Shown here piece by piece: positions 1 through 64,000 of a stretch of 64,000 bases of DNA (position 1 is the first letter of the stretch; each line of letters opens with the position of its first letter). The notes beneath the pieces are model-generated. The model had not been told where the DNA came from. It searched no databases and saw only the letters and a program-made list of their open reading frames with translations. The DNA lies in assembly GCF_020010925.1 (NCBI RefSeq), contig NZ_JAGJBZ010000001.1:2232001-2296000 (forward strand), read 5' to 3'. This DNA is from Streptomyces griseiscabiei (GTDB lineage Bacteria > Actinomycetota > Actinomycetes > Streptomycetales > Streptomycetaceae). A program made the translations under genes and the position numbers.

Positions 1-6
1 CATCAA

Positions 7-783
7 GTGGCGCGTGCCGTACTGAACTTCGAGGGACAGGTTCTGGGGCCGGAGCCGGGGCCGACGCACGTGCCGGTGCAAACGCCGAGCCCGGCCCAGG
101 CCCAGGCGCCGGTCGTCCCCGTCCGTGCCGGGCGGCATGTGTTACGGACGGCCTTCGCCCACGGGGACGTGCTCCTCACGCTCCACGTGGCGCCCATCGA
201 GCTGGTCACGGGCGTGGATGTGCTGGTCTCCTCGGAGAACATCTACTTCGAGATGTCGAAGACGTTCCGCCGCACCGTCTCCGGGAGCCTGCGGCGGGCC
301 GGCGCCACGAAGGACGCCGTCGGCCGCATCACGGACGACGTGATAGCGCGGCAACTCGCCGACTGGGTAAGGACGTTCGGGGTGCCGGGCCTGCCCGTGA
401 CGGCGGGCACGGTCGCCGTCACCTCACCGGGCGCCCTGTCGGCGCAGGGGGTGCGGCGCATCCTGCACGCGGCGGTCGCCACGCCCTCGGCCCGGGGCGA
501 CGGATACGAGACGGCGCCCGCGGCCGTCGCGGCGGCCGTGCGGCGCGTCTTCCAGCTGGCGGCGGCGGAACGGCGTACGGGCCGGGTCGCCCTGAAGTCC
601 ATCGCGCTTCCCCTGCTGGGTGCGGGCCGGGGCGGTCTCGACGCGCGGACCAGCGCCGAGACCGTCGTGGAAACGCTGGAGCAGGTGCTCAAGGCCGACC
701 CCGACTGGTCGGTGCATCTGGTGACCCGCAATCCGCTCAGCGCCCGCGCGGTGATCGATGTGGTGACCGACCGGCGCCCCTGA
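7..783 (+). CDS. Macro-domain-like protein
   Basis: The frame encodes 258 aa from a GTG at the window edge, so the true start may lie upstream. The first ~45 residues are a Pro/Ala-rich linker. After that the layout resembles the macro (ADP-ribose-binding) fold: a strand with DVLVSSENIY near residue 70, an Ala/Arg-rich helix, and IALPLLGAGRGGL near residue 200, which matches the glycine-rich loop and last strand of macro domains. Macro domains bind or hydrolyse ADP-ribose and its derivatives; here only the fold-level likeness is visible and catalytic residues cannot be assigned. It runs convergent to the RES toxin gene, with a strong hairpin between them. An NAD/ADP-ribose theme shared with that neighbour is inference. 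Confidence 0.7.
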   Translation: MARAVLNFEGQVLGPEPGPTHVPVQTPSPAQAQAPVVPVRAGRHVLRTAFAHGDVLLTLHVAPIELVTGVDVLVSSENIYFEMSKTFRRTVSGSLRRAGATKDAVGRITDDVIARQLADWVRTFGVPGLPVTAGTVAVTSPGALSAQGVRRILHAAVATPSARGDGYETAPAAVAAAVRRVFQLAAAERRTGRVALKSIALPLLGAGRGGLDARTSAETVVETLEQVLKADPDWSVHLVTRNPLSARAVIDVVTDRRP

Positions 784-808
784 AATTACGGACGGCGGTA
801 AGGCGCTA

Positions 809-842
809 CGACAGGAAAGAGCACGACGACAGGAAAGAGCAC
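809..842. repeat. 16-bp direct repeat, two copies
   Basis: CGACAGGAAAGAGCAC occurs at 809-824 and again at 827-842, 2 nt apart, just after the macro-domain gene. The second copy runs into the left arm of the 839-884 hairpin. Function is unknown. Confidence 0.7.
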
Positions 843-884
843 GGTATTCGAGTTCACTCGCCCCGTGGCACTCGAATACCGTGC
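839..884. terminator. Long perfect hairpin between convergent genes
   Basis: The arms GCACGGTATTCGAGT (839-853) and ACTCGAATACCGTGC (870-884) are exactly complementary over 15 bp, with a 16-nt loop. It lies between the converging macro-domain and RES toxin genes, so a bidirectional terminator is the simplest reading. It has no U-tract, and its stem is richer in A/T than typical local hairpins, so a protein-binding palindrome is also possible. Confidence 0.6.
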
Positions 885-1025
885 TGCATTCCTCCCGCAT
901 CCCCCGTGGCCTTTCACCCGGAATTATGCACGGGCCACGGCGGGTGCCAGAACCCGTTTCACCGATCCCCCGGGGAGAAACCGGAAAACAACCGGTTCCC
1001 GCCCGGACGGCGCCCGGGACGGAGT

Positions 1026-1709
1026 TCAGGAACCGATGCCCGGCGCCGGGTCCACCGCCCCCAGCTCGATGCCGTACTCCGCCAGGGTCGCGGCCAGCCA
1101 GCGCTGCCCGTCCTCGTCGTCGAGGGCCCTCGGCGGCTCGGCGGTCACCGTCAGCAGATCGGTCCGCGCGGCGGCGCCGAACAGCACCAGGGACTCATGG
1201 GGACCGTCCAGGCGCGACTGCCAGACGAAGCCGTCCGCCCACGGGGCCTCCTCCCGCAGCCAGTGCCCCCAGCGGCGGGTGAACGCGTACTCCGTGGGCT
1301 CGGACCCGACGAGCCACCAGTCGCTCTGCCGTACGGCGTTGAGCTGGACGATGCTGCACAGGGAGACCAGTTCGACGTCCCGGGCGAGCCGCACCTGGGA
1401 CAGCACCCTGCCTTCGAGCTCCTTCGACGGCAGGATGCGGGGATTGCCCGCGCTGTCGAACCGCAGGGCGCGGACGAACCGCTCGACGACCGCCGTCTCG
1501 GGCCTGGGGGCCGCGTACAGGTACGCGTAGGAATCGTTCGGGGTGCTGTCGAAGCGACCGCCGCCGAAGTGGTGGTCCTGCGGCTCCGGGTTGAAGCCGT
1601 CCGCCGGGCGGCGCACCGAGTGCACCCGGTACAGCAGGTCACCGGCCTTGCGGACCGTCCTGCGGGGGTTCGCCGTGCCCTTCGCGGGCAGGTTCGCTCC
1701 ACGGGCCAT
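1026..1709 (-). CDS. RES-domain toxin (predicted NAD+-degrading)
   Basis: This 227-aa protein has a RES domain, the family of NAD+-consuming toxins such as mycobacterial MbcT. Features of the family visible here are LYRVH (R28), the glycine-rich GGGRF stretch, the YLYAAPRPETAVVE block (Y65, E76) and a late W-Q-S-R motif with S165, at places where RES enzymes keep catalytic residues. The start is the ATG at 1709, one nucleotide after the stop of the upstream antitoxin gene, which implies translational coupling. An open frame continues further upstream but overlaps the antitoxin, so it was not used. The two genes form a toxin-antitoxin pair by order, spacing and family. The NAD+ target is family knowledge, not shown here. 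Confidence 0.85.
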   Translation of the reverse strand: MARGANLPAKGTANPRRTVRKAGDLLYRVHSVRRPADGFNPEPQDHHFGGGRFDSTPNDSYAYLYAAPRPETAVVERFVRALRFDSAGNPRILPSKELEGRVLSQVRLARDVELVSLCSIVQLNAVRQSDWWLVGSEPTEYAFTRRWGHWLREEAPWADGFVWQSRLDGPHESLVLFGAAARTDLLTVTAEPPRALDDEDGQRWLAATLAEYGIELGAVDPAPGIGS

Positions 1710-1710
1710 G

Positions 1711-2448
1711 TCAGTAGTCCTCCCCCACCACGCGCGCGGCGGCGAGCAGTTGATCGTCCAGCCCCGCGCCGAGCAGCGTCGCCGGCGCGGCGTCCAGCCA
1801 TGGATTGGGCCCCAGCCACCAGTCGGCCACACCCCAGGGGTCGGCCGCCGCGCCGAGCAGCGCGTTGACGGTGAGCACCACCGGACGCGGATGTCCGTCC
1901 GCGTCGAACTGGAAGGCGGGCAGCCGTGCCGGTCCCCCGGCGGCCGGGAGCCTGATCAGGTCGGGCTGGTCCGGCCGGCTCCCGAAGTGCTCCGCCAGCT
2001 CCCCGGCCGTCAGGGCGGGCTCGGCCAGCAGCCGGTCCCGGGCCGAGGCCCAGCGCGTCCCGGCCGTCCCCCCGCCCGTCTCCCCGCCCGTCCCACCAGC
2101 TCCGCCGTCGCCCGCGGAGGTCCGGGCGGCGGGCCGGGCGCCGGTCGGGCGGCCGTGGGTGCCGTCCGGCGTGAAGCGCTCCAGGAGCACCTCGTGCGGC
2201 GGTCGCCGCACGAGGGACGAGGAGGTGTAACGGCGGCCCACCGCCCTGCCCTCGTCACCCGGCAGGGCCACGCGCAGATGGGCGGCGACGGCACGCGTGA
2301 TCCCCCGCAGCCGCTCCTCGCTCCCGCCCTCGGCGACGAGGTCCAGCAGGACGTCGAGCTGTGCCCGGTCCTCCGGGGAGAGCTTTTCCCGGATCGACTG
2401 CGGTTCCGACACGAGCGCGGCGATTAGTTGCTGCTCGTACTCGTCCAT
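1711..2448 (-). CDS. Xre/MbcA/ParS-like antitoxin of the RES toxin
   Basis: This 245-aa protein has a C-terminal segment (NPWLDAAPATLLGAG, then a DDQLLAAAR helix) that resembles the toxin-binding domain of Xre/MbcA/ParS antitoxins. Before it, LTAGELAEHFGS and a PAFQF-type segment resemble the DNA-binding part of the actinobacterial version of these antitoxins. Residues ~95-135 are a Gly/Thr/Ala-rich linker. The start is an ATG behind a strong GAGGAGGGGA Shine-Dalgarno. It is the promoter-proximal gene, with the toxin 1 nt downstream, which is the order expected for an antitoxin. Autoregulation through its own promoter is likely but not demonstrated. Confidence 0.8.
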   Translation of the reverse strand: MDEYEQQLIAALVSEPQSIREKLSPEDRAQLDVLLDLVAEGGSEERLRGITRAVAAHLRVALPGDEGRAVGRRYTSSSLVRRPPHEVLLERFTPDGTHGRPTGARPAARTSAGDGGAGGTGGETGGGTAGTRWASARDRLLAEPALTAGELAEHFGSRPDQPDLIRLPAAGGPARLPAFQFDADGHPRPVVLTVNALLGAAADPWGVADWWLGPNPWLDAAPATLLGAGLDDQLLAAARVVGEDY

Positions 2449-2487
2449 TCGTTCCCCTCCTCGAATCCGGAATCCGGATGCGGAAGT

Positions 2488-2516
2488 ACGCTAGTGAGCT
2501 ACGATCCGATTGGCAA
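2488..2516 (-). promoter_or_regulatory. Promoter of the RES/antitoxin operon
   Basis: Reading the minus strand, TTGCCA (2516-2511) and TAGCGT (2493-2488) are separated by exactly 17 nt. This is a good match to the streptomycete housekeeping consensus TTGACA-N17/18-TAGRRT. It lies about 40 nt upstream of the antitoxin start codon. Confidence 0.55.
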
Positions 2517-2619
2517 TTCGCGAGCCGGGGGCGGGGGTTCATTCCCCCGAGGCGGACAGGGGGCTTTCGTGTACACGGATAATCAGGGTCCGGACGATCA
2601 CTCCGGGGAATCCGGCGGC

Positions 2620-5600
2620 ATGGATCGTTTTACCCGGATCGACACCGCCCTACGACTTCTCGAAGCGGCCGAGGAAGCCATGGAGCGGGACGAGCGGGAG
2701 CGGGTCGTGGAGCTCCTCGACGAACTGGAGCGGACCCTGGCGGGACTGCCCGGCTCCCCGGCCGGCGAGGGCGAACGGCGGCTGCTGCTCGGGATGTCGG
2801 CCGACGCGGCCCAGCTGCGCCACGCGCACGGACAGCGCCCCGAGGACCTCGACGACGCGATCGCCCGCCGGGACGCCGTCCACACCCTGACCGCCGAGGC
2901 GTACACCTCCCCGGGGCCCGAGGAGCCGCCCGAACTCGGTGAACTGATCCTGATCCGCTCCCAACTCGCCCTCGACATCGCCGAGCGCTGGCGCACGAGC
3001 GAGCCGGGGCCGCGCCGGTCCGCCGACGCCGACCGGGTCGCCGAGCTGCTCGGCCCGACCCTCGACGGCCCGGACGCGCAGCATCTGCCGGACCCCGCCC
3101 AGTGCCATCTGGTGCTCGGTCTGGTGCTCTCGAACCGCTGCCGCTGCGCCGAGCACGACACCCCCGAGCGGCTCGCGGACCGCGACGCCGCGATCCGGCA
3201 TCTGCGGACGGCGTACGACGCCGACGACCTCGACCCGGAGCTGCGCCCCGTGGTCGCCTTCGACCTCGCGCTGCTCTCCTACCTCCGACTGGCCGACCGG
3301 TACGACAGGTCGGAGCGCCCGCCCGGCGCCGGGGACGCCGCCTCGGAGTTCGGCGCGCTCCTCGACCTGCTGCGCCCGCTCACGGCCGACCCCGGTCAGG
3401 ACGGCGCCGACGCGGCCGAGCTGGGCGCGGACATGTGCGACGCGCTCACCCAGTACGACAGCGGTCAACGGGCCCAGGCCACCGCGATCGGCTGGTACCG
3501 GGCCGCCCTCGCCCACCCCGGGCTGCCCGCCGAGGCCGCCCATCGCGTCGCGACGAATCTGGGGCTGGCGCTGGCGGAACGCTCCGAACGCAACCGGGAG
3601 GCACAGCACCCCGGTGACCCCGCACCGGCCGTCGACCGCGCCGAGGCGGACGGCCTGTGGGAGGCGGCGCTCACCCGGCTGCCCGCCACGGCCGAGGCCG
3701 GGTCCGAGGAGCACGAGGGCAGGGTGGCGTGTCTGGCGGGCATCGTCGACCTGCTCTGGATCGAGCATACGGACGGGCTGCTGGACGAGGACGGCACCGG
3801 CAGGCTCGCCGCCCGCGCCCGTGAACTCGCCGCTCTCATCGGCCCGGACGACACCGACCGGGCGCTCCTCGTGCTCAAGGCCGCGATCGCCCTGAACCGG
3901 CGGGCGATCGACCGCGGCATGCCCTACATGTACGACATGACCAACAGCGTGCTGATGACCGGCACCGTCGATCCGGACCGGGCACTGGCCCGCACCGGAC
4001 CGCGTATGGTGGCCGATCTCCGGGACGCCATCGACCTGTTGCGCACGGCGAGCGGGCTCTACCACCACGAGGACGAACTTCATCTGGGAGCCCAGTGCAT
4101 CCTGGGCATCGCGCTGCTGCTGGACTTCGCCTGCGCCCTGCCCGAGGTCCGCCACGCCTCGCTCCGGGACGCCCTGCGGATCCTGCGGGTGGTCCTCGAA
4201 GGGCTGCCGGTCGACAGCGACCTGCGGGACGACGACCTCCACGGGGCCTTCCGCACCGCGATGCTGTACCGCGTCTGGTACACCGAGCCGTTCACCGCCG
4301 CCGCGCAGAACCCCGGTGAACCGCTCGTGCCGGATGTCACGGGGTTCCCCTCGGTCGAGGACGATCTGCAACTGCTCACGGGGCTGTTGGACCCCGACAC
4401 CCTCGACCGGGAACCGTATCTGGTCCTCATCTCCGTCATGGTGGGGCTGATCCGGTCACCCGAGGCGATGCCCTCGGCGGCGAACTGCCGTACATGGTCC
4501 GAGAGATTGCGGCGGGCCGTCCCCCGACTGGAGCCGGAGGCCTGGGGGCTGAAGGCGGTCATGCTGGCCATCGCCGGCACCCTGGGGCTCGTCCTCGACA
4601 GGACGGGCGAGGCCACCCTCACCGACCGGGCCACCACGACGGCGACCCTGCGGCAGGCCCGCGCCCTGCTCCCGCCGGGGTCCTCGATGCGCGGGATGAT
4701 CGACGACGCGCTGCGGCACGGCGCCATGACCGACCTCCAGGCACTGCTGCGCACCCTCTTCCCGGGCATGGGGCGGACGACGGCGCCCCCGCCCCCGGGA
4801 CGTCGGGCGGAGCAGCCCGCCCCGTCCGATCCGGCGGACGACGAGGGCGCGCCCACGCCGCCCGCCATCGACCCCTCCGCCACCGTGCTGCTCGGCGACG
4901 GTTCGCCCGATCCGTTCGCGCTCCCGCTGGGCAGGGTCGCCGAGATCCTGGACGGTGACCCGGGGACGGCGGGCCCGGCCGAGGCCGCCGCCCGCTCCCT
5001 CGCCCACTACCGGCGCTGGCTGCGGCAACGGGACGGCCAGGACCTGACCCGGGCCATCGCCCTCGTACGGCAGGCACTGACCGCCCTCGCCGACGGCACG
5101 GCACCGGACGGCGCACCGAGGGCGGGGGCCGCCGACCCGGCCCTCGCCGACCGGTGTGGAGAGTTCCTGGCCCATCTGCTCCTCGACCGGCATGTGCTGC
5201 TCGGGGACCACGCCGACCTCGACGCGGCCGTACACGAGTACGACCTGCTGCTCGACCGCACGCCGGAGCGGCTGACCCGGCCGCCGCTGCCCGCCGTGCT
5301 GGCGGAGGCGGGCGACCCACGGGTGCCGCCGCATCTCTTCCACGCCCCGGAGCGCACCGCGCACGCGCCCTTCCGCGCCGAGCTGTTGGCGGCCGCCGGG
5401 TCGGCGTGGCTGCTGCTCGCGCGCTCCCGTCGGCGCCACTCCTCGGCCCTGGCCGACAACGCCGTACGGGCCTGGGCGGAGGCCAAACGCCTGCTGCCCG
5501 AGGACCATCCCGCGGTCCCGGCCGTCCGGACCGAACTGGCCGCGCAGGCGCTGCGGACGGCCCGCGAGGCGGGTGACACCGAGGCCGTACGGGCGGCGGT

Positions 5601-7665
5601 AGACGCCCTCGTCGAAGCCGCGACGGCCTGCCCGCCCCGCAGCCCCCACCGCCCCGCGCTCCATCTGCGCGCTGCGGCGGCCCTGGCCGAGCCGGGCGCG
5701 GCGGCCGTGTCCGGCGGCGCCGCGGTCCTCGATCGGGGGGTCGCGCTGCTGCGGGACGTCGTGGAGCGGGGGCCGCACGAGTTCCACGGGTCGCGGGCGC
5801 GGTGTCTGTACGGGCTGGGGAGTCTGCTGCTGGCCCGGCATCCGGACACGGGACGGCGGGAGGATCTGGAGGAGGCCCTCGCGGTGCTGCGGGAGGCGCG
5901 GGAGGTGCTGAACGCGAGCGCGGGCGACCCCTTCGCCGTGGCGCTGATCCGGACGCTCGCCCTCGCCCATCGCGCGTTCGGCCCGCACGACGGCGAACAC
6001 CGGCGCGAGTCGCGGGAGGCGGGCCGGTCGGCGCTGACCGCCCACGGTCGTGCCGTCCTCCTCCAGTCGGGCGCCGACCACGGCCTCGAAGCCGCGCGGG
6101 CCATCGCACCCGACATGCTGCGGCTGGTCCGCTGGTGCCTCGCCGACGGACTGCCCGAGGCGGCCTTCGAGGCGCTCGAACTCGGCCGCGGACTCGTACT
6201 GAACGCCGCGACGACGAACGTCACCGTCCCCGATCTGCTCCGGGGCGACGGCCTGACCGCTCTCGCCGAGGAATGGGCCCGGGCCGCCGCCGACGGGCGC
6301 GGGGGCGGCCCGGGCGAGGTGCCGGACGACCTGCGGCGCCGGGTGCTGGACGCGCTGGCGGGCAGCGCCGCCGAGAAGCGCCTCGTCTCTGCGCCCGCGC
6401 CGGGTCTGCTCGGCCGCACCCTGCGCCGGCTGGGCACCGACGCGCTGGCCTACCTCGTCCCCGGCGAGGACGGCGCCCCCGGCCACGCGGTGATCGTCAC
6501 GGCGACCGGGGCGGTCCGCTCGCTGCGGCTGCCGCGGCTGACCTCGGTGTCCGCGGGGCCCGTCGGCGCGTACGACCGGGCGCTCGTGGAGTTCCAGGAG
6601 GCGGGCCGGCTGAAGGCGCCGGAACCGCACCACCCGCTGGTCATGCACGAGTTGCACCGGAAGCGGCTGCTGCTGCGGGAGAAGGAGTGGCGGCAGGCGC
6701 TCCAGCGGCTGTGCGTGTGGGCGGGCGAGGCCGCGATGACGCCGCTGCTGGCCGCCGCCGAGGCCTGGTGGCCGGGCCGTGTCCCCCGGATCGTCCTCGC
6801 TCCCGTGGGCTCCCTCGGCATCGTCCCCTGGCACGCGGCGGGCGGCCCGGGGTCCGCCGCCCCTTCGGCACCCGGGACGGGGTACGCGTGCGAGCGGGCC
6901 GTCATCTCGTACTGTGCCAGCGCCCGTCAGCTCATCGAGGTGGCCGCCCGGCCCGCGGCCGTCCTGGGCCGGGGCGGCGTGGCCGTCGTGGTGGACCCCG
7001 GCGGGTCGCCGACGATGCACCGTGAGGCGGCGCTCGTGACGGCCCTGCATCCGGAGGTCACCGTGATCGGCGGCCTGGGCGGGGCGGGGGACGCCCGTGG
7101 GGCGGGGGCGGTGACGCTGCCGTCCGAACCCGGGTCGCTGGAACCCTTCCTGCCGGGCCGCGGGGCGGCACCGACCGCGCTGCTGCACGTCAACTGCCAT
7201 GCGGACACCGGTCCGACGTCCAACGACTCCGTCCTCAGACTGGACGCCACGCACACGGTGTCGGTGCAGGACCTGCTGACCGGTGCGGCCGGCCGTGATC
7301 CCGGCATGCCCGGCGGTACGGTCCTGCTCGCCAACTGCACCAGCGATCTGACACTCAGCGACCACGACGAGGCGCTGACACTGGCGACGGCCTTCCTGGG
7401 AGTGGGGGCGACGGCGGTCGTCGGTTCCCGCTGGGCGGTCGCCGACGACCCCCGGACCACCCTGCTGGTGCTGCTCGTGCACCATCACATGAAGCGGGGC
7501 ACACCGCCCCGGGACGCCCTGCGCGCCGCCCAGTTGTGGATGCTGGACCCCGGCCGGGTCCTGCCGCCGGAGCTGGCGGAGTTCGAGGCGCTGGTCGGGG
7601 ACGGCACGAGCGGCCCGCTGGACGAGTTGGAGGTCTGGGCCTCCTTCGCCCACCACGGACAGTGA
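2620..7665 (+). CDS. CHAT-domain protease with long helical-repeat region
   Basis: The protein has 1681 aa from the ATG at 2620; an in-frame GTG at 2569 with AGGGGG just upstream is a real alternative. Most of the chain is Ala/Leu/Arg-rich helical repeats of TPR type, with a Pro-rich break near residues 725-750. The last ~350 residues form a CHAT (caspase HetF-associated) domain. HVNCHADTG carries the expected catalytic His (H1527) and VLLANCTSD the catalytic Cys (C1573), followed by AVVGSRWAV, the usual closing block. CHAT proteins are caspase-like cysteine peptidases used in bacterial cell-death and defence complexes, often with TPR regions as sensor or partner platforms. It is divergent from the RES/antitoxin operon and ends 9 nt from the last gene of the convergent AAA+ operon. 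Its substrate and trigger are unknown. Confidence 0.9.
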   Translation: MDRFTRIDTALRLLEAAEEAMERDERERVVELLDELERTLAGLPGSPAGEGERRLLLGMSADAAQLRHAHGQRPEDLDDAIARRDAVHTLTAEAYTSPGPEEPPELGELILIRSQLALDIAERWRTSEPGPRRSADADRVAELLGPTLDGPDAQHLPDPAQCHLVLGLVLSNRCRCAEHDTPERLADRDAAIRHLRTAYDADDLDPELRPVVAFDLALLSYLRLADRYDRSERPPGAGDAASEFGALLDLLRPLTADPGQDGADAAELGADMCDALTQYDSGQRAQATAIGWYRAALAHPGLPAEAAHRVATNLGLALAERSERNREAQHPGDPAPAVDRAEADGLWEAALTRLPATAEAGSEEHEGRVACLAGIVDLLWIEHTDGLLDEDGTGRLAARARELAALIGPDDTDRALLVLKAAIALNRRAIDRGMPYMYDMTNSVLMTGTVDPDRALARTGPRMVADLRDAIDLLRTASGLYHHEDELHLGAQCILGIALLLDFACALPEVRHASLRDALRILRVVLEGLPVDSDLRDDDLHGAFRTAMLYRVWYTEPFTAAAQNPGEPLVPDVTGFPSVEDDLQLLTGLLDPDTLDREPYLVLISVMVGLIRSPEAMPSAANCRTWSERLRRAVPRLEPEAWGLKAVMLAIAGTLGLVLDRTGEATLTDRATTTATLRQARALLPPGSSMRGMIDDALRHGAMTDLQALLRTLFPGMGRTTAPPPPGRRAEQPAPSDPADDEGAPTPPAIDPSATVLLGDGSPDPFALPLGRVAEILDGDPGTAGPAEAAARSLAHYRRWLRQRDGQDLTRAIALVRQALTALADGTAPDGAPRAGAADPALADRCGEFLAHLLLDRHVLLGDHADLDAAVHEYDLLLDRTPERLTRPPLPAVLAEAGDPRVPPHLFHAPERTAHAPFRAELLAAAGSAWLLLARSRRRHSSALADNAVRAWAEAKRLLPEDHPAVPAVRTELAAQALRTAREAGDTEAVRAAVDALVEAATACPPRSPHRPALHLRAAAALAEPGAAAVSGGAAVLDRGVALLRDVVERGPHEFHGSRARCLYGLGSLLLARHPDTGRREDLEEALAVLREAREVLNASAGDPFAVALIRTLALAHRAFGPHDGEHRRESREAGRSALTAHGRAVLLQSGADHGLEAARAIAPDMLRLVRWCLADGLPEAAFEALELGRGLVLNAATTNVTVPDLLRGDGLTALAEEWARAAADGRGGGPGEVPDDLRRRVLDALAGSAAEKRLVSAPAPGLLGRTLRRLGTDALAYLVPGEDGAPGHAVIVTATGAVRSLRLPRLTSVSAGPVGAYDRALVEFQEAGRLKAPEPHHPLVMHELHRKRLLLREKEWRQALQRLCVWAGEAAMTPLLAAAEAWWPGRVPRIVLAPVGSLGIVPWHAAGGPGSAAPSAPGTGYACERAVISYCASARQLIEVAARPAAVLGRGGVAVVVDPGGSPTMHREAALVTALHPEVTVIGGLGGAGDARGAGAVTLPSEPGSLEPFLPGRGAAPTALLHVNCHADTGPTSNDSVLRLDATHTVSVQDLLTGAAGRDPGMPGGTVLLANCTSDLTLSDHDEALTLATAFLGVGATAVVGSRWAVADDPRTTLLVLLVHHHMKRGTPPRDALRAAQLWMLDPGRVLPPELAEFEALVGDGTSGPLDELEVWASFAHHGQ

Positions 7666-7674
7666 GGCCGCGGT

Positions 7675-8262
7675 TCAGGGGGCGAGGTCGTCGACGCCCA
7701 GATCGCGGCGCATCACCTGCCGCATGTCGGCGAGGGACGTCCACGCCGCCCGGAGCTCCGGCTCGAACGCGTCCAGGGCCGGGCCGTCCACCGTCGTTCC
7801 GGCGAGGGCCTTCTTGAGAACGCCGTAGCCGTGGTTGAGCCGGCGGCTGACGGCGCCGGCGGAGACGAGCACAGTCGTCGGCACCACCATCTGGGCCTCG
7901 GCGTGGCACTCCCGGTGGGCGGTGCGGCGCTCCTCCAGCTGCTGCAGACAGGCATCGACGCCGGTGCCGTCCCTGAGCGCGTGCAACAGGCTGACCTGGG
8001 CGGTCTGGTACTGGCGGGCGGCGGTGTTGAGCGCGGTGCAGCAGGCGCGGCGGAGGTCGAGCAGCTGGCCGTGCCGGGCCTCCGACAGTTCGGCCCGGCG
8101 CACCCGCTCGGCGTGCTCGCGTTCCTCGCGCCGCTGCCGGTCCAGCGCGTCGAGTTCGAGTCGCTTGGCACGGTCGGCCCGGCTCTGGGTCAGCAGCGCG
8201 GCGCCCAGCGTGCCGACGACACCGACCGCGGCGACCGCCAGGGCCACCCAGGCGTCCCCCAT
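7675..8262 (-). CDS. Single-pass membrane coiled-coil protein, unknown
   Basis: This 195-aa protein begins with one hydrophobic segment (residues 5-26, AVAAVGVVGTLGAALL), followed by a highly charged Arg/Glu-rich stretch (residues 30-70) predicted to be coiled coil, then mixed helices. I recognise no family. It is the last gene of a six-gene minus-strand operon around an AAA+ ATPase and starts 34 nt after the ATPase gene. A role as membrane anchor or adaptor for that ATPase is conjecture from order and topology. Confidence 0.75.
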   Translation of the reverse strand: MGDAWVALAVAAVGVVGTLGAALLTQSRADRAKRLELDALDRQRREEREHAERVRRAELSEARHGQLLDLRRACCTALNTAARQYQTAQVSLLHALRDGTGVDACLQQLEERRTAHRECHAEAQMVVPTTVLVSAGAVSRRLNHGYGVLKKALAGTTVDGPALDAFEPELRAAWTSLADMRQVMRRDLGVDDLAP

Positions 8263-8296
8263 CGTCCCCCCTGGCTGCTCGGGCTGTTCGGGCTGT

Positions 8297-9865
8297 TCAG
8301 GTGTCGCCGAGGACCACGACCCTGCGGGGTGTGCCCGCGCCGGGGGTGGCGGTGGAGACGGCGGACCGGCCGGCGGGGACCGCGCGTTCGCGGCCCCAGG
8401 CGCGGATCTCCTCGATCTGTTCGGGGTTGCTGCGGCTGAGCGGGGCCGTGTTGGCGAAGGTGTCCTCGACGAACGAGGGGTCGAGCCGGTCGGCGCCGCC
8501 GCCGAGCAGGACCTCGGCGCCGACGTCGTGGAGCGCCGACTCGATGTCGGAGCCCGCGAAGCCCTCCGAGAGGTCCACTAGGCGGTCGAGCTGGTCCGGG
8601 TGGGGTTCGGCCTTGACGTAACGCCGGTAGTAGAGGGTGATGATCTCCCTGCGGTCCTGGTCGTCCGGCAGGTCCACGAAGAACAGTTCGTCGAAGCGTC
8701 CCTTGCGCAGCAGTTCGGGCGGCAGACTGCGGACGTCGTTTGCGGTGGCGACGACGAAGACACGGGAGTCGGACTCCTGGAGCCAGAACAGGAACTGGCC
8801 GATGATGCGCTGCTGCACGCCGGAGCTGTCGTGGGCGCCGGCGAGTCCCTTCTCGATCTCGTCGATCCACAGGATGCACGGGGCGACCCGGTCGGCGGCG
8901 TCCAGCGCCTCCCGCATCCGGCCCTCCGACTCGCCCAGATAGCGGCCGTGGATGCTGGCCATGTCCAGTCGGTACAGGGGCAGTTGCCACTGCTGGGCGA
9001 TGGCCTTCGCCGACAGGGACTTCCCGCAGCCGGGGACGCCGACGAGCAGGACACCGCGGGGCGGGCGCAGTTGGGTGCCGCGCAGGTCGGTGTGGATGAG
9101 ACGGTGCTTGCGCTCCAGCCAGCCGCGCAGGCTGGTGAGTCCGCCGACGGAGTAGTCGACGTCCTTGCGGGCGAGGCGTTCGAGACCGGCGAGATTGCTG
9201 AAGATGCGGTCCTTGGAACCGGCGAGGGTCAGGACGTCGGCGGCCTCCACCGAGCCCTTGGCGATGAGGGTGGCCAGGAGGTTCACCGCCTCGCCCTCGG
9301 TGACCCCCTGGAGGAACTCGGCGGCCCGGCGGGCGTCGTGCTCGGTCCAGGCGATGGAGACGACGCCCCGGTGGTCGCCGAGGAAGCCGCTGATGGTCGC
9401 ATACATCTCGTCGGCGTTCGGCAGGTCCAACTGCAGGCTCATGCCGAGGCGTTGCAGTCCGCTCCAGATGGGGTTGTCGGTGATGAGGACGACGCATCCG
9501 GCGTGGGTGTCGGCGATCCGGGCGAGTTCGGCGACGTTGCGGGTGAAGGGGGTGTCCGACTCCAGTTCCCCCGGGTCGACGAGGACGAGGGTGGCGTGCG
9601 GACGGGCACTGAACTGGGCGGCGGCGAAGTCCATGGCGCCGGTCAGCGAGCGGTCGTCGAGGACGGCCGCCCCCGACCGCAGATCGCGCAGGCCGGTGGC
9701 CCTGGTATGGATCCAGAACTGCTGGTTGGCGCGTCTCGGCTGGGTGGCGACCTCCTTCAGCATGCGCAGGGCGCGGGCCTGTTCGATGGTCCGCAGTCCG
9801 ACGACGGGCACCCGCGCGGTGAGGTAGTTGTCCAGGTCACGCTTGCTGTCGGCGTAGTTCGCCAT
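8297..9865 (-). CDS. Ycf46-like AAA+ ATPase
   Basis: This 522-aa protein is translated from ATG 9865 (MANYADSKRD). The N-terminal ~240 residues form a Ycf46-type domain. The AAA+ core follows: Walker A GVPGCGKS (276-283), Walker B ILWIDE (331-336), sensor-1 ATAND (373-377) and Arg residues at LLRKGR (385-390) suited to an arginine finger. The block GGLTSLRGWL ahead of the core is typical of the Ycf46 group. Such ATPases remodel proteins or nucleic-acid complexes, but targets for this branch are poorly known. It sits fifth of six genes and is the only energy-using enzyme of the operon, so the neighbours may be its adaptors or substrates. Confidence 0.88.
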   Translation of the reverse strand: MANYADSKRDLDNYLTARVPVVGLRTIEQARALRMLKEVATQPRRANQQFWIHTRATGLRDLRSGAAVLDDRSLTGAMDFAAAQFSARPHATLVLVDPGELESDTPFTRNVAELARIADTHAGCVVLITDNPIWSGLQRLGMSLQLDLPNADEMYATISGFLGDHRGVVSIAWTEHDARRAAEFLQGVTEGEAVNLLATLIAKGSVEAADVLTLAGSKDRIFSNLAGLERLARKDVDYSVGGLTSLRGWLERKHRLIHTDLRGTQLRPPRGVLLVGVPGCGKSLSAKAIAQQWQLPLYRLDMASIHGRYLGESEGRMREALDAADRVAPCILWIDEIEKGLAGAHDSSGVQQRIIGQFLFWLQESDSRVFVVATANDVRSLPPELLRKGRFDELFFVDLPDDQDRREIITLYYRRYVKAEPHPDQLDRLVDLSEGFAGSDIESALHDVGAEVLLGGGADRLDPSFVEDTFANTAPLSRSNPEQIEEIRAWGRERAVPAGRSAVSTATPGAGTPRRVVVLGDT

Positions 9866-9923
9866 GGTGGGCTCGCTCTTTCGTGATGCCGTCGGGCAGG
9901 GGTGACGTCGGTCGGGGGTGCCG

Positions 9924-10478
9924 TCAGTCGGGGGTGACGATGCGTCGTCTCCCGGTCGGCTCGTACCAGCCGGCGGGCGGCGGGGCGGAGGGCTCGGACA
10001 GCACGGCGGTGAGGGGGTTGTCGCGCAGGGTGCGGCGGCGGGCCTCGACGGCGTGCGGGTCCGCGCCGTCCGCGAGCAGGGACTGCACACCCCGTTCGAG
10101 GTCCTCCTGGAGCCGCCGTGTGTGCTCGTCCATGAGGCTCGCCATCCGGCGGCGGAAGTCGGCGGGCAGGCTGGTGTGGGTGATGACGGAGCGGACGGAG
10201 CGCAGTACGTCACGGCCGCGGGTGAGGGCACGTCCGACGGAGAACTCGTCGGAGGCGTCGTTCACCTCACGGACCATCACGTCGAGTCCGCTCTGCAGCC
10301 GCCGGTCGACGGCGGAGGCGATCCGGGTCAGCAGCCGCTGCCAGGTGTCGGCGGGCAGGTCGTCGGCGGCCAGCGGTGGCAGGTGGAGGGGGTCGGTGCG
10401 GTCGCCGTCGGCCCACCGGTCCAGGGTCCTGGCCCAGATCTGGTAGTCGCTCCCGCCTCCCCACCGGGCGCGGTTCAC
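9924..10478 (-). CDS. Helical hypothetical protein of the AAA+ operon
   Basis: The gene encodes 184 aa from a GTG whose GTGA overlaps the stop of the upstream gene by 4 nt. That overlap fixes the start, although the frame is open further upstream. The sequence is mostly charged helix with clusters such as RRRMASLMDEHTRRLQEDLE, and it has no transmembrane segment. I recognise no family. The tight overlap with the 114-aa gene and the ATPase gene 58 nt downstream suggest a stoichiometric partner of the ATPase. Confidence 0.75.
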   Translation of the reverse strand: MNRARWGGGSDYQIWARTLDRWADGDRTDPLHLPPLAADDLPADTWQRLLTRIASAVDRRLQSGLDVMVREVNDASDEFSVGRALTRGRDVLRSVRSVITHTSLPADFRRRMASLMDEHTRRLQEDLERGVQSLLADGADPHAVEARRRTLRDNPLTAVLSEPSAPPPAGWYEPTGRRRIVTPD

Positions 10479-10819
10479 AGGTCCCTCGACGGGCGGCGCA
10501 CGAGCTGTTCGCCGGGCGGCAGGGGGTCCCAGGCGGGCAGGTCGGTGACGGTCCGCCGCAGCCGCCGGGTGACGGGATCGGGCGCGGGCGGCCCCGGCGC
10601 CGGTGACGTGGCCGAGGCCCAGGGAGCGGGTTCGGACGGCGGCGCCGGCGCCGGAGGCGGCGGTACGGGCCCGGGGGCGGCATCGGCGTCCCGCTGGTCG
10701 GGCACGGCCGGGGCCCGGGTGGGCCGGGGCGGCGCCGCGAAGGGCCGCAGATGTTCCGGGATCTCGGGCCTCAGCCACGGGGGCGTGGAGTCCGGCGAGA
10801 AGGGGAGGTCGTCGCTCAT
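10475..10819 (-). CDS. Short proline-rich hypothetical protein
   Basis: This 114-aa protein is Pro/Ala-rich and probably largely disordered: about a third of residues 25-80 are proline. It has short conserved-looking ends (MSDDLPFSPDSTPPW; VTDLPAWDPLPPGEQL). No fold or family is recognised. It overlaps the next gene by 4 nt and lies 30 nt after the stop of the 594-aa gene. The low-complexity composition makes the call less certain, but the ATG start, the overlap and the continuous codon bias favour a real gene. Confidence 0.65.
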   Translation of the reverse strand: MSDDLPFSPDSTPPWLRPEIPEHLRPFAAPPRPTRAPAVPDQRDADAAPGPVPPPPAPAPPSEPAPWASATSPAPGPPAPDPVTRRLRRTVTDLPAWDPLPPGEQLVRRPSRDL

Positions 10820-10849
10820 GATGGGTTCCTCTCGGCGGTCCCGGTCGGC

Positions 10850-12634
10850 TCAGTCGCCGGCGCCCACGACGCGGCCCTCGAAGGTGGCGGGCGCGTGGGC
10901 GGCGGTGTTCAGGGACGCGATGAAGTTGCGGGCCTCGGCCTCCACGAAGTCGGCCGCCCAGTAACGCTGTTGCCAGTCGGTGAGTTCGGCGTGGGCGCCC
11001 CTGAGCCGGCCGAGGGCGTCCTGCATGTGCCGGCCGAGCAGTTCACGGGCCTGTTCCTGTGCGGTGCGCCCGGCCTCGGTGCGGTTGTGGAGGACGATGC
11101 CCCAGATGCCTCCGACGGCGATCGCCGCGAGCACGGCGAACCCGACGTGGACCCCGAGGAAGACGATCAGGATCGCGGCGACGGCGGCGCCGAGGAGGGC
11201 GAGCTGATTGGTGTAGTTGTAGGCCAGCGACTTGATGTACATCTCCACATAGGCGGTCCAGTGCCGGGTCAGTGACGCCTCCAGCTCCGGCAGATCGTCG
11301 GTGAGCGGCTTGGTCCAGGTGGTGAGCTTGAAGCGCTGGGTGCCGTGGCCGACGCCGTAGGTGTTGCGCAGGGAGATCTCGATCTTGGGGGGCATGGCGG
11401 CCCGGTAGTCGCGGCTGAACCCGGCGTGCGCCTGCGCGAACCATTCCTGGCACGAGGCGACGGCCAGTCGCTGCGCGGCGGGCGAGGCGCCCACGGCCGT
11501 GGGGTCGAGGGCCGCGACCGACTGCACGCTCAGGTAGTTGCGGGTCTCGTCCAGCGCCTCGGACCGCATGTCCGCCTCCTGCCGCGCGGCCTCCTCGTCG
11601 CCCTCGTGGCGCACGATGGCCTCGTTCAGCAACAGCTTCCGCTGGAGGGGGAGTTCCTCCTCGTCCGAGTTGCTGACCAGGGCGTCGAGGATGTCGTCGA
11701 CCGTGTCCTCCAGGTTGGGCGCCGGGAGGATCTCGCTCTCCATGAGGGAACGGAAGCGGCTCAGCAGCGCCTCGTGCGCGCGGGCGCGGGCGAGGAGGTC
11801 GTCGAGCACCGGCCACTGGGGGCAGACGGCGGCCAGCCTCGGGAAGTCGTCCTCGGCCGACGGGGCCTTCATGGAGTCGATCTCCTGCCGCCAGCGTCCC
11901 ACCTGGGCCGCGCGCACGGCCTCGTCGTCCAGCAGCCGCCGACGCCATTCGTCCAGGGTGCGGCTGAGCAACTGACGCCCCTCGGGGCCGAAGGCGCCCT
12001 GGGCGACACACTCCAGGACGACCTGGATCTCCCGGCCGAGGACCCGGGGGTCCTGTCCCTCCAGATAGTGCCGCAGCCAGCGTACGGAGGCCTCCTGCCG
12101 GCCCTGGCGGCGGAGGGTCAGCGCGAAGAACAGGGACGTCTTCGACGTCGAGCGTCTGAACGCCTCCTCCACCGCCCGCGCGCACAGCTCCTCGTCGTCG
12201 CCCGCCCACGCCGCCAGGCCGACCAGGGCGGGTGCCAGCCAGTAACGCGACGTCTGCAGCATCAGCTCTTCGCTGAGCTGCCGGACCGTCTTCTCCTGGG
12301 CGAGCCCGGCGTCGAAGGTCTGGAGGATGCCGATCGCGGTCCGGCGGACCACCTTGTGATGCCCGTACTTGTGCTCGATCTCGTCGTTGATCCCGACGAT
12401 CCGCGTCTCCGCGCGCTGGGCGGCGGCGATGCGTTCGGTTCTGCCGACGTGTTCCAGGAATTTCTCGTAGAGCACTTCCAGCCGGTCCCGGGTCTTCGCC
12501 GACACGGCTCTGACCTCCCGGACCTCACCGTCCACCTGCTCGATCTGGCCGCCGAGCGAGCGGACGGAGTTCTTCAGCTGGCGTTCGAGGTTGTCGATGC
12601 TGTGGAGGATGGGGTTGAGGTTGATCTCGCTCAC
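10850..12634 (-). CDS. Large coiled-coil/membrane protein of the AAA+ operon
   Basis: This protein has 594 aa from GTG 12634, chosen for the ACGGAGACC Shine-Dalgarno and because the longer frame runs into the upstream gene. Residues ~8-60 form a coiled coil (IDNLERQLKNSVRSLGGQIE). The middle is helical and TPR-like, with repeated Arg/Glu helices. Near the C-terminus are one or two hydrophobic segments (LALLGAAVAAILIVFLGVHV; FAVLAAIAVGGIWGIVL), followed by a charged tail. The architecture is a cytosolic sensor or scaffold anchored to the membrane. No family name can be assigned from sequence reading. It is the second gene of the operon. Confidence 0.8.
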   Translation of the reverse strand: MSEINLNPILHSIDNLERQLKNSVRSLGGQIEQVDGEVREVRAVSAKTRDRLEVLYEKFLEHVGRTERIAAAQRAETRIVGINDEIEHKYGHHKVVRRTAIGILQTFDAGLAQEKTVRQLSEELMLQTSRYWLAPALVGLAAWAGDDEELCARAVEEAFRRSTSKTSLFFALTLRRQGRQEASVRWLRHYLEGQDPRVLGREIQVVLECVAQGAFGPEGRQLLSRTLDEWRRRLLDDEAVRAAQVGRWRQEIDSMKAPSAEDDFPRLAAVCPQWPVLDDLLARARAHEALLSRFRSLMESEILPAPNLEDTVDDILDALVSNSDEEELPLQRKLLLNEAIVRHEGDEEAARQEADMRSEALDETRNYLSVQSVAALDPTAVGASPAAQRLAVASCQEWFAQAHAGFSRDYRAAMPPKIEISLRNTYGVGHGTQRFKLTTWTKPLTDDLPELEASLTRHWTAYVEMYIKSLAYNYTNQLALLGAAVAAILIVFLGVHVGFAVLAAIAVGGIWGIVLHNRTEAGRTAQEQARELLGRHMQDALGRLRGAHAELTDWQQRYWAADFVEAEARNFIASLNTAAHAPATFEGRVVGAGD

Positions 12635-12713
12635 GCGGGTCTCCGTTCCGGGCCGTTCCGTGCCATGCCGTGCCGTGCCGTTCTCGTGGAGCGCGGTCCG
12701 CCGGTCCGCCGGC

Positions 12714-13181
12714 TCAGGGCCTGACGACACCGCCGTCGGGCAGCACGGGCAGGACCAGCCCGTCCGTGTACACCTCGACGAACGCGTACGCGCCCGAGCG
12801 GGCCAGCATGCGGGCGGCGTCGAAGGGCGGGGGCATCACGTCGTGGGCCGCGCAGTGGCCCAGAATGCGTCCGTCGAGGCCGAGCCGGTGGTCCACGTAG
12901 GGGGAGCCGAGCAGACACGGCGCGACGTATCCCACGGGGACGGGCGCGCCGCGGCCGACGTACTCCTCACGGAGCCAGGCGGCGATGTCCTGGACCGCGG
13001 CGTCGTCGACGGCGGCGTCCAACCGGCGCACCCGGCCGAGGAGTTCCGGTGTCCGGGTGGCGAACAACTCCCGGGTGGCGGCGGGTCCGGTCGCCGGGGG
13101 CGCGGCGACGCGCGGGGCGTGCGGCCCGACGGAGGTGCCCGGTGGCACGACGATGCGGCGCGGCCGCTCAACGGATCCCAT
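12714..13181 (-). CDS. First gene of the AAA+ operon, unknown
   Basis: This 155-aa protein starts at ATG 13181, behind a strong AGGGGGG Shine-Dalgarno 5 nt away; the longer open frame upstream crosses the promoter region and is not used. The N-terminal ~40 residues are Pro/Ala-rich. The rest is a compact domain ending in a hydrophobic strand-rich segment (AYAFVEVYTDGLVLPVLPDG). No family is recognised. As the leading gene it may be the regulatory or recognition component, but nothing in the sequence proves that. Confidence 0.75.
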   Translation of the reverse strand: MGSVERPRRIVVPPGTSVGPHAPRVAAPPATGPAATRELFATRTPELLGRVRRLDAAVDDAAVQDIAAWLREEYVGRGAPVPVGYVAPCLLGSPYVDHRLGLDGRILGHCAAHDVMPPPFDAARMLARSGAYAFVEVYTDGLVLPVLPDGGVVRP

Positions 13182-13587
13182 GAGTCCCCCCTGCTGAACA
13201 TGGCCCGACATGCGTCTCGTCGGTGACGCGCGGTATCCGAAGGGTATTGACGCCCCATCAACAGCGCCTAAGTTGAGCGATATCAATCGACAATGACCGT
13301 TTACTACCCGGATAAGTACCGGATAACAACCGGACGCCGCCCCGGCAAGGAGAGCGGTCAGGCGAGCGATCAGGCGAGCGGTCATTCCGGCTGCCGTGCC
13401 GGCGATCACTCAGTCGGCGCACTCCACACGACTGAGGAATTCATCAATGGTGATCCTGGCCGGTGCCGGTCGGAGGCATGGGCCGCCGCCGCGCGGGAAG
13501 GCGGCTGTCGTTGCCGCCTCCGTACGGGGCTCGCGTGCGAGGCTGGATACGAGGACTGTCGGGACGAGGGTGGAGCGGAGGACGGGT
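13182..13587. promoter_or_regulatory. Divergent intergenic region (AAA+ operon / GAF-ANTAR)
   Basis: These 406 nt separate two divergent starts and hold no convincing gene. On the minus strand, TTGTCG and TAGGCG lie 17 nt apart (about 13292 to 13264), a plausible promoter for the AAA+ operon. Near-direct repeats TACCCGGATAAG and TACCGGATAAC (13305-13327) could be an activator or repressor site. A 12-bp tandem repeat lies at 13352-13387. Confidence 0.4.
13352..13387. repeat. 12-bp tandem repeat, three copies
   Basis: The unit GAGCGGTCAGGC at 13352-13363 is followed by GAGCGATCAGGC and GAGCGGTCATTC. It lies between the divergent AAA+ operon and the GAF-ANTAR gene. It could be an operator array or a replication-slippage product. 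Confidence 0.6.
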
Positions 13588-14274
13588 GTGGACTGGGACC
13601 GGTTCGCACAGCAGATGGCGTCGATGGCGCGGGATCTGCTGGCGCAGCCCTCCGTGGCCGCCACTCTGGAGCGGATCACCGCCTCGGCCATCGAGCTGGT
13701 GGAGGGCTGTGACGCGGCGGGCATCCTGGTGCTGCACGGCTCGTCGGTGGAGACACTGGCCCCCACCGACCAGCTGGTGATCGACAGCGACGCACTGCAG
13801 GAACGGCTTCGCGAAGGGCCCTGCTTCGACGCCGCCCGCAGCTCCGAGGGCGACCGGGTCTTCCGCATCCCCGACTTCTCCGGCGAGGAACCGCGCTGGC
13901 CCGCCTACGCCCCCCGGGCCCGCCGCCTCGGGGTGGGCAGCATGATGGGTTTCCTGCTCTTCACCGAGGACGAGGATCTCGGCGCCCTGAACCTCTACTC
14001 CCGTCGGCCGGGCGCGTTCACCGAGGTCAGCGAGACGGCGGGCTGGCTGCTGGCCTCCCACGCGGCGGTCGCCTTCGCCAGCGCCCGCACCCACGCCCAG
14101 CTGGAGCGGGCCGTCGCCACCCGCCACGTCATCGGCGAGGCCATGGGCATCCTCATGGGCGCCCACCGCCTCACCGAGGAGGAGGCCTTCGACGTGCTGC
14201 GCCGCTTCTCGCAGGAGAAGAACATCAAGCTCCGCGACGTCGCCCGCCGGGTCTGCGAACAGGGCGGCCTCTGA
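13588..14274 (+). CDS. GAF-ANTAR transcription antitermination regulator
   Basis: This 228-aa protein starts at a GTG with GGAGG 6 nt upstream; the frame is open earlier, but this is the best ribosome site. Residues ~15-150 form a GAF sensor domain, and residues ~165-225 an ANTAR RNA-binding domain (RHVIGEAMGILMGAHRLT, then a three-helix pattern). ANTAR proteins bind paired RNA hexaloops and prevent termination, with the GAF domain sensing a small ligand or redox state. No target hairpins were identified here. It is a monocistronic gene, divergent from the AAA+ operon, with no evident partner kinase. The stop codon overlaps a 13-bp tandem array. Confidence 0.9.
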   Translation: MDWDRFAQQMASMARDLLAQPSVAATLERITASAIELVEGCDAAGILVLHGSSVETLAPTDQLVIDSDALQERLREGPCFDAARSSEGDRVFRIPDFSGEEPRWPAYAPRARRLGVGSMMGFLLFTEDEDLGALNLYSRRPGAFTEVSETAGWLLASHAAVAFASARTHAQLERAVATRHVIGEAMGILMGAHRLTEEEAFDVLRRFSQEKNIKLRDVARRVCEQGGL

Positions 14275-14325
14275 AGATCCCGGGTGAAGATCCCGGGTGA
14301 AGGTCCTGAGTGCAGGTCCCGGGTG
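14274..14325. repeat. 13-bp tandem array touching a stop codon
   Basis: The unit AAGATCCCGGGTG at 14274-14286 is repeated exactly at 14287-14299, then in diverged form at 14300-14312 and 14313-14325. The first base is the last base of the GAF-ANTAR stop codon. Each intact unit holds CCCGGG, so the array can fold into alternative hairpins in the 3' UTR. Confidence 0.7.
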
Positions 14326-14514
14326 AAGGTGCGGGGCCCCGGCCGGGGGACGGCTCCTCCGGCACGTGGTCAGAACCAGAGAAGCCTGGGCCGGGACGAC
14401 CCCCAGGGGAATGCCGTCGGACCCGGCCTGCCCATCAAGTCCCCCCGCCTCGGCTTCCCACACCTGTGTCCGGGTCACCGTCACCGGCGCGGAGCCGACC
14501 GTCGTCGGGGTCGC

Positions 14515-15078
14515 TCAGCCGTCCTTGCCCCGGCCGGTCAGCGCGTCGCGCATACGGTCGACGAGGCCCATGCCCGGGGCGAGGAGTTTGTTGGCCGGAG
14601 GGGTGTCCGGGGCCGCCGGGTGGGGCCGGGTCGGCGCCGTCTTCTTGGCGGTGCGGACCTTGTCGCCGAGGGTGTTCAGGGCCTCCGCCGGGCACGACGC
14701 GCGCAGCCGGGGGAAGAGGTTGCTCTCCTCGTCCTGGATGTGCGCCCTGATCTCGGTCGTCAGCTGGGCGATCAGCAGGTCGAAGTCCGGGTCGTCGGCC
14801 TCGCACCGCTCCAGCGCCTTCAGGGTGCGCTCGGCCTCCGCGTGGTCCGCCAGCTCCCGGTCGGCGATCGCGTCACCGTCCGGGACGTGTTCGCGGACCG
14901 CCGGGTAGAGGTACGCCTCCTCGGCGACCGAGTGACGCACCAGTTCGATGGTGACCTTGTCCGCGTAGTGCTTGCGCTGGGCGTCGCCGGAGGGCAGCGC
15001 CTCGATCTGCCGGAACATCTCCTCCACTTCCCCGTGGTCCGTGGTCAGTTCGGCGATGACGTCTCCACCGTGTCCCAT
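14515..15078 (-). CDS. Hemerythrin HHE cation-binding protein
   Basis: This 187-aa protein has HHE-type helices with the spaced His/Glu ligands of hemerythrin-like domains: LTTDHGEVEEMFRQIE near residue 15, HSVAEEAYLYPAVREH near 55, DHAEAER, and HIQDEESNLFPRLR near 115. These bind a di-iron centre and are used in oxygen, NO or oxidative-stress responses. The C-terminal ~50 residues are Pro/Lys-rich and disordered. The start ATG at 15078 has a strong GGAGAGGAG upstream; the frame is open far beyond it, but only as a shadow of the next gene. It converges on the GAF-ANTAR gene. Confidence 0.88.
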   Translation of the reverse strand: MGHGGDVIAELTTDHGEVEEMFRQIEALPSGDAQRKHYADKVTIELVRHSVAEEAYLYPAVREHVPDGDAIADRELADHAEAERTLKALERCEADDPDFDLLIAQLTTEIRAHIQDEESNLFPRLRASCPAEALNTLGDKVRTAKKTAPTRPHPAAPDTPPANKLLAPGMGLVDRMRDALTGRGKDG

Positions 15079-15230
15079 GTCCCTCGCTCCTCTCCTGGAT
15101 GCAACGCTGCCGCCATCCGTACCCGTCGGCCCCATGGACCTCGCGGCGCGGTCCCGAGTACCCGCGAACGGCCCAGCCACGCGGCGGGCGGCCTGGTGGC
15201 ACGGATCACCCAGGAGCGCACGGGCCGGAC

Positions 15231-16076
15231 CTACGAGCGCGCGGGCTGGTCGGCGATCAGCAGGGTGCGACCGGCGGGGCGGAAGCCGAGGCGGAGGTAC
15301 ACGCGGGCCACGGCGTCCTCCGCGTACGCGAGGAAGACGGTGCGTACGCCGTGGTCCCGGGCGTGGTCCACCAGGGCGGCCGTGACGGCGGCGGCCAGGC
15401 CCTGGCGGCGGGCCGAGGGCAGGGTGCCGATGCCGCCGATCTCGGTGGTGCCGTCCGCCGGGTGGTAGTGGCCGACGGCCAGCGGCGTACCGTCCGGGGC
15501 TACGGCGGCGACGAGCACCTTGTGCCCGGCGCGCAGCGCGGGGCGGACGGTCGCCACCGTGCCGTCCGCGATCAGTTCCTCGGCCACCGCCGACAACTCC
15601 GCCGGGCCCGCCGCACCCACCGTGGTGCCCGGCTCGGCGAAGGCCAGCCGTGGCAGGGCCAGGGCGGCGGGCAGCGCGGGGTCGGCGGCGGTCAGGGCGC
15701 GGAGAGTCACGCCGTGCGGCAGCGGGGGCGGGGCGATCACCCGGCCGGGGTCCAGAGCCAGCAGCGGGCGTTCCAGCACCGTCCGGCCGGCCGCCGTGAT
15801 CACGGCGCGCAGGGCCGGCGCCGACTCGGCCAGCCACTCGAACGCCTCCGGTACACCGAGCGCGCGCTGCCGGGCCCGTACCCGGGCGATGTCGGCGGCG
15901 GTGACCGCCGGCTCCCGCCCCGCGACGGGCTGTGCGTGGCCGGGCCCGCCGTAGTAAGGGGCGCCCGGTTCCCTCCGTACGAACAGGCGCAGCGGGCCGA
16001 AGTCCTCGACGTCGGCGAACAGCGACGGCACGGTGGCGTAGTACCGCTCGATCCGGGTGTGCAGCGTCTCGCTCAT
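15231..16076 (-). CDS. GNAT family N-acetyltransferase
   Basis: The product has 281 aa. The C-terminal ~130 residues carry the GNAT acetyl-CoA fold: IGGIGTLPSARRQGLAAAV is the Q/RxxGxG/A pyrophosphate loop, followed by AEDAVARVYLRLGF, the usual closing motif. The N-terminal half is less conserved, giving a FR47/two-domain GNAT look. The substrate cannot be predicted. An ATG three codons upstream (16085) is an alternative start. It is divergent from the O-mannosyltransferase gene across 270 nt with no further gene. Confidence 0.85.
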   Translation of the reverse strand: MSETLHTRIERYYATVPSLFADVEDFGPLRLFVRREPGAPYYGGPGHAQPVAGREPAVTAADIARVRARQRALGVPEAFEWLAESAPALRAVITAAGRTVLERPLLALDPGRVIAPPPLPHGVTLRALTAADPALPAALALPRLAFAEPGTTVGAAGPAELSAVAEELIADGTVATVRPALRAGHKVLVAAVAPDGTPLAVGHYHPADGTTEIGGIGTLPSARRQGLAAAVTAALVDHARDHGVRTVFLAYAEDAVARVYLRLGFRPAGRTLLIADQPARS

Positions 16077-16346
16077 GCGAGGCATCCCAGCACGCCGCCG
16101 GACCGCGCCGCATCCGGGATTCGGGGCGACCGGCGGCGGGCGACCGCCGTCGGCCGGACGGCGCGCGCGGCGCCCGTCGTACGGGCCCGTCGTGCGGGCC
16201 CGTGACGCACGCCGTCGTGAACTCGGCGGTGGGCCGGTCCCGTTCGGTGTCGATCCGCTCAACGGGCGGGTGCGCATTACGATCTCCGGAGTGCCGACCT
16301 CCGGCGGCGCACCCGGCCCGCACTCTCGAAGGACTCCCCCACCGCG

Positions 16347-18041
16347 ATGCTCCACGGCACCCGTTCGACGACGGCGCCCCTCGACCGGACCGACCGTCTG
16401 CGCCGGTTCGGGTACGCCGGACGCCCTCCGAGCGACATCCGCGAACGGCTGGTGCCGCCCTTCCCGAAGCCGGCGACCCGGCTGTGGGAGCGCGTGGGAC
16501 TCGGCCCGGAGCCGGCGTACCGGATCGCGCGGGCGATGGACTGGGTGGGGCCGCTGCTCATAGCCCTGCTGGCCGGAACGATTCGCTTCTGGCGCCTGGA
16601 CCGGCCGCACGAACTCGCCTTCGACGAGACCTACTACGCCAAGGACGCCTGGTCGCTGCTGCGGCTCGGTTACGAGGGCACCTGGCCGGACCGGAAGATC
16701 GCCGACCCCCAGGTGCTGGCCGACCCCCAGGTGATCCCGCTCTCCGACACCGGGAGCTTCGTCGCGCACCCCCCGACGGGGAAGTGGGTGATCGCCCTCG
16801 GTGAGTGGATGTTCGGTCTGGAGCCGCTCGGCTGGCGCTTCATGCCGGCGGTGCTGGGCACGCTGTCGGTGCTGATGCTGTGCCGTATCGGCCGCCGGCT
16901 GTTCCGTTCGACGTTCCTGGGCTGTCTGGCCGGTGCGCTGCTGGCGGTGGACGGCCTGCACTTCGTGATGAGCCGTACCGCGCTGCTCGACCTGATCGTC
17001 ATGTTCTTCGTCCTGGCGGCCTTCGGCTGTCTGCTGATCGACCGGGACCGGGCGCGGGCCCGGCTGGCGGCGGCGCTGCCGGTGGACGGGGAGGGGCGCG
17101 TGCGCCCGGACGCGGACACCGGCGACCGTGCCGGGACGGGGTGGCGGCCCTGGCGGCTCGCGGCCGGTGTCTGTCTGGGCCTGGCCGCCTCCACCAAGTG
17201 GAACGGTCTGTACTTCCTGGCCTTCCTCATGGTCCTGACCGTGCTGTGGGACGTCGGCGCCCGCCGGGTCGCGGGGGCCCGCCGGCCGTACCGGGCCGTG
17301 CTGCGCAAGGATCTCGGCCTCTCGGCGCTGTCGCTCGCCCCGGTCGCCGTGGTGACGTACGTGGCGGCATGGACCGGCTGGTTCCTGTCCGACGACGGCT
17401 ACGGCAGGCACTGGGCGGACGGCCGCGGCGGTGTCTGGTCCTGGATCCCGGCACCGCTGCGCGGCCTGTGGCACTACGAGTCCGCCGTCTACCGGTTCAA
17501 CGTGAACCTGGACGCCTTCCACAAGTACGAGTCCAACCCGTGGAGCTGGCTCGTCCTCGGCCGTCCCGTGCTGTTCTCCTACCGGTCGCCCGAGCCGGGC
17601 GAGGCCGGCTGCCACGCGATCACCGGCTGCTCGCAGGCGATCGTCGCGCTGGGCACGCCGGTGCTGTGGTGGTCGGCGTGCTGTGCCCTCGTGTATCTGC
17701 TGTTCCGGTGGGCGCTGCGCCGCGACTGGCGCGCGGGCGCCGTGCTCTGCGCGGTGGCCGCGGGCTATCTGCCCTGGTTCCTGTACCAGGACCGCACGAT
17801 CTTCTCCTTCTACGCCGTCGTCTTCGTGCCGTATCTGTGTCTGGCCGTCGCGATGACCCTGGGCGCGCTGCTGGGACCGCCGGGCGCGGACGCCGACCGT
17901 CGGGCGCGGGGGGCGATGGTGGCGGGGGCGCTGGTCCTGCTCATCGCCTGGAACTTCATCTACTTCTTCCCGATCTACACGGGGCTCACGATCCCGTATC
18001 CCGACTGGCAGGTCCGCATGTGGCTCCCCACCTGGATCTGA
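16347..18041 (+). CDS. pmt: Dolichyl-phosphate-mannose-type protein O-mannosyltransferase
   Basis: This 564-aa multi-pass membrane protein belongs to the GT39 family. The acidic pair D93-E94 in FDETYYAKDAW is the catalytic motif of the first extracellular loop. HPPTGKW and STKWNGLYF are also typical of bacterial Pmt, and about ten hydrophobic segments follow. The enzyme transfers mannose from polyprenyl-phosphate-mannose to Ser/Thr of exported proteins while they are translocated; in Streptomyces the known orthologue is needed for phage receptor glycosylation and antibiotic tolerance. A small GNAT gene follows 5 nt downstream and is probably co-transcribed. The symbol is based on the family, not on a confirmed match. 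Confidence 0.93.
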   Translation: MLHGTRSTTAPLDRTDRLRRFGYAGRPPSDIRERLVPPFPKPATRLWERVGLGPEPAYRIARAMDWVGPLLIALLAGTIRFWRLDRPHELAFDETYYAKDAWSLLRLGYEGTWPDRKIADPQVLADPQVIPLSDTGSFVAHPPTGKWVIALGEWMFGLEPLGWRFMPAVLGTLSVLMLCRIGRRLFRSTFLGCLAGALLAVDGLHFVMSRTALLDLIVMFFVLAAFGCLLIDRDRARARLAAALPVDGEGRVRPDADTGDRAGTGWRPWRLAAGVCLGLAASTKWNGLYFLAFLMVLTVLWDVGARRVAGARRPYRAVLRKDLGLSALSLAPVAVVTYVAAWTGWFLSDDGYGRHWADGRGGVWSWIPAPLRGLWHYESAVYRFNVNLDAFHKYESNPWSWLVLGRPVLFSYRSPEPGEAGCHAITGCSQAIVALGTPVLWWSACCALVYLLFRWALRRDWRAGAVLCAVAAGYLPWFLYQDRTIFSFYAVVFVPYLCLAVAMTLGALLGPPGADADRRARGAMVAGALVLLIAWNFIYFFPIYTGLTIPYPDWQVRMWLPTWI

Positions 18042-18046
18042 CCGCC

Positions 18047-18538
18047 ATGGACGATCTTCCGACCGAGCGGCTGGTGCTCCATCCGCTGACCGCCGCCGAA
18101 GCCGCCCGTCTGGTGACGGGCGAGCCGCCGGAGGGTGCCCGGTGGGCACCCGGCTATCCGGCCGACGGGGACGTGTTCGCCGCCGGGCGCTTCCTGGACC
18201 TCTGCGCGCACGCCGGTGATCCCAGGCCGTTCGGTGTGTTCGAACTCCGCCTGCGCGAGGACGGGCGGGCGATCGGCGGCCTCGGCTTCCACGGCCCCAT
18301 GGACGCGGACGGCGGCGTCACGATCGGGTACGGCCTCGTCCCGGCGGCGCGGGGCAAGGGTTACGCCGCCGAGGCGCTCCGTGCGCTGCTGGCGTTCGCG
18401 CGGGCGCACGGCGCCACCCGGGTGAGGGGCGACGCCGATCACGACAACCTCGCGTCCCAGCACGTCATGACGGCGGCCGGGATGCGGCCGACCGGGGCGG
18501 ACGCACGCGTCAGATACTTCGAGATCGTCTGGGCCTGA
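18047..18538 (+). CDS. RimJ/RimL-like GNAT acetyltransferase
   Basis: This 163-aa protein starts at ATG 18047, 5 nt after the O-mannosyltransferase stop. TERLVLHPLTAAEAARL is the typical RimJ/RimL-type opening, VPAARGKGYAAEALRALL the acetyl-CoA loop, and NLASQHVMTAAGM the closing motif. A single compact GNAT domain fills the whole length. The substrate is unknown. The pairing with pmt is probably positional only. Confidence 0.87.
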   Translation: MDDLPTERLVLHPLTAAEAARLVTGEPPEGARWAPGYPADGDVFAAGRFLDLCAHAGDPRPFGVFELRLREDGRAIGGLGFHGPMDADGGVTIGYGLVPAARGKGYAAEALRALLAFARAHGATRVRGDADHDNLASQHVMTAAGMRPTGADARVRYFEIVWA

Positions 18539-18591
18539 CCGCGCCGGACGGCCGACGCGCCCCCGGGGCCGCGCGGTCGCTCCCGGCCCGG

Positions 18592-19170
18592 CTACCGTCG
18601 CGGGCCCGCGAAGGCGTACGCCGTCGTGCCGGTGAGCGCGAGGGCGAGCGCCGTCCAGGTGGGCGTGGCCGTGCCTGACGGCAGCAGCATCCAGCTCGCC
18701 ACCCGGGACGGGAGGCTCGTCGGGGCCGGGGTGAAGGCCGTGAGCGACAGCCAGGCGACGGGCAGGGTCCACGCGTGGTGGGCCCCGCAGAGCACCGCGC
18801 CCAGGGCGGCGAGGCCCGTCAGCCCCGCGCTGTCGCGGACGACGAACGCGGTGTCGGCCAGTTCCGCCCCGCCCAGCGTCTGCACCGCGAGGAGCACGGC
18901 ACCGGCGACCGTGCCGATGAGCAGGACGTGTGCCGCTCTGCGGGGCCGCCAGCCGATCCCGGCGGTGCGGTCCAGCGCGAGATCCTGCCCGCCGAGCCCG
19001 ACCGAGGCGGCTGTCACCGCCGCGACGAGGACCAGCACGGACATCCGCGGATCGACCGACCCCCCGCCGTCCGGGGCGGCCAGGGTCCAGACCGCCACCG
19101 TGCCCGCCACCACCACGGCGAGCGAGGCGGGTATCCGCCGGGAGCGTGCGTACAGCGTCAGCCATCTCAT
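18592..19170 (-). CDS. Small ABC-associated membrane protein
   Basis: This 192-aa protein has about five hydrophobic segments and no soluble domain. Its ATGA start overlaps the stop of the larger permease gene by 4 nt. It is the last gene of the sigma/anti-sigma/ABC operon. It resembles the small membrane partners of ABC-2-type exporters, but no specific family is recognised. It probably works in the same membrane complex as the upstream permease and ATPase. Confidence 0.78.
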   Translation of the reverse strand: MRWLTLYARSRRIPASLAVVVAGTVAVWTLAAPDGGGSVDPRMSVLVLVAAVTAASVGLGGQDLALDRTAGIGWRPRRAAHVLLIGTVAGAVLLAVQTLGGAELADTAFVVRDSAGLTGLAALGAVLCGAHHAWTLPVAWLSLTAFTPAPTSLPSRVASWMLLPSGTATPTWTALALALTGTTAYAFAGPRR

Positions 19171-20546
19171 CGGGCCGTACCGCCGTCCAGGATGTCCAGC
19201 GGGTCTCCCGAGCAGGCCACGGAGGCGGTGTGCGCCTTCCGGACGCGCGCGACCTGTTCGGACCACGGCAGTGCCTTGAGCTCCTCCAATACCGGCCGGG
19301 CCATGTCGAGTTGGTCGCCCGTCGCGTGCAGGGAGCCCTCGATCGGCCGGAGGTCCCCGAGGACCCAGCCCGCCACGACGCCCTGCGCGGCCAGTTCGCC
19401 GAGCGTGCCGCTCTCCTGGGCACTGCGGGCGGAGCAGACCGGCACCAGGCCCTGTCCGAGGAGGGCCCGTGTCAGCCGCTCGCCCCGGGCGTCGGCGAAC
19501 ACGTCGTCGTCGAAGTCGACGAGCACGGCCGTGCGGGACCGCTTCGGCGGAGCGAGGACCGCTCGCAGGGCGGTGTTCTCCCGGACGGTCGTCGGCGCCT
19601 CGGCGCCGAGGGCGTTCCGCAGGAGGCCGAGCGTCTTCTTCCCCGGGCCCGTGAGGTCGGCCAGCCGTTCCCGGTGCGCCGCCGACACGCACACCGGGCC
19701 GTCGCACACCTGGGCCGCGGCGGCCTCGTCGACGACGTACGCCCGGCGCGGGTCGGCGGGCAGGAGGAACAGGGCGAGCACCGCGCCCGCGAGGACGGGG
19801 GCGAGGGCGAGCAGCCGGGCGCGCGGCGTCGCGGCGGCCAGCAGCGCGAGGCCGGTCACGGCCATGCCGAGCAGCCAGACCGTCTGCCCCAGGTGCACGG
19901 GGGCGGAGAGGGTGAGGAACACGTTCCGCACCTCGGCCGTCATCGGTGACAGCAGAGCAACCCGGGTCGGTGCGGCGACCGCCGTCGGCAGTCCGGAGTC
20001 CGTGGACATCCGCAGCAGGTTGACGAAGACGAACGCGGCCACGGCCAGCGCGGGCGGGGTCAGCGGGGAGGGCAGGTGCCGGGCGATGCCCATGCCCAGC
20101 AGGGCGCCCGCGGGGAGCGCCAGCGCGCCGACCAGCGAGATCGGCAGCCAGCCGAGGTGCGTGTACTCGGCGCCGGTCACCTGGACCGCGCCCGTGAGGA
20201 CGACGAGCGCGAAGGCCGAGGTCAGGGTGATCGCCGTCGCGCCGGCGGAGGTGGCCGCGCGGTGCCGGGCGGGGCGGGGTGTGGTCGTCAGCAGCTCGGA
20301 GATGCCCGACCGGTGGTCGCGCAGCCCCTGGAGGGCGCCGAGCGCCAGGGCGAGCGGCCAGACGAAGGCCAGCAGAAAGCGGGTCCACAGGGCCATGGAG
20401 GTCCACTGGCTCGTCCACGGCGCGGCGCCCTTCCACCACGGGTCGCTCAGCAGGTACAGGAACGCCAGGGCGAGGACGAGGGTCGCGGCGCCGGCCCAGG
20501 GGGCTACGGAGCGTCTCAGCTCGATGCGCAGGACACGGCCGTTCAC
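19167..20546 (-). CDS. ABC transporter permease with large C-terminal domain
   Basis: The gene encodes 459 aa from GTG 20546, whose GTGA overlaps the ATPase stop. Residues ~15-250 hold six or so transmembrane segments in ABC-2-like order (for example LLAFVWPLALALGALQGL and ALPAGALLGMGIA). The last ~200 residues form a soluble domain, probably extracytoplasmic, with Cys pairs (VCDGPVCVS; a late VACSGD). A soluble domain of this size on a permease suggests substrate or ligand sensing. It is co-translated with the ATPase gene and the small membrane gene. Confidence 0.85.
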   Translation of the reverse strand: MNGRVLRIELRRSVAPWAGAATLVLALAFLYLLSDPWWKGAAPWTSQWTSMALWTRFLLAFVWPLALALGALQGLRDHRSGISELLTTTPRPARHRAATSAGATAITLTSAFALVVLTGAVQVTGAEYTHLGWLPISLVGALALPAGALLGMGIARHLPSPLTPPALAVAAFVFVNLLRMSTDSGLPTAVAAPTRVALLSPMTAEVRNVFLTLSAPVHLGQTVWLLGMAVTGLALLAAATPRARLLALAPVLAGAVLALFLLPADPRRAYVVDEAAAAQVCDGPVCVSAAHRERLADLTGPGKKTLGLLRNALGAEAPTTVRENTALRAVLAPPKRSRTAVLVDFDDDVFADARGERLTRALLGQGLVPVCSARSAQESGTLGELAAQGVVAGWVLGDLRPIEGSLHATGDQLDMARPVLEELKALPWSEQVARVRKAHTASVACSGDPLDILDGGTAR

Positions 20547-21397
20547 CAGGTGCCCCTTCCCTGCCGGGGGTCGAGCAGCGCCGAGTAGCCGCGCTCCAGG
20601 GGGCTGTCGCCCACGTGCTCGGGTCCGCCGGCGGCGGCCAGTTCGTCCGGGGTGCCCTGGAAGACCAGCCGGCCCTCGGCGAACAGCACCACGTCGGTGC
20701 AGGCGGCCGCGACGTCCTCCACCAGATGGGTCGACACGACGACGCAGGTGTCGGTGCCCAGTTCCTGCAACAGCTCGCGGAACCGCAGTCGTTGGGCCGG
20801 GTCGAGGCCGGCCGTGGGCTCGTCGAGGAGGAGGATCGTGGGGTCGTTGACGATGGCCTGGGCGATCCCGACGCGCCGCACCATGCCGCCCGACAGCGAC
20901 TTCATCCGGTCGTCGGCGCGGTCCGCGAGGCCGACGCGTTCCACGGCGCGCTGCACGGCCGCCGGGATGTCCGCCTTGGGGACCTCCTTCAGCCACGCCA
21001 TGTACTCGACGAACTCGCGCACCGTGAACCGCTTGTAGTAGCCGAACTCCTGGGGCAGATAGCCGATCCGGCGGCGCAGCGCCCGGTGTTCGCCGAGGCC
21101 TCCCGTGGACTCGCCGAGCAGTTCCAGGGTGCCCTCGGCGGGGCGCAGCACGGTGGCCAGCGCCCGGATGAGGGTGGTCTTGCCGGCCCCGTTGGGTCCG
21201 AGCAGGCCGTGCACTCCGGTGCCCAGCGACAGGTCGAGGCCGTCGACGGCCATCCGTTTCCGGCCGACCCGCACCTTCAGCCCCGTGGCCCGGATCTCCC
21301 AGGCGTAGGGCGTCGGCGCGAGATCGGCCGCGCTCACCGCGGACATCACGTGATGTTCCTTCCGTTCGGTCATGAACCTGGTCGTCACTTCGGTCAT
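20543..21397 (-). CDS. ABC transporter ATPase
   Basis: This 284-aa protein has Walker A GPNGAGKTT, the Q-loop in YLPQEFGYY, signature LSGGMVRRVGIAQA, Walker B ILLLDEPTAGLD and the H-loop STHLVED, all intact. LSGGM instead of LSGGQ is common in ABC-2 drug and lantibiotic exporters. The start ATG 21397 overlaps the anti-sigma stop by 4 nt; internal ATGs at residues 9 and 18 are weaker options. It powers the two membrane proteins encoded next. Confidence 0.92.
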   Translation of the reverse strand: MTEVTTRFMTERKEHHVMSAVSAADLAPTPYAWEIRATGLKVRVGRKRMAVDGLDLSLGTGVHGLLGPNGAGKTTLIRALATVLRPAEGTLELLGESTGGLGEHRALRRRIGYLPQEFGYYKRFTVREFVEYMAWLKEVPKADIPAAVQRAVERVGLADRADDRMKSLSGGMVRRVGIAQAIVNDPTILLLDEPTAGLDPAQRLRFRELLQELGTDTCVVVSTHLVEDVAAACTDVVLFAEGRLVFQGTPDELAAAGGPEHVGDSPLERGYSALLDPRQGRGTW

Positions 21398-22236
21398 CGA
21401 TGGGCCCCCAGCCGGGCGTACGCGCCCCTGCGGGCGATGACGACACCGACGCCGAGGGTGAGGATCAGGCCCCACACGGGCAGGCCGTCCGTCCGCAGGG
21501 CGTAGGGCGTGCGGCTGGTGGCCAGGGTCGGCGCGAGCACCACGGCGGCCCACACCGCGATCAGCGCGACGGCGGCGCGGGTGACGCCGACGACTCCGCC
21601 GAGCGCCAGGGTCGTCGTCGTGAACGCCAGACAGGGCAGCAGCCACTGGGCGGCCGTCACCCCGGTCAGCCAGCCGCCCGCCAGCAGCGCGGGGACGACC
21701 ACGGCGAGCACGGCCGTGGTGCGCCGCAGCACCAGGGGGAGCCCGGCCCGGGGCACGGAGGCCGTCAGCTCGTACGCCGGGTCCAGGCCGCGCGACCACG
21801 ACGCCGCGACGCCGAGCACGGGCAGGACGGGGGCGAGCAGCAGCACCGGCGACACGCCGCCGGAGCCCTGGCCGGAGCCGAGGCCGGTGCCGGGGTCACC
21901 GAGGTCGAACAGCAGCGCGAGCAGGGTCACGCTCATGACCATGGCCAGCCAGGGCGCCATGGTCGGGGTCAGCCATCGCGACAGCCGGGCCGACCAGCGC
22001 CGGCGGCGGGGCATGGGCGGGACGGCGGCCAGCTGCGGCGCGAGGTCGGACCAGACCGTGCCGACCAGTGCCGTCACAGCGGGCGCGCCCGTCGCGGCGG
22101 CGGCCGACAGGCGGTCCCGGCAGGTGCGGCAGGCCTCCAGATGGGCCTCCAGGGCCCACATCTCGTCGGCGGCGATGTCCGTGTCGCCGCGCGCGTACCC
22201 GTCGAGGAGCCGCGCCGACGCGTGTTCCACGCTCAT
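21394..22236 (-). CDS. Anti-sigma factor with six-TM membrane domain
   Basis: The product has 280 aa. Residues 25-45 hold a zinc-binding anti-sigma (ZAS) motif: H32, C36 and C39 in EAHLEACRTCRDRL. About six transmembrane segments follow (residues 95-275). Most ZAS anti-sigma factors have one transmembrane helix, so this multi-pass form is unusual and may sense the membrane or couple to the ABC transporter encoded next. It overlaps the sigma gene by 4 nt upstream and the ATPase gene by 4 nt downstream. It is predicted to hold the cognate sigma factor inactive until a signal arrives. Confidence 0.9.
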   Translation of the reverse strand: MSVEHASARLLDGYARGDTDIAADEMWALEAHLEACRTCRDRLSAAAATGAPAVTALVGTVWSDLAPQLAAVPPMPRRRRWSARLSRWLTPTMAPWLAMVMSVTLLALLFDLGDPGTGLGSGQGSGGVSPVLLLAPVLPVLGVAASWSRGLDPAYELTASVPRAGLPLVLRRTTAVLAVVVPALLAGGWLTGVTAAQWLLPCLAFTTTTLALGGVVGVTRAAVALIAVWAAVVLAPTLATSRTPYALRTDGLPVWGLILTLGVGVVIARRGAYARLGAHR

Positions 22237-22793
22237 GCCAGGGCCTTCCGCATCTCGGTCCGGGCCCTGCGGGCGCGGGTCTTGACCGTGCCCTCGGGCA
22301 CGCCGAGCAGGACCGAGGTCTCCCGGACGGTCAGTCCGTCGAGCACCATGGCCTGCAGTACTTCCCTGAGTTCGGGCGCGAGCCGGCGCAGCGCGTCCCC
22401 GACGTCACCGCCGACGGTCGCCGCGAGGGCCTCGTCCTCGGCGGCGGGTGCCACGGGCTGTGCGGCGGCCGCGGGCGGCGGCTCCGCGTGATGGGCCCGG
22501 CGGCGGAACGCGTCGACGAGGCGGCGGGCCGCGATGGTCCACAGCCAGCCGACGGCGGTCCCGCCGACCGCGGCCCCGGCGAACGCGCCGGCCGCGCGCC
22601 AGACCGCCAGATACGTCTCCTGCATGACCTCGGCGACGATCTGCTCGTCGGCGCAGCGGCGCCGCAGCCGCACCGCCAGCCACGGCGCGGTACGCCGGTA
22701 CAGCTCCTCGAACGCCGCCCGGTCGCCCCTGGCCACGAGCCGGACGAGACGCTCCTCGTCAGGCTCCGCCGGTGCCTTCCTGATCGATCTCAC
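22233..22793 (-). CDS. ECF (group IV) RNA polymerase sigma factor
   Basis: This 186-aa protein has sigma region 2 at residues ~12-75 (RLVARGDRAAFEELYRR; VMQETYLAVWR) and region 4 at ~125-180 (LTVRETSVLLGVPEGTVKTR). A Pro/Ala-rich linker joins the two. It leads a five-gene operon with its anti-sigma factor and an ABC transporter. ECF sigma factors usually activate their own operon. The ATG at 22793 is followed by MRSIRKAPAEPDEERL. Confidence 0.93.
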   Translation of the reverse strand: MRSIRKAPAEPDEERLVRLVARGDRAAFEELYRRTAPWLAVRLRRRCADEQIVAEVMQETYLAVWRAAGAFAGAAVGGTAVGWLWTIAARRLVDAFRRRAHHAEPPPAAAAQPVAPAAEDEALAATVGGDVGDALRRLAPELREVLQAMVLDGLTVRETSVLLGVPEGTVKTRARRARTEMRKALA

Positions 22794-22846
22794 ACCGACT
22801 AGACGCGGGGCTCACGCGACGGGTTTTCCCTCGGATGTGATCCCCG

Positions 22847-23344
22847 TCACAAGTGGCGCCCATGTCCCCCGCGGCCGGTCACGGCAGCCGGTCGTCGGGG
22901 ACGACATGCATCGCCGCCTCCTCCGCGCCGGCGGCTCCGCCGTCGACGCCCGCGTCCTCGGCGACGAGCCCCTTGGTGGTGTGCGCGTGCGCGCTCGTCC
23001 GGCGCGACCAGGCGGCCCGCGCGGCCGGAGCCCGCCTCCGGGTCGAGGGGTTCGCCCTCTCCGTCCGGCAGGTCGCCGATGCCGTCCCCGGCCGGCGCGG
23101 TCACGTCGGGGGTCTCCTGGCGCAGCCTGTCGTCCAGGGACTCCCCCGCGCGCTGCTCGGCCGCCGTGGTGCCGCTCCTGGTCACTCCCAGGGGCTTCTC
23201 CGGCGGGGAGTAGCCCTCGTCCAGCAGATCGTCGTACGTACGTTCGTCGAGCGCGTTCTGCAGATCGAGCGGGGCGGCGTCCTCCTGCTCCTCGTCGCCG
23301 CGGGTGGGCCGGTAGGCGTCGTCCGCCCTGTTCTCGTCGCTCAT
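22847..23344 (-). CDS. DUF5709-type protein, apparently frameshifted
   Basis: As read, the frame gives 165 aa with a strong GGAGGCGATC ribosome site. Residues 1-~117 are acidic and match the paralogue at 60794-61258 (ERTYDDLLDEGYSPPEKPLG; GDGIGDLPDGEGEPLDPE). After VAPDE the product turns into Arg/Gly-rich nonsense. Removing one G near 22993 restores the paralogue's C-terminus (GLVAEDAGVDGG, then EEAAMH) and ends at 22879. The corrected product has 154 aa, exactly the paralogue's length. The gene therefore carries a 1-nt insertion, which may be a real mutation, a sequence error or programmed frameshifting. Function of the family is unknown. Confidence 0.75.
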   Translation of the reverse strand: MSDENRADDAYRPTRGDEEQEDAAPLDLQNALDERTYDDLLDEGYSPPEKPLGVTRSGTTAAEQRAGESLDDRLRQETPDVTAPAGDGIGDLPDGEGEPLDPEAGSGRAGRLVAPDERARAHHQGARRRGRGRRRRSRRRGGGGDACRPRRPAAVTGRGGHGRHL

Positions 23345-23546
23345 GATCGCCTCCGGGGACGGTCGACCGGTTCCTGCCACCGTGCGGAGTACCGAGTTCC
23401 GCGGAGGCGACACCTCCGGCTCCCTCACCAACGGAGGGCCGCGCTCCGCCGGGCGGCCCGTTCCGGGGATGGCGCCGGGGCGGGCCCGCGGTGAGGATGC
23501 TCCCTCGCACCACGCATACCGCAGTGGGTCGAAGGGGGCGTCTCCG

Positions 23547-24452
23547 ATGGGTTCGCACGCCGCACCGAAACGTCGCGGACGGGCACTGTGGCCCTCCGTG
23601 AGCCTGATGCTCCTGGTGGCGCTCGTCGGGGTGCCGCGGGCCGAGGGAGCGCCCGTCTCGGCCGACGCCTGCCGTACCGCGGGCACCGAGCTGCCCCGGG
23701 GCGACTGCGGGCCCTTCTGGCAGGTCCTCGCGGAGGACTTCGACGGCGACCGGGTGCCGCTGGGCGCGTTCCGCGACTGCGCGCACGAGGTCGACACGTC
23801 CGCCGCGTACTGCGGGGGCCTGCGCGGGACGTACCGCGACAACTGGTGGGCGTACCCCACGGGTTGGCGCGACACCGCGAACGACCGGGGCCGGGACGTC
23901 GTGGGCGTCTACCACCCCGAGGACACCGTGAGCGTGGGCCCTGCGGAGAACGGCGACGGCCGGATGTTCATCCGCATGTGGCGGCCCGCCGACGGGGGCC
24001 CCGTGCACGCCGCCGCGGTGGTACCGCGTGCCGTCATGCAGATGAAGTACGGCAAGTACAGCGCCCGTATCAAGGTGACCAAGCTTGCCCCGGGCTACAA
24101 GTCCGCCTGGCTGCACTACGGCGGGGGCTGCGAGATGGACCATCCCGAGGGCGAGTGGACCGGTGACCTGACCGCCTTCCACCATCCCTGCGGCGGCGGC
24201 GAGCAGGGCTACTTCCCCGGTGACGACGACTGGACGCGGTGGCACACCGTCTCGACGGAGTGGACGCCCGGCCATGTGCGCTTCTTCGTGGACGGCCGCC
24301 AGGTGGGCCACGACACCCGGGACGTGCCGGACCGGCCGCTGTCCTGGGTGCTGCAGAACGAGAGCGCCCTGGCGGGACCGGGCGCCGCGCCGGGCAGCAG
24401 CGCCCAGCTGGACATCACCTGGGTCGCCGCGTACGCGTACGGGTGGAAGTGA
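23547..24452 (+). CDS. Secreted glycoside hydrolase family 16 enzyme
   Basis: This 301-aa protein has an N-terminal signal peptide (KRRGRALWPSVSLMLLVALV, probable cleavage near residue 32). The GH16 catalytic signature ExDxxE is present as E196-D198-E201 in CEMDHPEGEW, with YKSAWLHYGG ahead of it and a WTPGHVRFFVDG strand behind, the usual jelly-roll layout. GH16 enzymes cut beta-1,3/1,4-glucans or galactans outside the cell. The ATG at 23547 has AAGGGGG 9 nt upstream; an earlier in-frame ATG at 23343 would give an implausible leader. It is a single gene. Confidence 0.88.
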   Translation: MGSHAAPKRRGRALWPSVSLMLLVALVGVPRAEGAPVSADACRTAGTELPRGDCGPFWQVLAEDFDGDRVPLGAFRDCAHEVDTSAAYCGGLRGTYRDNWWAYPTGWRDTANDRGRDVVGVYHPEDTVSVGPAENGDGRMFIRMWRPADGGPVHAAAVVPRAVMQMKYGKYSARIKVTKLAPGYKSAWLHYGGGCEMDHPEGEWTGDLTAFHHPCGGGEQGYFPGDDDWTRWHTVSTEWTPGHVRFFVDGRQVGHDTRDVPDRPLSWVLQNESALAGPGAAPGSSAQLDITWVAAYAYGWK

Positions 24453-24585
24453 CCGGCGGACGGGACGGCGGACCGGACGGCCCGGCCGGGCGGGAACAGC
24501 CGGGCCGGGCGGACGGGCGGACGGGAACGGGCGGGCGGGAACGGCGGGGCTTGCCCGTGCCGCGCACCCGGCGCACGCTGGTCGT

Positions 24586-25350
24586 ATGGCTGCGCACGAC
24601 GGGCCCGGCCCCACGCTCATCACGTCCGTGCAGCGGGCCTTCCGCCTGCTGGAGGCGGTCGGCGCGCACGAGAACGGCGCGCCCGCGAAGCAGCTGGCCC
24701 GCGAGACGGGGCTGCCGCTGGCCACCGCCTACCACCTGCTGCGGACCCTGGTCCACGACGGCTACCTGCGCAAACTGGCCGACGGCGGCTTCGTCCTCGG
24801 GGACAAGGTGCAGGCGCTGCACTCCACCGGCCGGGGGCAGGCACTGCTCAGCCGGGTCCGGCCGACGCTCGCCGCGCTGCGCGACGAGCTGACCAGCGCC
24901 GCCTATCTCACCTTCTACGAGGACGGCGAGATCCGGGTCGCCGAGATCGTGGACAGCGCCCGGGCGCCCCGGGTCGACCTCTGGGTGGGGTTCGAGGACG
25001 CCGGGCACGCCACCGCGCTCGGCAAGTCGGTGCTGCGCGAGCTGGACGCGGAGTCCCGCAAGGACTATCTCTCCCGGCACCACCTGGCCGACCTGACCCC
25101 GCGGACCATCACCGACGCCCCTGAGCTGCTGCGGCGCCTGGACTCCTCCCCCGTCGCACCGGCCGTCACGGACCTGGAGGAGTACGCCCTCGGCACGGTC
25201 TGCATCGCGGTGCCCGTGTACAGCGGGGACACGCTCGGCTCGCTCGGTGTCTCGCTGCGCGCGGACCGGCTCTCCCGGCTGGAGGAGGTCCGGGCACGGC
25301 TGCTGCCCACCGCGAACCGGGTGACCAGGGGGCTGTCGCTCACTATCTGA
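24586..25350 (+). CDS. IclR-family transcriptional regulator
   Basis: This 254-aa protein has the standard IclR layout. A winged helix-turn-helix spans residues ~10-65 (SVQRAFRLLEAVG; GLPLATAYHLLRTLVHDGY). The effector-binding domain follows, with the conserved HATALGKSVL motif and the closing ALGTVCIAVPVYS strand. IclR proteins usually repress catabolic or glyoxylate-type genes. No obvious target operon lies next to it, so its regulon is unclear. The upstream 130 nt are low-complexity G/C repeats with no gene. Confidence 0.9.
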   Translation: MAAHDGPGPTLITSVQRAFRLLEAVGAHENGAPAKQLARETGLPLATAYHLLRTLVHDGYLRKLADGGFVLGDKVQALHSTGRGQALLSRVRPTLAALRDELTSAAYLTFYEDGEIRVAEIVDSARAPRVDLWVGFEDAGHATALGKSVLRELDAESRKDYLSRHHLADLTPRTITDAPELLRRLDSSPVAPAVTDLEEYALGTVCIAVPVYSGDTLGSLGVSLRADRLSRLEEVRARLLPTANRVTRGLSLTI

Positions 25351-25463
25351 AAACCGGCTCCTTGTGGCGCCCGAGCCGATCCTCTTTCCTGGATGAAGCG
25401 GTCAATAAACGACATTTCCGGAGCGCAATGCTCCGCGCACAGGTGAGGACTGGCGGGCGATAC

Positions 25464-26642
25464 ATGAGTCATACCCGAGAGCTCGGCGGCGACCACGGGC
25501 CGATCCGGTCCACCGGGAGACGGGCGTCCGCCCCGGAGAGGACGGCCCGCGGCCGGGTCGCCGCGCAGCTGGCCTCGGGTACTCCCGTGCTCCCCGTCCT
25601 GATCGTCTCCGCGATCGTGGTCGTCGGCCTCCTCGGCGGAGCGGGGCTGACCTGGCTGCCGCTGCTCGCCGCCGGGCCGGCGCTGGCCGCCACCACCAGC
25701 GGGCCGCGCGGGGTGCTCTGTGTCGGGCTCCTCGCCGGGGTGCTGGGTGCGATGCTGGGCGTGCGGGACGACGCGCCGGGCCACGAGCTGGCCTCCGTGC
25801 TCTCCGCGCTGGTGGCCGTGACCCTGGCGAGCGGCCTGGCCAGCGCGTTGCGCGGGCGGCGCGAACGGGTGCTCGCCGCCGTCCGCTCGGTCGCCGAGGC
25901 CGCCCAGCACGCGCTGCTGCAGCCCGTACCGGCGACGGTCGGCCCGTTCCAGGTGGCCGTCCGCTACAGCGCCGCCGCCGCGGAGGCCCGGATCGGCGGG
26001 GATCTGTACGCCCTGGTGCCCACGCCGTACGGGGTGCGCATGATCGTCGGCGATGTGCGCGGCAAGGGGCTGCCCGCGGTCGGGATCGCCGCGCTGGTGC
26101 TCGGGGTGTTCCGCGAGGCGGCGTACGAGGAGCCCGATCTCCTCGCCGTCGTGGACCGGATCGAGCGGAGTCTCGCGCGCAATCTCCGCTGCGACGACTT
26201 CGTGACCGCCGTGGTCGCCGGGCACCCCCGGCCGGGCGAGCTGGAGCTGGTCAACTGCGGGCACGCGCCTCCGCTGCTGGTGCGCGGCTCGGCGGTCGTA
26301 CCGGTGGAGCCCGCCTGTCCGGCCCCGCCGCTGGGGCTGCGCGCCCTCACCGGGGAGGTCCCCGCCCTGCAGACCCTGCCGTTCGGCGACGAGGACCAGC
26401 TGCTGCTCTACACGGACGGTGTCACGGAGGCCCGGGACCGCGACCGCGCGTTCTACCCGCTCGCCGAGCGGCTGGCGCGCCATCTGTGCGACGAGCCCGC
26501 GCACACCCTGACGGCCCTGCACGACGAACTGCTCGCCCATGTCGGCGGCCGGCTGCACGACGACGCGGCCCTGCTCCTGCTGCGCAGGCCGACCGCTCCC
26601 GCGCCGGCCGTGGTCGAGTGCGGCGCCCGGTCCCGGTCCTGA
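25464..26642 (+). CDS. Membrane SpoIIE-type PP2C serine phosphatase
   Basis: The product has 392 aa from ATG 25464. Residues ~75-165 contain three or four transmembrane helices. The C-terminal ~220 residues form the SpoIIE/PP2C phosphatase domain, with ARIGGDLYAL, IVGDVRGKGLPA, LLLYTDGVTEARDRD and HDDAALLLL, which supply the metal-binding Asp residues. Such proteins dephosphorylate anti-sigma-factor antagonists in partner-switching cascades that control stress sigma factors. No partner (STAS or HATPase_c) gene is in the window. Confidence 0.92.
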   Translation: MSHTRELGGDHGPIRSTGRRASAPERTARGRVAAQLASGTPVLPVLIVSAIVVVGLLGGAGLTWLPLLAAGPALAATTSGPRGVLCVGLLAGVLGAMLGVRDDAPGHELASVLSALVAVTLASGLASALRGRRERVLAAVRSVAEAAQHALLQPVPATVGPFQVAVRYSAAAAEARIGGDLYALVPTPYGVRMIVGDVRGKGLPAVGIAALVLGVFREAAYEEPDLLAVVDRIERSLARNLRCDDFVTAVVAGHPRPGELELVNCGHAPPLLVRGSAVVPVEPACPAPPLGLRALTGEVPALQTLPFGDEDQLLLYTDGVTEARDRDRAFYPLAERLARHLCDEPAHTLTALHDELLAHVGGRLHDDAALLLLRRPTAPAPAVVECGARSRS

Positions 26643-26676
26643 CCCCGGGCAGGCGTACACCGCCGGCCCAGGGCCG

Positions 26677-27285
26677 TCAGCGCGGTGCGGTCTCGCCCGT
26701 GCGGACGGCCCGCAGCGCGCGGTCGACGGTCCGCCGGTTCTCACCGACCGGGGCGACGTAGTCCAGGACGGCCCGCGCGGCGTCCTCCCCGAGCGTGCGG
26801 GTGATCACCCAGGTGGCGAGGTACTGGGAGGCCAGACAGCCACCCGCCGTGGCGATGTTCCCCTCGGCGTGGAACGGCGCGTCCAGCACGGTGACCCCGC
26901 GGGCCTCGACGAAGGGACGGCTCGTGCGGTCCGTGCACGCCGGCATGGACTCCAGCAGACCGAGCCGGGCGAGGACCAGCGCGCCGGAGCACTGCGCGCC
27001 GATCAGCTGCCGCGAGGGGTCGAGCGGCAGCCGGGCGATCAGCCGGTCGTCGGCGATCACCTCGCGTGCCTTCACCCCGCTGCCGACGAGCACGACGTCG
27101 GCCTCGGTCACGAACTCCATCGGGCGCTGCCCGGTCACCTCGACGCCGTTCATCGAGGTGACGACCGGCGCCGGTGTCGTGATGAACGCCTCCAGGCCGT
27201 CCTTCCGGCACCGGTTGATCAGCGCGGCGGCGATGAAGCTGTCCAGTTCGTTGAACCCGTCGAAGGTGACCACGGCTACCCGCAT
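26677..27285 (-). CDS. DJ-1/PfpI family protein
   Basis: This 202-aa protein is a single DJ-1/PfpI (class I glutamine amidotransferase-like) domain. MRVAVVTFDGFNELD is the usual first strand with the acidic residue, and IGAQCSGALVLARLG holds the nucleophile-elbow cysteine C99. Members include chaperone/glyoxalase, hydratase and regulator subtypes, which cannot be separated here. The start ATG overlaps the preceding acetyltransferase stop by 1 nt (TGATG) and has a strong GGGGGAGGGAG site. It is the last gene of a HEAT-repeat/GNAT/DJ-1 operon. Confidence 0.9.
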   Translation of the reverse strand: MRVAVVTFDGFNELDSFIAAALINRCRKDGLEAFITTPAPVVTSMNGVEVTGQRPMEFVTEADVVLVGSGVKAREVIADDRLIARLPLDPSRQLIGAQCSGALVLARLGLLESMPACTDRTSRPFVEARGVTVLDAPFHAEGNIATAGGCLASQYLATWVITRTLGEDAARAVLDYVAPVGENRRTVDRALRAVRTGETAPR

Positions 27286-28220
27286 CACGACTCCCTCCCC
27301 CACTCGCCGGCCTGCCTGCTTGTCTGCTCGACGGCACCGGACCTCATGGTCGTCGGTCCCGGAAAGTCGTACACCGCGAAGTCGGTGACCGGGACGTAGC
27401 CGATGCGCCGGTAGAGCGCGTTGCTGGTGGGGTTGGCCAGGTCCGTGAAGAGCAGGACCTGGGTCGCGCCCGCGTCCCGTGCCGCCCGGCTCGCCTCGGC
27501 CGTCGCGGCGCCCGCGTAGCCACGGCCGCGCAGCGGGGCCGGGGTGTAGACGGGGGCGACCCGGATCTGGCCGGCGGTCATCGGGCTGAGGCCCGCCATG
27601 GAGACGGGGGTGCCGTCCGGCCTCTCCCAGAGGGTGACGTGCCGTGCGGCGAAGACGGCGGCGGCCCGGGAGGCGGCCTCCGGCGCGGGTGCCTGCCCGA
27701 CGGCGGCGGCGAACTCGTGGTGCCAGCGGACCAGCCGCTCGTGGTCCCGCTCCCCCGCGACCCGGGCCCGGCCCGGCGGGAGCGGTCTCGGTGGGGTGAG
27801 GGTGCCGAGGCGGTACAGGCGCTGCCGTTCGCGCAGGGCGGGCGTCGCCCCGGTGTGCCGCCGCCAGGCCCGCGCGAAGGCGGTGGCGGTGGCGTGGTCC
27901 GCGCCGACGCCCGGGAGGGGGTGGCCGAGGCCGGCCAGCAGCGCGGCGAGGGTGTCGGCCTGTCCGGCGGTGAGCGGGGTGAGGTTCAGACGGTGGGGCG
28001 GGGTGCGGAAGAAGGTGGCGTGCACCTCGCCCGACCGCTCCAGCACGCCGAGGACCGGCGCCTCGGCGCCGTACGCGTCGATTCCCCGGGTGCGCAGTGT
28101 CTCGGTGACCGTCAGCTGCACGGTGTGCGGGACCGGGCGTGAGCGCAGGAAGGCTCCGGCTCGGGCGAGGAAGCCGTCGAGGTCGTCGGTGAGATGCCAG
28201 TGCCCTTCGTCCGGGCGCAT
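27285..28220 (-). CDS. GNAT acetyltransferase with N-terminal extension
   Basis: The product has 311 aa. The C-terminal ~130 residues are a GNAT domain with VAPVYTPAPLRGRGYAGAAT (the acetyl-CoA loop) and NPTSNALYRRIGYVPV (the closing motif). The N-terminal ~170 residues form a second, divergent GNAT-like or ligand domain. It starts at ATG 28220 and overlaps the DJ-1 gene by 1 nt. The substrate is unknown. Confidence 0.86.
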   Translation of the reverse strand: MRPDEGHWHLTDDLDGFLARAGAFLRSRPVPHTVQLTVTETLRTRGIDAYGAEAPVLGVLERSGEVHATFFRTPPHRLNLTPLTAGQADTLAALLAGLGHPLPGVGADHATATAFARAWRRHTGATPALRERQRLYRLGTLTPPRPLPPGRARVAGERDHERLVRWHHEFAAAVGQAPAPEAASRAAAVFAARHVTLWERPDGTPVSMAGLSPMTAGQIRVAPVYTPAPLRGRGYAGAATAEASRAARDAGATQVLLFTDLANPTSNALYRRIGYVPVTDFAVYDFPGPTTMRSGAVEQTSRQAGEWGRES

Positions 28221-28273
28221 GTCCGATGACTGCCCCGTCCCGTGGGTGCGCTCCCCTCCCCGGCGCCGGGGAG

Positions 28274-31200
28274 TCATTCGTTCTCGGTCAGGGTCAGGTA
28301 CGCCGCGTGGCGTACGTCGGCGCTGGTGTGCCGGCGCAGCAGACGCAGCAGCGACCGCCACTCCTCGGGCCAGCCGAGGGCGACGCCCGTCGCGTTCACC
28401 AGGCCGACCGCGAGCAGGCCGGTGGCGGTACCGCCGTCGCGGGCGAACCCATCGGCCGCGGCCAGCAGGGCTTCGGCGCGCCCCGGATGAGCGCGGTACT
28501 CCGAGGCCGACCGCAGACGGCCGGACGCGTGGACCGCCGCCTGTGTGCCGACGCTCTCCAGGGCCTCGGCCAGCTCCCGCAGCCGTCCGAGCAGTGCCCC
28601 GGGCTCCACCGTACGGTCGACCAACTGCCCCAGCAGCTGGGCGCGTTCCGCCGCGAGCAGGGGTTCGGGCGCCAGCTGTGCGGCGACCGCCTCCAGCAGT
28701 TCGGAGCCCACCCCGTCGACGTACCCGAGCGACGTCAGGTGCCGCAGCCGTTGGAGCGCCGGCAGGTCCCTGCCCTCCAGGGCGTCCGCGCCGCCCTCCG
28801 CCGTGCGCATCGCGGCCAGCAGCCCGGCCACCGCGCCGTGGAACACGCTGCCCGGTGCGGCACCGCCCACCGGATGCGGCAGCCCGGAGGCGGCCAGATC
28901 GCGCACCACCCACTCCGCGTGCCGCCAGTCCTTGCGGTTGCCGAGATCGCAGGCGGTCCGGGCGATCCGGACGGCAAGTGCGGGCGAGTAGCGGCACCAC
29001 GTCCCCATGGCGCGCAGCAGGGCGTATCCGCCGCCGAAGCAGTCGGTGAGCGCGAGGGTGATGTCGTACGCCGTGACGATCACGGCGGCGTAGTCGCGGC
29101 GGTGCGCCTCGGCCACCTCCCAGGGGGTGACGGCCAGAAGGGCTTCGTGGACGGCCTGGCTGTCGTCGTGCGCGGCGCCCGCCAGCAGCCGCCGGGCCTC
29201 CGGCTCGTCGAGCAGCGGCGGCAGGGCACGGACGACGGCCGCCCGTACGTCCGGGTGGCGGTCGGGTGCGTCGAAGGTGCCCACCAGCAGGGCGACCGCC
29301 CGCCGGGGCGGCAGGAAGCGGGCGGCGAGCCGGACGGCCTCCTTGCGGGCGGTGACCTTCGTGGGCCGTTCCCCGCTGAGCAACGGGCCTAGGGCGAGGG
29401 CGAGTTCGGACGGGGCGGTGAAGCGGGCGGCGCGGGCCGCCGCGTACACGGCGACCCTGGCCCGGTCGCCGCCCGCGTGTTCGAGCAGCGCGGGCAGGGC
29501 GGCGTGGGGCCGGTCGGTCCAGGGCAGCGCGCCGAGCGCGGCCTCGGCGACGAGCACCTCGGGGTCGTCCTGGTGCGCGAAGGCCAGGGTCCGGCCGAAG
29601 ACGGGCACCGGGGCGGCGGCCCGGATCAGGGCGGCCCGTTCGTCGAGCGGGAGCGAGCGGTCCGCGACCGCCCGCGCGGCCAGCCGGATCGCCGACCGCT
29701 GCTGCCGGGGCAGCCAGCGGTCGCTGTCGCGGAGGTCCGGCAGCGGGCGCCGGGCGCCGTCCACCAGGAAGCGGCCGTACGGCGGGGTCTCGCCGAGGAG
29801 CGTGTCCAGCAGGTCCGTGCGCCGCCGGGTCAGCACCCGTCGTACAGGCGTGAGGACGACCGCCGACGGTTCGAGGTCGACGACGGCGGCGGCCCGTTCG
29901 TCGCGGGTCGCGGGGGCGTCCAGCCACAGGGCGACCGCCTCCCGGAACGTGTCGTCGTCGCCGCGTTCCAGGGCCGTGGCCAGCCTGTCCTGCAGTTCGG
30001 GCAGGCGCCGGGCGCGCGGGCCGAGGGCGGCGGCCAGGCCCAGCAGCAGCCGGAAGTCGGCCCGCCCGGCACCGGCGTCGAGCCACGGCCGCAGGGCCTC
30101 CACGACCTGGTGCTCCTGACCCCGTCGCAGTTCGCGGTGGAGCGGGCCGAGGTCGGGCACGCCGACCCGGTTCGTGAGCCGCTCCAGGGTGCGCAGCGCC
30201 CACTCCCGCAGGGCCGCCTCCCCGCCCGTGGCGTGTTCGACCAGCAGCCGTACCGCGAGGGTGCGCAGCACCACCGTGGTGGCGGCCGAGGCGTCCCGTG
30301 CCTCCAGGGCGTCGGTGGCGAGCGCGTCCAGCAGCGGGGCGTGGTCGGCGGCGAAGAGCCGCGGGTGGGTCCCGGCGAGCGCGCCGAGCGCGGCGACGCG
30401 CACCGGGTCCCGGTCGTTGCGCAGACGGCGGCCCGCCGTGGTGAGCAGTTCGGTGATCGCGGCCCGGCCTCCGTCGCGGGCGGCGCAGGCCACGAACAGC
30501 GGCCAGGCGATGGCCCGGTCGTCGGCGTCGGGCCGTGCGATCGCGGCGAGCAGTTCGGCGCGCGCCTCGTCGAGGGAGCCGTGGGCGAGGGTGTCCAGGT
30601 CGTCCCACCAGGAGCCCGTGCCGTCGAACTCGGCGGCAGCCCGCCGGACTTCCGCCCAGCGGCGCTCGCGGGGCAGCAGTTCGAGGACGCTCAGCGCCGG
30701 ACTCCAGTGGGTTCCCCCTTCGGCGACCGTGTCCACGAACGCGGGGCGCCGCCCGGGGGCCATGGCCTTCACCAGTGCGGCGAAGTGGGCACCGCGGTTC
30801 AGCCAGTGCCGGCCCAGCGCGGTCAGCGACGCGGGCTCGGCCCGCACGAGCCGACGCAGCACTCCCGTCGGCGGCAGCGGCTCGTGGCGCTGTTCGTTGC
30901 GGTCGGCGGAGGTGATCCAGCGGATGACCCGGTCGGCGTCGGCGGTGACGAGGGGGCCGAGTCCGGCGTTCAGCGCGGGCGGCAGACTGCCGGGTCCGTG
31001 CCGCTCCAGCAGGGTGGTCACCCGCTCGGGGCGCAGCCGCGCGAGGGCCGCGACCGTGGTGGCGTGCAGCCACCACCACTCCTCGCGCGGCTGTCCGCCC
31101 GCCCGGTCGGCCAGGGTCCGTTCGGCGTGGTCCAGCACCGGGTCGGGATGCCGGGAGGCGAGGCGTGTCCAGTGGTCGACGGCGTGCGCGAGCCCCGGCA

Positions 31201-31669
31201 ACTCCCGTGCCACGAACGGCGTCGAGCAGGCCGGCAGCAGCCGCGCGGCCTCGGCGTCGCCCCACTCCGCGCGCAGCCGCGCCACCAGCCGCTCGGCGAG
31301 CGCGGCACGGTCCCCGGCGGCGAGCAGCCGGGCCAGCCGGCCCCGCAGGGCGGCCGGTGCGTCGTCGTACGCCGCCTCCACGGCCCGGTCCGGTACGGGC
31401 AGGTCGCGTGCCGCGCGCCACGCGTACCCGGCGACCACCGGGTCCGGGTCGGCCAGCCGCTCCGCGAGGAACCCCGCGTCCCGTCCGACGAGGGCCGCGA
31501 ACGCCGCCAGCCGCCGCTCGTACGGTTCGCGTCCGTCCAGTTCGGTCAGCAGCGGGGCGAGCGTGCCCTCCTCCGCGAGTCCGCGGGCGGTGCGAGCCGT
31601 CAGCGCGAGGCGTGCGGGGAACGGCAGCGGTTCGAGGGCGGAGAGCAACTGCTCCGCGGTGGTCGGCAT
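28274..31669 (-). CDS. Large HEAT-repeat protein
   Basis: The 1131-aa chain is built almost entirely of paired helices rich in Ala, Leu and Arg with recurring D/P turns, the pattern of HEAT/armadillo solenoids (for example RERRWAEVRRAAAEFDGTGS and AEAALGALPWTDRPHAALPA). There is no signal peptide, transmembrane segment or catalytic motif. Such solenoids act as scaffolds or protein-binding platforms. It heads the operon with the GNAT gene (53 nt downstream) and the DJ-1 gene. I recognise no named family. Confidence 0.8.
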   Translation of the reverse strand: MPTTAEQLLSALEPLPFPARLALTARTARGLAEEGTLAPLLTELDGREPYERRLAAFAALVGRDAGFLAERLADPDPVVAGYAWRAARDLPVPDRAVEAAYDDAPAALRGRLARLLAAGDRAALAERLVARLRAEWGDAEAARLLPACSTPFVARELPGLAHAVDHWTRLASRHPDPVLDHAERTLADRAGGQPREEWWWLHATTVAALARLRPERVTTLLERHGPGSLPPALNAGLGPLVTADADRVIRWITSADRNEQRHEPLPPTGVLRRLVRAEPASLTALGRHWLNRGAHFAALVKAMAPGRRPAFVDTVAEGGTHWSPALSVLELLPRERRWAEVRRAAAEFDGTGSWWDDLDTLAHGSLDEARAELLAAIARPDADDRAIAWPLFVACAARDGGRAAITELLTTAGRRLRNDRDPVRVAALGALAGTHPRLFAADHAPLLDALATDALEARDASAATTVVLRTLAVRLLVEHATGGEAALREWALRTLERLTNRVGVPDLGPLHRELRRGQEHQVVEALRPWLDAGAGRADFRLLLGLAAALGPRARRLPELQDRLATALERGDDDTFREAVALWLDAPATRDERAAAVVDLEPSAVVLTPVRRVLTRRRTDLLDTLLGETPPYGRFLVDGARRPLPDLRDSDRWLPRQQRSAIRLAARAVADRSLPLDERAALIRAAAPVPVFGRTLAFAHQDDPEVLVAEAALGALPWTDRPHAALPALLEHAGGDRARVAVYAAARAARFTAPSELALALGPLLSGERPTKVTARKEAVRLAARFLPPRRAVALLVGTFDAPDRHPDVRAAVVRALPPLLDEPEARRLLAGAAHDDSQAVHEALLAVTPWEVAEAHRRDYAAVIVTAYDITLALTDCFGGGYALLRAMGTWCRYSPALAVRIARTACDLGNRKDWRHAEWVVRDLAASGLPHPVGGAAPGSVFHGAVAGLLAAMRTAEGGADALEGRDLPALQRLRHLTSLGYVDGVGSELLEAVAAQLAPEPLLAAERAQLLGQLVDRTVEPGALLGRLRELAEALESVGTQAAVHASGRLRSASEYRAHPGRAEALLAAADGFARDGGTATGLLAVGLVNATGVALGWPEEWRSLLRLLRRHTSADVRHAAYLTLTENE

Positions 31670-31785
31670 GCGGCGATTGTGCCCGGCGCGATCCGATCAG
31701 GCGATCGAATAATGCCCGCGGGGCCGTTGCTGCGGGGTCTCGGGGGAGCCTCGCGGGAAAGCCTGAAGCGCCCGCACTCCGGCGG

Positions 31786-33852
31786 CTACCGTCGGCCGCG
31801 CACCAGCAGGTAGAGGAAGTACGGCGTGCCGATCACCGCTGTCATCAGGCCGGCGCCGAGCTGCGCGGGGGCGATCACCGTACGGCCGAGCAGGTCGGCC
31901 GTGCAGACGAGCGCGGCGCCGAGGAGGACGGCGACCGGGACCACCCGCACATGCCGCCGGCCCACGAGGGCGCGGGCCGCGTGCGGTGCGACGAGGCCCA
32001 CGAAGCCGATGGTGCCGGCCGAGGCGACGGCGGTCGCGCTGAGCAGCACGGCCACCACCAGGAACCCCAGCCGGACCCGGGCCGGCCGCAGGCCCAGCAG
32101 CCGGGGCGTGTGCTCGTCCAGGGAGACGAGGTCCAGCTCGGTGCGGCGGGCGACCGCGACGACCAGGCCCAGCGCCAGCACGGCAGCGACGGGCAGGACG
32201 TCCGGCATGGTCCGCCCGTACGTCGAACCGGACAGCCAGGTCAGGGCCATGGTGGCGTTGAACGGGTCGGTGAGCACGATGAGCAGGCTGATCAGCGCCG
32301 TGGTCCCGGCGGCCACGCCGATGCCGACGAGGACCAGCCGGTTCTGCCGGTAGCCGCCCCGGGCCGCCAGTCCGAAGACGACCACGGAGGCGAGGGCGGC
32401 GCCCGCGAAGGCGGCCCCCGCGATGCCCCAGGTTCCGGCGACGGGCACGGTGGTGACGAGCAGGACGGCGCCCAGCGCGGCTCCGCCGGAGACGCCCAGG
32501 ATCGCCGGTTCCGCGAGCGGGTTGCGGGTCACGGCCTGCACCAGCGTGCCCGCGAGGGCGAGCGCCGCGCCCGCGCACAGCGCGGCGAGGACGCGGGGCA
32601 CCCGGGTGTCGAGGACGAAGGACACGGTCTGTCCGGCCCGTCCCTGCGCCCAGTTGGCGACGTCCCCGAGCAGCAGCTTGCTGTCGCCGAGCAGGACTCC
32701 GGCGATGACGACCCCGACGGTGACGGCGACGAGCACGGCGACCGTGACCAGGAACGCCGTACGGCTGGGGATGCGCAGCCGGTCCGGTGGCTCGGCCCCG
32801 GCCGTGTCCCGCAGCCGGAGCGCCATCACCACCAGGAACACGGCGCCGACCAGGCTGGTGACGACGCCGGTGGGCACGGCGACCGCGGTGTCGGCGGGGA
32901 CGAGGGCGCGCAGCAGCACGTCCGAGCCGAGGACGAGCCCGGCACCGGCCAGGCCGGCGGCGGGCAGGGACCCCCGGGCGCGGACGAAGCCCCGGAAGCG
33001 GCGGGCGAGGGGGCGGACCAGGGCCGGTGCGCACAGGCCGACGAAGCCGATCGGTCCGGCGAGGGTGACGGCCGCCGCGGAGAGCAGGGTCGCCAGGACG
33101 ACGACGGTGACGCGGGTGGCGCGGACGGGGACACCGAGCCCGCGCGCGGCGTCGTCACCGAGGGCGAGCGCGTCGACCCGGCGGGCCGTCAGTGCCAGGC
33201 CGACGAGCCCGACGGCCACCACGGGCAGCATCTGCAGGACTCCGTCGAAGCCGTTCTGGCCGATGCTGCCCTGGTTCCACTGGTAGAGGCCCTCGGTCTC
33301 CTGCGGGAACAGCAGGAGCAGGCCCTCCGTCATGGAGTTGAGGCCGAGGGCCAGCGCGGTGCCGGCGAGGACCAGGCGTACGGTGCCGGTGCCGAGGCCG
33401 GAGAGGGCGAGGACGACCGACGCCGCCAGCAGCCCGCCGGCGAAGGCGATGCCGGAGGAGGCGAGCAGGGGCAGCGAGACTCCGGTGACCCCGACGACGC
33501 CCAGCGCGAAGTACGCGCCCGCGTTGACGGCGAGGGTGTCGGGCGCGGCGAGCACATTGCGGCTGACGGCCTGCAGCACGGCGCCCGCCACGCCGAGGAC
33601 GACGCCGACGACGACGCCGGCGGTCATCCGCGGCAGCCGGGAGGCGATCACGACCGACGCGTCGCCCGGGTCGGCCCGTCCGGTGAGGGCCTTGAGCACC
33701 TCGGCGGGGCCGACGGCGGCGGTGCCCTGGGTGATGTCCACGACGGCGAGGGCCGCGACCAGCAGGACGAGGCCGGCCGTCACCGCGGCCGCGCCCGTCC
33801 GGGTCGCGGCCGTCGGCGGACGGGTGGCGGGGGGCGTTGCGGTGACGGCCAT
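31786..33852 (-). CDS. Fused FecCD-type siderophore ABC permease
   Basis: This 688-aa protein has about 18-20 transmembrane helices in two homologous halves. Each half ends with the FecCD-type GxIGFVGLxxP block: GPIGFVGLCAPALVRPLARR near residue 265, and GTIGFVGLVAPHAARALVG near 605, the coupling helices that touch the ATPase. The halves are normally two genes; here they are fused as in FhuB. It imports ferric siderophore together with the lipoprotein and ATPase encoded just upstream on the same strand, 56 nt away. Confidence 0.93.
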   Translation of the reverse strand: MAVTATPPATRPPTAATRTGAAAVTAGLVLLVAALAVVDITQGTAAVGPAEVLKALTGRADPGDASVVIASRLPRMTAGVVVGVVLGVAGAVLQAVSRNVLAAPDTLAVNAGAYFALGVVGVTGVSLPLLASSGIAFAGGLLAASVVLALSGLGTGTVRLVLAGTALALGLNSMTEGLLLLFPQETEGLYQWNQGSIGQNGFDGVLQMLPVVAVGLVGLALTARRVDALALGDDAARGLGVPVRATRVTVVVLATLLSAAAVTLAGPIGFVGLCAPALVRPLARRFRGFVRARGSLPAAGLAGAGLVLGSDVLLRALVPADTAVAVPTGVVTSLVGAVFLVVMALRLRDTAGAEPPDRLRIPSRTAFLVTVAVLVAVTVGVVIAGVLLGDSKLLLGDVANWAQGRAGQTVSFVLDTRVPRVLAALCAGAALALAGTLVQAVTRNPLAEPAILGVSGGAALGAVLLVTTVPVAGTWGIAGAAFAGAALASVVVFGLAARGGYRQNRLVLVGIGVAAGTTALISLLIVLTDPFNATMALTWLSGSTYGRTMPDVLPVAAVLALGLVVAVARRTELDLVSLDEHTPRLLGLRPARVRLGFLVVAVLLSATAVASAGTIGFVGLVAPHAARALVGRRHVRVVPVAVLLGAALVCTADLLGRTVIAPAQLGAGLMTAVIGTPYFLYLLVRGRR

Positions 33853-33908
33853 GGCTCCGTTGCTTCTGCTGCTCTGTGCTCGTGGTCCTGGTGCTGCCGC
33901 TCTGCGGG

Positions 33909-34892
33909 CTACTTCTTCGTCAGCGCGTCCACGACGGCGTCGATGTACGCCTCCATCGACTCGGGGCCGCCGAACATCCAGATGCCGTCGGGCAGTCGGT
34001 GCACGTCACCGGACTTGACGAAGGCGAGGGACTTCCAGACGGCGTTCTCGGCCAGCTCGTTGGTGAAGGGGTTGCTGGTCTCGTCCTCGTCGTTGCCTAT
34101 GTAGGCGAACCGGACGTCCTTCGGCAGGTCGGTGAGGCCCTCGACGTCGGTGGTGCCGAGGCCGTAGTCGGCGTCGCCCTTCACCTTCCAGGCGTTCTTC
34201 AGACCGAGTTGCTCGTTGACGGCGCCGATGAGCGAGCCGCTGGTGTAGGGGCGCAGGGAGACCTGGTTGGAGGCGACGTAGCCGTCGGCGAAGGCGATGT
34301 CCGTGCCGTCGAGTCCGGCGTCGGTGAGGGCCTTCTTGCCCTCGGCGACCTTGGCCTCGAAGCTCTCCCTGACCGTCTCGGCCCGGTCGGTGGTGCCGGT
34401 GGCCTCGGCGACGAGATCGAGGTTCTCGAACATCTGCCCGACCTGGTCGGAGGCGTCCGCGGACTGGATGCCCAGGACGGGGGCGATCTCGCGCAGCTGC
34501 TTCACGGCGGCGGCCGGCAGGTCGGAGGAGGCCACGATGAGGTCGGGCTTGAGGGCGGCGATGGTGTCCATGCTCGGCTCGCCGCGGGTGCCGATGTCCT
34601 TGGGCTCGTTCTTCAGCGGGACGGCCTGGTCCCAGGTCCTGTAGCCCTTGACGTCGGCGACGCCGACGGGGTCGACGCCGAGCGTGAGGAGGAACTCGAC
34701 CTCGTTCCACTCGGTGGCGACGACCTTGGTGGCGGGGCCGTCGAGTTCGACCTTCTTGCCGGTGGAGTCGGTGAGGGTGATGCCCTTCGACGGCTTCGCG
34801 GAGCTCTCGGCGGCCGGCTCGGTGGTGCCGCAGGCGGCGAGGGCGAGCGCCGCGGCGGTGGTGGCGGCAGCGGTGAGCAGGTGACGTCTCAT
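33909..34892 (-). CDS. Ferric-siderophore-binding lipoprotein
   Basis: The product has 327 aa. It has a lipoprotein signal peptide ending in LALAAC, with the lipidated Cys at residue 21. The mature part is a class III periplasmic-binding-protein fold: TKVVATEWNEVEFLLTLGVD, then LKPDLIVASSD and a helical backbone, typical of FecB/FhuD-like receptors. The start ATG overlaps the ATPase stop by 4 nt. It delivers ferric siderophore to the fused permease. The exact siderophore cannot be named. Confidence 0.94.
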   Translation of the reverse strand: MRRHLLTAAATTAAALALAACGTTEPAAESSAKPSKGITLTDSTGKKVELDGPATKVVATEWNEVEFLLTLGVDPVGVADVKGYRTWDQAVPLKNEPKDIGTRGEPSMDTIAALKPDLIVASSDLPAAAVKQLREIAPVLGIQSADASDQVGQMFENLDLVAEATGTTDRAETVRESFEAKVAEGKKALTDAGLDGTDIAFADGYVASNQVSLRPYTSGSLIGAVNEQLGLKNAWKVKGDADYGLGTTDVEGLTDLPKDVRFAYIGNDEDETSNPFTNELAENAVWKSLAFVKSGDVHRLPDGIWMFGGPESMEAYIDAVVDALTKK

Positions 34893-35758
34893 GAGGTGGA
34901 GCCGAGCCTTTCGCTTGGGGTGGTGCGGGTGTGGTGACGGCCGATCGGGCGGGTGCGCAGCCGGCCGGTGAGGGGGTCGGTGTCGACATCGATGCGGATG
35001 CCGTAGACGGAGGTGAGCCGTTGCGGTGTCAGGACGTCCTCGGGCGGTCCCTCGGCGACGATCCGGCCCGCTTCGAGGAGCGTGATCCGGTCGGCGACGG
35101 CCGCCGCCTGGTCGAGGTCGTGCAGGACGACGCCGACGGCGATCCCGTGGTCGTCCGCCAGATCGCGGACGAGGTCGAGGAGTTCGACCTGGTAGCGCAG
35201 GTCGAGATAGGTCGTCGGTTCGTCCAGCAGGAGCACGCCGGTCTCCTGGGCGAGGCAGCTGGCGAGCCACACCCGCTGCAACTGCCCGCCGGAGAGGTGG
35301 TCGGCGCCGCGCTCGGCGAGGTCCGTGACCCCGGTGAGCGCGAGCGCCCGGTCGACGGCGGCCGTCGCGTCCGGGTCCCGGCGGCCGAAGCGGCCCCGGT
35401 GCGGGTAGCGGCCGAACTCGACGACGTCCCGGACGGTCAGCCCGCCGGGCGTGGGCCGTCCCTGCGTCAGCAGGGCGACGTGCCGCGCGAACTCACGGGA
35501 GGTCAGGGCGAGGCCGTCGGTGTCGGCGTCGATCCTGAGCGTGGCGTGCCGGGCCCGCTGGAGCCGGGCGATCGTCCGCAGGAGCGTCGACTTGCCGCTG
35601 CCGTTGGGACCGACCAGCGCGGTCACCTCGCCGGGCCGCAGTCCGACCGTGACGCCGTGCACGACGTCCACGCCGTCGTACGACACGGTCACGTCCGTGG
35701 CCGACAGCGCGTGACCGCGGAGCCTTTGGGTGTCGGCTGCTTCCTCACCAGATCTCAC
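34889..35758 (-). CDS. Siderophore ABC transporter ATPase (FecE/FhuC type)
   Basis: This 289-aa protein has Walker A GPNGSGKST, signature LSGGQLQRVWLA, Walker B GVLLLDEPTTYLDLRYQ and H-loop GVVLHDLDQA, all typical of siderophore importer ATPases. It is translated from a GTG only 5 nt from an iron box, with no Shine-Dalgarno in that short leader, so a leaderless transcript is likely. It heads the ATPase-receptor-permease operon. Confidence 0.93.
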   Translation of the reverse strand: MRSGEEAADTQRLRGHALSATDVTVSYDGVDVVHGVTVGLRPGEVTALVGPNGSGKSTLLRTIARLQRARHATLRIDADTDGLALTSREFARHVALLTQGRPTPGGLTVRDVVEFGRYPHRGRFGRRDPDATAAVDRALALTGVTDLAERGADHLSGGQLQRVWLASCLAQETGVLLLDEPTTYLDLRYQVELLDLVRDLADDHGIAVGVVLHDLDQAAAVADRITLLEAGRIVAEGPPEDVLTPQRLTSVYGIRIDVDTDPLTGRLRTRPIGRHHTRTTPSERLGSTS

Positions 35759-35762
35759 AAGC

Positions 35763-35781
35763 GAAGGTTAGCCTAACCTAA
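35763..35781 (-). promoter_or_regulatory. Iron box (DmdR/IdeR-type operator)
   Basis: The 19-bp sequence GAAGGTTAGCCTAACCTAA matches the actinobacterial iron-box consensus TTAGGTTAGSCTAACCTAA at all but two end positions. It lies directly upstream of the siderophore ATPase start, so Fe-loaded DmdR/IdeR would block transcription of the uptake operon. Confidence 0.9.
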
Positions 35782-35825
35782 ATAATGGCCGACAGAGGGC
35801 CCCTTCGGCTTGATTTCGGCTGGAT

Positions 35826-36392
35826 TCAGCCGGTCCGCCACGACGCCGGATCCCACACCCCGGAGCGGCGCAGCGACGCCGGGCAGTGCAGATAGATCTC
35901 GTCGATCTCCACGACCAGGGCCAGCGTGGGCCGCCGGTCGTCCAGGGTCATCGCGTCGAAGAACGGGGCGTCGGTGAGGACGCGGGCCCGCCCGTTGATC
36001 CGCAGGACCTCCTTGCTCCCCGGGATCAGATGGAGCAGCCCGGCGTGCGGGTTGTCGAGGATGTTGTGGAAGCTGTCGCCCCGCCGGTTCCCCGGCCGGT
36101 CGGGCAGGGCTATCACCCCGGAGTCGACGACATGGGTGAACCCCGGCGCGTCCCCGCGCGGCGAGACGTCGCAGTTGCCATGGGCGTCGGAGGTGGCCAG
36201 CAGACAGAGCGGCGAGCGGGCCAGGATGCCCCGGTCCTGCTCGGTGAGCCGGTCGTGGACCTTCTCGATCACCACGGGCCAGGGCTCACCCAGCAGTTCA
36301 CGCAACTCCTCACGCGACCCCAGCTCGACCCACCCGTCCCCGGTCGCCGCCTCCGGTCCGCCCCCGGCAGTGGTCTCGATCGTGCGCGGCAA
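35826..36392 (-). CDS. PPOX-type FMN-dependent flavoprotein
   Basis: This 188-aa protein has the pyridoxamine-5'-phosphate-oxidase-like split barrel: CLLATSDAHGNCDVSPRGD and IALPDRPGNRRGDSFHNIL are the FMN-binding stretches, followed by the LRINGRARVL strand. The closest group is the small FMN-dependent flavoproteins of the MSMEG_1061 type. The start is a TTG (36392), so it is somewhat uncertain. It lies upstream of the siderophore operon on the same strand and has its own iron box, so it probably serves iron metabolism, perhaps reductive release of siderophore iron. That role is inference. Confidence 0.85.
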   Translation of the reverse strand: MPRTIETTAGGGPEAATGDGWVELGSREELRELLGEPWPVVIEKVHDRLTEQDRGILARSPLCLLATSDAHGNCDVSPRGDAPGFTHVVDSGVIALPDRPGNRRGDSFHNILDNPHAGLLHLIPGSKEVLRINGRARVLTDAPFFDAMTLDDRRPTLALVVEIDEIYLHCPASLRRSGVWDPASWRTG

Positions 36393-36450
36393 GGCCGACC
36401 CCCAAGGTGTACGCGTCCAGCGGTGACTGCGCCTCGGACCCGAGGCGAAG

Positions 36451-36469
36451 TTAGGTCAGCCTAACCACA
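36451..36469 (-). promoter_or_regulatory. Second iron box, upstream of the PPOX gene
   Basis: TTAGGTCAGCCTAACCACA matches the 19-bp iron-box consensus at about 16 positions, including the two half-site cores. It lies 59 nt upstream of the PPOX start, so this gene should be repressed by iron too. Confidence 0.75.
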
Positions 36470-36672
36470 TGATCCGTGCAGGGTCCAGGCAATCGGGGCG
36501 GGGCCCGGTGGGCGGGAGGCCGGGCCTGGGCGGGCGGGGGCCCGGACCGGGACGGAGGAGGGCTCGGCCCCAGGCGGCGTGGGCCCCGGCCTCGCGCGGC
36601 GTGGGCCCGGACCCGAACGGTGCCCGCTGGCCAGGGGTGTTGCGAAACCCCGCCCCTACACCCGCGGCGGCC

Positions 36673-36888
36673 CTAGGTCGTGTCCGCATAGTCCCGCCTG
36701 CCCCGCGACGCCTGGCACGCTCCCACTCCCGGCTGCGCCCGAGCGGGAGGGGCCCCCACCACCGCACCGGGCGAAAACCCAAGTACGTTCCAGTACGAGG
36801 GCTTGCGCCCGGCACGCCGAGCGCACGCACCAGACGCCGCGAGACCCGCCCTCCGGACGGACGACGGGACTTTACGGACACGCCCTAG
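36673..36888. mobile_element. MITE-like element, 216 bp
   Basis: The left end CTAGGTCGTGTCCGCATAGT and the right end (in reverse) CTAGGGCGTGTCCGTAAAGT form terminal inverted repeats of about 24 bp with three or so mismatches, each beginning with CTAG. There is no coding capacity inside. The interior contains GGCTTGCGCCCGGCACG-like palindromes that I associate with short Streptomyces repeats. It is flanked by a G/C-rich, gene-free stretch (36470-36672) and its right end overlaps the stop codon of the EamA gene. The transposase family is not assigned. Confidence 0.75.
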
Positions 36889-37847
36889 CGGATCCCTCGG
36901 CCCGCGCCGATCGGCACCGCCAGCAGCACAAGGCCGAGCGCGAGGACCCCCAGCCCGCACCACGAGGCGGCCGGCAGCCGCTCGCCGAGGACGGCCACCC
37001 CGAGGACCGCCGCCACGGCCGGCTCCGCGAGGGTCAGCGCGGTGGCCGTCGACGCGGGCGTACGGCGCAGTCCGTGCCCGAAGAGCCGGTAGGCCAGGTA
37101 GACGGTGAACAGGGCGAGATACACCGCGACGGCCGCCCCACGGGTGGTGGTGAGCCAGTGCGCGCCGGTGAACACCACGACCGGCACGACGAGCAGCCCG
37201 GCCGCGCCGAACAGCACGCCCATCACCGCGCCGGAGGCATGCCCGCGTGTGATGAGCCTCCCGCCGATCGACGAGTAGACGGCGTACGGCAGCCCACCGC
37301 ACGCGGCGAGCGCCACTCCGGCCAGGTCGGTCGTCCCGCCGGTCCCGGTGAGCCGGGGGCCCAGCACGAGCAGGGCGCAGCCCAGCACGGCGGACGCGGT
37401 GGCCGCGGTCCAGCGCGCGGTGGGCCGGGCCCGCCCGGTGATCCAGGACAGCAGCCCGGCGAAGACCGGCGCGCTGCCCAGCGCGATCACCGTGGCGACG
37501 GCCACGCCGGTGCGGGCGACCGCCGGGTAGTAGGTGGCCGGATACACGGCGACCGCCGACGCGCCGAGCACCAGCAGCCACCGCTCGGCGCGGGTGCACA
37601 CGGCGGGCAGCGAGCGGGCGCCCCGGGCGGTGAGGAACATCAGGATGCCGCCGAGGGCGAGCCCGGCACAGCCGATGGCCGCCGCCGGGGCCCCGGCGGG
37701 TGCCAGCGTGGCGGCGGTCCCGGTCGTGCCCCACAGCAGGGCCGCGACGAGGATGGGGGCGGGGCCGTCGAGGAGGACGGGGCGGGAGGAGCGCGGGCCG
37801 TCGGCGGCCGGGCGCGCGGGAGTCAGAGGGGTCGTACGGTTCGGCAC
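36885..37847 (-). CDS. EamA/DMT-superfamily transporter
   Basis: This 320-aa protein has ten hydrophobic segments in two five-helix EamA halves (for example PILVAALLWGTTGTAATLAP and ALTLAEPAVAAVLGVAVLGE, the latter a typical second-half motif). Such proteins export metabolites or amino acids. The start is GTG 37847 with GGAAG further upstream. The stop codon TAG falls inside the terminal CTAG of the neighbouring MITE, so the last codons may have been altered by its insertion. Confidence 0.9.
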   Translation of the reverse strand: MPNRTTPLTPARPAADGPRSSRPVLLDGPAPILVAALLWGTTGTAATLAPAGAPAAAIGCAGLALGGILMFLTARGARSLPAVCTRAERWLLVLGASAVAVYPATYYPAVARTGVAVATVIALGSAPVFAGLLSWITGRARPTARWTAATASAVLGCALLVLGPRLTGTGGTTDLAGVALAACGGLPYAVYSSIGGRLITRGHASGAVMGVLFGAAGLLVVPVVVFTGAHWLTTTRGAAVAVYLALFTVYLAYRLFGHGLRRTPASTATALTLAEPAVAAVLGVAVLGERLPAASWCGLGVLALGLVLLAVPIGAGRGIR

Positions 37848-38105
37848 AGTCGTGAACTTCCGTCGTCGAATACGTCGGGGACTGGATTCGAAAACGGGCG
37901 CACGACAACAGCCCCTGACCGCCCACGGGACGGACGGACGGGGCCGGGAATCAAACCGTCGGTGTCGGCGCCCGGTCAGGCGCCGAGCGGCGGCAGAACG
38001 ACGTGCCAGTAGGTGTTCACGGGGCGACGGTACTACGGGGGCCGGGCGCGCCCGCCACGGGGTCTCCGCCCCCGCGGGGACCGCGCTCCCGCGCGCCGCC
38101 CCCGC

Positions 38106-39446
38106 TCAGGCCAGCCCGAACCTCTCGGCGTGGATCTGTCCACGGGGGACGCGCAGCCCGCGCAGGGCAGCGAGCACGGCCGAGGTCATCGCGGGCGGGC
38201 CGCAGACATAGACATCACGCTCGGTGATGTCGGGGACGAGGGCATGGAGGTTCGCCGGCTCGAACGGCGGCGGCCCCTCCCCCCTGCGGCCGGTGAGCAG
38301 ATGCAGCCGCCCGCCGCGCGCCGCGACCAGCGCGCGCACCTCGTGGACCAGTACCGCCTCCCGCTCACCGCGCACCCGGTAGAGCACGACGACATCGCCC
38401 GCCGGTTCCTCCTCCAGCAGGGCCCGGACGGGCGTGATCCCGACCCCGCCGGCGATCAGCAGAGCGCCGGGCCGGGTGCGGTGCAGCGAGGTGAACGCCC
38501 CGTACGGCCCCTCGACGAACGCGCGGGTGCCGACCGGGACATGACGCAGTCCGGCACTGGTGTCGCCGACCGCCTTGGCCGTCAGACGCAGCGTACGGCC
38601 GTCGGGGGCCGCCGACAGCGAGAACGGGTTCGCCGACCACCAGTGGCCGTGTCCGGGGAACCGCCAGATGCAGAACTGCCCCGCCCGGGCGGGAAGTCTG
38701 TCGAGGTGACGGCCCGCGACGTGCACCGACACCACGTCGTGCGACTCCGGCACGACCGCCACGACCCGGAACCGGTGGTACAGGTTCCGCCACACGGGCA
38801 CGACGGCGCGCCCCGCCACCAGGGCGCCGAACGCGAACAGCCACAGGGCCCACCAGTAGACCGTGGCCGCCACGGACGAACGGAACGTCGTGGTCTCCAG
38901 CAACTGGTGCACGAACGCCATCCCCAGCGCCACGTACACCAGCAGATGCAGCCCGTGCCAGGTCTCGTACCGCAACCGGCGTCGTATCCGGCGCAGGGAG
39001 ACCACGACGGCCACGACCAGGAAGGCCGCGGCCCACATCCCCAGCAGCGAGGCCGGCACGCCGCCCAGCGCGAGGAACGTGCTCCCCATCGACGCGTCGT
39101 CGAGCCTCGCGTACCCGAGTACCACCAGGACGGCATGGGTGAGGATCGTCCACATCAGACCGAAGCCGACCCACCGGTGCCACACCGTCAGCCGGTCCAT
39201 GCCGATCCGGCGGTCCAGCCACGGCAGCCGGGCCACCAGCAGCAGTTGGAACATCATCAGCACGGCGGCGTGCAGCCCGAAGAACTTGGCGACCGTGAGC
39301 ACGTCGTTCTTGCCGGCTCCGGCGGTGACGAAGAGGAACTCGACGATCGCCAGGTTGACGAGGACGAACGTCCACAGTGCCCGGCGCGCCACGACCACCG
39401 GCGGCACGCTGCTCCGCCGCACGCCCGATGAGACTGTCGCCCCCAT
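38106..39446 (-). CDS. Ferric-reductase-like membrane oxidoreductase
   Basis: This 446-aa protein has six transmembrane helices in the N-terminal ~210 residues (ferric-reductase-like domain, with His pairs such as WHRWVGFGLMW and ETWHGLHLLVYVALGM for haem). A ferredoxin-reductase module follows: an FAD site near FPGHGHWWSANPFSLSAAPD, the NAD site LLIAGGVGITPVRALLEEEP and the closing YVCGPPAMTSAVLAAL. It carries electrons from NAD(P)H across the membrane to an unknown acceptor. It may be linked to iron uptake, but it has no iron box. Confidence 0.9.
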   Translation of the reverse strand: MGATVSSGVRRSSVPPVVVARRALWTFVLVNLAIVEFLFVTAGAGKNDVLTVAKFFGLHAAVLMMFQLLLVARLPWLDRRIGMDRLTVWHRWVGFGLMWTILTHAVLVVLGYARLDDASMGSTFLALGGVPASLLGMWAAAFLVVAVVVSLRRIRRRLRYETWHGLHLLVYVALGMAFVHQLLETTTFRSSVAATVYWWALWLFAFGALVAGRAVVPVWRNLYHRFRVVAVVPESHDVVSVHVAGRHLDRLPARAGQFCIWRFPGHGHWWSANPFSLSAAPDGRTLRLTAKAVGDTSAGLRHVPVGTRAFVEGPYGAFTSLHRTRPGALLIAGGVGITPVRALLEEEPAGDVVVLYRVRGEREAVLVHEVRALVAARGGRLHLLTGRRGEGPPPFEPANLHALVPDITERDVYVCGPPAMTSAVLAALRGLRVPRGQIHAERFGLA

Positions 39447-39659
39447 CGCTCCCCCTCACGGATCGAGACCGGAACGCACGATCGAGACCGGAACGACGGC
39501 TGAGGACGCACGGCCGAAAACGCGCGCTGGAAGGGCTACCCAAGGAGGAGTCGCTTCACGCTCCGGGACCACCGCCCGGGAGATGTACCGACCGTCGCCG
39601 TCGGCGCGAGCACCCCCGCGTAGGCTTCGCTCAGCATGGACACGGCGGGGGCGGAGCAC

Positions 39660-41813
39660 ATGACGACTGAGTCGGCACAGCGGTGGGGTTCGACGCTCGA
39701 CGCGGTCGCGGTGTACGCGCGGGGCGCGCTCTGCCGCCGCCTGGCGCGTGGCATCGTGCCGCCCGACGGCCGGGTACGGGTGACGGGACTGCCCCGTTCC
39801 CTGGACCCGGACTCCCTGCGGGCCCGGGTCCTGGGCGCCCACGGTGCGCGTGTCACCGAAGCCCGGGTGGACGTCGAGGCCGAGCCGTTCGCCACGGGCA
39901 CGTCCGACGCCCTGCGGGGCGAGGTCGAGCGCCTGCGGGACGAGTGCGCGGCGGCACGGGCCCGCCGGGACCGGCAGCTGGGCCTGATCGAGGAGATCAG
40001 GGCGCTCCACCCGGTCCCGCCGGCCCGCAGGCGGGAGGACCCGCACCGCCGTACCCCGGTCGACGCGTGGCTGGAACTCGCCGACTTCGTCGACGAGCGG
40101 CTGACGGGACTGCACCTGCGTCTCGTCGAGCTGGAGAAGGCGCTGCACGACGTCGAGCACGCGCTCGACGTCGCCGCCGACCGACTCGCCCGTGCCTCCA
40201 CCGACGCGCCGTCCGCGCATGTGGAGACCACGGTCTGCGCGCTCCTGACCCTCGACGGCGCCGGGGACACGGAGGTGGAGCTGGAGGTGGAGTACGGGGT
40301 GCCGGGTGCGGTCTGGGTCCCGACCTACCGTCTCACGCACCGTCAGGGCGACGGCACCGGCAGGCTGGTGCTGCGTGCCTCGGTCGCCCAGCGGACCGGC
40401 GAGGACTGGACCGGGGTGCGGATCTCCCTGGCCACCGCCGATCTCCGCCGCCGCACCGATCTGCCGGTGCTCCGCTCGATCCGCGTCGGACGCCGTCAGC
40501 CCGCCGCCGCGCCCTCCGGCTGGCGCGAGCCTCCGTCCGGGCTCGCCGACCTGTTCACCGGGTACGAGACGGCCGGCCCCCGTCCTGCCGCGCTCACCGC
40601 GTCGACGGCCGTCGCGGTCGGTGCCGCGCCCACGGGCGGTCGCGTTGCCGCGGGCGGTCCCGTTGCCGCGGGCGGTCCCGTTGCCGCGAGAGGTCCCGTT
40701 CCCCCACCGCCGCCTCCCCCGGCGCCGCCGCCGCCGGGGTACGGCGGCCCACCACCGGTGATGGCCCCGGCGCCCGGCGGCGGCGCGGAGGGCACTCTGC
40801 CGGAAGCCTTCGAAGGCGCGATGCCCACGTTCGCGCGACCCGTCGCCGGGGCCGGCCCCGGCGGCGGACCGCCTGCCGCCGCCAGGTCCTTCGCCGCCGC
40901 CCCGGCGCCCAAGAGGCCCGCGGCACCCGGGCGGGCGGCACCACCGCCCCCTCCGACACCGGTGTCCGGCCCGCCGCGGCCGAGCGGCACCGAACTCGAC
41001 TACGCCTCCCTCGTCCTGAGCGGCCCCGACGAGCCGGCCGGCCGCAGGGGCCGGCTGTTCCCCGGCTCCTCCTACGACCCCGTGGCGACCGAGTACCGTC
41101 GCCGAGCCGAAGCCGTGGCCGAACTGCCGTTGCCCGGGCAGGCCGTGCGACCCCGTGAGTCGGCGGGCTCCTTCGACCACCGCTTCGACGCCGCCGCCCG
41201 CGCCGACATTCCGTCGGACGGCACCTGGCACACCGTCACCGTCGGCGAGATCCCGGTCGGCCTGCGCACCGAGTACCTCTGTGTGCCGTCCGTGGAGCAG
41301 ACCGTCTACGCCACGCTGGTGCTCTCCAACGCCACCGACCAGGCGCTGCTGGCCGGTCCGGTGGAGGTCACCGTCGACGACGACTTCCTGCTGACCGCCG
41401 CACTGCCCACGCTCGCGCCCGGCGGTGTACGCCGGGTGGGCCTCGGACCCGCCGAGGGCATCCGGGTCACCCGGCGCACCAACCTGCACGAGTCGACCGC
41501 CGGTCTGCGCGGCAACACCACCGTGCTCGACCACCGCGTCCATGTGGAGCTGGCCAACCGGCTCGCGCGGCCCGTCACCGTCGAGGTCCGCGAGCGGGTG
41601 CCGGTCACCTCCGAGCCCGGCGTACGGATCGACGAACGACCCGAAGCCGGCTGGACGGCACCCGAGGAAGGCACCGGGCCCGACCGGCATGAGCCCGGCA
41701 CCCGCGTCTGGCGACTGGACCTGCCCGCGGGCGCCACCACCGCCCTCGACGGCGGCTACGAGATCCGCATCCCCACCGGCAAGACCCTCACCGGCGGCAA
41801 CCGCAGGAGCTGA
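39660..41813 (+). CDS. DUF4139 protein with polyproline insertion
   Basis: The product has 717 aa from ATG 39660; an in-frame ATG at 39636 lacks a ribosome site. The N-terminal domain and a coiled coil around residues 75-165 are followed by the DUF4139 beta-rich domain (VEYGVPGAVWVPTYRL; RTGEDWTGVRISLATADL), which is split by a Pro/Ala/Gly insertion at residues ~290-430. The C-terminal part is again DUF4139 (VEQTVYATLVLSNATDQALL). Mucoidy-inhibitor MuiA-like proteins share this fold; their role is poorly known. The next gene encodes a shorter relative 7 nt downstream. Confidence 0.87.
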   Translation: MTTESAQRWGSTLDAVAVYARGALCRRLARGIVPPDGRVRVTGLPRSLDPDSLRARVLGAHGARVTEARVDVEAEPFATGTSDALRGEVERLRDECAAARARRDRQLGLIEEIRALHPVPPARRREDPHRRTPVDAWLELADFVDERLTGLHLRLVELEKALHDVEHALDVAADRLARASTDAPSAHVETTVCALLTLDGAGDTEVELEVEYGVPGAVWVPTYRLTHRQGDGTGRLVLRASVAQRTGEDWTGVRISLATADLRRRTDLPVLRSIRVGRRQPAAAPSGWREPPSGLADLFTGYETAGPRPAALTASTAVAVGAAPTGGRVAAGGPVAAGGPVAARGPVPPPPPPPAPPPPGYGGPPPVMAPAPGGGAEGTLPEAFEGAMPTFARPVAGAGPGGGPPAAARSFAAAPAPKRPAAPGRAAPPPPPTPVSGPPRPSGTELDYASLVLSGPDEPAGRRGRLFPGSSYDPVATEYRRRAEAVAELPLPGQAVRPRESAGSFDHRFDAAARADIPSDGTWHTVTVGEIPVGLRTEYLCVPSVEQTVYATLVLSNATDQALLAGPVEVTVDDDFLLTAALPTLAPGGVRRVGLGPAEGIRVTRRTNLHESTAGLRGNTTVLDHRVHVELANRLARPVTVEVRERVPVTSEPGVRIDERPEAGWTAPEEGTGPDRHEPGTRVWRLDLPAGATTALDGGYEIRIPTGKTLTGGNRRS
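40635..40706 (+). repeat. 18-bp in-frame tandem repeat
   Basis: The unit GGCGGTCCCGTTGCCGCG occurs, with one change, at 40635-40652, exactly at 40653-40670 and 40671-40688, and degenerately at 40689-40706. It encodes the six-residue repeat GGPVAA inside the polyproline linker of the DUF4139 protein, so copy number changes would alter linker length without a frameshift. Confidence 0.8.
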
Positions 41814-41820
41814 CACACCC

Positions 41821-43383
41821 ATGGCCACGGCCCCGAAGCCGATCCCCCTCCCCGTCACCGCCGTCACCTGCCTGGAAGACCGCGCCCACGTCGAACGCAC
41901 CGCCGTGCTCGACCTGACGGCCGGGGTCCAGCGGCTGCGCCTCGGTCCGGTCGGCGCGCTGGCCGTCGACCGCACCCTCCACGCCGAACTGACCGGCGAT
42001 CACCCCGCGACCGTGCTCGACGCGCGGATCGTCCGCACCTGGACGCCCCGCGCACCGCTGCCGCCCACCGACGACGACTCCGCCCTGCGGCACCGCGTCC
42101 ACGCACTCGAAGAGGAGCGGCAGGCCCTGGAACAGCAGGGCGACCGGCTGCGGGCCCGCCTCGACCTGCTCGGTCGGCTCGCCACCGATCTGCTGCGGGA
42201 GATCGGCGAAGGCACCGGCTCCGGGGAGAGCGAACGGCCCCGCTGGGCCCGCGAACTGGACCGGGTGGACGAGGAGCGCGACACACACGCCGAGCGACTG
42301 CGCGCCGTGGAGGCCCGGTCGACCGCCCTGGCCGCCGAACTCGCCGAAGCCGAGCGGGCCCTGCACCTCGCCGAGGAGGAGCCCGCCGAACTGGTCGGCC
42401 ATGTCGAGCTGACCGTGGAGACCGCGATCGCCGGGCAGGTCGGGCTACGCCTGAGCCACCTCACCCCGTGCGCGCTGTGGCGGCCCGCCTACCGTGCCGT
42501 GCTCGACGGGGACTCCCTGACGCTGGAGACGGACGCGATGGTCTGGCAGCGCACCGGCGAGGACTGGTCGGACGTACGGCTGACGCTGTCCACGGCGCGC
42601 TCGGCACTGGCCGGTGATCCGCCGCGGCTGCGCGAGGACCGGCTGACCCTGGAGGACCGCTCGCCGGCGGAGCGCCGCACGGTCGACGTCGAACTGCGCG
42701 AGGAGGAGATCGGCGACCTCGGGCCCGCCCCGGTGCTCGGTCTGCCCGGCGTGGACGACGGCGGCGAGGCCCGGGTGCTGAGGTCCCCCGCGCCGGTCTC
42801 CGTGCCCGGGGACGGCCGCGCCCACCGGGTGCCGCTCTCGGTGTCCACCACGGCCGCGAGCAGCGAGTACGCCTGCTCCCCCGAGGTGTCGCCGCTGGTC
42901 ACCCAGGTGGTGCGGTTCGACAACCGGTCCGGCCACGCGCTGCTCGCCGGGCCCGTGGACCTGGTCCGCGGCAGCGGGTTCAGCGGTCGCGGCACGCTTG
43001 CCTTCACCGCCCCCGGCGCCCCCGTCGAGCTGGCTTTCGGCAGCCGCGACGACTTCCGGGTGGCCCGCCGCACCGAGGAGTCCCGCGACTCGGCGGGCCT
43101 CACCCAGCGGACCGTGGTCACCCGCACGGTCCGGCTGCATCTGTCCCGGTTCTCCGCCCCCGGTGAGCACGACGAGCGGCTCGTCGCCCTGCGGGAACGG
43201 ATCCCGGTCTCCGAGGTCTCGGCGGTCGAGGTCCGCCTCCGCAAGGACGCCTGCTCCCCCGCTCCCGACACGGTCGACGCCGAGGGCATCGTCCGCTGGG
43301 ACGTCCCACTCCCACCCGACGGCCACCGCACGGTCACCCTGGTCTACGAGCTGTCGGCGAACGCCAAGGTCACCGGCCTCTGA
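41821..43383 (+). CDS. DUF4139 protein, second of a tandem pair
   Basis: This 520-aa relative of the preceding gene lacks the polyproline insertion. A coiled coil at residues ~95-190 (RHRVHALEEERQALEQQGDR) is followed by the DUF4139 domain (CALWRPAYRAVLDGDSLTLE; QRTGEDWSDVRLTLSTARSA) and a long beta-rich C-terminus. It starts 7 nt after the first gene's stop, so both are probably co-translated and may form a heteromer. Confidence 0.88.
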   Translation: MATAPKPIPLPVTAVTCLEDRAHVERTAVLDLTAGVQRLRLGPVGALAVDRTLHAELTGDHPATVLDARIVRTWTPRAPLPPTDDDSALRHRVHALEEERQALEQQGDRLRARLDLLGRLATDLLREIGEGTGSGESERPRWARELDRVDEERDTHAERLRAVEARSTALAAELAEAERALHLAEEEPAELVGHVELTVETAIAGQVGLRLSHLTPCALWRPAYRAVLDGDSLTLETDAMVWQRTGEDWSDVRLTLSTARSALAGDPPRLREDRLTLEDRSPAERRTVDVELREEEIGDLGPAPVLGLPGVDDGGEARVLRSPAPVSVPGDGRAHRVPLSVSTTAASSEYACSPEVSPLVTQVVRFDNRSGHALLAGPVDLVRGSGFSGRGTLAFTAPGAPVELAFGSRDDFRVARRTEESRDSAGLTQRTVVTRTVRLHLSRFSAPGEHDERLVALRERIPVSEVSAVEVRLRKDACSPAPDTVDAEGIVRWDVPLPPDGHRTVTLVYELSANAKVTGL

Positions 43384-43465
43384 ACACGGCTCTCCGGACA
43401 GGACCGCCGGGACGGACAAGTCGGCCGCGATCACCAGACCAGGCACCCAGTTCGACGTTCTGGTG

Positions 43466-44389
43466 TCAGCCGGTGCTGTCAGCGGGCACTGGGGGCGTCC
43501 GGGCGACGGGGTGGAAGTTGACGCGTTCGCGCTCCACAGGGAAACCGGCCTTGGCGAAGTTCGCGGCCATGGGGAAGTTGCCCCGGTCCGTGGCTCCGGT
43601 GACGGCCTCCGCGCCCTGTTCCACCAGGAAGTGGGTGCACTCGGCGAGGAGGTCGTAGGCGTAACCGTGGCCGCGGTGTTCCGGCAGGACGCCGATGAAA
43701 CCGATGGTCGGTCCGGAGGGGTTGTGCGCCGGGATGTGGATGCCGGCCAGTTCACCTTCCGGGGTGCGGGCCAGCTGCCACCATTCCCGCGGGGACGGGC
43801 ACCAGTGGAAGAATTCCAGTTCTTCCCGCGCGGCCTGGTCGAGGCCGCCCTCCTCGATGGCCTTCAGCGCATGGGCGTCCAGCGTGGCCGCGTGGATGCG
43901 GCGCAGCGCGTCGAAGAAGACCGCGTCGTCGGGCTCGGGACCGAAGACGAGACGCCCGGGCCGCTCGGGCAGCCCGCGCTCCGGGGTCCAGCGGTACAGG
44001 AAGCGTTCCACCAGGAGCTCATAGCCGGCGGCCCGGGCGGCGGCGAAGCGCGTCTCGGCGGCCGCGGCCAGAGCGGGGTGCTCACGCCAGTCACCGGGCA
44101 GGTTGAGCTCGAGTTCCACCTGCCACGGGGCGGAGCGCAGAAGTTCGGCCCCCGCCTCGACCTCGCCCTCGGCGACGTCGAACCAGTTGAGGTTGACGGG
44201 CTCCTCATCATCGGAACCACCCCACCAGGCGCCACGGGCGACAACAGCGCCGTCCCGCAGGGCCACCCGCTTCCAGTGAGGACGATGTGTGGTCCGCTCG
44301 TGCGCGGCACGGGCGTTCAGCGGGTCGGGGTGTGCGTCGAACAGATGCGCGTCACTCTCGTCGAGCGCGCGAATGACCGTATCGGTCAT
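43466..44389 (-). CDS. GNAT acetyltransferase (two GNAT-like halves)
   Basis: The product has 307 aa. The C-terminal half is a clear GNAT: IGFIGVLPEHRGHGYAYDLL is the acetyl-CoA loop, then TDRGNFPMAANFAKAGF the closing motif. The N-terminal half (residues 1-150) has GNAT-like strands but no clear cofactor loop. The ATG at 44389 has a strong CGGAGGAATCC ribosome site. Substrate unknown. Confidence 0.88.
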   Translation of the reverse strand: MTDTVIRALDESDAHLFDAHPDPLNARAAHERTTHRPHWKRVALRDGAVVARGAWWGGSDDEEPVNLNWFDVAEGEVEAGAELLRSAPWQVELELNLPGDWREHPALAAAAETRFAAARAAGYELLVERFLYRWTPERGLPERPGRLVFGPEPDDAVFFDALRRIHAATLDAHALKAIEEGGLDQAAREELEFFHWCPSPREWWQLARTPEGELAGIHIPAHNPSGPTIGFIGVLPEHRGHGYAYDLLAECTHFLVEQGAEAVTGATDRGNFPMAANFAKAGFPVERERVNFHPVARTPPVPADSTG

Positions 44390-44827
44390 GGATTCCTCCG
44401 GGATACGTACGGCAGAAGCGCTCCCGGTCGGATCAGAGGTGCCACACCGGGGTAGCGGGGAGGGAGCGCTGAATGGTCGAGAACTGCACGGCACTCGACT
44501 CCTTCCGTCCGTCTCACACGGCGTGGTCCGGGTCCAGACGCTACTTGACCACCGACGCCTCCGTCCACGGAAATTGCGCACCATACTGACGAGGCTCCCG
44601 CCCCCGCCGATTCACGTGGTTGCGGGCGGCGGGGCCGAAACGCGCAAGTACCTTCCTGACCTGGGACGATGAGCCTTGCTTCGCAGGTTGCCCAAGGGGA
44701 GGCGGCGGTGCGGGGCGAGCAACAGGTTGCTTGCCGATCCGTGCATGCCCGCGTCCGTCTCGTGTAGGCCGTCGATGAGGTGTGAGCCCGACTCCGTCAG
44801 GTCGATGAGCCAGGACTTGCAACTCCC
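44390..44827. other. Gene-poor accessory stretch
   Basis: In these 438 nt I find no gene I can support. Weak open frames exist on both strands, but they lack ribosome sites and codon bias. The stretch precedes a decayed transposase, so it may hold unrecognised remnants of mobile DNA. Confidence 0.5.
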
Positions 44828-45263
44828 GTGGCCCGCGTTCGCGGACGGGGCTCGGGCCGGGTATCGATGGTGGGCATGACCTGCTACAAGCCTGGCGAGC
44901 GGTCCCGGCTCGTCTACTCCGTCCGCGAGCACACCGGACGCAAGGACCAGCCCACGGGCTTCGGTTGGCGCGACTCCCGCGACCTGCTGATCCGCGCCCG
45001 CAACCAGCTCGGCGGCCCGATCGTCCTTGTCCGGGACAACGTCCGCTTGCACCTGACCAAGCCCCTGCGGGAGTTCATCGAAACCAACGCGGACTGGCTC
45101 ACGGTCGTCCTGGTCTCTGGTCAAGCGCGACATCGGCAACCTCGCCGCCGCTGACCTCAGCCAGATCACCCGCGCCGTGAAGCGCAAACTCAGGATGCTT
45201 CAGTACCGACCGGAGGTCTTCGACGGCTGCCTCGCAGACACCACCCTCGTCCTGGGCACGTGA
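44828..45263 (+). pseudogene. Remnant of an IS630-type transposase
   Basis: The frame from 44828 gives RVRGRGSGRVSMVGM, then GFGWRDSRDLLIRARNQLGG and VLVRDNVRLHLTKPLREFIE, which I recognise as the C-terminal half of an IS630-family DDE transposase. At about 45110 the reading frame changes: WSLVKRDIGNLAAADLSQIT and the closing residues follow in another frame, ending at 45263. The expected intervening segment, with the PxLNPxE motif that holds the last catalytic Glu, is missing. The 5' part is also absent. The element is dead. Confidence 0.8.
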
Positions 45264-45334
45264 GCTGGCAGACCGAACGGTGCTGGGCCGGGCACGGTCA
45301 TCATCCAAAGCCACAGGTCAGATACGGTGACGGG

Positions 45335-45697
45335 ATGACCGAGAGCCTGCCTGCCGACGTCGCCGACGTGCTTGCGCTGGTTCTGAACGCGCAGGATCCG
45401 ATTCATGTCGCGCTCCGAAGGCAGGTTCCGTACCTCAGCGTGCGGGCGCGCTGCACATGCGGGTGCGGTACTGCCTACTTCGCACTCGACACCAGCGAGG
45501 TGGAGCCCGCGCCCGTCGGCCCCGGCACCCTCGTGGCGGCCGAAGCGCAGCTGGTCACCGAGACCGGCGAGTGCCCCGGTGAGGTCCTGGTCTTCACGCA
45601 GGGCGGCTACCTGTCGTGGCTGGAAGTCTGCTCATGGAGCGACGACACCAAGGTGACACTGTCTGCCTCACGTCACTGGCTGCAGCCTCCCTCTTGA
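45335..45697 (+). CDS. Small conserved-looking hypothetical protein
   Basis: This 120-aa protein has a Cys-rich knot (RARCTCGCGTAYF, residues 38-50) that could bind a metal, followed by a helical and strand-rich remainder. No family is recognised. It is flanked by two transposase remnants and may be a passenger gene brought in with them. There is no strong Shine-Dalgarno; the ATG at 45335 was chosen by the composition of the product. Confidence 0.6.
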   Translation: MTESLPADVADVLALVLNAQDPIHVALRRQVPYLSVRARCTCGCGTAYFALDTSEVEPAPVGPGTLVAAEAQLVTETGECPGEVLVFTQGGYLSWLEVCSWSDDTKVTLSASRHWLQPPS

Positions 45698-45722
45698 TCC
45701 CGACCGACATCACGAGTTCAAG

Positions 45723-46316
45723 TTGAGTAGTGCCCAACAGCGTTTCGTGGGCGTGCCTGTTGGACAGATCCGGCAATGGGTACGGCCACCGGTGACCAGC
45801 GGTGTGTGGAGACAGACGACGATGCCGCAGTGCTGGTCGTCGAAACGCGGCACCGACTACGTCCTCACGATGGCCGGCTCGGCCGAACTACCCACCGGAG
45901 CAGGTACGTTCCGCTCCGATGCCCTCGTGCACAAGGTGCCCAAGCGCGCCTGGCAGAAACTCTCGGCCGGGCCCGGCGCGAAAGGAACAGGGGTTCTACG
46001 ACTGGGCCGTCATCAACCTCGCCGAAGTGGCACCGGGCTGCCAGCGGCTACTGATCCGACGCAACCGCACCACTGGCCAACTCGTCTGCTACCGCTACCA
46101 CTCCACCGCACCGGCACCCCTGGCCACCCTGGTCAAAGTCGGGGACGAGCACCAAGTCCGCCGCCGCTCCTCCTGGCCCGCCGGGTCATCACCCTCGCGA
46201 TGCCGGCCCATGCCTACCTCGCCGTCGTCCGCGCCGACGAACACGAACACCGCCCCACACCCGACGACATGAGCACGCTGGCCTGCAACGAGATCCTGCG
46301 CCTCGGAACACGCACG
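45723..46316 (+). pseudogene. Remnant of an IS701-type transposase
   Basis: Read in two alternating frames, the stretch contains GFYDWAVINL, LLIRRNRTTGQLVCYRYHS and LATLVKVG, then DEHQVRRRSSW and LAMPAHAYLAVVRADEHEH, which I recognise from an IS701-family transposase C-terminus. Frameshifts lie near 45985 and 46180. The stretch between LVKVG and DEHQVRR, which in intact relatives holds the RWRVEE motif with the last catalytic Glu, is deleted. Boundaries are approximate. The element is inactive. Confidence 0.7.
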
Positions 46317-46317
46317 T

Positions 46318-46929
46318 TCAGGAGTCCGCGAGAACCTTCTGAATCAGCCCGTCCACGTCTTCGAGGATCCGCTGGAAATCCTTACCCTGGATCTTCGGCG
46401 CATCCCCGTCCAGATGAGACATGGATATCAGGCTCAGAACCGATCCGTATCGCGCCCAGAAGTACCACTCAATACATCCGGCCTCCTGATTCCCGTCCAA
46501 ACAGATGAGGCTGGAATCATCGGCGTGCAGACCCTCAGGGGAATCGAGATGCACCGGTTTCCATGGCCAGGTCTTTCCGTGTTTATCCTCGGGCGAGTTG
46601 TCCTCGAATGCGTATTTTGCACGTCCCGCTCCCCCGTACCACCCGATGAAGTGATACAGAGTGCACCCCGAAGGCGTCTTCCCCAGACGCGAGTTCCACC
46701 ACTCCGTCCCGTGCAACACCCGCGAGCCCTCGCCGGAGCCCAGCGCGTCGGCCTCGACCACGTACGCGCCACCGCAGTCACCATTGGACATCGCTCCAAC
46801 GGCCAGAACCATCGGCTCCAGCCGTAAATCGGGAGCGGGGATGGGCCCCACGTCGGCACACCCGACGAGAATGGAGAGCGACGAGAGCGCCAGCAAGGCG
46901 GCCAGCGCGCGACCGGGAATCTTCTTCAC
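46318..46929 (-). CDS. Hypothetical lipoprotein
   Basis: This 203-aa protein has a lipoprotein signal peptide: a Lys/Arg-rich n-region, a hydrophobic core, and lipobox ILVGC with Cys at residue ~24. The mature part is Asp/Trp/Gly-rich with Cys pairs (GDCGGAYVVEADALG; SGCTLYHFIGWYGG) suited to disulphides outside the cell. The start is a GTG; a TTG seven codons upstream (46950) is possible. Base composition is less G/C-rich than the neighbours, and the gene abuts the transposase scar, which suggests recent gain. No family is recognised. Confidence 0.72.
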   Translation of the reverse strand: MKKIPGRALAALLALSSLSILVGCADVGPIPAPDLRLEPMVLAVGAMSNGDCGGAYVVEADALGSGEGSRVLHGTEWWNSRLGKTPSGCTLYHFIGWYGGAGRAKYAFEDNSPEDKHGKTWPWKPVHLDSPEGLHADDSSLICLDGNQEAGCIEWYFWARYGSVLSLISMSHLDGDAPKIQGKDFQRILEDVDGLIQKVLADS

Positions 46930-46940
46930 GGAACTATTTC

Positions 46941-47132
46941 TTAGTCCCAATCCTCATCACCCCGCACTCCTTGACACTTTGGCACAGTATCCACGATCGC
47001 TCCATGGAGGTCCGTCTCGACCATGTCGCTCCCGAAGAGCCCATAGAGGTCGATTCCCACATCAATCGAAATGCTGCCCGCGCCAGACCACGAGGCTTCT
47101 CCGCACTTCTCCGTTTCGAACGCGCAAGGCAT
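46941..47132 (-). CDS. Short orphan frame, possibly a truncated gene
   Basis: The frame encodes 63 aa with a Cys-containing, acidic end (GAGSISIDVGIDLYGLFGSD; VPKCQGVRGDEDWD). It lies 11 nt upstream of the lipoprotein start and shares its lower G/C content. The reading frame upstream is closed by a stop within the YjbQ gene end, so this may be the C-terminal remainder of a longer protein. No family recognised; low confidence that it is expressed. Confidence 0.4.
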   Translation of the reverse strand: MPCAFETEKCGEASWSGAGSISIDVGIDLYGLFGSDMVETDLHGAIVDTVPKCQGVRGDEDWD

Positions 47133-47166
47133 GGAGATTCGGCAGCCCCGCCCAGGGCATTTCTTC

Positions 47167-47589
47167 TCAGCCCAGGAAGCTCAGCCGCACCTGACGGTCG
47201 GGGTTGTCCTTGTTCGTGTCCACCAGGCACACCGACTGCCAGGTCCCCAGCTCCAGTCGGCCGGCGACGACCGGGAGGGTGGCGTGGGGTGGGACGAAAG
47301 CGGGGAGGACGTGGTCGCGGCCGTGGCCGGGGCTGCCGTGGCGGTGGTGCCAGCGGTCGTCGGCGGGGAGGAGGGTGTGGAGGGCGGCGAGGAGGTCGTC
47401 GTCGCTGCCGGCACCCGTTTCGATGACCGCGATGCCGGCCGTGGCGTGCGGGACGAAGACGTTGAGGAGACCGTCCCGGCCGGCCGCCGCCTCGCGGAGA
47501 AAGCTCTCGCAGTCACGGGTGAGGTCGACGACCCGCTCACGGGAGCCGGAGGCGATGTTCAGGACTCGGGTGGTGAAGGCATCGGACAT
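47167..47589 (-). CDS. YjbQ-family protein
   Basis: This 140-aa protein is a full-length YjbQ (UPF0047) domain: LLNVFVPHATAGIAVIETG, then WHHRHGSPGHGRDHVLPAF with clustered His residues, and LELGTWQSVCLVDTNKDN at the end. The family has thiamine-phosphate-synthase-like activity in vitro and an unclear role in vivo. The ATG at 47589 has a GAGGATGAGGG ribosome site. Confidence 0.92.
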   Translation of the reverse strand: MSDAFTTRVLNIASGSRERVVDLTRDCESFLREAAAGRDGLLNVFVPHATAGIAVIETGAGSDDDLLAALHTLLPADDRWHHRHGSPGHGRDHVLPAFVPPHATLPVVAGRLELGTWQSVCLVDTNKDNPDRQVRLSFLG

Positions 47590-47792
47590 ACCCTCATCCT
47601 CGCGCACTCCGCACCCCGCGCGGCTCACCAAGGGCTACGCCGCGAGCACCGGCCGTGGACAGCGGCGAAGTCGGCGTCGGCAACACCCCACCGGTCTTCG
47701 CCTTCCTGACAGGACGGCCCGGTGCGGGCGGGCGGGCGGGCGGATAGGCGGACGTCGGGAAGATCCGCGCCCCCTCCACCGTTGGTGGAAGC

Positions 47793-48887
47793 GTGAACAA
47801 CACGCGTGAGGTCGAGGTACGTCAGGTCGACGTGGTCGTCATAGGCGCCGGTCAGGCGGGCCTTGCCGGTGCCTACCACCTGCGCCGCAGCGGTTTCGAG
47901 CCGGAGCGCGACTTCGTGGTGCTGGACCACTCCCCGGGCCCGGGCGGCGCCTGGCAGTTCCGCTGGCCTTCGCTGACGTACGGCAAGGTGCACGGGATGC
48001 ATGCGCTGCCGGGCATGGAGCTGACGGGGGCCGATCCGCAGCGGCCGTCCTCCGAGGTCGTCAGGGAGTACTTCGACGCGTACGAGCGCGCTTTCGACCT
48101 GCGGGTGCGACGCCCGGTGGATGTGCGCGCCGTGCGTGCGGGCGAGGGCGGGCGGCTGCTGGTGGAGACCTCGGACGGTACGTGGTCGACGCGCGCGCTG
48201 ATCAACGCGACGGGTACCTGGGACCGGCCGTTCTGGCCGCGTTATCCCGGCCAGGAGACGTTCCGGGGGCGGCAGTTGCACACCGCCCAGTACCCCGGGC
48301 CCGAGGAGTTCGCGGGGCTGCGGGTGGTCGTGGTGGGCGGGGGCGCGTCCGGGACGCAGCATCTGCTGGAGATCGCGCCGTACGCCGCCGCGACGACATG
48401 GGTGACGCGGCGGCCGCCCGTGTTCCGTGAGGGGCCCTTCGACGAGGGCGCCGGACGGGCGGCCGTGGCCATGGTGGAGGAGCGGGTGCGGCAGGGGCTG
48501 CCGCCGAGAAGTGTGGTGTCGGTGACCGGGCTGCCGCTCAACGACGCGATCCGGCGGGGTCTCGCGGATGGTGTTCTGGACCGGCTGCCGATGTTCGACC
48601 GGATCACGCCCGGCGGTGTGGAGTGGGACGACGGCCGCCGCGTGGACGCCGATGTCATCCTCTGGGCGACCGGCTTCCGGGCCGCCGTCGACCATCTCGC
48701 CCCGCTGCGGCTGCGGGAGCCCGGTGGCGGCATCCGGATCGACGGCACCCGCGCGGTCGCCGACCCGCGGATCCACCTGATCGGCTACGGCCCCTCGGCG
48801 AGCACCATCGGCGCCAACCGCGCCGGTCGCGCGGCGGTACGGGACATCCGGCGGCTGCTGGCGAGCGAGCCTGCCGCTGCCGCCTGA
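47793..48887 (+). CDS. Flavin-dependent monooxygenase
   Basis: This 364-aa protein has an N-terminal FAD-binding Rossmann motif (VVVIGAGQAGLAGAYHL, residues ~13-29), a central NADP-binding motif (VVVVGGGASGTQHLLEIAP, residues ~170) and the ATGFR motif near residue 292 typical of flavin-containing/Baeyer-Villiger-like monooxygenases. It would oxygenate small organic substrates with NADPH. It starts at GTG 47793 with GGTGGAAGC upstream. It stands alone and converges on the MltG-like gene. Confidence 0.9.
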   Translation: MNNTREVEVRQVDVVVIGAGQAGLAGAYHLRRSGFEPERDFVVLDHSPGPGGAWQFRWPSLTYGKVHGMHALPGMELTGADPQRPSSEVVREYFDAYERAFDLRVRRPVDVRAVRAGEGGRLLVETSDGTWSTRALINATGTWDRPFWPRYPGQETFRGRQLHTAQYPGPEEFAGLRVVVVGGGASGTQHLLEIAPYAAATTWVTRRPPVFREGPFDEGAGRAAVAMVEERVRQGLPPRSVVSVTGLPLNDAIRRGLADGVLDRLPMFDRITPGGVEWDDGRRVDADVILWATGFRAAVDHLAPLRLREPGGGIRIDGTRAVADPRIHLIGYGPSASTIGANRAGRAAVRDIRRLLASEPAAAA

Positions 48888-48909
48888 CGTCCCGGGTCGA
48901 CCGGCCCGG

Positions 48910-48933
48910 CCCGGCCCGCCCCGAGGGGCCGGG
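48910..48933. terminator. Candidate bidirectional terminator
   Basis: The arms CCCGGCCC and GGGCCGGG are complementary over 8 bp with an 8-nt loop. The hairpin lies between the converging monooxygenase and MltG-like genes. There is no U-tract, which is usual in this genus. Confidence 0.4.
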
Positions 48934-48950
48934 TGCGGTCGGCCGTCGCC

Positions 48951-49817
48951 TCAACCGGCCGTGGAGGGGGGCGCCGCACTCGCCGACGCCTTCTTCCGGT
49001 TCTCGTTGAACTCGGCGACATTGCTCAGGTGTTCCTGGTAGTTCGCCGTGAAGCGGGTGTCGCCCGGCTTGACGGTGACGAAGTACAGCCAGTCGCCCTC
49101 CGCCGGATTGACGGCGAACCGCATAGCCGCCGACCCCGGGTTGGCGATCGGCGTGGGCGGCAGGCCCATGCGCCGGTACGAGTTGTAGGGGCTGTCGAGC
49201 TTCGTGTCGTCGACGGTGGTGTCCAGCGTCGAGCGGTTCAGCGCGTAGTTGATGGTGGAGTCCATCTGCAGCGGCATCCCGCGCTCCAGACGGTTGAAGA
49301 TGACCCGGGACACCTTGCCCATGTCCGCCTCGGTGGCCGCCTCGGCCTGGATGATGCTGGCGATGGTGACCGCCTGATAGACGTTCATCGCGTTGCGCTG
49401 GGCCCCGGCCGTGACCTGACCGCCGTTGAACTTCTTGTTCGCGGTCTCCACCATGAACGCCAGCAGAGACTCGGGGGTCGATTTCTCCCGCAGCGGATAC
49501 GTCGCCGGGAAGAGATAGCCCTCGGGGTTGCCCTCGGCGTCGTCCGGCAGCATCAGCTCGGCCTTGGCCAGGGACTTCTTGGTGGATCCGGCGGGCAGGG
49601 CGAGGGCCTTGTCGACGGCTTCGTAGACCTGGCGGGCGCGCCAGCCCTCCGGGATCACCAGGGACGTCGGGTGCTCGGCCGCGCCGCCACCGCCCTCCAC
49701 GCTCAGCAGCGGCACCGCCACGGCGGTGGCCGCCACGACGGCCCCGGCCGCGATGAGGGCGGCCCGGCCCCGACGCGTCAGTCGAATCGTGCTCCGTGGC
49801 GGAGTGTTCATCTGCAT
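48951..49817 (-). CDS. MltG-like endolytic murein transglycosylase
   Basis: This 288-aa protein has one N-terminal transmembrane segment (residues ~19-40) followed by a YceG/MltG domain: PEGWRARQV, PEGYLFPATYPL and IASIIQAEA with the catalytic Glu (E159), plus FNRLERGMPLQMDSTINYAL. MltG cuts nascent peptidoglycan strands and ends glycan-chain growth. A tandem ATG three codons in is an alternative start. The gene is shorter than many mltG genes and is not next to ruvX/aroE, so it may be a second paralogue. Confidence 0.88.
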   Translation of the reverse strand: MQMNTPPRSTIRLTRRGRAALIAAGAVVAATAVAVPLLSVEGGGGAAEHPTSLVIPEGWRARQVYEAVDKALALPAGSTKKSLAKAELMLPDDAEGNPEGYLFPATYPLREKSTPESLLAFMVETANKKFNGGQVTAGAQRNAMNVYQAVTIASIIQAEAATEADMGKVSRVIFNRLERGMPLQMDSTINYALNRSTLDTTVDDTKLDSPYNSYRRMGLPPTPIANPGSAAMRFAVNPAEGDWLYFVTVKPGDTRFTANYQEHLSNVAEFNENRKKASASAAPPSTAG

Positions 49818-49860
49818 GCGGGCACGGTAACCCGCATATCACCTCAAACCCGGCATATCT

Positions 49861-51774
49861 TCATCTTGTCGGTTCCAGTTTCGGCTCCGATGCCGGCGCC
49901 TTCACCACCTCGCGGTCCGGCTTCAGCCGGGCGTCCCGTCGCACCAGTGCCGCGTAGCGGCCGCCGCTCTCCAGCAGTTCCTCGTGCGTACCGCGTTCCA
50001 CGGCACGGCCGGAGTCGAGGACGACGATCTGGTCGGCCTCCCGGACGGTGGAGAGCCGGTGGGCGATGGTGACGGTGGTGCGGTTGGCGGAGAGCGCGTC
50101 GATGGCCCGCTGCACCGCGTGCTCGGTGCGGGTGTCGAGGGCGCTGGTCGCCTCGTCGAGGATGAGGACCGGCGGGTCGCGCAGGATGGTGCGGGCGATG
50201 GCGAGCCGCTGCTTCTCCCCGCCGGAGAAGCGGTGGCCGCGTTCGCCGACGACCGTGTCGTAGCCGTCCGGCAGCGCCGCGATGTGGTCGTGGATCTGGG
50301 CCGCCCGTGCCGCCTCGTGCAGTTCCTCGTCGGTGGCGTCCGGCTTGGCGAAGCGCAGGTTGTCGGCGACCGAGGCGTGGAAGAGGTACGTCTCCTGGGA
50401 GACGACGCCGATGCCCCGGGCCAGGGTGTCGAAGTCCAGGTCGCGCACGTCGACGCCGTCGAGGGTGACCCGGCCGCCCGTGACGTCGTACAGCCTCGGC
50501 ACCAGGCTGCCGAGCGTGGACTTGCCCGCGCCGGTCGGACCGACGACGGCGAGGCTGCCGCCGGCCGGGACGGTGAGGTCGATGCCGGTGAGGATCGGGC
50601 TCGCCTTCGCGTCGGTGTCGGAGGTGCCCTGGCCGTCGGGGGTGCCCTGGCCGTCGGGGGTGCCCGGATCGCCGTCGTAGCGGAACTCGACGTTCTCGAA
50701 GCGGACTTCACCCTTGATCCGGTCGAGGTGGACCGGGTGCTCGGGCTCGGTGATGTCGATCGGCAGGTCGAGGTACTCGAAGATGCGCTGGAACAGGGCG
50801 AGCGAGGCCTGGATCTGCACGCCGGTGGAGAGCAGGCTCACGGTCGGCCGGAACAGGTTCTGCTGGAGCGAGACGAAGGCGACCAGTGTCCCGACGGAGA
50901 CGGACGGGCCGCCGAGCTGGAGCGCGACGCCTGCGGTCCAGTAGATGACGGCGGGCATCGCGGCCATGACGACGGTGATGATGGCCATCCGCCAGCGCCC
51001 GGCCATGTTGGACCGGACCTCCAGGTCGACGAGTCCCTCGGACTCCTCGGCGAAGGACTTGGTGAGGGAGTCTGCGCGGCCCATCGTCCGGCCGAGCAGG
51101 ATGCCGCTGACGGAGAGCGACTCGGTGACCGTCGCGGCCATGGCCGCCATCTGGTTCTGGCGCTGGGTGGTGATCTTCTTGCGCTCGTCGCCGACCCGGC
51201 GGCTTATCCACACGAACAACGGCAGCAGAAGCAGGGTGACCACGGTGAGCCGCCAGTCGAGGGCGACCATGGCGACGACGGTGGCGACCACACTGGTGGT
51301 GTTGGAGACCAGCGAGGTGGCCGTCGAGGTGACGGTCGCCTGCATGCCGCCGATGTCGTTGGCGATGCGGGACTGGACCTCGCCGGTGCGGGTCCGGGTG
51401 AAGAAGGCGAGCGACATGCGCTGCAGCCGGCCGTAGACGGCGGTGCGCAGGTCGTGCATGACGCGCTGGCCGACGGTCGTGGAGATCAGGGTCTGCAGAA
51501 CGCCGAAGATGCTGGTGAGCACCGCGCTCACGATCATGCCGAGGGCCAGCAGGCTCAGCAGGCCGGTGCGGCCCTCGGGGATCGCGGTGTCGAGGATCTC
51601 CTTGAGGAGGAAGGGGGTGGCGACCGACGCGAGCGACGCGGCGCCGACGAGCAGGCCGACGATCGCGAGCCGGCCCCGATAGGGACGGAAGAGTCTGAGG
51701 ATGCGGCGGACCTGGCGGGGCTGTTCCTGCGAGACGCCGGACGGCCCCCGGGTGGGTTCGTTGTCGGGACGCAT
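49861..51774 (-). CDS. ABC exporter (membrane and ATPase domains fused)
   Basis: The product has 637 aa. Six transmembrane helices lie in residues ~30-320, then an ATP-binding domain with Walker A VVGPTGAGKST, signature FSGGEKQRLAIA and Walker B VLILDEATSALD, so it probably works as a homodimer. A short Gly/Thr/Pro/Asp repeat linker (GTPDGQGTPDGQGT) interrupts the start of the ATPase domain. It is divergent from a MarR gene with a candidate operator between them, the usual layout of an inducible efflux pump. Confidence 0.93.
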   Translation of the reverse strand: MRPDNEPTRGPSGVSQEQPRQVRRILRLFRPYRGRLAIVGLLVGAASLASVATPFLLKEILDTAIPEGRTGLLSLLALGMIVSAVLTSIFGVLQTLISTTVGQRVMHDLRTAVYGRLQRMSLAFFTRTRTGEVQSRIANDIGGMQATVTSTATSLVSNTTSVVATVVAMVALDWRLTVVTLLLLPLFVWISRRVGDERKKITTQRQNQMAAMAATVTESLSVSGILLGRTMGRADSLTKSFAEESEGLVDLEVRSNMAGRWRMAIITVVMAAMPAVIYWTAGVALQLGGPSVSVGTLVAFVSLQQNLFRPTVSLLSTGVQIQASLALFQRIFEYLDLPIDITEPEHPVHLDRIKGEVRFENVEFRYDGDPGTPDGQGTPDGQGTSDTDAKASPILTGIDLTVPAGGSLAVVGPTGAGKSTLGSLVPRLYDVTGGRVTLDGVDVRDLDFDTLARGIGVVSQETYLFHASVADNLRFAKPDATDEELHEAARAAQIHDHIAALPDGYDTVVGERGHRFSGGEKQRLAIARTILRDPPVLILDEATSALDTRTEHAVQRAIDALSANRTTVTIAHRLSTVREADQIVVLDSGRAVERGTHEELLESGGRYAALVRRDARLKPDREVVKAPASEPKLEPTR

Positions 51775-51860
51775 GGGCTCCTACGGGAGGTGAGACGGAT
51801 GGGACGGCGCGCCCCGGGCCACGTCCTGGGCGGACTCGACGAGGCTTACGGAGCCTAGCT

Positions 51861-51883
51861 CATTGTTACCTATACTCACAATG
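51861..51883. promoter_or_regulatory. Inverted repeat in the MarR/exporter intergenic region
   Basis: CATTGT (51861-51866) and ACAATG (51878-51883) form a 6-bp inverted repeat with an 11-nt A/T-rich centre, lying between the divergent MarR and exporter starts. It is a good candidate MarR operator controlling both genes. Confidence 0.6.
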
Positions 51884-51909
51884 AACATGGTCCTGATATT
51901 GTTCCCGGT

Positions 51910-52365
51910 ATGACCACCCCCGACGCCGACGGACCGCTCGCCGAGCAGTTGCTGCGCCTCACCCGCCGTGTGCACCGCATCCAGAAGCGCCACCTCCAGC
52001 AGAGCGGGCTGCAGATCACTCCGGCGCAGTCACGGCTGCTGCGCGCGGTGGCGCACTACGACGCGCCACCGCGCATGGCCGATCTGGCGGAGCGGCTGGA
52101 GGTCGTGCCACGGGCCGTGACGACCCTGGTCGACGCGCTGGAGGAGAGCGGACGGGTGCGCCGGGTGCCCGACCCCACCAACCGGCGGGTGATCCGGATA
52201 GAGGTCACGGACGAGGGCCGCAAGGTCCTGCGCGCACTGCACCACGCTCGCCGGTCGGCGGCGGAGGAGATCCTGGCACCGCTGTCGGACGATCAGCGAG
52301 GGGTGCTCGGGGGGTTGCTGGACACGTTGATCGACGGGGCGCCGGTGGCGGGGCAGGGCTGCTGA
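51910..52365 (+). CDS. MarR-family transcriptional regulator
   Basis: This 151-aa protein is one MarR winged helix domain: ITPAQSRLLRAVAHYDAP, MADLAERLEVVPRAVTTLVD (recognition region), and the wing GRVRRVPDPTNRRVIRIEVTD (residues 84-104). The neighbouring divergent ABC exporter is its likely target. The ligand is unknown. Confidence 0.92.
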   Translation: MTTPDADGPLAEQLLRLTRRVHRIQKRHLQQSGLQITPAQSRLLRAVAHYDAPPRMADLAERLEVVPRAVTTLVDALEESGRVRRVPDPTNRRVIRIEVTDEGRKVLRALHHARRSAAEEILAPLSDDQRGVLGGLLDTLIDGAPVAGQGC

Positions 52366-52458
52366 GCAGCACCGCCGAGCGGTGGGGCGCACCGGTGGGC
52401 TGACGCCCGTAGGGCCATGGGCGCACGCCCGTAGGGCCCTGCCGACGGCCACACGAAA

Positions 52459-52490
52459 GGGGCCCTGCGCAGATCGCTGCGCGGGGCCCC
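52459..52490 (-). terminator. Intrinsic-type terminator of the symporter gene
   Basis: The arms GGGGCCCTGCGCAG and CTGCGCGGGGCCCC pair over 14 bp with one mismatch and a 4-nt loop. On the minus strand the hairpin is followed by TTTCG. It lies 20 nt beyond the stop codon of the dicarboxylate symporter and also near the end of the MarR transcript, so it may serve both directions. Confidence 0.8.
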
Positions 52491-52510
52491 TGCTCCTTCT
52501 CCCGGAGCGG

Positions 52511-53929
52511 TCAACTTACCTCGGGCACAGGCTCCTTCGACTCGCGCTTGGAGAGCACGGGCGCCTCCGCCTCCGCCTCCGCAGGAGCCACAGTGGGCTC
52601 GCCCTCCCTCTCGCCCTCTCCCTCTTCCTCCACGAACTGGATCTCCCCGTCGAGCATCTTCTTCGCCCGTCCGGTGTCCAGCGCGCCCTCCCACTTCGAC
52701 ACCACGAAGACGGCGACGCAGTTGCCGAGCAGATTGGTGGCGACGCGCATCGAGTCCATGATGCGGTCGACGCCGAGGAGGAGGGCGACCGCGCCGGCCG
52801 GGATGGCGCCGAGCGAGGCGGCGGTCGCCGACAGGGCCAGGAACGCCGAACCGGGAATACCCGCCATGCCCTTGCTGGTCAGCATGAGGACCAGGACGAC
52901 CGTGACCTGCTGACCGAGGCTCAGGTCCACACCCACGGCCTGCGCGATGAACAGCGTGCCGATCGAGAGGTAGATGGACGCGCCGTCGAGGTTGAAGGAG
53001 TACCCGGTGGGCAGCACCAGACCGACCGCGTCGTCTCGGGCGCCGGCCTGCCGCAGCTTCTGCATCATGCGCGGCATGACGCTCTCGCTGGAGGCGGTGC
53101 CCAGGGCGAGCAGCATCTCCGCCCGGGTGTAGCGGACGAACTTCCACAGACTCAGGCCCGTCATCAGCTTCAGCGCGACGCCCAGCAGCACGAGGAACGC
53201 GGCGGCGACGGCGTAACAGAGGATGATCAGCTTGGCGTAGGTCTTCATCACGCCGAGGCCGTACTCGCCGACCAGGTGGACCATCGCGCCGAACACGGCG
53301 AGCGGGGCCAGCTTCATGACGAACCCGACGATCGCGAAGATGACCTCCTGGGCCTGCTCGATGGCGGGCAGGATCTTCGGCACCTTGGTGTGACCGAGGT
53401 GCAGCAGCGCGGCGCCGGTGAGGCAGGCGAGCACGAGCACCTGCAGGAGCGCGTTCTCGGCGAACGCGCCGACCGCGCTCTGCGGGAGCGCGTTCAGGAT
53501 GAACTCACTCGTCGTCGGCAGCTCGCCGCCGGCGGTCTTCGCGTCGACCGCCGAGGTGTCGAGCTTCGAGGGGTCGACGTTCATGCCCGAGCCGGGGCCG
53601 AAGACGTTGGCGGCGACCAGACCGATGAGCAGTGCGGCCGTCGAGGCGATCTCGAACCAGATCAGGGCCTTGAGCCCGATCCGCCCGAAGGCCTTGAGAT
53701 TGCCGGCCTTGGCGATGCCGACGACGACCACACAGAACACCAGCGGTGAGATGACGGTCTTGATGAGGCGGATGAAACCGTCGCCGAGCGGCTGGAAGGT
53801 CGTGGCCGTGTCCGGCCACAACCTTCCGACGACGATTCCGAGCACAAGCGCGACTCCGACTTGTGCGAACAGTGAGGTACGCAGCATGCGTGCGACGCGT
53901 CGCGGCAGGGACGGTACGGACTGCGGCAC
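52511..53929 (-). CDS. dctA: DctA-type dicarboxylate:cation symporter
   Basis: This 472-aa protein has the DAACS family layout of eight helices and two re-entrant loops: LALGTASSESVMPRMMQKL (serine-rich hairpin), VLPTGYSFNLDGASIYLSIG and GMAGIPGSAFLALSATAASL with the substrate-binding residues, and DRIMDSMRVATNLLGNCVAV near the end. It imports C4-dicarboxylates with cations. The C-terminal tail is acidic (Glu/Gly/Ala-rich) and longer than usual. It starts at GTG 53929 with GGAGGAG upstream. The family is clear; glutamate as substrate instead of succinate cannot be excluded. Confidence 0.92.
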   Translation of the reverse strand: MPQSVPSLPRRVARMLRTSLFAQVGVALVLGIVVGRLWPDTATTFQPLGDGFIRLIKTVISPLVFCVVVVGIAKAGNLKAFGRIGLKALIWFEIASTAALLIGLVAANVFGPGSGMNVDPSKLDTSAVDAKTAGGELPTTSEFILNALPQSAVGAFAENALLQVLVLACLTGAALLHLGHTKVPKILPAIEQAQEVIFAIVGFVMKLAPLAVFGAMVHLVGEYGLGVMKTYAKLIILCYAVAAAFLVLLGVALKLMTGLSLWKFVRYTRAEMLLALGTASSESVMPRMMQKLRQAGARDDAVGLVLPTGYSFNLDGASIYLSIGTLFIAQAVGVDLSLGQQVTVVLVLMLTSKGMAGIPGSAFLALSATAASLGAIPAGAVALLLGVDRIMDSMRVATNLLGNCVAVFVVSKWEGALDTGRAKKMLDGEIQFVEEEGEGEREGEPTVAPAEAEAEAPVLSKRESKEPVPEVS

Positions 53930-54074
53930 GGGGCACTCCTCCGAAGGAACTTTCTGTCATGCGGAAAAGCACTTCCGCGTCGATCACTATCGGGGAGCAG
54001 TCGCTCGCAGGGAAGACCGTCGTGTTTCGTCGCGGTAAATCATCGAACAGACGTCACATCACACGCATTCGACG

Positions 54075-55757
54075 TCAACAGCCCAAGCGGTCCTCCGTCA
54101 GCACTCCCTGTACGGAGACCAGGGAGCGGTCGTAGCAGCCGCCCGATCCGCGGGTTCGGTAGCGCTCGCTCGTCGTGCCGACCGCGTGCCGCTGGTCACG
54201 CGGCACGTTCGCCGTGTACGTGGCGTCGCCCGTGTAGGTGTCGTCGAGCCGGGACCAGGCCGTGCGCCGTCCACCACGGGTCTCGCTGACCGTCGCCCGG
54301 TCGCCGAGCGTGAGCACGGTCCGCAGCCGGTCGCCCGCCCCCAGGGTCGTCGTCCCGTCCATCGTGTACGACCGCTGGACACGCGCCGTCCGGGTCGGAC
54401 CGCGCCCGGCCCGGACACTGACCGTCTCGTCGTCGCTCCACCGCGCGTCCAGCGCGTCGGGGTTCTCACCGTCCGACCAGGTGTGCGTGGAGGTGTGGGC
54501 GAGGCTCCGGCGGACGGTCGTGGTGACGCGGCCGTGCGAGGTGTCCACGTACCCGGCGACGGTCAGCGCATGGCCGCCCTCGGTGTCGAGCCGGTGTTCC
54601 GTACCGGGCGTGTACGTCGACGCGTTGGCGAGGTCGCCCGCCGCGGCCTTCGTGAGCGCGCCGGTGACGTGCGTGCTCTTCGCGTCCTGCCAGACGAGGA
54701 CGTTGACCGGGGCGCTCCAGCCCGACTGCCCCTCGGGCACCCCGACCACGGAGACCTCGACGCGGTGCGGGCGGCCGTCGTTGAGGAGGCCCGCGAAGGG
54801 GGTGAGGTCGTAGCGCAGGGGCGGGATGTCGAAGGCCCGGGGCCCGGGCACCACGTACCAGAGGAAGGGGTTGGACCAGCCGCCGGTCCAGACGTTGGGG
54901 AACGGCGCGGCGATTCCGGCCAGTCGGCCGTCCACCGAGATCTGCACCTCGCGGTACGGCCCCTCGTCCGCCTTGCAGGAGTACGGCGCCTCCTCGGGCA
55001 CCGTCAGATACCAGTACTCCTCGCAGCCGCCGCCGGACCCGGTCGCGTACACCTCGGCGATGACGCGTTCGCTGTTGCGCGGGGTGGTGAGGGTGGTGCC
55101 GTCCTGGAGGGTGAGGACGCGGTCGGGGACCCGGTCGGGGGCGGTCTTCCCCCTCCGCACGTCGGACCCGCCCGCGTAGAAGGTGAGCGTGACCTCGACG
55201 TCGAGGACACCGGTGTAGGTGTCGTCGACGACGTTGCCGATGAGCATCTCGACCGGCTGCGCGGTGCGCAGGGTGTCGCTGTACTGCGTGACGTCCTTCT
55301 CCACGGACCACTCGATGCCGTCGGGCGACGGCTGCGGGGTGGACGTCCGGAACACCTCCACGCCCCCGATGTGGAGATAACCGAGCCGGTCGAACTGACG
55401 GCCCTTCACCTTGCCGTCGAGCCGCAGGACGACCTTGCTCCACTCCCCTTTCCGCCCGCACTCCGCCGGTGGCGCGTAGGTCCCCCGGTACGGCGTGAAG
55501 TCCCTGAACTGCGCCTCGGCGACCGTCACTTCGCACGACCTGGTGTTCTCGGGTCTGCTGACGGGCGGGGCGGCGGTGATGGGGTCGTGCCAGTCGGTGC
55601 CGAACTCGGCGGGAGTGTCGCGCTGGCTGGGCGCATTGCTCTGGGTGGTGGTCTTGCTCTGAGCGGTGGTCTCGCTCTGGGCGGGGGTGGCTCCGAGGAG
55701 GGTGCTCGCCAGGAGGGCCGCTCCGGTGAGCATGGACATGATGATCCGGCTTCTCAT
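54075..55757 (-). CDS. Secreted PNGase-A-like amidase
   Basis: The product has 560 aa with an N-terminal signal peptide (residues 1-~28). The mature protein matches peptide-N4-(N-acetyl-beta-glucosaminyl)asparagine amidase A as known from plants and actinobacteria: FRDFTPYRGTYAPPAEC, FDRLGYLHIGGVEVFRTSTP, then GCEEYWYLTVPEEAP and FNVLVW-type beta segments. Such enzymes remove N-glycans from glycoproteins or glycopeptides. Several Cys residues suggest disulphides. There is a short QS/TT repeat after the signal peptide. The start ATG 55757 has a weak ribosome site. Confidence 0.85.
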   Translation of the reverse strand: MRSRIIMSMLTGAALLASTLLGATPAQSETTAQSKTTTQSNAPSQRDTPAEFGTDWHDPITAAPPVSRPENTRSCEVTVAEAQFRDFTPYRGTYAPPAECGRKGEWSKVVLRLDGKVKGRQFDRLGYLHIGGVEVFRTSTPQPSPDGIEWSVEKDVTQYSDTLRTAQPVEMLIGNVVDDTYTGVLDVEVTLTFYAGGSDVRRGKTAPDRVPDRVLTLQDGTTLTTPRNSERVIAEVYATGSGGGCEEYWYLTVPEEAPYSCKADEGPYREVQISVDGRLAGIAAPFPNVWTGGWSNPFLWYVVPGPRAFDIPPLRYDLTPFAGLLNDGRPHRVEVSVVGVPEGQSGWSAPVNVLVWQDAKSTHVTGALTKAAAGDLANASTYTPGTEHRLDTEGGHALTVAGYVDTSHGRVTTTVRRSLAHTSTHTWSDGENPDALDARWSDDETVSVRAGRGPTRTARVQRSYTMDGTTTLGAGDRLRTVLTLGDRATVSETRGGRRTAWSRLDDTYTGDATYTANVPRDQRHAVGTTSERYRTRGSGGCYDRSLVSVQGVLTEDRLGC

Positions 55758-55828
55758 GGCCGGAGTTCTACGGGGAGTCGGCGCCCCGCCGCAATGAGAT
55801 CTCCGGCCACAACCAGGCACATCCGTAC

Positions 55829-55933
55829 CGGACGTCTCAGGATCGGATGTCTCAGGATCGGATGTCTCAGGATCGGATGTCTCAGGATCGGGCGCCCCAG
55901 CACCGGACGCCTCAGGACCGGACGCCTCAGGCC
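55829..55933. repeat. 15-bp tandem array touching a stop codon
   Basis: Seven copies of a 15-bp unit lie head to tail. Three are exactly CGGATGTCTCAGGAT (55844-55888); one to the left and three to the right have diverged (for example CGGACGCCTCAGGAC). The right-most copy contains the stop codon of the L,D-transpeptidase-like gene, and the array occupies much of the gap to the PNGase-A-like gene. Confidence 0.85.
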
Positions 55934-56721
55934 TTCAACTCCGCCTTGTCCCCCATCACGATCACCGGCTGCTTCGCCGGGTCGAGGGTGCGCAGCAGGT
56001 ACTCCATACCGGACTTGGACAGGCTGACACAGGCCGAGGTGCCGCTGCCGTGGTCCATGTGCAGCCAGATGCTGCCGCCCTTCGACTGCCCTTCGGGACG
56101 CGTCGGGTCGATCGGCGAGGTGCCCTTGACGCGGTTGTAGTCGATGGCGATCACGTAGTCGAAGTCGTGCCAGTGCGACTTGGCCCAGTAGTGCGGCGCC
56201 TGGAATGACGCCGAGCTGCTGTACGGCAGCTTGGACCCCGGATCGGCGAGGACACCGCCCGCGTCGCTGAGCGTGAACACACCGACGGGGCTGCGCTTGT
56301 CGCCCTCCCGGTGGTCGGTGGTCCAGCCCTTCTTGCCGTTGTGCCCCTCCCAGCTGCGGGTCTTCTTCCAGGCCGAACCGCTCTTCGTGTAGAGGACCAC
56401 CGTGGCGTCGGCGTCGTCCTTCCCCTCGCCGTAGACGGCCACCACCTGGCGCGACGCGGCGGGGATCCGCTTCTGAAGACGATCGCCGACATCCGGGATG
56501 CGGGTCGGATCCACGCTCCCCGCCCCGGCGCGGTCGGCTTTCCCCCCGGCCTTCGTGGCCTTCGTGGCGGCCTCGCCGCCGCTCGCGTCGCCCGAACCGC
56601 CGCACGCCGCCAGGGACATCACCAGCGCACCGCAGACCATCGCCGCGAGTCCGACACGCACCTCGCCTCTCGTCCGGCGCGTGCCGCTCATGCCGCTCAT
56701 GCCACTGGTTCGTCCCCGCAT
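55927..56721 (-). CDS. L,D-transpeptidase-like (YkuD) lipoprotein
   Basis: This 264-aa protein, from ATG 56721 with AGGCGGG just upstream, has a lipoprotein signal (ALVMSLAAC, Cys near residue 33) and a Gly/Ala/Lys linker. The YkuD catalytic domain follows, ending in [19 protein letters not shown] with H224 and nucleophile C231. L,D-transpeptidases crosslink peptidoglycan or attach proteins to it; the motif here is a shorter variant of the usual HGT...SxGC. Earlier ATGs (56748, 56763) are alternative starts. Its stop codon falls in a 15-bp tandem array. Confidence 0.83.
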
Positions 56722-56954
56722 CGTCCCGCCTATTCGCATGCCGTCCATCGTCGCACCGCGCACCGGAGGCGGGCGCCCGCCGTCCCGCCCACCGGGCCAC
56801 CCACCGGTGGTCCAGGCCGAAACTTTGCCCGGCGCCGGAAAACCGTTTGCCTCCGACCACGCCGCGACGCGAACCTTTCACGGCTGGCCGTCGGCCTTGG
56901 CCGCCCCATTTCTCCCCACTTCTCCCCCACCCTGACACGAGCCTCTGGGACGTC

Positions 56955-58802
56955 ATGCAGATTCAAGACCTTCCGTATCAAGACCCGGGTGTGCCGGACG
57001 CACGCTCGGGCCCACGATTCCTGTGGTGGCTCGGCCGGAATCAGCTCGGCGGACAGTTCAAGGCGCTGGCCTGGGGGTTGCTGCACTTCACCTCCGTGGC
57101 CGGGCTGCCGTTCTGCGTCGGTTTCGCCATCCAGGCCGTGGTGGACCGCTCCGGCTCACGGCTCGCCCTCGCGGGCGTGCTGCTGGTGCTGTGCGGGTTC
57201 ACCATCGCGCTCGGCGACACCTTCCTGCACCGCACCGCGGTCACCAACTGGATCACGGCCGCCGCGCGCGTCCAGCAACTGCTGGCCCGCAGGACGGCCC
57301 AACTGGGCTCGGCGCTGACCCGCCGGGTCGCGGCCGGTGAGGTCGTCGCGGTCTCCACGGGCGACGTCGAGAAGATCGGCTGGTTCGTCGAGGCCGTCTC
57401 CCGCTTCACCGCCGCCGCCCTGACCGTGGTGCTGGTCTGTGTCGGCCTGGTCGTCTACCAGCCCGCGCTCGGCATCGTCGTCGCCGTCGGCGTCCCGGTC
57501 CTCGCCCTGGCCGTCCTGCCGCTGCTGCCCCGCGCCACCCGCCGGGCCGACCACCAGCGTGAGAAGGCGGGCCGCGCCACCGAACTGGCCTCCGACACCG
57601 TCGCGGGTCTGCGCGTCCTGCGCGGCATCGGCGGCGAGGACCTCTTCCTGGACCGCTACCGCCGGGCGTCCCAGGAGGTCCGCCACGCCGCCGTCCGCAG
57701 CGCCCGTATGTGGGCCCTGATCTCCGGCATCCAGGTCCTGCTGCCCGGACTGCTGATGATCACGGTCGTCTGGCACGGCGTGGGTCTCGCCCGCGAGGGC
57801 CGGATCACGGTCGGTGAACTGGTGACCGTGTACAGCGCGGTCATGCTGCTGGCGTATCCGCTCAGGCACTTCGAGGAGATCGCGATGGCGTACTCCTTCT
57901 CCCGTCCGTCCGCCAAGCGGGCCGCCCGGGTGCTGTCGCTGGAGCGGGCCACGGACATCGGCGGCTCCCGCGAGGCCGCCGTGCCCACCGGAGACCTGTA
58001 CGACCCCGCGACCGGGCTGCTCGCGCCCGCCGGCTGTCTCACCGCCGTGGTGTGCGGCGACCCGGACGCGGCCGGACGGCTGGCGGAACGGCTGGGCGGC
58101 CACGCCCCGGAGGAGGGCACCTCCGTGCTCCTCGACGGCGTACCGCTCGACGAACTGCCCCTCGGCTCCGCACGCGCCGCCGTCCTCGTCCAGGACAAGG
58201 ACCCGGTGCTGCTCTCCGGCACCCTGCGCGAACTCCTCGACGTCCCCGCCTCGGGCGCGGTCACCGCCGAGGAGGCACTGACCGCCGCCCAGTGCGGTGA
58301 CGTGCTGGAAGCCCTGGTCCAGGGGTCGCTGGAGGCCGAGGACGCGATGGAGGCACGGATCACCGAACGCGGCCGGTCCCTGTCCGGCGGCCAGCGCCAG
58401 CGGCTCGCACTGGCCCGCTCCCTCGTCACGGACCCGGGCGTCCTGGTCCTGGACGAGCCGACCTCCGCCGTCGACTCCCACACCGAGGCCCGGGTCGCCG
58501 CCGGCATCCGGTCGCTCCGCGCGGGCCGTTCGACGGTCGTCCTCACCTCCTCGCCCCTCCTCCTCGACCTCGCCGAACGCGTCGTTCTGGTGCACGACGG
58601 CGAGGTCGCGGCGGTCGGCCTGCACCGCGACCTGGTGCACAAGGACCCCCGGTACCGGGCCGTCGTCACCCGCGAGACCGACGAGGAGACCGACCCGGCC
58701 GGAAGGCCGCACGCAGCCGCCGCGACCGGCGGGCTGTCACTCCGAAAACCCACCCTCAGCGATGTGCTGGACGAACTGGAAGAGATCGAGGAGACCGCAT
58801 GA
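56955..58802 (+). CDS. ABC exporter subunit with degenerate Walker A
   Basis: The product has 615 aa. Six transmembrane helices (residues ~30-320) precede an ATPase domain. At residues 368-376 the Walker A reads GDPDAAGRL instead of GxxGxGKST, so the nucleotide-binding lysine is missing (position 374 is Gly). The signature [15 protein letters not shown] and Walker [13 protein letters not shown] are intact. It overlaps the next gene by 4 nt (ATGA). With that partner it forms a heterodimeric exporter in which only one of the two ATP sites is complete. Confidence 0.92.
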
Positions 58803-60580
58803 TCGGCGTGGCGCCACCGGCCTACGACCCGGCCGCACCGACGACGGCGAACACCCTGCCCGTCGGCGCCCCGGCGACCGTCCGCGCCTATGTGGCCGAG
58901 TTGTTCCGCCGGCACCGGCGGGCCTTCGTCCTGCTCATCACCGTCAACACCATCGCCGTGGTGGCCTCGATGGCGGGCCCCTACCTGCTCGGCGCCCTCG
59001 TCGAACGCCTCTCCGACGGGGCCCGCGACCTCCATCTGGAGCTCACCGCGACCGTGTTCGTCGTCGCCCTCGTCGTCCAGGCGGTCTTCGTCCGGGAGGT
59101 GCGGCTGCGCGGGGCCATGCTCGGTGAGCGGATGCTGGCCGACCTCCGGGAGGACTTCCTCGTCCGGTCCGTCGGCCTGCCACCGGGCGTGCTGGAACGC
59201 GCCGGCACGGGTGACCTGCTGTCCCGCATCACCACGGACATCGACCGGCTCGCCAACGCCATGCGCGAGGCGGTGCCCCAGCTCGCCATCGGCGTGGTGT
59301 GGGTGGCCCTGCTCCTCGGCGGCCTCGCCGTGACCGCGCCCCCGCTCGCCCTCGCCGTGCTGCTGGCCCTGCCGCTGCTGGTGGCCGGCTGCCGCTGGTA
59401 CTTCAAGCGCGCCCCCTCCGCCTACCGCTCGGAGTCCGCCGGATACGCCGCCGTCGCCGCCGTGCTCGCGGAGACCGTGGACGCCGGCCGCACCGTCGAG
59501 GCCCACCGCCTGGGCACCCGCCGCATCGAGCTGTCCGACCAGCGGATCCGCGAGTGGACCGCATGGGAGCGGTACACCCTGTGGCTGCGGTCGGTGCTCT
59601 TCCCGGTCCTCAACTTCACCCACGCCACGGTCCTCGGCTCGGTCCTGGTCATCGGCGGGGTGTTCGTCCTCCAGGGCCGGCTCGGGCTCGGCCAGCTGAC
59701 CACGGGCGCGCTCATCGCCCAGATGCTCGTCGACCCGATCAACCTGATCCTGCGCTGGTACGACGAGCTGCAGGTCGCCGAGGTGTCGCTGGCCCGCCTC
59801 GTCGGCGTCCGGGACATCGAGCCGGACGCCGGCGACCCGGAGGTGACCCCCGAGGGTCGCCATGTCCACGCCGATGAGGTGCGCTTCGGGTACCGCGAGG
59901 GCGTCGACGTGCTGCGCAAGGTGTCCCTGGAGGTCGCGCCCGGCACCCGGCTCGCACTGGTCGGCCCGTCCGGCGCCGGCAAGTCGACCCTGGGCCGGCT
60001 CCTCGCCGGGATCTACGCGCCCCGCGACGGCCGGATCACCCTCGGTGGCGCCGAACTGTCCCGGATGCCCGCCGAGGACGTCCGCTCCCATGTGGCGCTG
60101 GTCAACCAGGAACACCATGTGTTCGTCGGCTCCCTGCGCGACAACCTGCTCCTCGCCCGCACGAGTGCCCAGGACGCCGAGCTGTGGGCGGCGCTGGGCG
60201 CGGTCGACGCCGATGTCTGGGCGCGGGCGCTGGACGAGGGGCTGGACACCGAGGTCGGCTCCGGCGGCCTCGCGCTCACCCCGGCGCAGGCCCAGCAGAT
60301 CGCGCTGGCCCGGCTGGTCCTCGCCGACCCGCACACGCTGGTCCTGGACGAGGCGACCTCCCTCCTCGACCCGCGCGCGGCCCGCCATCTGGAACGCTCC
60401 CTCGCCCGTGTCCTCGACGGCCGCACCGTCGTCGCCATCGCCCACCGGCTGCACACCGCCCACGACGCCGACGTCATCGCCGTCGTCGAGAAAGGCCGCA
60501 TCAGCGAACTGGGCAGCCACGACGATCTCGTCGAGGCGGACGGGGCGTACGCGGCCCTGTGGAGGTCCTGGCACGGCTGA
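58799..60580 (+). CDS. ABC exporter subunit with degenerate signature motif
   Basis: The product has 593 aa. Six transmembrane helices, then an ATPase domain with an intact Walker A ([12 protein letters not shown]395) and Walker B ([12 protein letters not shown]). The signature is degenerate: [14 protein letters not shown] at residues 493-506 instead of LSGGQ. Its Walker A plus the partner's intact signature make one complete ATP site, while the partner's broken Walker A plus this broken signature make one degenerate site. This is the arrangement of known heterodimeric exporters. The substrate is unknown. Confidence 0.92.
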
Positions 60581-60688
60581 CCGTGAAGGGGCGCCCTCCG
60601 GCCCGCGCCCGGCGGCCCTTGGACCTCTGCCGTTGCGCGGTGCCGAACGCGAGTGGAAGGCTGGTGGTGGGCACTGATTCGGGGGACG

Positions 60689-60712
60689 CCCGTGAACCGC
60701 CCGGTTCACGGG
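60689..60712. promoter_or_regulatory. Perfect 11-2-11 palindrome
   Basis: CCCGTGAACCG, two C residues, then CGGTTCACGGG: an exact inverted repeat in the gap between the ABC exporter gene and the DUF5709 gene, 81 nt ahead of the latter. It could be an operator for the DUF5709 gene or a terminator of the exporter transcript. No U-tract follows. Confidence 0.55.
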
Positions 60713-60793
60713 GTTCGGGCCGTCGCCCAGCGGCCCGCGCGTCCACCGTCGCCGAGCGGTGGCACCGGGCCCGTCCCACCACTGGAGGTACCC

Positions 60794-61258
60794 GTGGACA
60801 CAGTCGGCGGCTGGGGAGACGACGTCTACCAGCCAGACGGATCCGAGATCCAGGACGACGCGGGGCTGCTGGACGCCGAGGACACCCTGATCACCGACGG
60901 CGTGGCCGACCCCCTCGACCGGGGCTGGTCCCCGCCGGAGCGTCCCTGGGCGGTGGAGCACTCCGGGGTGACCGCCGCCGAGCGGTTGCGCGGCGAGACC
61001 CTGGATCAGCGCCTCGCCGAGGAGCTTCCGGACATCGCCTACCCCGACGGGGACGGCATCGGCGACTCCCCGGACAGCGACGGAGAACCCCTGGACAACG
61101 AGGTGGGCGATCTCCGCTCCGGCCGTCTCGTCGCCCCCGACGAGGGTGCGCACGAGGACGAGGAGAGCGGGCTCATCGCCACCGACGTGGGCATCGACGG
61201 GGCCGCCGCCTCCGCCGAGGAGGCGGCCATGCACATCGTGGACGAGGGCTCCCCGTAG
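60794..61258 (+). CDS. DUF5709-type acidic protein (intact)
   Basis: This 154-aa acidic protein starts at a GTG with TGGAGG 7 nt upstream. It has the same layout as the frameshifted gene at 22847-23344: PLDRGWSPPERPWAVEHSG, GDGIGDSPDSDGEPLDNE and a C-terminal GLIATDVGIDGAA followed by EEAAMHIVDEG. There are no transmembrane segments or catalytic motifs. Function unknown; the composition suggests a soluble, perhaps desiccation- or stress-related protein, which is conjecture. Confidence 0.85.
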   Translation: MDTVGGWGDDVYQPDGSEIQDDAGLLDAEDTLITDGVADPLDRGWSPPERPWAVEHSGVTAAERLRGETLDQRLAEELPDIAYPDGDGIGDSPDSDGEPLDNEVGDLRSGRLVAPDEGAHEDEESGLIATDVGIDGAAASAEEAAMHIVDEGSP

Positions 61259-61353
61259 GGCAGGCCCCGTCCTGAGGGCCTCAGCCGGTACCGGGGCCGC
61301 GAGCCGGGCCAGGGCCGGACGACCGCCACCGAGGCGGCGGTGCCCGCGGCGCG

Positions 61354-62148
61354 TCAGATGACGTTCAGCGCCGCCGCCGCGCCCACTCCCCCGAGCACCA
61401 TGAACACCGGCATCAGCACCCGCAGCTCCACCCAGCTGCCGGCCCGGAACCGCATCACCTTCGGCGGGCCCAGCGGGTACCAGCGCTTGCGCCCGATCGG
61501 TATCGGCCACAGGATCGGGCAGCCCGACACGGTCAGCGAGTCCCCGATGTCGTGCACCAGCGCGCCGAGCACGATCGGCAGACCGAGCCACAGATACTCC
61601 TGGCCCGGCTGGGTGAACAGCCAGTCCGCGCCGTTGCCCGGCTTGTCCAGCACCCCCGCGAGGATCCAGGCACTGGTCGCCGCCAGCAGCCACACCAGTA
61701 CATCGCTGCTGGAGCCCCGGGCCGCCCGCCACAGCAGTCCTTCGATGGCCAGCACCAGGTGCACGAAGAGGATGGCGAGCACCGCCCAGCGGCCCCCCGT
61801 GATGGCGATGGCGGAGGCGCCGGCCCCGAGCAGGGCCGCCCACAGCCAGGTGTGGGTGAGCGTGCGATGCCCGCCCGAGCGGCGCGGGTCGCCCTGCTTC
61901 TTCGTCGCCTTGTAGACGGCGTACGAGAGCTTGTCGACGATCTCGCAGACCCAGCGCGACAGCGGACCGAAGGAGCGCGAGATCGTGGCCGCCTTGTGGT
62001 CCAGGTCGGGGGCGAGCGCCGCGCCCGCGCAGATCAGCGCGCCGACCAGGAGGACCGGCCAGGGCATCGTGTGCCCGGCGGCGGCCGCCGCCGCCCCTAC
62101 TCCGAGCCAGGCCGCGGCTCCCGACAGTGAGTGTGCTGGTCCCATCAT
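61354..62148 (-). CDS. Membrane metal-dependent hydrolase-like protein
   Basis: This 264-aa protein resembles the YdjM/LexA-regulated membrane hydrolase group: GPAHSLSGAAAWL, PDLDHKAATISRSFGPLSRW and GGHRTLTHTWLWAALL carry the conserved His/Asp residues, with four to five transmembrane helices. The tail is KVMRFRAGSWVELRVLMPVF. Two adjacent ATGs (62148, 62145) are possible starts, and the frame is open further upstream. Role unknown; related proteins are membrane phospholipid- or metal-linked hydrolases. Confidence 0.83.
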   Translation of the reverse strand: MMGPAHSLSGAAAWLGVGAAAAAAGHTMPWPVLLVGALICAGAALAPDLDHKAATISRSFGPLSRWVCEIVDKLSYAVYKATKKQGDPRRSGGHRTLTHTWLWAALLGAGASAIAITGGRWAVLAILFVHLVLAIEGLLWRAARGSSSDVLVWLLAATSAWILAGVLDKPGNGADWLFTQPGQEYLWLGLPIVLGALVHDIGDSLTVSGCPILWPIPIGRKRWYPLGPPKVMRFRAGSWVELRVLMPVFMVLGGVGAAAALNVI

Positions 62149-62314
62149 GGCCGTGCCCCGTCCCATTCCGTTCGTGCCGCTGTCCAGGTGCCTTGTGCCG
62201 CTGTCCAGTTGTCCAGGTGCGCTGACGTTCCGTCGGCGCCACAGCGTAGCGTTCGCGATCTTCGGTCCGGCAGCCGATTCCCCCATCGGGTGCGCGGGCA
62301 GGCAAGATGGGGGC

Positions 62315-64000
62315 GTGACCCTCATCGATCAGCTGCCGCGGACCGCCGACCCCGACGCCCTCTACGAAGCCTTCGAGTCGTGGGCCCGGGAACGCGGTCT
62401 CACCCTCTATCCCCACCAGGAGGAGGCGCTCATCGAGGTGGTCTCCGGCGCGAACGTGATCGTGTCGACTCCCACCGGCTCCGGCAAGAGCATGATCGCG
62501 GCGGGCGCCCACTTCGCGGCCCTCGCCCGTGACGAGGTCACCTTCTACACCGCCCCGATCAAGGCGCTGGTCTCGGAGAAGTTCTTCGAGCTGTGCAAGA
62601 TCTTCGGCACCGAGAACGTCGGCATGCTCACCGGCGACGCCTCGGTGAACGCCGACGCCCCCGTCATCTGCTGCACCGCCGAGGTCCTGGCCTCCATCGC
62701 GCTGCGCGACGGCAAGCACGCCGATGTCGGCCAGGTCGTGATGGACGAGTTCCACTTCTACGCGGAGGCCGACCGCGGCTGGGCGTGGCAGATCCCGATC
62801 CTGGAGCTGCCGCAGGCGCAGTTCATCCTGATGTCGGCCACGCTCGGCGACGTCTCGATGTTCGAGCAGGACCTCACGAGGCGCACCGGCCGCCCCACTT
62901 CGGTGGTCCGCTCGGCGACCCGCCCGGTGCCGCTCTCCTACGAGTACGTGCTGACCCCGCTGACGGAGACGCTCACGGAGCTGCTCGCCACCAAGCAGGC
63001 TCCCGTCTACATCGTGCACTTCACCCAGGCGCAGGCCGTGGAGCGGGCGCAGGCGCTGATGAGCATCAACATGTGCACGCGGGAGGAGAAGGACCAGATC
63101 GCCGAGCTGATCGGCAACTTCCGCTTCACCACCAAGTTCGGCCGCAACCTCTCCCGTTACGTGCGGCACGGCATCGGGGTGCACCACGCCGGCATGCTGC
63201 CCAAGTACCGGCGGCTGGTGGAGAAGCTGGCCCAGGCCGGTCTGCTGAAGGTCATCTGCGGTACGGACACCCTCGGTGTCGGTGTCAACGTCCCCATCCG
63301 TACCGTGCTGTTCACCGCGCTCACCAAGTACGACGGCAACCGGGTACGGACGCTGCGGGCCCGTGAGTTCCACCAGATCGCGGGCCGCGCGGGGCGGGCC
63401 GGATTCGACACGGCGGGCTACGTGGTGGGGCAGGCGCCCGAGCACGTCATCGAGAACGAGAAGGCGCTCGCCAAGGCCGGTGACGACCCGAAGAAGCGCC
63501 GCAAGGTGGTCCGCAAGAAGGCTCCTGAGGGGTTCGTCGGCTGGAGCGACGGCACGTTCGAAAAGCTCATCGCCTCCGACCCGGAACCGCTCACCTCCCG
63601 CTTCCGCGTCACCCACACGATGCTGCTGTCGGTGATCGCCCGGCCGGGCAACGCCTTCGAGGCGATGCGCCATCTGCTGGAGGACAACCACGAGCCGCGC
63701 AAGCAGCAGCTGCGGCACATCCGCCGTGCCATCGCGATCTACCGTTCGCTCCTCGACGGCGGCATCGTGGAGAAGCTCGACGAGCCGGACGCCGAGGGCC
63801 GTATCGTCCGGCTGACGGTCGACCTCCAGCAGGACTTCGCGCTCAACCAGCCGCTGTCCACCTTCGCGCTGGCCGCGTTCGAACTGCTGGACCCGGAGTC
63901 CCCGTCGTACGCCCTCGACATGGTGTCCGTGGTCGAGTCGACGCTCGACGATCCGCGGCAGATCCTCGCCGCCCAGCAGAACAAGGCGCGCGGTGAGGCC
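62315..64000 (+). CDS. Ski2-like DEAD/DEAH-box RNA helicase (3' end outside window)
   Basis: A frame of 562 codons from GTG 62315 runs off the window. It has the Q/P motif YPHQEEALIEV, Walker A STPTGSGKSM, motif II DEFHFYAEADR (a DEFH variant), motif III LMSATL, and motifs V/VI LKVICGTDTLGVGVNVPIRT and HQIAGRAGRAGFDTAGYVV. This is the Ski2-like/DUF3516-helicase group of actinobacteria. Such helicases unwind structured RNA, often with the degradosome. It is divergent from the membrane hydrolase-like gene. Confidence 0.93.
   Translation, partial: MTLIDQLPRTADPDALYEAFESWARERGLTLYPHQEEALIEVVSGANVIVSTPTGSGKSMIAAGAHFAALARDEVTFYTAPIKALVSEKFFELCKIFGTENVGMLTGDASVNADAPVICCTAEVLASIALRDGKHADVGQVVMDEFHFYAEADRGWAWQIPILELPQAQFILMSATLGDVSMFEQDLTRRTGRPTSVVRSATRPVPLSYEYVLTPLTETLTELLATKQAPVYIVHFTQAQAVERAQALMSINMCTREEKDQIAELIGNFRFTTKFGRNLSRYVRHGIGVHHAGMLPKYRRLVEKLAQAGLLKVICGTDTLGVGVNVPIRTVLFTALTKYDGNRVRTLRAREFHQIAGRAGRAGFDTAGYVVGQAPEHVIENEKALAKAGDDPKKRRKVVRKKAPEGFVGWSDGTFEKLIASDPEPLTSRFRVTHTMLLSVIARPGNAFEAMRHLLEDNHEPRKQQLRHIRRAIAIYRSLLDGGIVEKLDEPDAEGRIVRLTVDLQQDFALNQPLSTFALAAFELLDPESPSYALDMVSVVESTLDDPRQILAAQQNKARGEA

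Follow-up and report, generated by a model that had tools for sequence, protein, structure and literature searches.

Gene organization of the locus

The window, that is, the whole 64,000-nucleotide stretch of Streptomyces griseiscabiei DNA that was analyzed, carries six minus-strand genes, A to F, at positions 7675 to 13181, all of them where a preliminary description of this DNA had placed them. The intergenic gaps from A to F are, in order, 79, 30, -4, 58, and 34 bases, with the C and D genes sharing a 4-base overlap. The convergent CHAT protease gene noted in that description is also present, its end lying 9 bases from F. This protease has a long N-terminal region. The features of the locus are as follows.

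12714-13181, minus strand: A, 155 aa
13149-13160, minus strand: terminal tag RRIV, N-terminal in A, read from sequence
10850-12634, minus strand: B, 594 aa, GTG start
11075-11215, minus strand: predicted membrane hairpin of B, residues ~474 to 520 (hydrophobic sequence, two helices in the model)
10475-10819, minus strand: C, 114 aa, Pro-rich, probably disordered
10493-10540, minus strand: conserved C-terminal motif of C, LPAWDPLPPGEQLVRR
9924-10478, minus strand: D, 184 aa, helical, GTG start
9936-9947, minus strand: terminal tag RRIV, C-terminal in D, read from sequence
8297-9865, minus strand: E, 522 aa, assigned as a Ycf46-type AAA+ ATPase
8315-8326, minus strand: terminal tag RRVV, C-terminal in E (R514 nearly invariant)
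7675-8262, minus strand: F, 195 aa, accessory
2428-7665, plus strand: CHAT protease of the effector module (PF12770, 3.2e-24), start codon uncertain
1711-2448, minus strand: RES partner protein, 245 aa
1026-1742, minus strand: RES-domain toxin candidate (PF08808, 2.9e-17)
1-783, plus strand: Macro-like protein, truncated at the window start (neighbor-family match, 3.6e-76)

Among A to F, E was the sole protein to reach a family cut-off (PF00004, 2.5e-31). No family above the cut-off was found for A, B, C, or D in Pfam, NCBIfam, PADLOC, or PHROG, in agreement with the earlier statement that the companions of the ATPase have no known family, and the predicted models of A and B gave no informative fold match. 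A consists of a flexible N terminus followed by a small alpha/beta domain (model pLDDT 87), with R43, D55, C89, G92, H98, H109, Y132, E136, and G150 invariant. B comprises an N-terminal helix of approximately 100 residues, TPR-like helices (residues 91 to 216), a membrane hairpin, and a long C-terminal helix. F has a single N-terminal membrane helix, predicted from the sequence, and a coiled coil. The two membrane proteins proposed earlier are B, in which a two-helix hairpin is indicated by both sequence and model, and F.

The Walker A and B motifs and the sensor and arginine residues of E are intact and were invariant in 40 sequences, bearing out the description of an ATPase with complete motifs. 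E, its N-terminal half included, aligned with plasmid-borne AAA ATPases from Geminocystis and Pseudanabaena at 32 to 34% identity and 97% coverage. Judged by its AAA residues and full-length similarity, E is a Ycf46-type AAA+ ATPase; the name Ycf46 rests on this similarity and not on a curated model. In the four Ycf46-type relatives examined, adjacent genes encode Hsp70, DUF1257, or DUF2997 proteins or are unrelated, and A, B, and D were not found within 4 kb. A Pfam scan of nine window proteins identified no DUF2997 or DUF1257 partner.

Conservation and carriage of the A-to-E cassette

Cassettes of A to E span six or more phyla (Actinomycetota, Bacillota, Pseudomonadota, Fusobacteriota, Bacteroidota, and Acidobacteriota), in the gene order A-B-C-D-E or B-C-D-E-A. 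As the 89 loci analyzed were selected via B, this gene is present in all of them; the corresponding counts are 87 for A, 85 for D, and 82 for E. Missing copies of A, D, or E mostly reflect contig ends, the exception being L077, where B stands alone on a long stretch. The retention of A, D, and E in a fixed order with B across these loci shows that the ORFs are not due to chance. C was recognized in relatives as a small protein between B and D that carries the tail motif, which was present at 78 of 86 other loci, with one match off-frame. Some places were recorded under two names (L011/L051, L028/L111, L029/L130, L083/L117, L089/L113, L010/L112, L013/L105, and L014/L106), of which only L011/L051 is counted twice within the 89 loci.

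F, by comparison, was found in 4 of the 89 loci, that of the window included, and has a paralog elsewhere in the S. griseiscabiei genome. The conserved unit therefore has five genes, A to E, and F is a local add-on. The earlier proposal that the genes form one unit accordingly stands for A to E, a conserved set in fixed order, and not for F, so that a complex of six members is not upheld. Scattering of the genes in other genomes, named in the preliminary description as the result that would speak against a unit, was not found for A to E in the 89 loci.

The genome scan took in 80 of 213 relatives. Close relatives of B were identified in 10 of 246 Streptomyces genomes (including S. griseiscabiei itself), 1 of 249 Pseudomonadota genomes, and 2 of 249 Bacillota genomes (center genomes included in each), and the distribution of A to E is thus sporadic. 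Distant relatives of B, at 13 places in 12 genomes, were rejected as cassettes, as none of the five fetched had A, D, or E. One of these 12 genomes also has a close B.

Several carriers of the cassette are mobile. It was found with a recombinase on a Komagataeibacter plasmid, at the distal end of the Streptococcus satellite phage Javan368, and on a viral contig (L104), where two integrase genes lie no more than 4 kb away. The E protein of S. oralis aligns over at least 80% with 45 phage records, Javan368 among them, and the Bifidobacterium copy of the cassette groups inside a Bacillota clade. Carriage on a satellite and a plasmid would suit a cassette that mainly serves its carrier, through plasmid or satellite maintenance or interference with a helper phage, and not host immunity. 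We regard this as very unlikely, given that the Streptomyces copies adjoin a conserved effector module and several are on chromosome-sized contigs.

A short terminal tag, R-R/K-I/V-x, is common to E, D, and A. Using the pattern R[RK][IV] plus one hydrophobic residue or H, Y, or Q, and excluding the window from the counts, the tag was found in 64 of 76 E tails and, at under half, in 32 of 70 D tails and 34 of 86 A heads; in other neighboring proteins the background was 2 tails and 18 heads, each out of 599. B mostly lacks it (of 84 proteins, 7 carry it at the tail and 5 at the head), and C terminates only in a related V-R-R, not in the strict tag. No tag was detected in the 39 ORFs of the CHAT cluster, some of which are antisense artifacts, in 23 caspases, or, by the same pattern, in the four Ycf46-type relatives; two outgroup ATPases have terminal letters that resemble it. 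The tagged proteins may dock on one common partner, and the shared tag offers a means of predicting which proteins would bind it.

Proposed effector genes and EccC-like ATPase genes adjoining the cassette

The association with CHAT and RES genes that was raised in the preliminary description recurs in other genomes. A CHAT gene lies near A to E in all 27 Streptomyces loci with enough flank, accompanied by a caspase gene in 21, a Macro-like gene in 16, and a RES gene in 13 (Pfam confirmed 21/21 caspases and 13/13 RES domains). Because the first CHAT cluster included antisense ORFs, the search was repeated with a clean model built from three Pfam-confirmed domains and again gave 27/27, a count that does not equal 27 separate events, as these loci share ancestry. 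There are five CHAT matches in the 10.6 Mb of the S. griseiscabiei genome. The CHAT/RES neighborhood of A to E in Streptomyces is no coincidence. The scabiei-type CHAT protein is approximately 30% identical to the others, yet the accompanying E is 82% identical to that of L027; this divergence beside a similar E, together with an altered gene order, indicates that the link outlasted replacement or rearrangement.

In the window, the CHAT domain scored 86 bits against a cut-off of 24, and the protein contains HVNCH and LANC, presumably the sites of the CHAT His-Cys dyad. The RES domain scored 63.6 bits against a cut-off of 23.2; other RES toxins degrade NAD. The RES partner gave no Xre match and a weak match to the PafC HTH (0.024). 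Weak matches to Pfam Macro were obtained for 6 of 17 members of the Macro-like neighbor family, the window member included, at a threshold of 0.01 (best, 3.6e-6). Scanning of window genes gave no caspase; both caspase matches in the S. griseiscabiei genome lie approximately 1.7 Mb from the window.

Outside Streptomyces the cassette mostly stands without this module, with CHAT and caspase both missing in 45 of 50 loci. The clean model gave firm CHAT matches at L046, L069, and L070 and a weak one at L071 (3e-7); a CHAT match at L055 in the first survey was dropped. Conversely, Macro-RES-CHAT-caspase stands without A to E in 8/8 loci fetched from genomes lacking B, which were chosen for the most similar RES and not at random. 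CHAT/RES/Macro/caspase was therefore rejected as part of the A-to-E core, being a separable module that also stands alone. Both observations would be expected if A to E were a merely accessory machine for envelope or protein-quality stress, of the Ycf46/Cdc48-like remodeling type, with the protease and RES genes an unrelated defense module in the same island, and one Ycf46-type relative does sit with Hsp70, GrpE, and DUF1257 genes. The CHAT link in every Streptomyces locus with flank argues against such a role, and sporadic presence with carriage on a satellite and a small plasmid suits cargo better than housekeeping; we consider it unlikely.

Nine of the 50 non-Streptomyces loci, all actinobacterial, have an ATPase gene adjoining A to E whose product is EccC-like (two of the nine were scanned). 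Several of these genes are directly upstream, with a 174- to 185-aa membrane protein between the ATPase and A, and an 86-aa helical protein is encoded downstream in seven of the loci, on the same strand in four. The terminal tag was found at the N terminus of 8 of the 9 ATPases. This arrangement would fit an accessory to secretion or membrane translocation, in which A to E of the non-Streptomyces actinobacteria would form a type VII-like export apparatus together with the EccC-like ATPase and small helical proteins, the lone cassettes being reduced forms. It is an improbable explanation, as the relatives at L053 and L060 scored 98 and 108 of 509 bits, far under the curated type VII secretion cut-offs, and the EccC-like family was undetected in Streptomyces, Bacillota, Pseudomonadota, and satellite loci. 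The window likewise differs from type VII secretion in that no EccC ATPase is present among its genes scanned.

Relationship to known systems and proposed role

E resembles the anti-phage system IetAS in its AAA domain, for which PADLOC IetA gave a match of 1e-24. However, the NCBIfam IteA score of E, 71 bits, falls far short of the cut-off of 510, and the subtilisin-type partner IetS is absent, CHAT being the only protease among the nine window proteins. Craspase (type III-E CRISPR Cas7-11 with TPR-CHAT) likewise ties a CHAT protease to a sensing machine, but the partner of CHAT in the window is an AAA+ cassette; apart from a weak match of CHAT to Csx29 (27.5 of 300 bits), the scan of nine window proteins gave nothing of CRISPR type. 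The EACC1 and ternary MoxR-vWA conflict systems, known from multicellular bacteria, share with this locus an NTPase core or protease-linked outputs, going by excerpts of Kaur et al. (2020, 2021). The L027 caspase matched the EACC1-associated caspase model weakly (52 of 140 bits), and no MoxR, vWA, STAND, or EACC1 family exceeded its cut-off among the nine window proteins; the terms Ycf46, RES, and CHAT are absent from the main text of Kaur et al. (2020), to the extent excerpted here. The tests made assigned A to E to none of these systems, and the gene set appears to be undescribed.

Our preferred explanation, held with moderate confidence, is that A to E form the membrane-anchored AAA+ complex of a sporadic, mobile conflict system that is joined in Streptomyces to an effector module. 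Support for such a complex is good, whereas a defensive role, most likely directed at phages or other mobile DNA, is inferred. In the putative complex, B would be the membrane scaffold and possibly the receptor, with A, C, D, and E held on a common partner, probably B, through the R-R-(I/V) tag on their flexible ends. Upon a presumed trigger, E would remodel a partner or set it free at the expense of ATP. In Streptomyces, where the cassette is joined to the separate module of a CHAT protease, usually a caspase, a putatively NAD-degrading RES toxin, and a Macro-like protein, release would lead to proteolysis and NAD loss, stopping the infected cell. For the minimal five-gene form, the effector candidate is A, with its invariant Cys, His, His, and Glu residues.

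A broader and more tentative reading, which we think rather less probable, is that A to E are an immune machine of plug-in design. A membrane AAA+ core with docking by the shared tag would be fitted with the caspase/CHAT/RES/Macro death module in Streptomyces and with the tagged EccC-like translocase in other actinobacteria and would operate alone on plasmids and phage satellites. Four families that match nothing in Pfam, NCBIfam, PADLOC, or PHROGs accompany a Cdc48-class ATPase, both on mobile elements and over six or more phyla. If the role is immunity, the system would be a new class that is driven by an AAA+ ATPase and portable as a set of five genes. The Streptomyces form, coupled to a RES toxin and to proteases of the caspase type, would then offer a link to how regulated cell death arose.

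Few known defense genes were present among the listed neighbors in a raw tally; the PADLOC and Pfam tallies cover 132 of 142 listed proteins, of 288 eligible, from non-Streptomyces loci, and the neighbor families given are the top 25 of the tally. KwaA and KwaB adjoin the cassette at L088.

The conserved A to E cassette and its distribution

The six minus-strand genes (A to F) listed in the preliminary description are present in the window where it placed them, and its statement that the ATPase's companions have no known family was borne out, as only E, a 522-aa Ycf46-type AAA+ ATPase, was clearly matched in Pfam, NCBIfam and PADLOC. A to D and F gave no match in these databases, or weak ones below the cut-offs. 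E also matches nine PHROGs families, the first being phrog_8638 (function unknown), and A to D match none. In the window, A to E plus F are followed by a CHAT protease gene, a RES pair and a Macro-like gene truncated by the window start. Divergent from gene A lies a further gene, read by eye from the sequence:

13396-14274, + strand, GAF-ANTAR-like regulator, 292 aa

Using tblastn with B, the 594-aa predicted membrane scaffold, the same gene row was found in the Streptococcus satellite phage Javan368, on Comamonas and Komagataeibacter plasmids and in a Fusobacterium record of chromosome size. A scan of species genomes yielded 213 B relatives, with 80 loci retained, and a scan of viral contigs yielded one. 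The 89 loci analyzed were selected by the presence of B, and profile searches then identified A at 87 of them, D at 85, E at 82 and F at 4. Where A, D or E is missing, the locus lies at a contig end, except for L077, which has B alone. The proposed six-gene unit therefore holds for A to E, which are conserved together, and fails for F; the conserved unit is five genes. At L077, a full-length B lies on a long stretch lacking A, C, D and E, followed by genes encoding 686 and 1175 aa.

Actinobacteria, apart from one Bifidobacterium, have the order A-B-C-D-E, as do Pseudomonadota, Bacteroidota and Acidobacteriota; the remaining Bifidobacterium shares the order B-C-D-E-A with Bacillota, Fusobacterium and the viral contig. 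A tree of E mostly tracks phyla, with the exceptional Bifidobacterium copy nested in the Bacillota clade and the satellite-phage copy grouping among those of S. oralis. The cassettes nearest to that of the window, in a genome of 10.6 Mb, belong to the Streptomyces scabiei group (83 to 87% identity in B).

The cassette is sporadic and mobile. Of 246 genomes of the genus, 10 have a close match to B, the window genome among them; the figures are 1 of 249 for Pseudomonadota and 2 of 249 for Bacillota, with each draw's centre genome counted in. The Javan368 cassette forms the final block of the element, at the opposite end from the integrase; in Komagataeibacter it shares a 26-kb plasmid with a tyrosine recombinase, and on the viral contig two DNA-invertase-type integrase genes are found downstream, no more than about 4 kb away. 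The Filimonas cassette has the Kiwa-system genes KwaA and KwaB beside it, and partial matches to mad3 and HEC-07 lie near cassettes L101 and L085, respectively; these are individual occurrences.

More distant B relatives (E values of 1e-45 to 1e-70) were identified at 13 places in 12 of the 246 genomes, one of which also carries a close B. A, D and E were undetected in all five such loci fetched (L105 to L109; genomes G163, G191, G310, G396 and G350), two of which, read by eye, have a Ser/Thr-kinase-like gene adjoining the distant B relative.

None of the papers returned by searches of the open-access literature describes the cassette in its title or abstract. The supplementary tables of two conflict-system papers (PMC7159879 and PMC8195603) and of the DefensePredictor paper (PMC13092281) may hold an unnamed mention.

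A shared terminal tag

A short motif, R-R/K-I/V followed by a hydrophobic residue or H, Y or Q, is found at the N terminus of A and the C termini of D and E, and the last residues of C are V-R-R. A single regular expression, used for all counts, matched the tails of 64 of 76 E proteins and 32 of 70 D proteins and the heads of 34 of 86 A proteins, compared with 2 tails and 18 heads among 599 other neighbors. Among 84 B proteins it matched 7 tails and 5 heads; the tag was absent by regex from 39 CHAT-cluster open reading frames, some of them antisense artifacts, and from 23 caspases. Read most simply, the tag would let A, C, D and E bind one partner, B, via flexible ends. It is highly probable that the A to E proteins form one complex. 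The recurrence of one short linear motif on a number of distinct proteins from the same operon (C, D and E tails and A heads, loci L024 to L104) is itself unusual.

Four outgroup Ycf46-type ATPases have no tag by regex, though two have similar endings, and no A, B or D was found within 4 kb of them. A Pseudanabaena plasmid carries in one row genes for GrpE, Hsp70, DUF1257, an ATP-binding protein, DUF2997 and a Ycf46-type ATPase, which may be read as a different, chaperone-like system built around the same ATPase type as E.

The CHAT and RES module in Streptomyces

The association with CHAT and RES genes anticipated in the preliminary description recurs in other genomes. Among 27 Streptomyces loci with enough flank, a 10-kb range held CHAT in 27 (and again in 27 with a clean CHAT model), caspase in 21, a Macro-like gene in 16 and RES in 13. 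Pfam confirmed 21 of 21 caspases and 13 of 13 RES, with weak support for Macro (6 of 17). The window genome has five CHAT matches in its 10.6 Mb. Distances between E proteins are tracked by those of CHAT (Mantel r = 0.81, 26 loci) and caspase (r = 0.91, 20 loci), a correlation that could also arise from shared descent alone. More telling for the CHAT link are the scabiei group and the window, where CHAT sits on the opposite side of the cassette and is approximately 30% identical to other CHATs, while E retains 82% identity with the S. panaciradicis E; thus, the domain set was retained while order and sequence changed. No caspase was found beside the cassette in these loci.

Of the 10 genomes with close B, 7 have RES no more than 12 kb from B, one is divided among contigs and the other two lack a nearby RES. 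RES also exists without B, being present in 36 of the 246 genomes. The eight RES loci retrieved from B-less genomes all match Macro-like, RES partner, RES, CHAT and caspase, and A, B, D and E are all absent from their 18 kb, indicating two modules that often occur together. The second is a separate Streptomyces five-gene cassette, apparently an NAD/protease conflict module in its own right.

Neighborhoods outside Streptomyces and proposed function

Among 50 non-Streptomyces loci, CHAT was firmly identified in three (two Pseudonocardia and Allorhizocola) and weakly in one, and caspase in two. In nine actinobacterial loci the neighborhood includes an EccC-like ATPase; two of these were scanned and scored 98 and 108 bits, where the type VII secretion cut-off is 509. 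The ATPase bears the tag at its N terminus in eight of the nine loci; several have a 174- to 185-aa membrane protein between it and A, and seven have an 86-aa helical protein downstream, on the same strand in four. These features are the main support for a rival explanation, that the cassette serves translocation.

A to E most likely make up a membrane-anchored AAA+ complex that belongs to a conflict system; the chances of an immune or anti-mobile-element role are about evenly balanced. Remodeling by E would be the switch of such a complex, and proteolysis plus NAD loss would be its output in Streptomyces. Where neither CHAT nor caspase accompanies the five genes, the effector has to be among A to E or to come from the host. 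The best candidate is A, judging from the invariant residues it carries (Cys, His and Glu).

At four of the EccC-like loci (L052, L053, L058 and L068), the ATPase and A to E are followed by a row of small helical proteins (86, about 100 to 115 and more aa), and at three of these four a 177- to 192-aa protein precedes A. These loci resemble an unusual type VII-like locus.
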